From Deltaproteobacteria bacterium (GTDB lineage: Bacteria > Desulfobacterota > Deferrimicrobia > J040): 39,704 nucleotides of DNA. The DNA lies in the NCBI GenBank assembly GCA_003696505.1, contig RFHC01000059.1, positions 1 through 39,704 of the forward strand, in the 5' to 3' direction. The translations under genes were made by a program, and so were the position numbers. The notes beneath the pieces were generated by a model. It ran no database searches. It worked only from the letters and a program-made list of their open reading frames with translations, and had not been told where the DNA came from. Shown here piece after piece: positions 1-39,704 of this stretch. How positions within the stretch are numbered: the stretch's first letter is position 1; each line of letters opens with the position of its first letter.

Positions 1-601
1 AGTCGCAGTGGGGGACCTCATCGAGGGGGGTGAATCCCGTATCCATGAGGCGGAGCGGTTCCGTAATTTTCTTCCTCAACAGTTCCTTCAGGCTCTTCCC
101 CGTTCCTCTCTCCAGGAGGAAACCGAGGAGAATGTAACCCGCGTCGCTGTAGCGTATCTCCTCTCCTGGAGGCGACTCGAGAGAAAGGGTGAGGAGCCTC
201 TCGAGAATGGTTTCCCTCCTCTTCTCCGCCGGGGAGACGGTGAACCTCCCCTCGCCGTTCATTACCTCCTCGTAGAGGGGGACCCACGAGGGGAGACCCG
301 AGGTGTGAGAGAGCAACTCCTCCACCGTGACGAGCGAGAGGGGGCCGGAAACTCTCCCCGGGAAAAAGTCTCCCACCCGAAACTGGTCGTCCAGGCGGCG
401 TTCGAGGACGAGCGCCCCCACGAGAAGGGCCGTGAAGACCTTCGTAATGGACGCCACGTCGAAGAGGGAGGCCGCCGTTGCGCGTCCTGCCCGTCCCGCG
501 TACACGACCTCTTCCGCCCCGAAAACCTGGAGAAAGGCGTTCTCGTAGAGTCCCCTTTCCCTCCCCTCCTGGAGAATCTTTTCAAGCGCCTTCTCCGTCA
601 C
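1..601 (-). CDS. Serine hydrolase / class C beta-lactamase-like (S12) protein, truncated by window edge
   Basis: Minus-strand reading VTEKALEKILQEGRERGLYENAFLQVF...FDVASITKVFTALLVG...LLSHTSGLPSW...YSDAGYILLGFLLE: SxxK (SITK), HTSGLP and YSD/YxN-type motifs; GTG start overlaps the TGA of the upstream gene. Confidence 0.85.
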   Translation of the reverse strand, partial: MTEKALEKILQEGRERGLYENAFLQVFGAEEVVYAGRAGRATAASLFDVASITKVFTALLVGALVLERRLDDQFRVGDFFPGRVSGPLSLVTVEELLSHTSGLPSWVPLYEEVMNGEGRFTVSPAEKRRETILERLLTLSLESPPGEEIRYSDAGYILLGFLLERGTGKSLKELLRKKITEPLRLMDTGFTPLDEVPHCD

Positions 602-1521
602 CACTCCACCTCGAAGGGAGACTGCTTAACGGAGAAAACCCACCCTCCCCTCTGCGGGAGGACTTCCACCTCGACACCCATGGGGATTGGCTCGTTTCTC
701 TCGCCGTGCCCCACGGGGAGCCCGAGAAAGAGGGGGACTCCCGCGCGCTGGCAGGCGTCGGCCACGATTTCCTGGAGGTGGCCGGTCGACTCTCCCTCGA
801 CGGGAATCATCTCGCCGAGGACCACTCCCGCCACTCGTGAGAGCTTCCCGGAAATTCTGAGTTGCGTCATCTTCCGGTCGACCCGGTACGCCTTCTCCCC
901 CACCTCCTCCAGGAAGAGGACCTTCCCTTCGAAGTCCGGTTCGAAGGGCGTTCCCAGGAGAGAGACGAGCACGGAGAGACACCCCCCGAGGGAAATTCCC
1001 CGGATGGGGCGGGGGGAAACCGCTCCCTCGAGCTTCCCTCCCACCTGAAGAGGGTAAGAGACCCGGTCGGTGAGGATATCCGCCAGCAGGTCGATGCGGC
1101 ACCCCTCCTTTCCCACCTGCCCCGTCGCGGGCATGCAGGCGTGGAGGGTGGGGATGCCGTGTCGGGAAGAGAGATACGCCAGGAGGCAGGAGACGTCCGA
1201 GAAGCCCGCCAGGACCTTCGGGTTCTCCTTCAAAAGGCCGTAGTCGATGAGAGGGAGTATCCTGAGCGTCCCGTATCCACCCCGGGCGAAGAGGACCGCG
1301 CCCCCCTCACTTTCCCTGAAGACGCGGTTTAAGGCTTCCGCCCTCTCGCCGTCATCTCCCGCCAGATACCCTCTCCTCGCCCGAATCCCTTCGGCCTCAA
1401 CGACCCGGAATCCTCTCTCCTCGAGGAGGCTCTTCCCCCGCGAGAGGAGTTCTCCCTCAACGGGAGAAGCCGTCGCGACGACGTACACCTTCGAGCCCTC
1501 CGTAAGCGGAGAAAGCCTCAC
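598..1521 (-). CDS. LD-carboxypeptidase, S66 family (LdcA/MccF-like)
   Basis: FARGGYGTLRILPLIDY..KVLAGFSDVSCLLAYL motif and overall S66 pattern. Confidence 0.9.
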   Translation of the reverse strand: MRLSPLTEGSKVYVVATASPVEGELLSRGKSLLEERGFRVVEAEGIRARRGYLAGDDGERAEALNRVFRESEGGAVLFARGGYGTLRILPLIDYGLLKENPKVLAGFSDVSCLLAYLSSRHGIPTLHACMPATGQVGKEGCRIDLLADILTDRVSYPLQVGGKLEGAVSPRPIRGISLGGCLSVLVSLLGTPFEPDFEGKVLFLEEVGEKAYRVDRKMTQLRISGKLSRVAGVVLGEMIPVEGESTGHLQEIVADACQRAGVPLFLGLPVGHGERNEPIPMGVEVEVLPQRGGWVFSVKQSPFEVEW

Positions 1522-2282
1522 TTTCCCCTCCTTTCGTTTTTCCGGAAATTCCGCGCGGGAAAGAGGAGGTAGAGGAGGTTTCCCAGAGTGAAGAGGAGAG
1601 CCCCGATGAGGACGACGGGAGCGCCCGGGTCCCTGGTCAGGTCGAAAAGCGCATACCTCGCCCCTGAGGGGAGGACCCCGGCGTTTTTCAGATAGAGGAC
1701 GTACCCGTCCACGAAAAAGGGTTCATTAGGACGTGTGCTTCCCCGGGCGACGGTAACGCCTTCAGCCTGAATTTTCACATGGGCCACCATATCTGCGGGA
1801 TAACCCCACTTCCCCACCTCAATATCCACATCCTCGAGGTAAAGAGTCCAGGCAGGCGCGAAAAGCCTCACTCCCCTCCCCTCCAGAACCCCCACACCCT
1901 TCACCCGGGCCCCGCTCGACGCGCTGACGGCGTGTCCCGCCACGACGAGGACGACGGCAACGTGCATGATGTGAGGGATGAAGCGGCGCAACCCGGACCT
2001 CCGCCTCACCAGACCGGTCAGGTGGTCCCCCGTACAGAGGACGAGGTTGAGGGTGAAAACGGCCACGACGAGGAGGAAGAGGAGGAAGAAAATGAGGGGA
2101 AGGGAAAACCCCGCCGCAACTTTCCCCCTCAGCCACGTCAGGAGGAGCGACGATTCAATGTCTTCAAAGTATCCGGGTGCGCCGTCGAGGAAGAGGGAGA
2201 GGAAAAGTCCCGAGAGGAAAAACCCGATGCCGCAGGCAACGCAGAGGAGAGGAGATGTGATGAATTCCCAGAAGCGTCTCAC
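1518..2282 (-). CDS. ResB-like cytochrome c biogenesis protein (short form)
   Basis: Hydrophobic segments plus FxLNLVLCTGDHL and IPHIMHVAVVLVVAGHAVS; adjacent to ccsA-like gene. Confidence 0.75.
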   Translation of the reverse strand: MRRFWEFITSPLLCVACGIGFFLSGLFLSLFLDGAPGYFEDIESSLLLTWLRGKVAAGFSLPLIFFLLFLLVVAVFTLNLVLCTGDHLTGLVRRRSGLRRFIPHIMHVAVVLVVAGHAVSASSGARVKGVGVLEGRGVRLFAPAWTLYLEDVDIEVGKWGYPADMVAHVKIQAEGVTVARGSTRPNEPFFVDGYVLYLKNAGVLPSGARYALFDLTRDPGAPVVLIGALLFTLGNLLYLLFPARNFRKNERRGK

Positions 2283-2292
2283 TTATCCCCCC

Positions 2293-3048
2293 TCACCGGA
2301 AACTGTGACTGCTCTTGAGGAGAAGGGAAACTCCCAGGTAGGTAAACATCATGATTCCGTAACCGAGAGCGTAAAGTCCCCGCCTCACCTCTGGAGAGAA
2401 ACGGCCCACCATTTTCGCGTGGAGGAGAGTGCCGTAGTAAACCCAGAGGACGGCGGAGAAGACCTCCTTCGGCGTCCATATCCAGTACGACCCCCAGGCG
2501 AAGTACGCCCATATTCCGCCGGCAACCATCCCGGCAGAGAAGAGGGTGAATCCGTAGAAGGCGAGAGCCTCCACCTGTTCCTCCTTTTCCCGGAACCCTC
2601 TCGACAGGAGGTAAGGCAGGGTGACCGTCATGTAGGCGTACGACACGAATGAGAGCGCCACGTGAATCTCGAACCACCTCGTGTCCAGGACGGGTATCTT
2701 CGGGACCATGGCCTTCGGAGAGAGCGCCCCCACAACGGAGAAGAGGGCGCAGTATCCAGAAAGGAAGAGCGTTCCCTTCTCCCCCGGCACCGCCTTCCGG
2801 ATCGAAAGGATGAGAGAAACGAGCGCTGTGGACCAGAGGTAGAAACTGACGCTCTCAAACATTCCGACAAAAGGGGCGTGGCCGGTCACTCTCCACCGGA
2901 GGGCGAGGAAGATGGTGTGGAGGAAAAATGCGGCACCGAAGAAGGAGCGGTGGAGCGGTTTCCCCCCCTCTCCGAAAACCCGGAAGAGAAAGTCGGCGCC
3001 GTAGCAGAAGAGGGCGAGGAAGTAAGGAATCAGGTGTGCTGTCTCCAC
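2293..3048 (-). CDS. ccsA: Cytochrome c biogenesis protein CcsA/ResC family
   Basis: Multi-TM protein with WWD-type motif WAYFAWGSYWIWTPKEVFSAVLW. Confidence 0.85.
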   Translation of the reverse strand: METAHLIPYFLALFCYGADFLFRVFGEGGKPLHRSFFGAAFFLHTIFLALRWRVTGHAPFVGMFESVSFYLWSTALVSLILSIRKAVPGEKGTLFLSGYCALFSVVGALSPKAMVPKIPVLDTRWFEIHVALSFVSYAYMTVTLPYLLSRGFREKEEQVEALAFYGFTLFSAGMVAGGIWAYFAWGSYWIWTPKEVFSAVLWVYYGTLLHAKMVGRFSPEVRRGLYALGYGIMMFTYLGVSLLLKSSHSFR

Positions 3049-3070
3049 TCCTCCTCCTCCAGGCCCTTCC

Positions 3071-4039
3071 TCATTCCCCCTCCCCCCTTCTCAGGTAGAG
3101 AAATCGGGAGAACATCCGCTGGTAGTCGGACCAGACGGCTCCCTCGTCCGCCTCTTTCAGGACGGAGAGGAAGGCGTTCACCTTCGAATCGAGGTTCTCC
3201 ACGAAGTGGACGATGACAGCTTCGAGGGTCTTCGGCCTCTTGGGCGAACCGTACTCGAGTTCTCCGTGATGGGAAATCACGATGTGGAGGAGTTCGGTGA
3301 AACGCTTCGGGGGGAGAATCCCCTCCCTTTCCTGAAACGCCGTGAGAAGAGATGCCCCCAGCGTTATGTGACCCAGGAGTTTCCCCTCGTCTGTGTACTC
3401 GAAGGAAGGCCCGGACAGGATTTCCCGCGTTTTCCCCAGGTCGTGGAGGATTGCCCCCGCAAGGAGCATGTCCCGGTCGACTCCTTCGTAGTGAGATGAA
3501 AGGAAATCGCATATTCGGGCCACCGAGAGAGTGTGTTCAAGAAGACCGCCCCGGTAATCGTGGTGGAGTCTCTTGCCTCCAGGGGCGGTGAGGAACTTTT
3601 CCCTCGTCTCCTCATCTGTGAGGACCCCCCTCACGAATTTTTTCACCTTCTCGTCCTTCAGCGTCTCCACGAGGGAGAGGAGGTCCTCCCACATCTCCTC
3701 GGGAGGCTTCTCCGACGAGGGGATGTAATCAGCCGGGTCCACTTCGTCTCCGCTCACCCCTTCTATGTCGAGCACCTTGACCTGATACCTCCCCTGATGG
3801 TTGACGAGGGACCCGGTCACTTTAACGAAGTCGAACGCCGAAAAGCGGGATGAGAGTTCTTCCACGTTGTCCCAGACCCTCCCCTCAATCTCACCGCTTT
3901 TGTCCCTGAGGGTGATGTTCAGGTAGGGCTTGCCCGCGTTCGTCCTCAGGACGGACTTGCTCGTCACGAGGAAGTAGTCGCTGAATATCAGCGCATTTCC
4001 CAGGCTCTTGAGGTCGCTCACAAAAAGATTCTTCTTCAC
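3071..4039 (-). CDS. 3'-5' exoribonuclease YhaM-like (OB fold + HD domain)
   Basis: OB-fold N-terminus, HD motifs (HHDYRGGLLEHTLSVARI, GAILHDLGK, HHGELEYGSPKRPKTLEA). Confidence 0.9.
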   Translation of the reverse strand: MKKNLFVSDLKSLGNALIFSDYFLVTSKSVLRTNAGKPYLNITLRDKSGEIEGRVWDNVEELSSRFSAFDFVKVTGSLVNHQGRYQVKVLDIEGVSGDEVDPADYIPSSEKPPEEMWEDLLSLVETLKDEKVKKFVRGVLTDEETREKFLTAPGGKRLHHDYRGGLLEHTLSVARICDFLSSHYEGVDRDMLLAGAILHDLGKTREILSGPSFEYTDEGKLLGHITLGASLLTAFQEREGILPPKRFTELLHIVISHHGELEYGSPKRPKTLEAVIVHFVENLDSKVNAFLSVLKEADEGAVWSDYQRMFSRFLYLRRGEGE

Positions 4040-4060
4040 TGTTCCTCCCGTTACTCATTG

Positions 4061-4066
4061 ATTATA
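4061..4066 (-). promoter_or_regulatory. Putative -10 box (TATAAT) for the YhaM-like gene
   Basis: attata on + strand = TATAAT on -, followed by GGGAGGAACA-GTG start; -35 candidate TTGGGG 17 nt upstream is weak. Confidence 0.45.
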
Positions 4067-4078
4067 TCCCCCTTTCCT

Positions 4079-5662
4079 TCACCCCCCAAACTTCCGGAGG
4101 ATGGCCACCGCCACGCGCACGCCGTCGACGGCGGAACTGGTGATTCCTCCCGCATACCCGGCGCCTTCCCCCGCGGGGTAGAGATTCTCGGCCGCGGGAG
4201 AGGCGTAGTCCTTCCCCCGCACGATTCTCACAGGGGAGGAAGTGCGCGACTCCACGGCGTAAACGGTGGCGTCTTCCGTAACAAACCCCTTCAAAACTTT
4301 CCCCACCCGGGACAACCCCTCCCTCAGTCCCTCCGCCATTTCCGGGGGAAATATGGGAGAAAGGTCCACAGCCACCCTCTCCGGGCCGGCCCACCGACCC
4401 GGCGGAAGTTCCCCCCGTGGGGGACGGCCCGAGACGAAATCGGTCACGCGGGAGGCAGGGAGCGCAAACGTTTCCCCCGCGATACTGTACGCCTTCCTCT
4501 CCAGCGATTCCTGAAAACGGATTCCGTAATCCCAGGGCGAGCCGGGCGGGGGGTGGACCTGAATGACGAAACCGGAGTTGGCAAATCCCGTCCGTCTTCC
4601 CGACGGACTCATTCCGTTGACGACCACCTCACCCTCGCCCGTGGGGCAGAGGAGGACGAAACCGCCCGGGCACATGCAGAAGGAGTAGAGGTCTCCCGCG
4701 CCGGTCCTGACGGAGACAGTGTAGTCCGCAGGCGGGAGGCAGCCACACCCGGCGAAAGAGCCGTACTGTATCCTGTCTATCAGGTCCTGTGGATGCTCCA
4801 CCCTCACCCCCACAGCGAAAGGTTTTGGCTGGAGGGGGATGCCCCGGGAGGCAAGGAGGGAAAAGGTCTTCCTCGCCCCGTTTCCCGGCGCGACGACGAG
4901 GGCAGAGACATCCACCGTCTCTCCCCGGGAGGTCCTCACACTTTTTACCCGACCACCTTCGACAGTCAGGTCCGTGACGGTCGAAGAGAAGAGGAATTTC
5001 CCCCCTCTCTCCTCAATCTCTCTCCGGGCATTGAGGAGAAAGGTGCGGAGTCTGTTGGTCCCGACGTGAGGTTTGGCCTCGACTCTCAGGCCCTCCCTCC
5101 CCGCGAACTTTTCAAAGAGGGAAAGGACGAACTCCCTCTCTCTCGCTTTAATCCGGGTCGTCAACTTCCCGTCAGAGAAGGTCCCGGCCCCCCCTTCGCC
5201 AAACTGGACGTTGCTCTCCTCTCTCAGTATCCCCCTCCTCCAGAAATCGGCCACGTCCCTCACCCTCTCCTCCACCGGCTTGCCCATCTCGAAGAGGACC
5301 ACGGGGACACCCCTTTCGAGCAAAACCAGGGCGGCGAAAAGGCCTGCCGGTCCCGTCCCGACGATGCCAACAGGGATGTCGGGGCGCCCGGGGGAGACAT
5401 CGGGTATTGCCCACGACTCAGGAAGCCCCTCAACCCGCCTGACGCCCCTTCCCCTCGCCCTCTCCTCGAGAGCAGGGTCTGAAAGCGTCACTGCCACCCG
5501 GTACACGAATGAGGGACGCTTCCCCTTTCTCGCGTCGACGCTTCTCCTCAGCACGGAAACGTCTTTCACCACATCCCGGGAGAGTCCTATAATGGTGGAT
5601 ATGCGGTCCCTCAGAGAGATATCTGAGCAGGCGGGAATCCGCACCTCGTCGATGATGAGCAC
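4079..5662 (-). CDS. FAD-dependent dehydrogenase (COG2509-like)
   Basis: VGIVGTGPAGLFAALVLLERGVPVVLFEMG, GEGGAGTFSDGKLTTRI, GEGAGYAGGITSSAVDG; GTG start at 5660-5662 has AAGGAGGT SD. Confidence 0.9.
   Translation of the reverse strand: MLIIDEVRIPACSDISLRDRISTIIGLSRDVVKDVSVLRRSVDARKGKRPSFVYRVAVTLSDPALEERARGRGVRRVEGLPESWAIPDVSPGRPDIPVGIVGTGPAGLFAALVLLERGVPVVLFEMGKPVEERVRDVADFWRRGILREESNVQFGEGGAGTFSDGKLTTRIKAREREFVLSLFEKFAGREGLRVEAKPHVGTNRLRTFLLNARREIEERGGKFLFSSTVTDLTVEGGRVKSVRTSRGETVDVSALVVAPGNGARKTFSLLASRGIPLQPKPFAVGVRVEHPQDLIDRIQYGSFAGCGCLPPADYTVSVRTGAGDLYSFCMCPGGFVLLCPTGEGEVVVNGMSPSGRRTGFANSGFVIQVHPPPGSPWDYGIRFQESLERKAYSIAGETFALPASRVTDFVSGRPPRGELPPGRWAGPERVAVDLSPIFPPEMAEGLREGLSRVGKVLKGFVTEDATVYAVESRTSSPVRIVRGKDYASPAAENLYPAGEGAGYAGGITSSAVDGVRVAVAILRKFGG
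5588..5593 (+). promoter_or_regulatory. -10 box TATAAT (with TTCACC -35 at 5565-5570, 17 nt spacer) for LEA14-like gene
   Basis: TTCACC-N17-TATAAT read directly; lies inside the antisense 5' coding region of the FAD gene. Confidence 0.6.
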
Positions 5663-6158
5663 GCGCCACCTCCTTGGACGAGCTCTTCCTCTGCTTCTTT
5701 CGGGAGCGATCCTTACGGCTGCCGCCTGCGCCCCCCTCATGACGGCCCGGGTGAAGAAGCCGAAAGTCCGCGTCGTCTCCGTCACCATCGAAGAGGTCCG
5801 GAAATCGGAACCGGGGATGGTTCCCCTGACCCTCAGGCTCGCGGTGGAAAACGAAAACTCCTTCACCCTCGCAGCGAGGAAACTCGTCTACACGATATCA
5901 CGGGAAGGTGAAGAGATTTTCTCCGGTAAAGCGGAAGACCTTCCCTCAATCGAACCGGGGAAGGAAAAAATCATCGTCCTCCCCGTGCAGGTCGCCGTCG
6001 CCCGCCTCATTCGAACCACGAGCACCTTCATCAGGCAGAGGAAAATATCCCTCACCGTCCGGGGGGCCCTGACGGTGGGAACCTTCCTCGGAGGGCTCAC
6101 GATTCCCTTCGAGAAGCGCGTGGAAAAGAGCGCCCGCGACCTCCTCAGGAGCTTTTAG
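5601..6158 (+). CDS. LEA type 2 family (water-stress/hypersensitive) lipoprotein
   Basis: Lipobox-like LTAAAC after hydrophobic segment, LRLAVENENSFTLAARKLVYTI LEA14 pattern; alternative start at 5652. Confidence 0.75.
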   Translation: MRSLREISEQAGIRTSSMMSTRHLLGRALPLLLSGAILTAAACAPLMTARVKKPKVRVVSVTIEEVRKSEPGMVPLTLRLAVENENSFTLAARKLVYTISREGEEIFSGKAEDLPSIEPGKEKIIVLPVQVAVARLIRTTSTFIRQRKISLTVRGALTVGTFLGGLTIPFEKRVEKSARDLLRSF

Positions 6159-7128
6159 AGGAGAACACTTCCCGGTAATTGACTGACGCAGGGGGTTCCC
6201 GCCCGTCGAGCACGGAGAGCACGTTCTCGACGGTGAGGTGCGCCATCTTCTCCCTCGCTTCCGCCGTCGCGGAGCCGATGTGGGGGAGGAGGACCGCGTT
6301 GTCCAGTTCGAAAAGCCCCGGGTGTATCTCCGGCTCCCTCTCGTAGACATCGAGGGCAGCGGCGAATATCTTCTTCTCCTTCAGAGCCCTCACGAGGGCG
6401 TCCTCAACGACGACGGGCCCCCGGCTTATGTTCACCAGGCAGGCGCTCCCCTTCATGAGGGAAAGTTCCCTCTCCCCGATCATCCCGCGGGTTTCCTCCG
6501 TGAGGGGAGTGAGGAGAACGACGAAGTCGGACTCCCTGAGGAGGACGTCAAGAGGAACGAGCCGCGCTTCCAGTTCCGCCTCCAGTTCCGCGGGAACCGG
6601 TTTCCTGTTGTGATAGAGGATGGTCATTCCGAATCCTTTCGCCCGGCGGGCGACTGCCGTCCCTATCTTCCCCATCCCCACGATTCCCATCGTCTTCCCC
6701 CAGACGGGCTGTCCCAGGAAGAGCTCAGGGTCCCATCCTGTGAAAAGCCCTTTTTTCGTGAATTCGTGAGCCTGGGGGATGAAGCGGGCCGCCGCCATGA
6801 CCATGGCGAAGGCCATGTCGGCCGTCGCGTCGGTGAGAACGTCGGGTGTGTTGCAGACGACGATTCCTCTCCTCGTCGCCTCCTCCACGTCGATGTTATT
6901 GAAACCGACGGCGTAGTTGGCAATGACCTTCAGCCCACCGCCTGCAGCATCCATCACTTCCCCGTCGATGGTGTCTGCAAGAGTGGAGATGATGGCCGAC
7001 GCCCCGGGCACCCGCGAGAGAAGTTCCTGGCGCGTCATTCCGGACGGAGGGCCAACGACGTAGTCGTGCCCGGAGGAGGCTATCCTGTCGAAAGCAGACC
7101 CGGGAAGGCGCCTCGTCTGAAGAATCAT
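6145..7128 (-). CDS. D-isomer specific 2-hydroxyacid dehydrogenase (glyoxylate/hydroxypyruvate reductase-like)
   Basis: GKTMGIVGMGKIGTAVARRAKGFGM NAD motif; LLPHIGSATAEAREKM. Confidence 0.92.
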   Translation of the reverse strand: MILQTRRLPGSAFDRIASSGHDYVVGPPSGMTRQELLSRVPGASAIISTLADTIDGEVMDAAGGGLKVIANYAVGFNNIDVEEATRRGIVVCNTPDVLTDATADMAFAMVMAAARFIPQAHEFTKKGLFTGWDPELFLGQPVWGKTMGIVGMGKIGTAVARRAKGFGMTILYHNRKPVPAELEAELEARLVPLDVLLRESDFVVLLTPLTEETRGMIGERELSLMKGSACLVNISRGPVVVEDALVRALKEKKIFAAALDVYEREPEIHPGLFELDNAVLLPHIGSATAEAREKMAHLTVENVLSVLDGREPPASVNYREVFSSKSS

Positions 7129-7187
7129 TCCTCACACCTCCTCTTTCTCTTTCTCTGAATTCTATTTAACTTTTCCCTCTCCTGCCA

Positions 7188-7193
7188 TAAAAT
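7188..7193 (+). promoter_or_regulatory. -10-like TAAAAT placed 7 nt before ATG (leaderless arrangement)
   Basis: tttaac-N17-taaaat-tcccccc-ATG; no SD sequence. Confidence 0.5.
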
Positions 7194-7200
7194 TCCCCCC

Positions 7201-8136
7201 ATGGGCCCGGCAGAGAAGGAAGAAAACCTCACCTACCATCCCATCCGGGGGTGGGCATACAGGGCACCGTGGGTCACCGCCGCGGTGGCCTCCCTCCTTC
7301 ACGCGACCGGAGGTCTCCTCCTCACCGCCGGGAAAACCTACCCCTCCTTCTTCCTCCTCTCCATGTCACTCCTCCTCCACCTCATGGACAGCGGGGGCTA
7401 CCCCCTGCTCAACGCCCTGGCGGGGAAGGCGCCCATCACGCTCTACGGGAGATTTTCCCGGGGACTGGACCCGACGCCTCAGGCCGTCATCTTCCTCCAC
7501 CCGGCAGGACCGGGGAAAAGTGGCGGCATGTCCCGATTCTTCTACCGCACGGGCTTTGCCGGCGGAGCGGGGCTCTGGGTTCTCGCTCTGGGACGGTTGC
7601 TCGGATTGTCCGGAGGAGAGACGGCAGGACTCATCCTTATCCTCTTTTCAGCCGCCGGAGTCCTCGGCGGAGGAGTCTGGACCCTCTCACCTCCCGGGAG
7701 GGACACGCGGGAGCCCCTCGCCCGCCTCTCTCAGATTCTCCGCCCCAGGGAGAAACAGGTATGGGTGGTCATCCTCGAGGAGAAGGGAGTCCCGCAGATC
7801 GTCCCCTTCCTGAGAAAATACCGTTCCCTCCTCCTCCCCGTCCCCCTCTACTTCGTCAGCCTCTCCGCTGACCAGCCCGAGGAAGCGGTATTCCTCCAGG
7901 AGAGGATGGGTATCATCTCGGCGCGGGGGAAGGGTGAAAAAATCCTCCCCCGACTGGAGGAGACGCTGAAACACGAGGGTTTCACACCCCTCCGCCGGAA
8001 GGACCGATTCGACCCCGTGGCGCACGCCGCCATCAGCCGGGGATTCTTCACCGTCTCCGTCACCTTCCACCCCGGCGCCGCCCCCGAGAAGATGAGAGAT
8101 GCTCTCGTCGAGTCCGTCGAGAGGACCAAGTCTTGA
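7201..8136 (+). CDS. Hypothetical membrane protein, possibly a degenerate M28-peptidase-like domain
   Basis: Two TM pairs near N-terminus and middle; C-terminal region ending AAISRGFFTVSVTF resembles M28 C-terminal pattern without metal ligands. Confidence 0.6.
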   Translation: MGPAEKEENLTYHPIRGWAYRAPWVTAAVASLLHATGGLLLTAGKTYPSFFLLSMSLLLHLMDSGGYPLLNALAGKAPITLYGRFSRGLDPTPQAVIFLHPAGPGKSGGMSRFFYRTGFAGGAGLWVLALGRLLGLSGGETAGLILILFSAAGVLGGGVWTLSPPGRDTREPLARLSQILRPREKQVWVVILEEKGVPQIVPFLRKYRSLLLPVPLYFVSLSADQPEEAVFLQERMGIISARGKGEKILPRLEETLKHEGFTPLRRKDRFDPVAHAAISRGFFTVSVTFHPGAAPEKMRDALVESVERTKS

Positions 8137-8165
8137 AAAATACTGTAAAAACTCCCCTTCTCTCT

Positions 8166-8195
8166 TTGACATCTTAAAGACAGGTAGTATATTAT
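8166..8195 (+). promoter_or_regulatory. Sigma-70-type promoter for gap operon (TTGACA-N16-TATATT)
   Basis: ttgacatcttaaagacaggtagtatattat read directly, ~70 nt upstream of gap ATG. Confidence 0.7.
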
Positions 8196-8260
8196 CTGCT
8201 AACGGAAAAGCGCTCTTTTTCACGGCACTTCCCTTTATAAAGAAAACTTACAGGAGGTGA

Positions 8261-9262
<1,002 letters not shown>

Positions 9263-9272
9263 GGGGGAGAAG

Positions 9273-10031
9273 GTGAGACGCCCGATAATCGCCGGCAACT
9301 GGAAAATGCACAAGACGGCGAGGGAAACGGCCGAGTTCGCCGAGGCCTTCATTCCCCGCATAGCCGACGTGAGGGATGTGGAGGTGGTTATCGCCCCTCC
9401 TTACACGTCCATCGCGACCCTGGCTGAAAAAGCCCGGGGGACGAACCTCCGCGTGGGTGCCCAGAACATGCACCAGGAAGACCAGGGAGCGTTCACCGGG
9501 GAAATTTCCGCCCCCATGCTGAAAGAGCTGGGGGTGGAATACGTCATCATCGGTCACTCCGAGAGGAGGGCGTACTACGGGGAAACCGATGAGGGAGTGA
9601 ACCTGAAGGTGAAAAAGGCCCTGGCCTCGGGCCTCACGCCCATCATGTGCGTGGGGGAGACTCTGGAGGAGAGGGAGAAAGACGCCACGGCCGATGTGGT
9701 CCGACTTCAGGTGGAAGAAGGATTAAAAGGGGTCGTTCCGGGCGACGGGGAAAAACTGGTCATCGCCTACGAGCCGGTGTGGGCTATCGGCACGGGGAAA
9801 ACAGCCACGCCCGACCAGGCCCAGGAAGTTCATTCCCTTATCCGGAAAATCCTGGGGAAACTCTTCGGGGAGGAAACGGCGAAAAAGGTCCGGATACTCT
9901 ACGGAGGGTCCGTCAAGCCGGAGAACATCGCTTCCCTGATGGCCCAGGAGGATATCGACGGGGCGCTCGTGGGCGGCGCAAGTTTGAAGGTGGACTCTTT
10001 CGAAAAAATAGTAAAATACTACGAACCCTGA
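9273..10031 (+). CDS. tpiA: Triosephosphate isomerase
   Basis: AGNWKMHK, IGHSERR, AYEPVWAIGTG, LYGGSVKPEN; GTG start. Confidence 0.98.
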   Translation: MRRPIIAGNWKMHKTARETAEFAEAFIPRIADVRDVEVVIAPPYTSIATLAEKARGTNLRVGAQNMHQEDQGAFTGEISAPMLKELGVEYVIIGHSERRAYYGETDEGVNLKVKKALASGLTPIMCVGETLEEREKDATADVVRLQVEEGLKGVVPGDGEKLVIAYEPVWAIGTGKTATPDQAQEVHSLIRKILGKLFGEETAKKVRILYGGSVKPENIASLMAQEDIDGALVGGASLKVDSFEKIVKYYEP

Positions 10032-10050
10032 CCGGAGGTAACTGTTCAAG

Positions 10051-10425
10051 ATGTACACTTTCATCCTCATCGTGCACATCATCGTGTCGGTCGTGCTCGT
10101 TGCCGTCGTCCTGATGCAGACGGGGAAAGGAGCTGAACTGGGCGCCATGTTCGGGGGAGGCGCGTCCCAGACCATCTTCGGTCCAACGGGACCGACGGGT
10201 CTCCTCGGGAAGATAACTGCCATCGCTGCGGTTATCTTCATGCTCACGTCCCTCTCCCTGGCGTACATGTCGAGCCACGCCGGGAAAGAGACGGTGATGG
10301 AGAAAGCCCCCGCTCAGACGCAGCAGGCACCGCCCGCCCAGATGCCTCAACCGCCGGCTCAAACCCCAGCGCAATCTCCAGCCCCGGCACCGGAAACGCC
10401 CGGAGCACCAGCGCAGCAGAAATAA
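10051..10425 (+). CDS. secG: Preprotein translocase subunit SecG
   Basis: Two TM segments with LMQTGKGAELGAMFGGGASQTIFG; Pro/Gln-rich C-terminus. Confidence 0.92.
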   Translation: MYTFILIVHIIVSVVLVAVVLMQTGKGAELGAMFGGGASQTIFGPTGPTGLLGKITAIAAVIFMLTSLSLAYMSSHAGKETVMEKAPAQTQQAPPAQMPQPPAQTPAQSPAPAPETPGAPAQQK

Positions 10426-10447
10426 CGAGAAACTGAGGGAAATTTTC

Positions 10448-10478
10448 GGGGAGGCTCTCTCAGAGGGGGAGTCTCCCC
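10448..10478. terminator. Hairpin between convergent secG and nfi (possible terminator)
   Basis: GGGGAGGCTCTC / GAGGGGGAGTCTCCCC imperfect stem overlapping nfi 3' end; weak T tract. Confidence 0.35.
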
Positions 10479-11140
10479 GTCCTTTTCCACTCGGCCCTGC
10501 ACAGGACCGTGAGGTTGTGTGCCTGCCTGAGGGGCTCGGGAATCCTGTACTTTCCCGTCACCGAAATGACGAGTTTCACTGAGGACTCCAGGTCCGTGAG
10601 GTGGCCGGGAGAGACGAAGACGGGTTTAACCCCGGGCCTCGTCCTCAGGACGGCGCCCGCCACCTCCCCATTCACCCTGAGGGGCGTCCACTTTCCCTTC
10701 TCGTCGGGAGGCGGGTCGAAGGTCCCCACCAGTTTCTTCTTGGCCACCCCGATTGTGGGAATTCCGGATACGACTCCCAGGTGTGAGGCCACCCCAAACC
10801 CCCTCGGATGGGCGATTCCGTGTCCGTCCACCAGCAGGACATCCGGAGTTATTTCCACTCCGGCCAGTGTATCGAGGATGATGGGGACCTCGCGGAATGC
10901 GAGGTATCCGGGGATGTAAGGGAAATCGGTTACTCCCGCCCTGGCTCTCTTCTCTACAGGGACCAGGTCTGGATAAGAGAAGAGGACCACCGTGGCGAAG
11001 ACGGTGTCCCTCGTCCCCAGGTAGGAGACGTCGACGGCGCCGACACTCCGAATTCGCTCAAGAGGAAGGGGCAGAAGTCGGAGAGACCTTTTCAGCCTCT
11101 CCTGAATTTTCCTCGCTCCCTCGACGAGTGGTCCCGCCAT
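10460..11140 (-). CDS. nfi: Endonuclease V
   Basis: SVGAVDVSY, YIPGYLAFREVP, LLVDGHGIAHPRGFGVASHLGV, GVAKKKLVG. Confidence 0.95.
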   Translation of the reverse strand: MAGPLVEGARKIQERLKRSLRLLPLPLERIRSVGAVDVSYLGTRDTVFATVVLFSYPDLVPVEKRARAGVTDFPYIPGYLAFREVPIILDTLAGVEITPDVLLVDGHGIAHPRGFGVASHLGVVSGIPTIGVAKKKLVGTFDPPPDEKGKWTPLRVNGEVAGAVLRTRPGVKPVFVSPGHLTDLESSVKLVISVTGKYRIPEPLRQAHNLTVLCRAEWKRTGRLPL

Positions 11141-11153
11141 CGATGAATACGAA

Positions 11154-11179
11154 AAACCCCGGCCCGCGGGCCGGGGTTT
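11154..11179 (-). terminator. Intrinsic terminator of the cold-shock gene
   Basis: Perfect 26-nt palindrome AAACCCCGGCCCGCGGGCCGGGGTTT followed by TTC (TTTTT run) on minus strand, 25 nt after csp stop. Confidence 0.85.
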
Positions 11180-11204
11180 GAAAGTTTCGTCGCTTCCGAT
11201 TCCT

Positions 11205-11408
11205 TCAGGAAACCTTCACGACGTTCGCGGCCTGAGGGCCTTTAGGTCCTTCGGTGATTTCGAATTCGACGATTTCACCTTCCTTGAGGGACTTAAAACC
11301 CTCCTGCTGAATGGCAGAAAAGTGGACGAAAACGTCCGGACCGTCTTCCTGTTCAATGAATCCGTAGCCCTTGGAATCATTGAACCACTTTACACGACCT
11401 CTTACCAC
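11205..11408 (-). CDS. Cold-shock domain protein
   Basis: [33 protein letters not shown] start with AAAGGAGGT SD. Confidence 0.95.
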
Positions 11409-11486
11409 GTGCCTGTACCTCCTTTGTGTTTCTCCCCGCACAAACCCGTTCTCCGTGAAGAAGCGCGCCTGTGCAGATACTCGCAG

Positions 11487-11514
11487 GGTATCAGTGAGTC
11501 ATCCTCCCTGTCAA
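11487..11514 (-). promoter_or_regulatory. Putative csp promoter (TTGACA-N16-GATACC)
   Basis: Perfect -35 on minus strand; weak -10; leaves a ~70 nt leader. Confidence 0.45.
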
Positions 11515-11593
11515 GAATTTTCCCGTGAAACCAACTCCCCACATCGGGGTTTACACTTCCAGATGGAGGACAAAACGAAAGGAGGTCAAGAAG

Positions 11594-11908
11594 ATGAAGA
11601 AACTGCTCGGAATTCTTCTGGCAGCTGTTTTCACGGTCACCCTCGTCTCGCCCGCACTGGCCATCGGACCTGTCGGGAAGAGGCAGATTCGCCAGCAGAA
11701 GAGAATCCACCAGGGAATCCGGTCCGGACAGCTCACCCCCCGGGAAGCGTTCCGGCTCGAGAAGGAGCAGGTGAGAATCCAGAGGACGAAGAGACGTTTC
11801 CTCTCCGACGGCGACCTCACCTGCCGTGAGAGGGTGAGACTCCACATGATGCAGGACAGGGCCTCCCGCCACATCTACCGCCTGAAGCACAACGACAGGA
11901 CCAGGTAA
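11594..11908 (+). CDS. Small secreted basic helical protein of unknown function
   Basis: Signal peptide MKKLLGILLAAVFTVTLVSPALA, then IRQGIRSGQLTPREAFRLEKEQVRIQRTKRRFLSDGDLTCRERVRL; AAAGGAGGT SD. Confidence 0.8.
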   Translation: MKKLLGILLAAVFTVTLVSPALAIGPVGKRQIRQQKRIHQGIRSGQLTPREAFRLEKEQVRIQRTKRRFLSDGDLTCRERVRLHMMQDRASRHIYRLKHNDRTR

Positions 11909-12021
11909 CCCCCCTTCGAGGCGGGGAGAAAATCCTCCCCGCCCCCTCCCCTCTCCTGTCTCGACAGCATTTCCCTCCCGGAGTATGATGTTTCCCCGAC
12001 ACCACCAGCGGGGAGGCCGGT

Positions 12022-12660
12022 GTGGCCTACAGACTCTTCGAATTCATCGCCGGACTCATCATCTCCTTCATCGACAAGACGGGGCTCATCGGCATCTTTT
12101 CCCTCATGAGTCTGGAGAGCGCCTGCATACCCATCCCGTCAGAAGTCATCATGCCCTTCGGGGGTTTTCTGGCTGCACAGGGACGATTCTCTCTCCTCGC
12201 CGTCGCTCTCGCCGGGACCCTGGGATGTCTCTTCGGGTCAATTCCTGCCTACTTCCTCGGGGCCTACGGGGGGAGACCTCTCATAGAGAAATACGGACGA
12301 TACGTTCTCATCTCACGGAGGGACCTGGACCTGGCCGACCGGTGGTTTGAGAGATACGGGGAGGCAACGATTTTCGTCTGCCGCCTCCTCCCCGTGGTGA
12401 GGACGTTTATCGCCTTCCCCGCAGGCGTCGCCCGGATGAACTTCACCCGATTCTCAATCTACACCCTGCTCGGGTCCTTTCCCTGGTGTCTCGGACTGGC
12501 GTGGGTTGGCTTCAAACTGGGAGAGCACTGGACGGTCGTGCGGGAATACTTTCACAGGTTCGACCTCCTCATTCTCGCCGTCATCGTCATCCTCGCCGGT
12601 CTCTACGTCTACCGCCACGTGAAAAACGAACGCTCCCTGAGGGAGGAAGGGGGAGAGTGA
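12022..12660 (+). CDS. DedA family membrane protein
   Basis: ESACIPIPSEVIMPFGGFLA, FVCRLLPVVRTFIAFPAGVARM. Confidence 0.93.
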   Translation: MAYRLFEFIAGLIISFIDKTGLIGIFSLMSLESACIPIPSEVIMPFGGFLAAQGRFSLLAVALAGTLGCLFGSIPAYFLGAYGGRPLIEKYGRYVLISRRDLDLADRWFERYGEATIFVCRLLPVVRTFIAFPAGVARMNFTRFSIYTLLGSFPWCLGLAWVGFKLGEHWTVVREYFHRFDLLILAVIVILAGLYVYRHVKNERSLREEGGE

Positions 12661-13130
12661 GGGGAAGGGACTGGAAAGAAAAGAGTTCTCGCTACCTCCG
12701 TTACATCTACCTCCGCCTCGTCCGCGTCCACGACACTCCCCACCGGGTCGCAGCGGGATTCTCCCTCGGGGTCTTCCTCGGCGTCTTCCCCACCTTCGGA
12801 ATCGCCATCCCCCTCTCCTATCTCCTTGCCACCCTCTTCCGGGTCAACAGGGGCGCCGCTATCGTGGGGTCTCTCATCATGAATCCCGTGACGACTCCCC
12901 TCTTCTGGTCAGCCAGCGCCGCAGTGGGAGGGTTTCTCTTTCGGGAGGACGCAGAGAAGATTCTCCGCCTCTGGAAGGAGGGGGAGAGACTCTGGTCTCT
13001 CACGAGGGGGACGCTCATTTACCTGGCAGGAAACACCATCGTCTCCCTCGTCGTCTCGGCCGTCTCTTACGGCGCCGCTTACGTGGCGGTGAAGAAGTAC
13101 CGGGAAAGGAAAGCCTCAGAGTCCCGATAG
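12657..13130 (+). CDS. DUF2062 membrane protein
   Basis: HRVAAGFSLGVFLGVFPTFGIAIPLSYLLATLFRVNRGAAIVGSLIMNPVTTP; GTG start overlaps dedA stop. Confidence 0.88.
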   Translation: MRGRDWKEKSSRYLRYIYLRLVRVHDTPHRVAAGFSLGVFLGVFPTFGIAIPLSYLLATLFRVNRGAAIVGSLIMNPVTTPLFWSASAAVGGFLFREDAEKILRLWKEGERLWSLTRGTLIYLAGNTIVSLVVSAVSYGAAYVAVKKYRERKASESR

Positions 13131-13439
13131 GCGGTTCAGCTTCTCCCTGGCGGCTGCGCTTTCGGGATGCTTTTTAAGGACAGTCTGGTAGACTTCTTTC
13201 GCCTTTTCCGGCTCATTGTGGAGCTCGTGGATGAGAGCGATGTTGAGGAGCGCCTCCTCGTTGTCCGGGTCTATCTCGAGGACCTTCTCGAACCTCTCCC
13301 GTGCCTCGTCGAACTTCCTGTTGACGTAGTAGAACTTCCCCATCTCCAGGAGATTCTCAATCTCCTTTCCCTTCTCCTCCGACCCTGGAGAGGTCCCCTT
13401 TTCCCCTTCCTTCATCTCCTCTCTCTTCTCGTCGCTCAT
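13116..13439 (-). CDS. TPR repeat protein
   Basis: FDEARERFEKVLEIDPDNEEALLNIALIHELHNEPEKAKEVYQTVLKKHPES. Confidence 0.85.
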   Translation of the reverse strand: MSDEKREEMKEGEKGTSPGSEEKGKEIENLLEMGKFYYVNRKFDEARERFEKVLEIDPDNEEALLNIALIHELHNEPEKAKEVYQTVLKKHPESAAAREKLNRLSGL

Positions 13440-13452
13440 GGAGGGCTCTCCG

Positions 13453-14142
13453 TCAAATCAACTTCGACAGTTTCTGGAACTTTCTGTTCTCCCCGAGGAC
13501 GACGAGGACGTCTCCCGCCTCGATTTTGTCGTCCGCGCTGGGGGAAATGATGGTCTCCTCCCGGTATGAGGTCTCCCCTTCGTCCTCGATGGTGGGGACT
13601 TTCCGCCTGATGGCCAGGACGTTCATGTTGTAGCGGGCACGGATTCCGATTTCCTTCAGGGATTTCCCCTGGAACTCCTTCGGAGCGGGAATCTCGGCTA
13701 TGCTGTATTCTTCCGAAAGCTGGATAAAATCGTGCACCGTGGGCATAACGAGGGAGTTGGCGAGGCGCCGCCCCATCTCCCGCTCGGGGAAAATCACCTT
13801 GCTCACTCCCAGGTTGACGAGTATCCGGGCGTGAAGGTCGGTTATCGCCTTGGCCACGATTTCTTTCACTCCCAGTTCTTTCAGTATCATCACGGCCAGG
13901 ACGCTCGACTCGATGTCTTCGCCGATGCTCACCACAGCGACGTCCACATTCTGAATTCCTATTGATTTCAAACCTTTTTCGTCCGTCGCGTCCATGGCGA
14001 CTGCGAAGGTGGCGATGTCGCTGATTTTCTGCACCTTCTCCTCATCCCTGTCGATGGCCAGGACCTCGGCCCCCTTCCGGATGAGGGTCTCCGCCACGGA
14101 GTACCCGAACCTTCCCAGACCGATGACGGCAAACTGCCTCAT
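13453..14142 (-). CDS. trkA: Potassium uptake regulatory protein TrkA/KtrA (RCK domains)
   Basis: FAVIGLGRFGYSVAETLIRKGAEVLAIDRDEEKV; RCK_C end VLVVLGENRKFQKL. Confidence 0.93.
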   Translation of the reverse strand: MRQFAVIGLGRFGYSVAETLIRKGAEVLAIDRDEEKVQKISDIATFAVAMDATDEKGLKSIGIQNVDVAVVSIGEDIESSVLAVMILKELGVKEIVAKAITDLHARILVNLGVSKVIFPEREMGRRLANSLVMPTVHDFIQLSEEYSIAEIPAPKEFQGKSLKEIGIRARYNMNVLAIRRKVPTIEDEGETSYREETIISPSADDKIEAGDVLVVLGENRKFQKLSKLI

Positions 14143-14149
14143 AAAAGCC

Positions 14150-15514
14150 TCAACCGACGAGGATTTTCCCTTCAGGATATTTATACACCCTCACCTCACC
14201 TTTGTAAATAAAGGCGGACCCGATGGTGAGGGGCCCGAGGCGGCCCGTAAACATGAGAATAATTATCATTAATTTGCCGATGGGACCGAAATTCGCAACC
14301 AGGGAGAGGTTTCCGCCGTTGCCCGTTGAGAGGCCCACCGTCCCGAATGCGGAAACACACTCGAAGAGGGTAGAAATGAGAGGCCCCTTCTCGACGAGGA
14401 GGACCACGGCCGTGCCGGCGACGATGAAAAACATAGCGGAGGTGCCGATGAAAAAGGAGCGCGCCACCATCTCCGGGGGAATCTCCCTCCGGAAGAGAGT
14501 GGTATCCCTCTGCCCCCTCATCGTGCACCAGAGGGCCGTGCACATGACGGAAAACGTGGACGTTTTTATCCCCCCTCCCGTCCCCCCGGGCGAGGCCCCG
14601 ATGAACATGAGGAGGATGAAGGCAAAGAGCGTCGGGTAGGCAAGCCTCCCCACGTCCACGGTATTAAACCCCGCCGTCCTCGTCGTCACCGACTGGAAGA
14701 GGGAGACCATGACCTTCCGGTGGAAGGGGAGGCCGGCCAGCGACCCGGGATTTCCCCCCTCGACGAGGAGGAAGAGGAGGGTCCCCCCCGTGATGAGTAT
14801 CCCCGTGGCCACGAGGACCACCTTCGTGTGGAAGGAGAGGCGCACCACCTGTCCCGTGAAAAAGCGGTAGAGGTCGCTTATGACGATGTACCCTATCCCC
14901 CCCAGGACAATGAGGAGGATGATGGTGAGGTTTACCGTCACGTCGCCCTGAAACCGGGCGAGGTTATCGGGGAATGAGGAAAAGCCGGCGTTGTTGAAGG
15001 CCGAAACCGCCTGGAAAACGGCGTGAAAAGCGGCATCCTTCGGGCCCATCTGGGGAAGCCAGTTGAAGAAGAGGATTGTGGCGCCGATAATTTCGAGCGA
15101 GACGGTGATAGTGAAAATCGTCTTTGTAAACCGGACGAGCCCTTCCAGAGAGAGGACGTTGTAAGCCTCCGCCATGATGAGGCGGTCCCTCAGGGAAATC
15201 CTCTTCCCGATGAGGAGGGAGATGATGGTGGAGAGGGTCATGTACCCGAGTCCGCCGGCCTGGATGAGGAGGAGAATGACCACTTTTCCGAAGAGGGAGA
15301 AGTCGGTGGCCGTATTCTTCGTAATGAGCCCCGTCACGCAGACAGCCGAGGTGGAGGTGAAGAGGGCATCGATGAGGGGAATCGACCTCCCCGTGGACGA
15401 CGAGATGGGGAGGGAGAGGAGGAGCGTCCCCACGGCAATCATGGAGAGGAAACCGGCCACGAGGATTCGGGCCGGCCGTATCGGTTTTCCTCCGTCTTTT
15501 TCCCTCTTCACCAC
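14150..15514 (-). CDS. Potassium transporter TrkH/KtrB family
   Basis: LFTSTSAVCVTGL, SVTTRTAGFNTVD, IGASPGGTGGGIKTSTF, ECVSAFGTVGLSTG selectivity-loop motifs. Confidence 0.95.
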   Translation of the reverse strand: MVKREKDGGKPIRPARILVAGFLSMIAVGTLLLSLPISSSTGRSIPLIDALFTSTSAVCVTGLITKNTATDFSLFGKVVILLLIQAGGLGYMTLSTIISLLIGKRISLRDRLIMAEAYNVLSLEGLVRFTKTIFTITVSLEIIGATILFFNWLPQMGPKDAAFHAVFQAVSAFNNAGFSSFPDNLARFQGDVTVNLTIILLIVLGGIGYIVISDLYRFFTGQVVRLSFHTKVVLVATGILITGGTLLFLLVEGGNPGSLAGLPFHRKVMVSLFQSVTTRTAGFNTVDVGRLAYPTLFAFILLMFIGASPGGTGGGIKTSTFSVMCTALWCTMRGQRDTTLFRREIPPEMVARSFFIGTSAMFFIVAGTAVVLLVEKGPLISTLFECVSAFGTVGLSTGNGGNLSLVANFGPIGKLMIIILMFTGRLGPLTIGSAFIYKGEVRVYKYPEGKILVG

Positions 15515-15557
15515 CGATTCCTGCCCCCTTCCGGCCTCTTAAATTGCAAAGATACCT

Positions 15558-16271
15558 CTACCCTGCCAGTTTGACAACAACGAATGAAGCGAAGTAGAGG
15601 ACCAGGAGGGGGACGGCCATGAGGGTCATGTTGTAGACATCAGGGGTTGGAGTGAGCACCGCGGCGAGGATGAAGCAGACGAGGATGGCGTACCGGGTTT
15701 TCCCCCGGAAGGCTTCCGGCCGGAGGATTCCCGCCCGGGCGAGGATGTAGGAAACGAGGGGGGCCTGGTGCGCTATCCCGGACGCAATCAGGAAGAAACT
15801 GCAGAAATCGACGAATTTCCCCACCGAAATCCCCGACTTCAGCCGCTCCGTCGAGAAGGAGAGGAGGAACTTTATCCCCGCAGGGAGGAGGACCCGGTAG
15901 CAGAGGTAGACCCCGGCGGCGAAGAGGAGGAGGGAGATGAGGAAGAAAAGGGGAACGCCCCTTTCCCTCCCGGGAGAGATTTTCGAAACCAGATACCTGA
16001 GGAGGAGAAAGGACGCGACGGGGAAGGAAAGGGTGAAACCGGCGTAGAGGGAGAGCTTCAGCGTGGCGATGAGCGCCTCCTGCGGGGCGTAAGAAACGAC
16101 CTTCTCGCCGAGAAGACGCAGGAGGAGGCGGAGGAGTTCCGTAGAAAAGAGAAAAGAGAGAACGGAAAAGGCGAAGACGACGAGGAGGATAACGAGAATC
16201 GTCCTCCTCAACTCCTCCAGGACGGCGAAGAATCCCGTCCCCTCGTATCCACCCGTCTCTTCTCTCTCCAC
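15558..16271 (-). CDS. tatC: Twin-arginine translocase subunit TatC
   Basis: LEELRRTILVILLV, multi-TM, CFILAAVLTPTPDVYNMTLMAVPLLVLY. Confidence 0.92.
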   Translation of the reverse strand: MEREETGGYEGTGFFAVLEELRRTILVILLVVFAFSVLSFLFSTELLRLLLRLLGEKVVSYAPQEALIATLKLSLYAGFTLSFPVASFLLLRYLVSKISPGRERGVPLFFLISLLLFAAGVYLCYRVLLPAGIKFLLSFSTERLKSGISVGKFVDFCSFFLIASGIAHQAPLVSYILARAGILRPEAFRGKTRYAILVCFILAAVLTPTPDVYNMTLMAVPLLVLYFASFVVVKLAG

Positions 16272-16294
16272 GGTCCGCTCCCTGTCCGGCTTTC

Positions 16295-16303
16295 TGGTAT
16301 TAT
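16295..16303 (+). promoter_or_regulatory. Extended -10 element (TGG-TATTAT) for BtrH_N-like gene
   Basis: tggtattat read directly, 30 nt before ATG. Confidence 0.4.
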
Positions 16304-16332
16304 ATAGCCGTTATCCGCAATTGGGGGGAGCC

Positions 16333-17316
16333 ATGCTCGTTCCGGGATACGTGCACAGGAGGGGAATTCACTGCGGTTCCACGTCGATGAGGAACGCCCT
16401 CGCCTTCCTCGGGGGAGAATACCGGGAAGAAGACCTTTTCGGCCTGGGCGAAGGGCTCTCCTTCATCTACGTCGACGCCCAGCCTGTGCCTCCGGGAGTG
16501 GCGATTCACGGCAGGAGCCTCGACCTCGAAGTGGTGCTGGCACGAAGGTTCGAACTCCAGGTGGAGGTGACGAAAACCTCCGACCCTGAGGAAGCCCTCA
16601 GGGATGCCGAGAATATCCTCCAGGAGGGGAGGCCCCTCATCATCACGACGGACATCGCACACCTGGATTACTTCGACAGTTCCACCCACTTCGCCGGGCA
16701 CGTCGTCGTCCTGGTGGGGAAAAACGAGGACGGTACCTACCTCATTTCCGATTCCGAATTCCCCGACCTTCAGAAAGTGAGCAGGGAGTCGCTCCTCAGG
16801 GCGAGAAATTCCGACCTCCCCCCATACGGAATTCCGAACCTGGCCATCGCCCTTTCGGGAAAGCCGAAAAACCTCTCTCCACAGGACTGGATAGATGCCG
16901 TCGTCTCCTGCGGGGAGAGGCACCTCTTCCCGGGAGACCCCCTGAAGGGGATTCCCGGCATGCTTCGGGCGGCGGCGGATATGCCCCGCTGGGGAGAGAT
17001 GACGGAGACGCCCGAATTCGCAGCCCGCTTCGCCTATCAGGTCATCGAGAAGAGGGGGACGGGAGGCGGGTTTTTCCGGAGGATGTACGCGCGCTTCCTC
17101 GCCGGATGCGCCAGGGCCACGGGGAGGGATGCCTTCTCCAACCTGGCGAAGGAGATGGAGAAAATCGCTGATCTCTGGTCGGACCTGGCGGGGAACCTGA
17201 AAGAGGCGAGCCAGGACTTCTCTCCGGAAAAGATGAAAATCTGCGGGGAGAAACTGGGGGAGATAGCCGTCCGGGAGGAGAGGTTCTTCAAAGAAGCGCT
17301 CCTCCTCTTCACCTGA
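16333..17316 (+). CDS. BtrH N-terminal-domain (C39-like) protein
   Basis: HCGSTSMRNALAFLGGEYREEDLFGLGEGLSFIY...HGRSLDL and HFAGHVVVLVGKNEDGTYLISDSE. Confidence 0.8.
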   Translation: MLVPGYVHRRGIHCGSTSMRNALAFLGGEYREEDLFGLGEGLSFIYVDAQPVPPGVAIHGRSLDLEVVLARRFELQVEVTKTSDPEEALRDAENILQEGRPLIITTDIAHLDYFDSSTHFAGHVVVLVGKNEDGTYLISDSEFPDLQKVSRESLLRARNSDLPPYGIPNLAIALSGKPKNLSPQDWIDAVVSCGERHLFPGDPLKGIPGMLRAAADMPRWGEMTETPEFAARFAYQVIEKRGTGGGFFRRMYARFLAGCARATGRDAFSNLAKEMEKIADLWSDLAGNLKEASQDFSPEKMKICGEKLGEIAVREERFFKEALLLFT

Positions 17317-17323
17317 ACTCGAA

Positions 17324-17992
17324 TCAGAGAAATTCCTCGAGAATCTCGGAGGGGGCTTTCTGTGCCCCGAAGGGGACCCTCCCCAGGAGGAGGGAACCAT
17401 ACTTCCTCTTTAGTTCAGAATAGTTCCGTCGGGATGCCGCCGTTTCGCACCCGGACACGTCGTTGAGGACGATTCCCTTCAGGGGCAGGGATGCCGCTCT
17501 GAGAAACGCAACGGTGAGAGCCACGTGGTTGAGGACGCCGAGCCTGTCGGGGGCCACCACCAGGACGGAGAGTTTGCACTCCCGGGCGAGGTCGGCAAAG
17601 GTAAACCCGTCCACGGCCTCCACAAGGAGCCCCCCCGCCCCTTCAACGAAGAGGGCGGATACCTTTTCCTTCCACCGGGTCACGAAGGATACCAGGTCCT
17701 CCGCGTGCAGGGGAGCACCCGATTCCCTGACTGCAATGTTCGGGCTGACGGGCTCCCCGAAGCGCCAGGGACAGACCTCGTCGAGGGGGACCCCCCGGTG
17801 GCGCACGATTTCGTGATAGATTGAGCCGTCCGTCGGGACGAGGAGGTTACCCTCGCGCCGGCACCCCGTCTCGACCGGCTTCACGCAGGCGGCATCCACC
17901 CCCTGCGCGAGAAGCCCCCTGACGATGAGGGATGCGACGAAGGTCTTCCCCACCTCCGTGTCCGTCCCCGTGACGAGACAGGCCAGGCTCAC
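17324..17992 (-). CDS. bioD: Dethiobiotin synthase
   Basis: CLVTGTDTEVGKTFVASLIVRGL, CVKPVETGC, FVEGAGGLLV. Confidence 0.96.
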   Translation of the reverse strand: MSLACLVTGTDTEVGKTFVASLIVRGLLAQGVDAACVKPVETGCRREGNLLVPTDGSIYHEIVRHRGVPLDEVCPWRFGEPVSPNIAVRESGAPLHAEDLVSFVTRWKEKVSALFVEGAGGLLVEAVDGFTFADLARECKLSVLVVAPDRLGVLNHVALTVAFLRAASLPLKGIVLNDVSGCETAASRRNYSELKRKYGSLLLGRVPFGAQKAPSEILEEFL

Positions 17993-19353
17993 CGCACCGT
18001 CTCCCGGAGGACCTCTTCCATCGCCCAGAAGGTGACGTCACAGAGGGTATCCACTTCTTCCAGGGTCGTCGAGAGGGGGGGCATGAGGACGATGACGTCG
18101 CCTAAGGGGCGGATGATGAGTCCCCTCTCCCTCGTCTTCCTGATGACTCTCTGTCCCACCTTCAACTCGGGGGGGAAGGGCTCCTTCGTCTCCCTGTCCC
18201 TGACGATTTCTATCCCCACCATGAGCCCCTTCTGCCGGACGTCGCCCACGTTGGGGTGGTCCTTCACCTCCTGGAGCCTTTCCGAGAGGCGGGACGACAC
18301 CTCCTGCACGTGCCCGAGGACGTCCTCTCTCTCGAATATCTCCAGGGTGGCGATGGCGGCGGCGCACCCCAGAGGGTTGGCCGTGTAGGAGTGACCGTGG
18401 AAGAAAGTCTTAAACTCCTCGTACCTCCCGAGGAAGGCGGAGTAGACCTCCTCGGTCGTGACCGTGGCGGCAAGGGGGAGGTACCCGCCCGTTATTCCCT
18501 TCGCGAGAGCCATGATGTCGGGGACGACACCCTCGTGCTCCACGGCGAACATCCTCCCCGTCCTCCCGAATCCGGTGGCGACTTCGTCGACGATGAGGAG
18601 CACTCCCGCCTCGTCCGCCGCCTCCCGGACTCTCCTGAGGAACCCCTCGGGGTGAACGATCATTCCCGCCGCACCCTGGACGAGGGGCTCCACCACGACG
18701 GCAGCCACCCTCTCCTTCTCCTCCATCAGCTTTTCCCGAAGGACTTCGGCACAGTGGAGACCGCACTTATCGAGCGTCAGGTCGTAGGGGCAGCGGAAGC
18801 AGTACGGACCGGGAACCTTAACCGTCTCGAAGAGGAGGGGACGGAAAATCGAATGGAACAGGTCAATTCCGCCTGCCGAGACGCTCCCGATGGTATCGCC
18901 GTGGTAAGCGCCGGTCAGGGTGAGGAAAGTGGTTTTCTCCTCTCCCCCGTTTCCCTTCTGCTTCCAGTACTGGAAGGCCATCTTGAGGGCGATTTCCATC
19001 GCCGTCGAGCCGTTATCGGAGTAGAAGACCCTGGAAAGCCCCTGCGGGAGGAACCCCATCAGTTTCTCCGTCAGTTCTATCGCGGGGACGTGGGTGAGGC
19101 CGAGAAATGTGGAGTGCGCCACCCTCGAGAGCTGCTCCCTTATCTTCTCGTCTATCTCCCTCCTCCTGTGGCCAAACAGGTTGACCCAGAGGGAGGAAAC
19201 GCCGTCGAAGAATCGGCGGCCCTGAACGTCAATGAGGTAGTTCCCCTCAGCCCTCTCGATGATTATCTGCTCCTCCCGGACCCAGTCCGCCATCTGAGTA
19301 AAGGGGTGCCAGATGTGGTCCCTGTCAATCTTCATCAACTTTTCTGCGTCCAT
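17989..19353 (-). CDS. bioA: Adenosylmethionine-8-amino-7-oxononanoate aminotransferase
   Basis: DRDHIWHPFTQM, GAYHGDTIGSVSAGG, LIVDEVATGFGRTGRMFA, FFHGHSYTANPLGCA. Confidence 0.97.
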   Translation of the reverse strand: MDAEKLMKIDRDHIWHPFTQMADWVREEQIIIERAEGNYLIDVQGRRFFDGVSSLWVNLFGHRRREIDEKIREQLSRVAHSTFLGLTHVPAIELTEKLMGFLPQGLSRVFYSDNGSTAMEIALKMAFQYWKQKGNGGEEKTTFLTLTGAYHGDTIGSVSAGGIDLFHSIFRPLLFETVKVPGPYCFRCPYDLTLDKCGLHCAEVLREKLMEEKERVAAVVVEPLVQGAAGMIVHPEGFLRRVREAADEAGVLLIVDEVATGFGRTGRMFAVEHEGVVPDIMALAKGITGGYLPLAATVTTEEVYSAFLGRYEEFKTFFHGHSYTANPLGCAAAIATLEIFEREDVLGHVQEVSSRLSERLQEVKDHPNVGDVRQKGLMVGIEIVRDRETKEPFPPELKVGQRVIRKTRERGLIIRPLGDVIVLMPPLSTTLEEVDTLCDVTFWAMEEVLRETVR

Positions 19354-19363
19354 TCTCTCCTCC

Positions 19364-20539
19364 TCAGGTTGTCTCTCTCACACTTCTCATCACCCGGGCA
19401 ATCGTCCGGGCGCAGGAGATTATCTGTTCCTCCTCGTGGGCGGCCGTCACTGTTACCCGGAGCCTCCCCGTCCCCTCGGGGACGGTTGGAGGACGGACGC
19501 CGTAAACGAAAAACCCTTCCTCCATGAGCCGGCGGGAGACGGCCACGGTCTCCCGGTCCCCCCCGACGATGACGGGAAGGATGGGAGTCTCCGAAGAGAG
19601 CGGATACCCTTCCTCCCCCATGACTGAGGAGAAGAGGTGCACCTTCTCCCGCAGGCGGGAGGGCAGGTCAGGGTGTTTCATCAGGTGGCGGAGGCTCACC
19701 AGTGTGAGGGCAGCGATGAGGGGGGGGAGTCCGGTGTTGAAAATGAAAGGCCGGCACCTGTTGACGAAGTAGTCTCTCACCAGCCGTGAGGTGCAGATGT
19801 ACGCTCCGCAGGTGCCGAGGGCCTTGGAAAATGTGCCCATGTGAATGTCCACCCTCTCGGTCACTCCGAAGTGGGATGCTGTCCCCCTCCCTCCGGTGCC
19901 GATGACTCCCGTGGCGTGCGCGTCGTCGACGACGAGGAAGGCCCCGTACTTCTCCTTCAACTCGCACAACTCCGGCAGGGGCGCGATGTCCCCGTCCATG
20001 CTGAAGACGCCGTCGGTGATAATGACCTTCCGGGGGTTTTCGTCCTTCTTCAGGAGGTCCTCCAGGTGGTCCACATCCCGATGTCTGTACACCAGGACCT
20101 TTGCCCGCGACATCCGGCACCCGTCGATGATGGAGGCGTGGTTCAACTCGTCGGAGAAGACCGTCGTCTCCGGCGTGCCCAGGGTCGAAACGATTCCCAG
20201 GTTGGCCATGTAACCCGTGGAGAAGACGAGGCATTCCTCCGTCCCCTTGAAGCGCGCCATCTCCACTTCCAGTTCCCTGTGGACCTCCATGTTGCCGCAG
20301 ATGAGGCGGGAAGCACCCGCGCCGACACCCCACCTCTTTGCAAGCTCTCCCGCCGCACCCGTGAGGAATCCAGACGAGGCAAGACCGAGGTAATCGTTCG
20401 AACTGAAGTTAAGGTACCTCTTCCCGTCCACGACGATTTCGACGCCCTGGGGCGTCTCCAGGTCCCGGAGAAAACGATACCTCCCCTTCTCGCGGAGGAG
20501 GGCGAGCTCCTCCTCCATAGCCCGGTAGAGAGCGTTCAC
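19364..20539 (-). CDS. bioF: 8-amino-7-oxononanoate synthase
   Basis: NFSSNDYLGLA, VVDDAHATGVIGTGGRGT, GTFSKALGTCGAYI; GTG start overlaps bioB stop. Confidence 0.96.
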   Translation of the reverse strand: MNALYRAMEEELALLREKGRYRFLRDLETPQGVEIVVDGKRYLNFSSNDYLGLASSGFLTGAAGELAKRWGVGAGASRLICGNMEVHRELEVEMARFKGTEECLVFSTGYMANLGIVSTLGTPETTVFSDELNHASIIDGCRMSRAKVLVYRHRDVDHLEDLLKKDENPRKVIITDGVFSMDGDIAPLPELCELKEKYGAFLVVDDAHATGVIGTGGRGTASHFGVTERVDIHMGTFSKALGTCGAYICTSRLVRDYFVNRCRPFIFNTGLPPLIAALTLVSLRHLMKHPDLPSRLREKVHLFSSVMGEEGYPLSSETPILPVIVGGDRETVAVSRRLMEEGFFVYGVRPPTVPEGTGRLRVTVTAAHEEEQIISCARTIARVMRSVRETT

Positions 20540-21525
20540 CGCGAACCTCCCACCGTCCAGGTCAGGTTCAGGTCCTCCACCATCTGGATGTCTTCCTCGG
20601 GCGGACGCCCAAGGGTGGTGAGGTAGTTTCCGAGCATCGTCCCCGTTGCGCCGGCGACGAACATGAGCGACTGAAGGTCCCTCAGGTTCACCTCCCTCCC
20701 CCCGCAAACGATTATCTCTTTCGTCGGATTGACGAGGCGCATCATGGCGATGATTCTGAGGCAGGTAAGAGGCGTCAATTCCCTCCTCCCCTCGAGGGGA
20801 GTTCCCGGAATAGGGTTGAGGAAGTTGAGGGGAATCGAATCGACGTCGAGTTCTTTCAGGGTGAAGGCAAGCTCCACCCGGTCCTCGTCGGACTCTCCGA
20901 TTCCGAAGATGCCGCCGCAGCAGACCCAGAGCCCCTCCTCCTTGGCTTCCCTGACGACACGAACGTCCTCCTCGTAGGAGTGGGTGGTGCAGACATTCGG
21001 GAAATAGGACCGGGACGTCTCCAGGTTGTGGTGAAAGCTGGAAAGCCCTTTCTCTTTCAGGTATCTGAGCACCTCCCTGTCGACGATTCCGATGCTGACG
21101 CAGGTTTCCAGGCCGAGCGCCCTGACCCGGCCCACGGCTTCTCCCACCTTCTCCACTTCCTTCCAGTTTTTCAACCCCACGCCGGAAGTGACGATGGAGA
21201 ACTCCCTCGCGCCGGACTCCTTCGCCGCGCGGGCCCGCGTCTCCACCTCATCGGGGTCGATGAGGGGGAACTTCTCTATCTCTGCCCTCGAGACGCGGGA
21301 CTGCGAGCAGAAACTGCAGTCCTCCGAGCAGAGGCCCGACTTGGCGTTGACGATGGAGCAGAAGCGGACGTTTCTCCCCTTGTGGCGGAGCCTCACCCGA
21401 AACGCGGCACCGAGCAGGTCGAAGAGGTATTCGTCCGGCGTGGAGAGAACATGAAGCGCCGACTCCGGGTCGATACCCTTCCCGGAGAGAGCCTTCTCCT
21501 CCCACGATTCGATGATTTTCCTCAC
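20536..21525 (-). CDS. bioB: Biotin synthase
   Basis: NAKSGLCSEDCSFCSQS (CxxxCxxC radical SAM), HNLETSRSYFPNVCTTHSYEEDV, NFLNPIPGTPLE. Confidence 0.98.
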   Translation of the reverse strand: MRKIIESWEEKALSGKGIDPESALHVLSTPDEYLFDLLGAAFRVRLRHKGRNVRFCSIVNAKSGLCSEDCSFCSQSRVSRAEIEKFPLIDPDEVETRARAAKESGAREFSIVTSGVGLKNWKEVEKVGEAVGRVRALGLETCVSIGIVDREVLRYLKEKGLSSFHHNLETSRSYFPNVCTTHSYEEDVRVVREAKEEGLWVCCGGIFGIGESDEDRVELAFTLKELDVDSIPLNFLNPIPGTPLEGRRELTPLTCLRIIAMMRLVNPTKEIIVCGGREVNLRDLQSLMFVAGATGTMLGNYLTTLGRPPEEDIQMVEDLNLTWTVGGSR

Positions 21526-21537
21526 GAGCCCCTCCCC

Positions 21538-21557
21538 GGGGAGTGAAAAAACTCCCC
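21538..21557 (-). other. Hairpin in bioB 5' leader adjacent to the SD
   Basis: GGGGAGT-6nt-ACTCCCC immediately followed by GGGGAGGGGCTC-GTG on minus strand. Confidence 0.45.
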
Positions 21558-21596
21558 TTCCCTGATAAAATTTTTACTCCGGTTCGGTCGAATAAA

Positions 21597-21626
21597 AATC
21601 TAACGGAGAGGAGACAGGGCTGTCAA
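21597..21626 (-). promoter_or_regulatory. bioB operon promoter (TTGACA-N18-TAGATT)
   Basis: Read on minus strand; -35 embedded in BirA-like half-site. Confidence 0.6.
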
Positions 21627-21651
21627 CCAGAGTTATCAAAGAGGTTGACAG
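21620..21651. promoter_or_regulatory. BirA-type operator (biotin box)
   Basis: Perfect inverted repeat CTGTCAACC-N14-GGTTGACAG between divergent bioB and ttcA-like genes. Confidence 0.8.
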
Positions 21652-21659
21652 GACGAAAA

Positions 21660-22463
21660 ATGGCAGCGGAAGACAAAAGCCTGAAAAGGCAGAAAAAACA
21701 CGTGACCTCCCTCACCCTGAAAGCGGTGAGGGAGTTTTCCCTCATAGAAGAGGGAGACCGGGTCCTCATCGCCCTTTCTGGCGGGAAGGACTCCTCCCTG
21801 TTGACGGAGATTCTCCGCGACTTTACCCGCTGGTTTGAGCCTCCCTTCCACCTGGAAGCCGTCAACGTAAAGACCGACCTCACCTGCGGGGGGTGCGCCC
21901 GCGAATCCCTCATCCGCGAATTCGCCGCATCGCGGCAAGTGCCCCTGGAGGTTCTGAGAATCACCATACGGGACAAGCTCGAGCCCGGTCAGGAACCCGA
22001 CTGCTTCATCTGCGCCTGGAATCGGAGGAAGGCGATATTCAACTACGCAGCTGAGAGGGGCTTCACGAAAATCGCCTTCGGCCACCACCTGGACGACGTG
22101 GTGGAAACCGCCCTGCTGAACCTCTTTTTCACGGGAGAATTCGCCCCCATGTTCCCGAAACAGGAGATGTTCGGGGGGAAAATATACATCATCAGGCCGT
22201 TCCTCTACGTTCCGGAGAAAAAAATCCTCTCCCTGGTGAACAAACTCGGTATCCGCCACTCCGCCTGCCGGTGTCCCTATGGAGAGAAGTCGAGGAGAAA
22301 GTGGGTAAAGAATCTCGTGGCGTCGCTCGAAAAAGAGAACAGGCACGTGAAGAGGAACATCTTCCGTCACGCGCTCAAAATCATCAGGCAGGGGGGAACG
22401 GGATTTGCGCCGAAAAGGCGGAAAAACCGGCTCGCTCTCACCGTCCCGGGAGACGCCTTTTGA
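21660..22463 (+). CDS. TtcA-like PP-loop tRNA thiolation family protein
   Basis: VLIALSGGKDSSLL, DCFICAWNRRKAIFNYAAERGFTKIAFGHHLDDVVETALLNLFFTGEFAPMFPK, IIRPFLYVPEKKI. Confidence 0.88.
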   Translation: MAAEDKSLKRQKKHVTSLTLKAVREFSLIEEGDRVLIALSGGKDSSLLTEILRDFTRWFEPPFHLEAVNVKTDLTCGGCARESLIREFAASRQVPLEVLRITIRDKLEPGQEPDCFICAWNRRKAIFNYAAERGFTKIAFGHHLDDVVETALLNLFFTGEFAPMFPKQEMFGGKIYIIRPFLYVPEKKILSLVNKLGIRHSACRCPYGEKSRRKWVKNLVASLEKENRHVKRNIFRHALKIIRQGGTGFAPKRRKNRLALTVPGDAF

Positions 22464-22467
22464 GCCG

Positions 22468-25400
22468 ATGGACCTGAAAACCCTGACTCACATAGCCCTG
22501 GAGTCGGAGGACCTGGGGAGGTTTCTCGCCCGGGTGGACGAAATCCTCCGGGCTGAGGAGGGAGTCCTCGGCACCGCCCTCCACCTGAAGACCCCCTTCC
22601 GGGAAGACCTCCACCTGACATACCTTTCGGGGGTGCGAATACCCTCGGTTTCTTTCCAGAAAATCCCGTCGGGGACTTTTCCCAACAGCGAAGACTTCCC
22701 CGAAACGGGGATTCTCGTCCTCCCTGCCGGAGATTCCCGGGTGAGACCCCTCCTGTCAGGTCCCCTCGGCATCTCTCACTTCCTCCTCCTCAAACTGACT
22801 CCACCGCGGGGGCAGGAGGGACTCTTCTGGATTTTCACGAAAAGGGGGAAGGAATCCCTTCCCCTGGGCGAGGAGAAACTGCAGGAAGTCAGGGAACTCC
22901 TCTCCCTGGTCCTCCCCCTTCTCACCCACGAAGGAATTGAGAGTCGGGGCAAGGGGGAAAGCGACGACCGCCTCATTTCCAGGCTGGGTGAGGTCGCGGC
23001 CTCGCCGGACGTGGGGGAAATACTGAAAACCGCAGCGGAAATTCTCAGGGAAGTGGCGGGCGCGGAGTGCTCTGCCGTCGTCACGAGAGAGGCGCGGTCC
23101 GGTCCGTACGCCATCACTCACACCGTCAACTTCCCCCGGGGATACCGCTCCGGGGGCAGGGTCCTCCCTCAGATATTCCACGCCCTCATGCCCTACCCGT
23201 CGGTGGTGAAAGAAGTTTCCTCCTCTCTCCTGACGAAAACGGGTCTCCCTGCGGGAAAGATGCGGTGGTTGAGCGTGGGATTCCCCCTCCACAGAGCCCT
23301 CATCCTCCTGGGAGGAGTCCCTGAGGGAGCGACAAAGGAAGACCTGGAGGAGAAACTCCGACCGGTTTCGTCGATTCTCGAGCAGATGATCGAACTTGCC
23401 CGGAGGCGGGGGAGGGAGAGGGACTACATCGACAAGTTTCGCCTCATCGGCGAGATGGCACACGACCTTCTCGAGGAGAAGGACCTGAAAACCCTGGTGG
23501 AGAAGATTTTCTCCACGCTGAACAGGGTCATCACCTTTCCCCGCGGCGCCTTCTACCTCTACGACAGGGAGGCGGGGACCCTCAGGATGATAGCCCACAA
23601 GAACATCCCCTTTGACCTGATTCCCCTGAAAGAGCGGACAGCCCTGAGGCGACACCACGGGTTTGTGAAAGAGACCCTCACCCCCATCCTCTCGGGCGAC
23701 ACGAGGAAGGACCCCCGTCTGGAATATATCGAGGGGATGGATTACCCCGTCTCCGTCCTCTGCGTCCCCATCGTCTTTCAGGGGGAATACCGGGGAGACA
23801 TTACCCTCTCCGCGATGACGGAGGACTACTTCTCCGAGGACGACCTCGTCCTCGCCACCCTCTTCTCGAGCATCGCGGCCTTCGTCCTGGAAAATCACCA
23901 CCTCAGGCAGGCAGCCGCACAGGACGAGAAGAAGAGGGAAATCTCGGAAAAAATCTCCACCGCCATCGTCAGGGAATTCGACATCGGCCGGGTCATCTCC
24001 CTCGCCCTGAGGGAGATAAAGGATTTCCTCGAGCTCACAGCAGCAGCCTATCTGAGGAGCGGGGAAGAGGAATTCACCGTGCGGGAATTCGTGGAGGACG
24101 TGAAGTTCTTCTCGAGGAAGAGCCGCTTCCCCGCCCCCGACCTGCGCCTCCTCCTCTCGAGGGCAACAGGACCCCTCCTCCTCGGAGAAAAAGACCTCGC
24201 CAGACTCCCCCTCTCAGGAATCGTCGAAAAAGGTGTCACATCGGCCGCCCTCATCCCCGTGAGGGAGGACGGGTCGCTTTCGGGCGCTCTCTTCTTCGCC
24301 GCGTCCGCACCCGACCGGTTTACCTCGTCAACCCTCTCTTGGCTCAACTCCATGGCCACGCAGATATCGATAGCCGTGAAGAAGGCGAACCTGGTTACCC
24401 GCCTGGAAGAGACGGTTCAGGCTCTCCAGGAAACGCAGGAGCAGATGGTCCAGACGGAAAAGTTCAGGGCCCTGGGGCAACTCGCCTCAGGCATAGCGCA
24501 CGACATGAACAACACCCTCGCAGCGATTCTCGGGAGGTGCGAGGTTCTCCTTGAGAAGGCGGCAAGGGGGGAGGTCACCCTGGAGGAACTTCTCGAGAGC
24601 GTTCGGGTCATTTCGAAAATATCCTCCGACGGGGCGGAAACAGTCCGCCGCCTCCAGGCCTACACCCGCCAGTCCCGTAAGGAGACCTCACCCGTGGACC
24701 TGAACGCGCTGGCCGACGACGTCGTGGCCATCACCTCCCCCCACTGGAAGGACGAGGCCGAGAAGAGGGACCTTCGCTTCTCCGTGACAGTGGAAAAAGG
24801 GGACATCCCGCCGGTTTCGGCAAACGAGGGGGAACTCCGCGAGGCCGTGGTAAATCTCGTCCTCAACGCCCTCGAGGCGATGCCTGCGGGAGGCGAGGTG
24901 ACCATCACGACGGGAATGAGGGAAGGGAAGGTCTTCATCTCCGTGAAGGACACGGGAAAGGGAATCCCGAAGGAGCACCAGGACAGGATTTTCGACCCCT
25001 TCTTCACGACGAAACCGTCGGGGACGGGCCTGGGTCTCTCCCTCGTCCGCGGCGTCGTGGATAGATACGGGGGAGAGATAGAGTTTTCCTCCTGGGAAGG
25101 GGGAGGGACGATATTCACCCTCCTCTTCCCTCCAGCAGACAAAGCTGAAGAGGAAAAACCCGCTCCCCTCGACCCGAAAACCCCTCCACCGGCAGGGGGG
25201 AAACCCCCGAAGGTCTTCGTCGTCGACGACCAGCGCGATGTCCTGGAGGTAATGCTCGAGCAACTCCGGCTTCTCGGTTACGAGGCCGAAGGGACTCACG
25301 ACCCTTCCGAAGCTCTGGAGCGAATCCCCGGGGGCGACTACGACGTCGTCATCAGCGACATCGGAATGCCGGGAATCTCCGGATGGAGCCTCCTGGAAAG

Positions 25401-25596
25401 GCTCCGGGAGAGGGGATGCCGGGTGCCCCTTCTCTTCGTGACCGGATGGGCAGACGGAATCTCCCGGGAGGACGTCGTGGCGAAGGGCGCCTCCGGCGTC
25501 ATCTCCAAGCCCTTTCGCCCGGGCGACGTGAAAAAGGCCGTCGAGGAAGTCCTGGCGGGAGAGCCAGCCAAGGGAGGGAAAACAGGAAGCAGGTAA
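22468..25596 (+). CDS. Hybrid sensor histidine kinase (GAF domains, HisKA, HATPase, receiver)
   Basis: GIAHDMNNTLAAILGRCEVLL, NLVLNALEAMPAGG, DTGKGIPKEHQDRIFDPFFTTKPSGTGLGLSLV, C-terminal VFVVDDQRDVLEV..DVVISDIGMPGISG. Confidence 0.93.
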   Translation: MDLKTLTHIALESEDLGRFLARVDEILRAEEGVLGTALHLKTPFREDLHLTYLSGVRIPSVSFQKIPSGTFPNSEDFPETGILVLPAGDSRVRPLLSGPLGISHFLLLKLTPPRGQEGLFWIFTKRGKESLPLGEEKLQEVRELLSLVLPLLTHEGIESRGKGESDDRLISRLGEVAASPDVGEILKTAAEILREVAGAECSAVVTREARSGPYAITHTVNFPRGYRSGGRVLPQIFHALMPYPSVVKEVSSSLLTKTGLPAGKMRWLSVGFPLHRALILLGGVPEGATKEDLEEKLRPVSSILEQMIELARRRGRERDYIDKFRLIGEMAHDLLEEKDLKTLVEKIFSTLNRVITFPRGAFYLYDREAGTLRMIAHKNIPFDLIPLKERTALRRHHGFVKETLTPILSGDTRKDPRLEYIEGMDYPVSVLCVPIVFQGEYRGDITLSAMTEDYFSEDDLVLATLFSSIAAFVLENHHLRQAAAQDEKKREISEKISTAIVREFDIGRVISLALREIKDFLELTAAAYLRSGEEEFTVREFVEDVKFFSRKSRFPAPDLRLLLSRATGPLLLGEKDLARLPLSGIVEKGVTSAALIPVREDGSLSGALFFAASAPDRFTSSTLSWLNSMATQISIAVKKANLVTRLEETVQALQETQEQMVQTEKFRALGQLASGIAHDMNNTLAAILGRCEVLLEKAARGEVTLEELLESVRVISKISSDGAETVRRLQAYTRQSRKETSPVDLNALADDVVAITSPHWKDEAEKRDLRFSVTVEKGDIPPVSANEGELREAVVNLVLNALEAMPAGGEVTITTGMREGKVFISVKDTGKGIPKEHQDRIFDPFFTTKPSGTGLGLSLVRGVVDRYGGEIEFSSWEGGGTIFTLLFPPADKAEEEKPAPLDPKTPPPAGGKPPKVFVVDDQRDVLEVMLEQLRLLGYEAEGTHDPSEALERIPGGDYDVVISDIGMPGISGWSLLERLRERGCRVPLLFVTGWADGISREDVVAKGASGVISKPFRPGDVKKAVEEVLAGEPAKGGKTGSR

Positions 25597-25605
25597 GAGG
25601 AGCAC

Positions 25606-26772
25606 TTGCGGCGCAGTGAACCCCAGACAGGGGGGGAAACGGTGGAAAACCTGAGAAAGGAACTCGAGGAAATCCGGAGGGAGTACAGGCAGCTCATCAC
25701 CTACCTGAGACTGGTCAACAAGATGAGAGAGAGGGTCACGACGGCCCTCGAACTGCAGGAGGTTCTCGACGAAATCTGCCAGAGCCTCGTCGACTACTTC
25801 GGCGCGGCTTTCGCCCGCATCTGGCTCTACAACCGGGAGAGCAACGAACTCCGCCTCGTCTCCAGCCGGGGAATCTATACCCGCACCGACGGGAGCAGGT
25901 CCGTCATCAAACTGGGGACCTTCAAAAAGGGGAAACTCCAGAGAATTGCCCTCGAAAAGGTTCCTCACTATTCCAACTCCATTCAGGACGACAGGGATTC
26001 CCCCATCAGGGACCCCGAGTGGGCGAGGAGAAACGGGCTCGTCTCCTTCGCGGGGTACCCGCTGGTCCTGCGGGACGAACTGGTGGGGGTCATGGTCTTT
26101 TTCTCCCGAAACCGCCTCTCAGAGACGATTCTCGAAGTGATGTCTCTCTACGCCTCCCTTGCGACACTGGCAATACGGGACGCCCAGCTCATTACGGAAC
26201 AGAAAGAGCTCGCCCTCACCGACCCGCTCACGAAACTGAAGAACAGGCGGTACCTGGGAATGTACCTGGAAGAGACCCTCAAGGTCTCGAGGAGGTACGG
26301 CGACTCCCTCACTGTTGCCATGGTCGACATCGACCACTTCAAGAAAATCAACGACACCTACGGGCACCCCGTTGGAGACGAGGTCCTGGCTTCACTCGCA
26401 GAAATCCTCCGTTCCTCCGTGAGGGAGAGCGACCTGGTCGTCAGATACGGAGGGGAGGAATTCACTCTCGTCCTGCAAAGGACAAACAGGGAGAGGGCGA
26501 AAAACGTCCTGGAGAGAATAAGGGAGGACATTGCCGGGAGAGTTTTCGACACCCAGGCAGGAAAACTCTCCTTAACCGTCAGCATCGGCTACACCACCTG
26601 CGACTGCAACGGGGAAAAGGTCAGAATGACCCGCTTTCTCAGAGTGGCTGACGCGGCGCTCTACCGGGCAAAGGAGGGGGGGAGGAACAGGGTCGAGTTT
26701 CTCCCGCTGGAAACGGACATCGATGGAGAAATTCACCGGAGTGAAGAAGAAACTCCTCATCTTCGACCTTGA
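25606..26772 (+). CDS. GAF-GGDEF diguanylate cyclase
   Basis: LTDPLTKLKNRRYL, MVDIDHFKKINDTYGHPVGDEVL, RESDLVVRYGGEEF (I-site + active site); TTG start. Confidence 0.93.
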   Translation: MRRSEPQTGGETVENLRKELEEIRREYRQLITYLRLVNKMRERVTTALELQEVLDEICQSLVDYFGAAFARIWLYNRESNELRLVSSRGIYTRTDGSRSVIKLGTFKKGKLQRIALEKVPHYSNSIQDDRDSPIRDPEWARRNGLVSFAGYPLVLRDELVGVMVFFSRNRLSETILEVMSLYASLATLAIRDAQLITEQKELALTDPLTKLKNRRYLGMYLEETLKVSRRYGDSLTVAMVDIDHFKKINDTYGHPVGDEVLASLAEILRSSVRESDLVVRYGGEEFTLVLQRTNRERAKNVLERIREDIAGRVFDTQAGKLSLTVSIGYTTCDCNGEKVRMTRFLRVADAALYRAKEGGRNRVEFLPLETDIDGEIHRSEEETPHLRP

Positions 26773-27385
26773 CGGGACACTGGTGGATTCGAAGGAGGAC
26801 CTGGCCGCCTCCGTGAATCACACCCTGAAAACCCTGGGGAAGGAGCCCCTTCCCCCCGAGGAGATTTACGCGGAGGTGGGAGGAGGCGCAAGAAACCTCA
26901 TCGAGAAGGCGCTGGGGGAAGACGGGCACCTCTTCGGAGACGCCATCAAGATATTTCTCGACCACTACGAGGAACACCTCCTCGACACGACCCGGCCCTA
27001 CGAGGGGGTCGTGGAGGCGCTGGAGGAAAACCTGGGGCGGTTCACCTACTCACTCCTCACGAACAAACCCCTCTACCTGACGGAGAAACTTCTCCGGGGA
27101 CTCTCGATGGAGCACCTCTTTCACGTCGTCGCCGGAGGGGACACTTTTTCCACGAAGAAACCGGACCCGGAAGGGGTCCTCTCTCTCATCTCCCTGGCGG
27201 GCGTCTCCCGTGAAGAGACTCTCATCGTGGGAGACTCGCGAAACGACGTCCTTGCCGGGAGAAACGCCGGGGTCGACGTCTGCGGGGTTACCTACGGAAT
27301 CGGCGCTCGCGACTTCTCTCTCTACCCTCCCACCTTTACCATCGACTCCTTCCCCGACCTTTTCCGGGCCGTTACTCCCGCGTAA
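26723..27385 (+). CDS. HAD-family phosphatase, phosphoglycolate phosphatase-like
   Basis: IFDLDGTLVDSKEDLAASVN, KPDPEGVLSLI, IVGDSRNDVLAGRNAG; start could be GTG 26741. Confidence 0.92.
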   Translation: MEKFTGVKKKLLIFDLDGTLVDSKEDLAASVNHTLKTLGKEPLPPEEIYAEVGGGARNLIEKALGEDGHLFGDAIKIFLDHYEEHLLDTTRPYEGVVEALEENLGRFTYSLLTNKPLYLTEKLLRGLSMEHLFHVVAGGDTFSTKKPDPEGVLSLISLAGVSREETLIVGDSRNDVLAGRNAGVDVCGVTYGIGARDFSLYPPTFTIDSFPDLFRAVTPA

Positions 27386-27388
27386 AAT
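27383..27388 (+). promoter_or_regulatory. -10-like TAAAAT 6 nt before ATG (leaderless arrangement)
   Basis: taaaat-aacccc-ATG, no SD. Confidence 0.4.
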
Positions 27389-27394
27389 AACCCC

Positions 27395-28012
27395 ATGCTT
27401 CCCCGGTTCAAGAGAGAATGGTGGCCCTACACCATCTGGGCGCTCTCGACGGCTGCGCTGGCGGCGGGAAACAGGTTCCTTTCGGCTGCTGGCGGGACGG
27501 CTGCGTCGATATTCACCGGGGTGCTCCTCCTCTACGTCCCCTTCCTCTACGCATCCGCGCTGAAAAGACCCATCCCCTACCTGAAAGTGAGAAATGTGAA
27601 ACGGGTCATCTTCTGGTTCGCCCTGGCCACCACGGTCACCTTCCTCCTCTACACGACTCTCCTGAAAGCCTTCGGGAAGGGATATCTCCCGGAGAGGGTC
27701 TCCCTCCTTTTCACGAGGGAATCTGCGCTCTTCTGGGGGACGAGCCTCCTCTCCGTGGGATTTCCGGAGGAAATGTTTTTCCGGGGATTTCTCTACGAAG
27801 AAATCGACGGGGGAGCGGCGAAGAAGATTATCGTCACCTCCCTCCTCTTCGCCCTCACCCACCTGGCGGTGAAGGCTTCGCTGACCCGCCTCCTCACGTT
27901 CGTTCCCGGACTCATTCTGGGAGGACTGCGGAGCAGGACGGGAGAGGTCTACACCCCCTCCCTCCTGCACACCTTCATGAACCTCATCAACTGGGCAGGG
28001 CCCTTCACCTGA
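27395..28012 (+). CDS. CPBP family intramembrane metalloprotease
   Basis: GFPEEMFFRGFLYEEI, SLLFALTHL, LLHTFMNLINW. Confidence 0.88.
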   Translation: MLPRFKREWWPYTIWALSTAALAAGNRFLSAAGGTAASIFTGVLLLYVPFLYASALKRPIPYLKVRNVKRVIFWFALATTVTFLLYTTLLKAFGKGYLPERVSLLFTRESALFWGTSLLSVGFPEEMFFRGFLYEEIDGGAAKKIIVTSLLFALTHLAVKASLTRLLTFVPGLILGGLRSRTGEVYTPSLLHTFMNLINWAGPFT

Positions 28013-28018
28013 CAGACT

Positions 28019-29200
28019 TCACCTGAGCGCCTCGATTCCGGGAAGTTTCTTCCCCTCCAGGAGTTCCAGAAACGCTCCCCCTCCGGTGGACACGTAGGAC
28101 ATCCTGTCGAACAATCCCGTCCTGTGAAGGGCGGTATCCGTGTCTCCCCCGCCCACGATGGTGAGCGCGTGAGAAGAGGCAAGGTCCTCGATGAGAGCGT
28201 AAGTGCCGCGCGAAAAGGGGTCGAACTCGAAAGCTCCCATGGGACCGTTCCAGACGATGGTGCGGGCGTCCTGAATCGCTTCCCGGAAGAGAAGTCTCGT
28301 GGCAGGTCCCGTGTCGAGAGCCATCATGTCGTCGGGAATCTCCTGCACCGGGACGATGGAGGTCCGGGCCTTCGCGGAAAGTTCCGGCGCCACCACGACG
28401 TCAACGGGGAAATAGAGCCGAACTCCTCTCTTCCTGGCTTCCCGGAGAACTTTCTGCGCCACGGGGACCATCTCCTCCTCGAAGAGGGACTTCCCCACGC
28501 CGAAGCCGAGAGCGGCGAAGAAGGTGTTCGCCATGGCTCCCCCGATGAGGATTTTCTCGACCCTCTTCATGACGTTGGTAATTGCCTGAATCTTCCCCGA
28601 CACCTTGGCGCCCCCGAAGATGGCGACCACAGGCCTGACCGGGTTTTTCAGAGCCCTCTCAAAGTAAGAGATTTCGTTCTCCATGAGGAAACCCGCCGCC
28701 TTCTCACGGAAGAATTTTGTGACCGCCGAATTGGAGGCGTGTCCGCGGTGCGCGGTCCCGAAGGCGTCGTTCACGAAGACGTCGCCGTATTCCGCAAGTT
28801 GCTTCGCGAATTCAGGGTCGTTCTTCTCCTCTCCGGGGTAGAACCGGAGGTTCTCCAGGAGGAGGACCTCCCCCGGTTTCAGGGCGTCCACGGCCTCCTT
28901 CACCTTCTCGCCCACCACGTCTCCCGGGAAGACGACCTTCTTTCTCAAGAGCCTGGACAACCTCTCCGCAACAGGTTTCAAAGAGAGGGAGTCAACCCAC
29001 TTCCCCTTGGGCCTCCCCAGGTGAGACATGAGGACGACGCGGCACTTCTTCTCGACGAGATAGCGAATCGTCGGGAGGGCCGCCCGGATTCTCGTGTCGT
29101 CCCTCACCCTTCCCTTCTCGTCGACGGGCACGTTGAAGTCCACCCTGACGAGGACTCTCTTCCCGTCCAGAGTCAGGTCACGAAGCGTCCGTATCGCCAT
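28019..29200 (-). CDS. pgk: Phosphoglycerate kinase
   Basis: GKRVLVRVDFNVP, SHLGRPKG, VNDAFGTAHRGHAS, GGAKVSGKI, WNGPMGAFE, VGGGDTDTAL. Confidence 0.98.
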   Translation of the reverse strand: MAIRTLRDLTLDGKRVLVRVDFNVPVDEKGRVRDDTRIRAALPTIRYLVEKKCRVVLMSHLGRPKGKWVDSLSLKPVAERLSRLLRKKVVFPGDVVGEKVKEAVDALKPGEVLLLENLRFYPGEEKNDPEFAKQLAEYGDVFVNDAFGTAHRGHASNSAVTKFFREKAAGFLMENEISYFERALKNPVRPVVAIFGGAKVSGKIQAITNVMKRVEKILIGGAMANTFFAALGFGVGKSLFEEEMVPVAQKVLREARKRGVRLYFPVDVVVAPELSAKARTSIVPVQEIPDDMMALDTGPATRLLFREAIQDARTIVWNGPMGAFEFDPFSRGTYALIEDLASSHALTIVGGGDTDTALHRTGLFDRMSYVSTGGGAFLELLEGKKLPGIEALR

Positions 29201-30152
29201 ATCTCCCCTCCTTCCGTTTTTTCAATTCGGTCAAAGCGATGGCGGCGGCGCCGACGCACCCCGCCCGGCTTCCGTTTTCTCCAACGAGAATCTCGACGAG
29301 CGACGGGTCTATCCCGAAGGTGTTGTGGGCAACCTGGCGCCTGATGGCGTCCTCCATCAGGTCCAGCGCGCCGGCGAGTCCCCCGGCGAGGACGACGGTG
29401 GAGACATCCACCACGTTGACGATGGCAGCGATTCCTCTCCCCAGACTGGCGCCGGCCTCCTCGAAGATTGCCCGCGCCGTCCCGTCTCCCTCTCTCGCCC
29501 GGCGGGCAAGTTCCTCCGTGTCCCCCGGCGCGTCCTCTCCGTAGAATTCCCGGGCTCTCCGGAGAATCCCCCGTGCTCCCGCGAAGGACTCAACGTGCCC
29601 TGTCCCTCCGCATCCGCAGGGTGAGGGGCCGTCCGATACAGGGATGTGGCCCACCTCTCCCGCCCGACCGAATGCGCCCCGGTGAATCCTCCCGTTCAGG
29701 AAGAGTCCTCCCCCGACACCCGTGCCGAGGGCGATGTACACGAAAGATTCCTTTCCCCGCGCGGCGCCGCAGAAGTGCTCCCCGAAAGCTCCCGCGTTGG
29801 CGTCGTTCTCAACGGAGAGGAGCGCCTCTTTGAGGCGGGGGAGAAGGGGTGAAAGAGAAAAGTCTCGCCACCCGGCGAGGTTGGGGCACTCCACCACCCG
29901 GTCCGTGCCGGGGGTGACGATGCCGGGGACAGCCACGGCGAGACCGGAGAGGGTCGCTCCCGACTCGTCTGCCTGGCGGATGAGCCTCTCCTCGATTTCG
30001 CGGAATGCCTCCTCCGGGCCTCCCGAGCGGGGAGTGGGAAACTCCCGGAACGAAATCTCCCGAAACTCCTCGTCCACGAGGAGGGATTTGACGAGCGTCC
30101 CCCCGATGTCTATTCCCGCCAGGGCTCTCATCATCTCTCTCCGGCGATGCAT
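29178..30152 (-). CDS. ROK family protein, glucokinase-like
   Basis: GIDIGGTLVKSLLVD, ENDANAGAFGE, GTGVGGGLFLNGRIHRG, CGCGGTGHVESFAG zinc motif. Confidence 0.92.
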   Translation of the reverse strand: MHRRREMMRALAGIDIGGTLVKSLLVDEEFREISFREFPTPRSGGPEEAFREIEERLIRQADESGATLSGLAVAVPGIVTPGTDRVVECPNLAGWRDFSLSPLLPRLKEALLSVENDANAGAFGEHFCGAARGKESFVYIALGTGVGGGLFLNGRIHRGAFGRAGEVGHIPVSDGPSPCGCGGTGHVESFAGARGILRRAREFYGEDAPGDTEELARRAREGDGTARAIFEEAGASLGRGIAAIVNVVDVSTVVLAGGLAGALDLMEDAIRRQVAHNTFGIDPSLVEILVGENGSRAGCVGAAAIALTELKKRKEGRYGDTDAS

Positions 30153-30158
30153 TCGTCG

Positions 30159-30164
30159 ATTTTA
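30159..30164 (-). promoter_or_regulatory. -10-like TAAAAT 6 nt before ATG of ROK gene
   Basis: Minus strand GTATAAAAT-CGACGA-ATG. Confidence 0.45.
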
Positions 30165-30195
30165 TACATTATCCCTCTGCGGGGAGCAAGGAAGG

Positions 30196-30489
30196 TCACT
30201 CTTCCGTCCAGGTCCCTTCCCTCTTCCTCTCTTCGATGATGTCGAGCACCATCTTCAGGTGCCTCTCCTCCTCCTCTATGAGATGCTGGTAAAGTTTTCT
30301 GCACCGCTCGTCTCCGGCCTGCTCGAGAAACCGCCGGTAGAAAGAGATTCCCGCCTTCTCGTGCTCGAGCGCTCTGAGGAGGTTCCTGTTCAGTTCGATG
30401 ATGTCTGCCGCCCCCTGGTAATCGACTCCGTACTGCCCCTTCTTCACCTCCCGCTTCTCTTTCCCGAAGATTTTCCTGAAAAAACTCAT
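30196..30489 (-). CDS. Ferritin-like half protein (two-helix, EncFtn/rubrerythrin-like)
   Basis: ELNRNLLRALEHEKAGISFYRRFLEQAG and LYQHLIEEEERHLKMVLDII: Glu and ExxH-type ligands in two predicted helices. Confidence 0.7.
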   Translation of the reverse strand: MSFFRKIFGKEKREVKKGQYGVDYQGAADIIELNRNLLRALEHEKAGISFYRRFLEQAGDERCRKLYQHLIEEEERHLKMVLDIIEERKREGTWTEE

Positions 30490-30530
30490 CCCGTCCTCCT
30501 TTGCCTCCAGGGATTTGCCTGAATTTATTG

Positions 30531-32599
<2,069 letters not shown>

Positions 32600-32881
32600 A
32601 TGGCCGACAGGGAAGCCCACGTCATCGTATCCGGGCGCGTCCAGGGAGTCTGGTTTCGAGCCTCCACGAAGGAGGCGGCAGACCGCGTGGGAGCGCGGGG
32701 GTGGGTGAGAAACCTGCCCGACGGACGCGTGGAAGCGCTCATCCAGGGGAGCGAGGAGCAGGTAAGGGCAGTCATAGACTTCATGAAGGTTGGCCCGCCG
32801 GGAGCACGCGTCGAAGACATCCAGGTGGTGTGGAAGGAACCCGATCAGGTTTACGATTCTTTCTCCATAACTTACGCGTAA
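32600..32881 (+). CDS. acyP: Acylphosphatase
   Basis: SGRVQGVWFRASTKEAADRVGARGWVRNLPDGRVEALIQG. Confidence 0.96.
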   Translation: MADREAHVIVSGRVQGVWFRASTKEAADRVGARGWVRNLPDGRVEALIQGSEEQVRAVIDFMKVGPPGARVEDIQVVWKEPDQVYDSFSITYA

Positions 32882-32890
32882 GGAGGACCG

Positions 32891-33871
32891 GTGCGGGAAG
32901 CGGAACACTACACGAGGGAAAACGGGAAGCTCCGCTGCGCTCTCTGTCCGCACCGGTGTCTGATTGCTGAAGGAAAGAAAGGGCTCTGCGGCGTCAGGGA
33001 AAACAGGGGCGGGAAACTCTACGCCCTCACTTACGGGAAGGTGGCGGCCGTCGCCGTCGACCCCGTGGAAAAGAAACCCCTCTACCACTTCTACCCGGGC
33101 AGGGATATCCTCTCCGTCGGCTCGGTAGGCTGCAACTTCTCCTGCCTCTTCTGCCAGAACTGGCACCTCGTCGAAGGCCTGACACCCTTGAGAGACGTGA
33201 CACCGGAAGAACTCCTGGATGTTTCCCGGCGGCGGGGGTCCATCGGAATCTCCTACACCTACAACGAACCCCTCATCCAGTGGGAGTTCGTCCGCGACTG
33301 CGCCCGGGTCTTCCGGGAAGCCGGCCAGGTCAACGTCCTGGTGACGAACGGGTTCGTCAACGAGGGGCCCCTCCGGGAACTCCTCCCCCTCGTCGACGCG
33401 ATGAACATCGACCTGAAGTTCTTCCGGGAGGAGACCTACCGGAAAATCTCGAGAGGCTCCCTCGAGCCGGTCAAGAAGACGATACAGGTTGCATCGCAGT
33501 CGTGCCTTGTGGAGGTGACGACACTCGTCGTCACGGGACTGAACGACACGGAGGAGGAAATACGCGCCATCGTCGACTTCATCGCATCCGTTGACCCCTC
33601 CATTCCCTACCACATATCCCGCTACTTCCCCCATTACAAATACGACGCTCCGCCCACAGACGAGGGTTTCCTCCTCAGGGCGTACGAGATTGCCCGGGAG
33701 AAACTGGAATTCGTCTATCTGGGGAACGTCCTCATTCCCGGGACGGACGACACCCGGTGTCCCTCCTGCGGCGAACTCCTCATTTCCCGGCGGGGATATT
33801 CGGTGAAAATCAACTCTCTCAAAGGAGACAGGTGCGGCTCATGTGGACGCAGGCTCAACATCGTCGTCTGA
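32891..33871 (+). CDS. AmmeMemoRadiSam-type radical SAM enzyme (AmrS-like)
   Basis: CALCPHRCLIAEGKKGLCGVRENRGGKLYALTYGKVAAVAVDPVEKKPLYHFYPG, SVGCNFSCLFCQNW. Confidence 0.93.
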   Translation: MREAEHYTRENGKLRCALCPHRCLIAEGKKGLCGVRENRGGKLYALTYGKVAAVAVDPVEKKPLYHFYPGRDILSVGSVGCNFSCLFCQNWHLVEGLTPLRDVTPEELLDVSRRRGSIGISYTYNEPLIQWEFVRDCARVFREAGQVNVLVTNGFVNEGPLRELLPLVDAMNIDLKFFREETYRKISRGSLEPVKKTIQVASQSCLVEVTTLVVTGLNDTEEEIRAIVDFIASVDPSIPYHISRYFPHYKYDAPPTDEGFLLRAYEIAREKLEFVYLGNVLIPGTDDTRCPSCGELLISRRGYSVKINSLKGDRCGSCGRRLNIVV

Positions 33872-34725
33872 GAGGGGCATTCGCGTGTTTTTTCCTGGCC
33901 CTCCTTCTCTGCTTCCCGATTTCGTCGATGGGGAGGAGCGACGAGGTCCCCCCGACGTATCAGGACCTGCTGAAAAATTACCGGGAGGTGAGGAGGAAGT
34001 ACCGGACTCTGGAATTCCTCTCTCTCGGGATTTTTCTCGCCGTGGGCATCGGGCTCACCCTCTACGCGGTGAAACTCAGGCAGCGGAGACTCACCCCTGA
34101 GGAGGCAGCGGGAGCATACCCCCTCCTTGAACTGGGAGACCGGGATTCCTGTCGCACCCATCTGAAAGAGCTTTCCCTGAAAAGCCACCCGGTGGCGGTA
34201 AGAAATCTCGGCGGCACCTCCAGCGCCTCTGCCGTAATCGCTGTGAACGAATCAGACGAAACCTTCATCCTCGAACCCATTTCCTTCCCCGTCACCGAAG
34301 GGGAGAAGGTCATCGTGGAATACATCTACGAGGAAGTTCCCTACTCCTTCATCACCAGCGTCGAATCAATCGGGAAGGGCGACGAGGTGAGCCTCCAGAT
34401 CCCTTACTTCATCAAATACACGCAGAGGCGCAAGGCCAGGCGGAAGAAACCGCTCCCCCTGGAAGAAGCCAGGGTCATCCTCCCCGGCGGGATGACGAGG
34501 TCGGTCATAGACGTAGGTCCCGGCGGCATCGGTTTCGAGGGAGAGGACATTCGAGCGGGGACGACAATCACGCTCGGAGTCACCCTTCCCGGGTCGAAGC
34601 TCTGGAAGGTGGAAGGAAAAGTCGTCTACGCGAAAGAGGGGCGGACGGGATTCGCCTTCACCTCTCCCCCTTCCGGATTCCTCTCTGAACTCGCCCTCTA
34701 CCTCTCCGGAAGGGGATACAGGTAA
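33841..34725 (+). CDS. Membrane-anchored PilZ-domain (YcgR-like) protein
   Basis: TM segments, PilZN-like YEEVPYSFITSVESIGKGDEVSLQIP, QRRKARRKK (RxxxR) and DVGPGGIGFEGE. Confidence 0.8.
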   Translation: MWTQAQHRRLRGAFACFFLALLLCFPISSMGRSDEVPPTYQDLLKNYREVRRKYRTLEFLSLGIFLAVGIGLTLYAVKLRQRRLTPEEAAGAYPLLELGDRDSCRTHLKELSLKSHPVAVRNLGGTSSASAVIAVNESDETFILEPISFPVTEGEKVIVEYIYEEVPYSFITSVESIGKGDEVSLQIPYFIKYTQRRKARRKKPLPLEEARVILPGGMTRSVIDVGPGGIGFEGEDIRAGTTITLGVTLPGSKLWKVEGKVVYAKEGRTGFAFTSPPSGFLSELALYLSGRGYR

Positions 34726-34739
34726 ATTTTCTCAGAACT

Positions 34740-34767
34740 TAAAGGAGGGCACCTCGCCATCCGATAA
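34740..34767 (+). promoter_or_regulatory. Sigma-28 (FliA) type promoter for flgM
   Basis: TAAAGGAG-N12-TCCGATAA versus consensus TAAAGTTT-N11-GCCGATAA. Confidence 0.75.
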
Positions 34768-34810
34768 GTCCCGACAGGGGAAAGGGCACCCATCGTTCCT
34801 GGAGAGACGA

Positions 34811-34996
34811 GTGGCGAAGAAGAAGGGGAAGGACCCGGAACTGGAAAGATACCTTGAATACCTGAAAAGTCTCGACAACGTCAACCGGGAAAAGGTCGAG
34901 AAAATCAGGAAGCTGGTGGAATCCGGGAAGTATCGCGTCGACCCCGAAAAGGTCGCTCGGAAGATGCTCGAGGACATCCTCTCCGAGGAAGAGTGA
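34811..34996 (+). CDS. flgM: Anti-sigma-28 factor FlgM
   Basis: VNREKVEKIRKLVESGKYRVDPEKVARKMLEDIL; GTG start. Confidence 0.85.
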   Translation: MAKKKGKDPELERYLEYLKSLDNVNREKVEKIRKLVESGKYRVDPEKVARKMLEDILSEEE

Positions 34997-35008
34997 AGGA
35001 GACCTTCC

Positions 35009-36391
35009 CTACACCTCGATGTTCTTCCTCTTTATCTTCTCTATGAGAGTGGTCCTTTTTATCCCGAGGAGGGATGCTGCCATCTCCTTGTTTCCGCCGG
35101 CCATCTTAAGGGCCTTTTTTATCATTTCAATTTCCAGACGGTCCACGGCTTCCTTCAGATTCACGGGGAAGGGGTTTTCAGCCGCCACCAGCTCGTCTCC
35201 GGGGATGACCGTCCTCTTCCCGGTCCTCATCTTTTCCGGCAGGTCCTCCACGGTTATCTTCCCCTGTCCCTTGATGACCACGATTCGCTCCACCAGGTTT
35301 TCCAGTTCTCTGACGTTTCCGGGCCAGGGATAGGAGAGGAGAATTTCCATCGCCTCGTCCGTAACCCCCTCCAGGTGCCTCCCCTTTTTCTCGTTGTAGA
35401 GGTCAATGAAGTAACTGAGGAGAAGGGGAATGTCCTCTTTCCTCTCCCGGAGGGGCGGGATGCGGATGGGTATCACGTTGAGGCGGTAGTAGAGGTCCTC
35501 GCGAAACCTCCCCTGCCTCACCTCCTCTTCCAGGTCCTTGTTCGTCGCCGCGATGACCCGGACATCGACCCGAATCGTCTTCGTCGACCCGACGGGCTCG
35601 AACTCCTTCTCCTGGAGGACGCGGAGCAGTTTCACCTGGAGTTTGGGACTCATCTCCCCGATTTCGTCGAGAAAGATGGTGCCGTGGTTTGCCAGTTCGA
35701 ACCTTCCCGCCCGCGGCGCCACCGCACCCGTGAACGCCCCCTTCACGTGTCCGAAAAGTTCCGACTCGAGCAAGTCCTCCGGGATGGCACCGCAGTTGAC
35801 GGGCACGAGGAGGTTGTTGGCGCGAGAACTGTTGTAGTGAATCGCCCGCGCAATCATCTCTTTTCCCGTCCCCGACTCCCCGAGGATGAGGATGGTCGAG
35901 TCGGTGTCCGCCACCTTCTCCACCAGCGAGAGGACCTCCATCATGGCGGGTGATGTCCCGATGATGTTCTCGAAGGAATACTTGTTGCGGACCTGCTTCC
36001 GGAGGGTCACGTTCTCCCTCCGGTATCGGGAATGTTCCAGAGCTTTCAGGACGAGGAGGCGCACCTCATCAATCTTGAATGGTTTCGTGATGTAGTGGAA
36101 TGCCCCGAGCTTCATCGCCTCCACGGCCGTCTCGATGGTGCCGTAACCCGTCATCATGATGACCTCGCATTCGGGCTGAAGCTCCTTCGCCGCCCGAAGC
36201 ACCGTGAGGCCGTCACACCCGGGCATCTTCAGGTCGGTCAGGACCACGTCGTAGCGCTTCTCGTCTATCTTCTTCAGCGCTTCGTCCCCCGTCCGGGCAG
36301 TGTCTATTTCGAGCGAGAGGCCGGAGAAAACCTCCACCAGGATGTCAAGGATGTATTCCTCGTCGTCGGCAATGAGGAGTCTCTTGCCCAT
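35009..36391 (-). CDS. Sigma-54-dependent response regulator (NtrC/FlrC/FleQ type)
   Basis: Receiver VVLTDLKMPG, GESGTGKEMIARAIH, GAFTGA, Fis-type HTH MAASLLGIKRTTLIEKIKRK. Confidence 0.95.
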   Translation of the reverse strand: MGKRLLIADDEEYILDILVEVFSGLSLEIDTARTGDEALKKIDEKRYDVVLTDLKMPGCDGLTVLRAAKELQPECEVIMMTGYGTIETAVEAMKLGAFHYITKPFKIDEVRLLVLKALEHSRYRRENVTLRKQVRNKYSFENIIGTSPAMMEVLSLVEKVADTDSTILILGESGTGKEMIARAIHYNSSRANNLLVPVNCGAIPEDLLESELFGHVKGAFTGAVAPRAGRFELANHGTIFLDEIGEMSPKLQVKLLRVLQEKEFEPVGSTKTIRVDVRVIAATNKDLEEEVRQGRFREDLYYRLNVIPIRIPPLRERKEDIPLLLSYFIDLYNEKKGRHLEGVTDEAMEILLSYPWPGNVRELENLVERIVVIKGQGKITVEDLPEKMRTGKRTVIPGDELVAAENPFPVNLKEAVDRLEIEMIKKALKMAGGNKEMAASLLGIKRTTLIEKIKRKNIEV

Positions 36392-36499
36392 CAGGCCCTC
36401 CCGTGCTCCCGGAGAAGCACAATTTTTGATATTAATTTTTTACATAATTGTATTTACAGGTCCCCTTTTCTCTTCCATTTTTACCCCATGCGGGGGTTT

Positions 36500-36548
36500 C
36501 CGTCAAATATTCGTGTCAAATTTTTGGCACCTCCCCCCCTTTTGACGG
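36500..36548. repeat. Inverted/direct repeats (CCGTCAAA, TGTCAAA, TTTGACGG), candidate activator binding sites
   Basis: CCGTCAAA at 36500-36507, TGTCAAA at 36514-36520, TTTGACGG at 36541-36548. Confidence 0.5.
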
Positions 36549-36622
36549 GAATATCCGGGGGAAAGGCGCTCTAACCCCCTGAAAAACCGACCTTCGGAAT
36601 CGCGAAGGGGGCGCATGCCCGC

Positions 36623-36637
36623 TGGCACGCTTCTTGA
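36623..36637 (+). promoter_or_regulatory. Sigma-54-like (-24/-12) promoter for flhG-fliA
   Basis: TGGCACG-CTTC-TTGA versus consensus TGGCACG-N4-TTGC. Confidence 0.7.
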
Positions 36638-36671
36638 GAACATTTTCAACGCTACTTCATCTTTTTGAAAA

Positions 36672-37541
36672 ATGGAGCAGGGGGAAATGACGGGGACCGT
36701 CGAAAGAAAGTTGAGGGTCGTTTCCATCTCCAGCGGAAAGGGGGGCGTCGGGAAGACGGTCCTCACCCTCAACCTGGCACACATCTACCAGAGTCTGGGG
36801 CACCGGGTCCTGGTCATCGACGGAAACCTGGGGAACGGAAACGTGGACTCCCTCTTCCGGAGTCTGAGCGAATATTCCCTCGTGGACGTTGCCCGGGGAG
36901 TGGTCCCCATCGGAAAAGTTCTCAAGAGGACTCCCTCCGGCATCTTCTTCCTCCCGGCCGGGTCAGCCCTGGGAACGACAACCTCTCTCACGACGGAGGA
37001 GAAGCTGACCCTCTTCTCCGAACTCGACTCTCTCGAAGATGTGGCGGACCTGGTCCTCGTGGACTGCCCTTCTGGAATTCACGACGTGACTCTTTTCTTC
37101 GTCCGCTCCTCCACCGACCTGGTCTGCGTGACGACCCCGGAAATCACCTCCGTCATCTCCACGCTCAGCTTCCTCACTCTCCTCTCCTCGCGGGGCGAAA
37201 AAGAGGCCGGGATAATCGTCAACATGACGGAAGACGACGGCGACGGGACGAACACCTTCGAAGTCATCTCCGAACAGGTCGGGAAGGAAGGGGGCATGAA
37301 GGTTCACTACATCGGCCACTTCCCTTACGACTACACCGTCATCGAGTCGATTCGTTTTCTCCAGCCCCTCGTGGAAAAGGAGGGGAAAGGCCACCTGAGG
37401 GGATACCTTCTCAACATCGCCCAGGAGATTCTCCGGAATCCTCCGGAGGAAAAGATAAAGAAGTGTCAGCAATTTTTCACCCGTCGTCTCCTCAGAGAGG
37501 AGCACGACACAATCTTCAAAGCAAACGAGGTGGGACAATGA
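36672..37541 (+). CDS. flhG: MinD/ParA-like flagellar number regulator FlhG/FleN
   Basis: VSISSGKGGVGKTVLTLNLAHIYQSLGHRVLVIDGNLGNGNVDSLF; directly followed by fliA; alternative start at 36687. Confidence 0.9.
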   Translation: MEQGEMTGTVERKLRVVSISSGKGGVGKTVLTLNLAHIYQSLGHRVLVIDGNLGNGNVDSLFRSLSEYSLVDVARGVVPIGKVLKRTPSGIFFLPAGSALGTTTSLTTEEKLTLFSELDSLEDVADLVLVDCPSGIHDVTLFFVRSSTDLVCVTTPEITSVISTLSFLTLLSSRGEKEAGIIVNMTEDDGDGTNTFEVISEQVGKEGGMKVHYIGHFPYDYTVIESIRFLQPLVEKEGKGHLRGYLLNIAQEILRNPPEEKIKKCQQFFTRRLLREEHDTIFKANEVGQ

Positions 37542-38296
37542 GACAGCAAGCCGCCAGAGTCACTGAAATGACCAGGAAAAAGAGGCTCTCCCGCGAGGAG
37601 AGAGAGGCGCTCATCCTCGAATATCTCCCGAAGGTCCGCTACGTGGCGGGACGGCTCGCCATGAAACTCCCGAGCCACGTGGAGATGGAGGACCTCATCT
37701 CCTGCGGAATCACGGGGCTCATCGACGCCGTGGACAGGTTCGACCCGGCGAAGAACGTGAAGTTTTCCACCTACGCAGAGTTCCGCATCCGGGGAGCCAT
37801 GCTCGACTACCTGAGGGAAATGGACTGGTTCCCCCGCTCCATCCGGCAGAGGGCGAACGCCCTCCAGCAGATTTACGCCGACCTGGAGGCTCACCTGGGA
37901 CGGCCCCCCGAGGAAGAAGAGGTGGCGCGGGAACTGGGAATCACCGTGGAGGAACTGAGGAAGGAACTCTCCCTCATCTCAGGAATTTCCCTCTTCTCCC
38001 TGGACGACCTGGACGAGAACGACGAGTCCACCTTCTCCAACCGGAAACACCTGGCTGCGTATCTCCAGGAGAAGAGGAACGATGAGGAGTTCCTCCGCGA
38101 CATGAAGGAACTCCTGGCAAAGGCAATCGAGGAGCTTCCGGAGAACGAGAAACTCCTCATCTCCCTCTACTACTACGAAGAGATGACGATGAGGGAGATT
38201 GGAGCGATTCTCGGACTCACCGAGTCGCGAATCTGCCAGATTCACAACCAGGCAATCCTCCGCCTGCGCGGAAAGATAAAGAAAGCCCTCGCCTGA
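37538..38296 (+). CDS. fliA: RNA polymerase sigma factor FliA (sigma-28)
   Basis: YLPKVRYVAGRLAMKLPSHVEMEDLISCGITGLIDAVDRFDP, DWFPRSIRQRA, region 4 LTESRICQIHNQAILRLR; ATGA overlap with flhG. Confidence 0.95.
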   Translation: MRQQAARVTEMTRKKRLSREEREALILEYLPKVRYVAGRLAMKLPSHVEMEDLISCGITGLIDAVDRFDPAKNVKFSTYAEFRIRGAMLDYLREMDWFPRSIRQRANALQQIYADLEAHLGRPPEEEEVARELGITVEELRKELSLISGISLFSLDDLDENDESTFSNRKHLAAYLQEKRNDEEFLRDMKELLAKAIEELPENEKLLISLYYYEEMTMREIGAILGLTESRICQIHNQAILRLRGKIKKALA

Positions 38297-38316
38297 CCCC
38301 CCTGGATACCCCTCCT

Positions 38317-38353
38317 CCACCCCTGCCCTCACCGGGCGGGGGTGGACACCCCC
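38317..38353. terminator. Overlapping hairpins between convergent fliA and macro-domain genes
   Basis: CCACCCCTGCCC/GGGCGGGGGTGG and GGGGGT-GGAC-ACCCCC; no T tract. Confidence 0.4.
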
Positions 38354-38365
38354 ACCTCTTTCGAC

Positions 38366-38905
38366 TCAGTAATCACCGAAAACCTCTTCCAGCGCCTCCC
38401 TGTGAATCTCGTAGGCCCTCTCCCCCCAGAGGACGAACCGGATGAGTTTCACCGACCTGAGTCGGGGAATCTCCTCCTTCACCGTCCGGAAGGCGACCCG
38501 GGCCGCCTCCTCCATGGGGTAGCCGAATGCTCCCGTCGAGATGGAGGGGAAGGCAACCGACTCGATGCTCTTCTCCTCCGCCCTCTTCAGGGCCTCCCTG
38601 TAGCACGACGCCAGGAGCACGTCCTCCGGCTTATCCACGCCGTAGACCGGCCCGAGGCAGTGGATGACGAACCTGTTGGGAAGGTTGTGGGCACCGGTTA
38701 TGACCGCCTCCCCCGGCTTGATGGGAGCCAGGGTTTTGCACTCCTCGTAAAGCCCGGGGCCCGCTTTCCGGTGTATCGCCCCCGCCACCCCTCCTCCGGG
38801 AGCAAGCTGTGCGTTGGCCGCGTTGACGACGGCGTCTATCCCCTCCTGGGAGGCTATGTCCCCCCGGATGAGTTCTACCGTCACCCCCTCGTATCCCACC
38901 TTCAT
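38366..38905 (-). CDS. Macro domain protein (O-acetyl-ADP-ribose deacetylase-like)
   Basis: RGDIASQEGIDAVVNAANAQLAPGGGVAGAIHRKAG, FPSISTGAFGYP; AAGGAGGT SD and upstream TATAAT. Confidence 0.95.
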   Translation of the reverse strand: MKVGYEGVTVELIRGDIASQEGIDAVVNAANAQLAPGGGVAGAIHRKAGPGLYEECKTLAPIKPGEAVITGAHNLPNRFVIHCLGPVYGVDKPEDVLLASCYREALKRAEEKSIESVAFPSISTGAFGYPMEEAARVAFRTVKEEIPRLRSVKLIRFVLWGERAYEIHREALEEVFGDY

Positions 38906-39016
38906 GGCATACCTCCTTCCCTGGTCTGAAAAAATTATATCTGAGGAAGGAAGGTGAAACGGATTCTCCTCTTCGTCATCAAAATATCGAAAATAAAACG
39001 GCAAAGGAGGCGAAGC

Positions 39017-39505
39017 ATGGCGGAAAAAGGCATTATCGAACCGGGGAAAAAAGCACCCGAATTCACACTGCCCGACAAGGACGAAAATCCCGTCTCCCTC
39101 AAAGACTTCAGGGGGCGCTGGGTGGTCCTCTACTTTTACCCGAAGGACAACACCCCGGGGTGCACCACCGAGGCCCTCGAATTCACCGAACTGATTGACC
39201 GTTTCGAAGAATCAGGCGCCGTCGTTATCGGCATTTCCCCCGACTCGCCGAAAAGCCACAGGAATTTCTGCGAGAAGAAGGGACTTAAGGTAACGCTCCT
39301 TTCAGATAGAGAGAAAGAGGTCCTCCAGAAATACGGAGTCTGGCAGTTGAAGAAGATGTGCGGTCGTGAGTCCATGGGCGTCGTCCGGACCACTTACCTC
39401 ATCGACCCGGAAGGGCGGATTGCCCACGTCTGGGAAAAGGTGAAGGCCAAAGGCCACGCCCGCCAGGTCCTGGAGGAACTGGAAAGATTAAATAAAGCTG
39501 CCTGA
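39017..39505 (+). CDS. bcp: Thioredoxin-dependent peroxiredoxin PrxQ/Bcp
   Basis: APEFTLPDKDENPVSLKDFRGRWVVLYFYPKDNTPGCTTEA; AAAGGAGG SD. Confidence 0.97.
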   Translation: MAEKGIIEPGKKAPEFTLPDKDENPVSLKDFRGRWVVLYFYPKDNTPGCTTEALEFTELIDRFEESGAVVIGISPDSPKSHRNFCEKKGLKVTLLSDREKEVLQKYGVWQLKKMCGRESMGVVRTTYLIDPEGRIAHVWEKVKAKGHARQVLEELERLNKAA

Positions 39506-39547
39506 GGAAAAAGGGAACCCTGGTAGGGGAGCGGGTAAAAATGGAAC

Positions 39548-39568
39548 GGGAGCGGATAAACCGCTCCC
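39548..39568 (+). terminator. Putative terminator hairpin after bcp
   Basis: GGGAGCGG-ATAAA-CCGCTCCC stem-loop. Confidence 0.45.
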
Positions 39569-39582
39569 CTCCGGGCGTTTTC

Positions 39583-39675
39583 GGTTGTTCGGTGGATCGG
39601 AGGATCGTTTGCTCGTTGTTCCGGCAATTCGCCTTTGAAGGATTCCGCATTCCGCATTCCGAAATCCGAAATCCC
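39583..39675. repeat. Low-complexity intergenic repeat tract
   Basis: GTTGTTC twice, GGATCG twice, GCATTCC-GCATTCC-GAAATCC-GAAATCC. Confidence 0.5.
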
Positions 39676-39704
39676 GCCCTGTTTGTTCCGGCCCCCTAAA
39701 AGAC

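Follow-up and report, generated by a model that had tools for sequence, protein, structure and literature searches.

The window analysed here, a 39,704-nt stretch of a Deltaproteobacteria bacterium genome, contains a gene for an NtrC/AtoC-type sigma-54 activator that is transcribed divergently from flhG-fliA, with a promoter and a set of repeats in the region between them (Table 1). The activator had been recognised by its GAFTGA motif in a sequence-only reading of this DNA, and its full architecture bears this identification out: matches to PF00072, PF00158 and PF02954 (HTH_8, Fis-type) all exceed their cut-offs and lie in the order receiver, AAA+ domain (with GAFTGA) and HTH_8, as expected of NtrC-type activators. 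The receiver (98.9 bits to PF00072, with D53 within TDLKMP) is canonical and looks intact. On the other side, flhG encodes a MinD-like ATPase of FlhG/FleN type, with the deviant Walker A motif SGKGGVGKT and a gene beside fliA. Its start is likely the ATG at 36687, which agrees with the N-terminus in the nearest relative compared; an alternative ATG upstream, at 36672, is possible, and has no Shine-Dalgarno sequence. The product of fliA belongs to the FliA/WhiG sigma-28 family (TIGR02479, 273.5 bits against a curated cut-off of 189.6). The flhG stop and fliA start codons overlap as ATGA (37538-37541), and one transcript would therefore carry both genes, linking sigma-54 to sigma-28.

Table 1 Features of the activator-flhG-fliA locus (positions in the window)
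Feature	Position	Strand	Remarks
Membrane-anchored YcgR/PilZ-like protein	33757..34725	+	Next to the activator gene both in the window and in G001
NtrC/AtoC-type sigma-54 activator gene	35009..36391	-	Divergent from flhG; receiver D53, AAA+ GAFTGA, HTH KRTTLIEK
Upstream half-site GTCAAAT	36502..36508	+	Direct repeat D1 (GTCAA at 36502); 13 nt before main box
Main box GTCAAATTTTTGGC	36515-36528	+	14-bp inverted repeat, FleQ/FlrA type; 94 nt before -24 element
Downstream half-site TTGAC	36542..36546	+	Ends 18 nt after main box
Sigma-54 (-24/-12) promoter TGGCACGCTTCTTGA	36623..36637	+	TGGCACG-CTTC-TTGA; pattern match
flhG, MinD-like ATPase	36687..37541	+	ATG 36687 after AGGGGG
fliA (sigma-28)	37538..38296	+	

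Upstream of flhG-fliA we find what appears from its sequence to be a convincing sigma-54 promoter. The element has GG at -24 and TTG at -12 at the fixed spacing, 5' of the operon, and the pattern TGGCACG-N4-TTG occurs only once in the window, against 0.01 matches expected from shuffled sequence. The sequence-only reading had placed a -24/-12 match about 50 nt before flhG; indeed, 34 nt separate the end of the element from the first ATG and 49 nt separate it from the more probable start codon, and transcription is predicted to begin near 36649. The -12 element carries an A in place of the usual C, as does its counterpart (TGGCACATATCTTGA) in the nearest relative. The presence of rpoN, on which the earlier claim was to be checked, was confirmed in the window genome (217 bits at G000:C189). 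The same promoter pattern recurs in this genome as strong -24/-12 elements 5' of genes that were recognised by eye, from their first codons, as pilin-like and PII-like (glnB) (L032, L033, L040).

Three repeats (CCGTCAAA, TGTCAAA and TTTGACGG) had also been noted 75-125 nt further upstream; they lie within 36500-36548, about 77-121 nt from the -24 element. Their positions are confirmed and an enhancer role is supported, yet the description as a generic TGTCAAA repeat is better replaced by that of a FleQ/FlrA-type box with half-sites: the middle repeat is best read as the 14-bp inverted repeat GTCAAATTTTTGGC, and the three repeats as one array. Similar boxes at target promoters are a feature of FleQ/FlrA regulators, with published forms including GTCAAT-NN-ATTGAC for Pseudomonas aeruginosa FleQ (PMC10723142), GTCAaAAAAtTGAC as the consensus for P. 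putida FleQ (PMC6120874), and the repeats GTCA-N6-TGGC for FlrA and yGTCA-N6-TGACr for DVU2894 (PMC4641369). The window box is one base off a perfect inverted repeat and fits the FlrA form. Taken alone it is only modestly unusual, GTCAAN4TTGRC giving one match in the window where 0.13 are expected.

Elsewhere in the 2.05-Mb window genome, the perfect form GTCAAN4TTGAC is found at two places only, both 5' of -24/-12 elements. One is before fliL-fliM, where the box (GTCAAAAAATTGAC) equals the P. putida FleQ consensus and TGGTATGGTCCCTGCA follows 42 nt downstream, and the other lies in the gap between motB and a gene for a TPR protein, TGGCACGCCTTTTTCA being found 96 nt further downstream. The G001 genome has a single perfect box, which is the one at flhG. 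A combined pattern (TTGRC-N31..90-TGGYAYG-N4-YTK) matches the window genome twice, at flhG and fliL, and its control not at all, so that the proposed search for the repeat before other flagellar genes returned fliL-fliM as a second site with box and promoter. A left-half pattern (GTCAA...TGGYAY) gave no convincing further targets, and the site on contig C155 has a poor -12 element (TTTCA). In front of flgF, on contig C184, a -24/-12 element is present and no GTCAAA/TTTGAC half-site was detected within 200 nt.

In a set of 395 genomes from the phylum, box and promoter together yield 61 matches in 52 genomes, compared with 4 for the reversed pattern used as a control. The genes 3' of these matches, where read, often include fliA, fliL or motA, and also genes for PAS-domain and TPR proteins; several matches (e.g. 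L155, L156, L162, L171 and L173) lack a clear flagellar gene downstream and may be due to chance. Of 59 phylum matches, 14 have an extra TTGAC that ends 18-20 nt beyond the box and one has it at another offset, although several of the 14 come from close relatives, and the number of independent events is consequently smaller. In family f95 (L153, L154), a multi-PAS protein gene follows a FleQ-type box and promoter, and its product is possibly a sensor of the same circuit.

Conservation of the repeats was expected from the earlier claim, and repeats and promoter are indeed retained before flhG-fliA, or before fliA, in relatives. The nearest relative compared (G001, of the same family as the window genome) has all three genes together, with identities of 77% for the activator, 42% for flhG and 67% for fliA. 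Its flhG is preceded by GTCAATTTTTTGT-GTCAATAAATTGAC, by a TTGAC whose end lies 18 nt further on and finally by the -24/-12 element, with the box GTCAATAAATTGAC 94 nt before that element; the spacings (13, 18 and 94 nt) are thus identical in the two genomes. In G001, however, the activator gene shares its strand with flhG, in contrast to the divergent arrangement in the window. The array has thus been kept with flhG-fliA while the activator gene was turned round, which makes flhG-fliA its likely target. In family f3 (G026, G065), GTCAAAGC(A/G)TTGAC and CGGCATAGGTCTTGCA precede flhG behind an activator of 56-57% identity, and in family f2, which belongs to the same class, the order is activator, box, -24/-12 element and then fliA directly (G003, G006, G009, G012); in G011 and G014 a gene for a histidine kinase separates the activator gene from the box. 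The activator gene stays beside the box in three families (f1, f2 and f3).

This comparison bears directly on an alternative in which the array serves the activator's own divergent promoter, by autoregulation, and not flhG-fliA. The array does lie 110-155 nt upstream of the activator start codon, overlapping a weak sigma-70-like match on the minus strand, and autoregulation via a similar repeat has been proposed for DVU2894 of Desulfovibrio vulgaris (PMC4641369). Yet in G001, G003, G006, G009 and G012 the box comes only after the activator gene has ended, with flhG or fliA following in the same orientation, a position from which it cannot act on an activator promoter; a box of this kind is also present at fliL, at a distance from the activator gene. 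We consequently regard autoregulation as the sole role of the array as unlikely.

The protein that reads the box is very probably the neighbouring divergent regulator, judging by its recognition helix. The best PDB match of its HTH is FleQ, and although this match is weak (E 0.0012), the two have I(K/R)RTTL(I/V)EK in common, which gives the activator a FleQ-type HTH. With its phosphorylatable receiver (D53), as opposed to the degenerate, phosphorylation-incompetent one of FleQ/FlrA proteins, it is not filed as FleQ; it probably acts on DNA like FleQ without being FleQ. Among 40 phylum genomes with box and promoter, 35 carry the RTTLxEK signature, as against 20 of 40 without (Fisher p = 0.0006, relatedness ignored), so that the signature is also found in half of the genomes that lack the strict box; four of the five box genomes without it have RTT(L/F)xEM instead. 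Given about a dozen further sigma-54 activators in the window genome, it is conceivable that the promoter is real and the box is read by one of these; however, the KRTTLIEK helix is confined to the divergent activator among the intact sigma-54 activators of this genome, the activator gene adjoins the box in the three families above, and in other families (e.g. G062, G086, G282, G284 and G301) the HTH signature is encoded within about 200 nt of the box, making a different reader slightly less probable still than autoregulation. Least credible is the view that the repeats are chance AT-rich palindromes and the sigma-54 promoter alone matters, which the expectation of 0.13 for the window box would permit, as the significance of the array derives from its identical spacings in G001, the co-occurrence of box and promoter genome-wide (both perfect copies being at flagellar loci with promoters) and the 61 versus 4 matches in the phylum.

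Potential inputs to the activator are suggested by its neighbours. We detected no histidine kinase gene adjoining it in the window, but kinase genes adjoin its orthologues in G011, G014, G026 and G065, and the adjoining genes at L161:689-1513, L163:1611-2498, L062:7976-9619 and L063:3698-5461 likely encode the cognate kinases. The YcgR/PilZ-like protein encoded on its other side is a possible c-di-GMP input: it has 33% identity to its counterpart in G001, which matches PilZ at 5.8e-6, while its own match is to PilZNR, weak (E 0.004) and below the cut-off, with an RxxxR motif in the translation.

FlhG is a plausible source of feedback in this circuit. The N-terminal DQAxxLR helix, known as the FlhF-stimulating element of FlhG (PMC12826062), is absent from the window protein and from all class members read, and present in many other FlhG proteins read from the phylum; given this absence, a role for the window FlhG as a dedicated anti-activator is plausible. 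In front of flgF-flgG, the genome encodes another FlhG-like protein and, after it, one that resembles FliA (L064, G000:C184, 23-1284); the latter has no detectable sigma region 2 and scores 47.9 bits against the cut-off of 189.6. The end of contig C90 carries flhA and a fragment of flhF, and C90 and C184 may therefore be contiguous. Searches for sigma-28 promoters (TAAA-N13..17-GCCGATAA-like) around the cassette and before flagellin returned nothing convincing, and the flagellin gene, being apparently inside an operon, yields no local sigma-28 consensus.

From the promoter, array, conservation, operon overlap, rpoN and HTH match observed above, we infer steps of binding, phosphorylation, transcription and feedback as follows. 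The divergent response-regulator activator, once phosphorylated, would bind the main box together with the half-sites at 36502 and 36542, loop to RNA polymerase-sigma-54 at the promoter and drive flhG-fliA. FliA (sigma-28) would then relay the signal to genes further along the cascade. Feedback on the activator by FlhG, a FleN/MinD-like ATPase, is plausible, and fliL-fliM and the operon beside motB are probably further targets of this activator. We consider it highly probable that the intergenic region serves such sigma-54 control of flhG-fliA by the phosphorylated divergent activator at a FleQ/FlrA-type array, with a FliA cascade and FlhG feedback. Weighing against this are the imperfect window box and -12 element, the lack of an adjacent kinase gene in the window, the poor -12 element on C155, the flgF promoter without a half-site and the occurrence of the HTH signature in genomes that lack the strict box. 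The original proposal that the activator drives flhG-fliA from this enhancer is thus largely supported by the G001 array, the fliL-fliM box and the FleQ-like helix.

Several relatives appear to retain this cascade beyond the flagellum itself. Neither FlhA nor flagellin was detected in G001, and FlhA was not found in G003 (99% complete), G009 (one contig, 96%), G012 (97%) or G014 (92%), FlhA alone being the test of a flagellum in family f2, most genomes of which are multi-contig drafts from which sequence may be missing. FlhA, flagellin and fliLM are all present in the window genome. In all five of these relatives (loci L164, L158, L157, L160 and L161) the activator, box, promoter and fliA are kept, with flhG in some, and FliA lies above the family cut-off in each of those scored (G001, G003, G009 and G014). 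These five seem to have lost the flagellum, and their cascade would then either serve non-flagellar genes or be decaying; decay is disfavoured in that FliA is conserved, with 55-67% identity to that of the window. A potential explanation, which we put forward tentatively and at slightly less than even odds, is that activator, box, sigma-54, (flhG) and sigma-28 form a self-contained two-sigma switch, which persists after the flagellum is lost and controls non-flagellar genes via FliA in these genomes. In the class of the window genome, the cascade is perhaps not strictly flagellar.

Control of fliA by sigma-54 is already known from Geobacter, Vibrio and Pseudomonas, and what is new here is consequently a variant and not the wiring: as read from sequence, a FleQ-type enhancer paired with an activator whose receiver looks phosphorylatable, a third half-site that recurs in other genomes and apparent retention beyond the flagellum. 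Sigma-28 of this lineage is tied to sigma-54 in a way that joins the FleQ/FlrA and FlrC/FlgR designs, which are usually separate, and persistence after apparent flagellum loss raises the question of which other genes are controlled. Moreover, the action of FlhG on regulators beyond FlrA/FleQ has been called open in a recent review (PMC12826062), and this becomes testable at a locus that combines activator, flhG and fliA and in which FlhG is without the FlhF-stimulating helix. Among known systems, Pseudomonas FleQ with its flhA/flhF-fleN-fliA promoters shares the 14-bp box GTCAA(T)..(A)TTGAC, the use of sigma-54 promoters and a FleN(FlhG)-FliA target operon (PMC10723142, PMC6424431, PMC6120874), and has the same recognition-helix residues as the window activator; however, its receiver is not phosphorylatable (PMC10723142), and in the window the activator gene stands beside flhG-fliA and no flhA-flhF is in front. 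Vibrio FlrA and Desulfovibrio DVU2894 share the GTCA-N6-TGGC and yGTCA-N6-TGACr repeats and a flagellar role, although DVU2894 is described as a one-component activator without an N-terminal domain, its motif predicted (PMC4641369), in contrast to the two-component-type receiver found here. In E. coli, an AtoC-like activator, a MinD-like ATPase and fliA likewise belong to one circuit (AtoSC-MinD), but there MinD contacts the kinase AtoS, and the part of that account available describes no FleQ-type box with a sigma-54 promoter (PMC10963238). Finally, Geobacter sulfurreducens shares a strong -24/-12 promoter and control of fliA, from sigma-54 to sigma-28; as far as the available part of the published work goes, no enhancer or activator is defined for its flhA-flhF-parA-fliA operon and, unlike in the window, RpoN controls the whole flagellar operon (PMC2725144).
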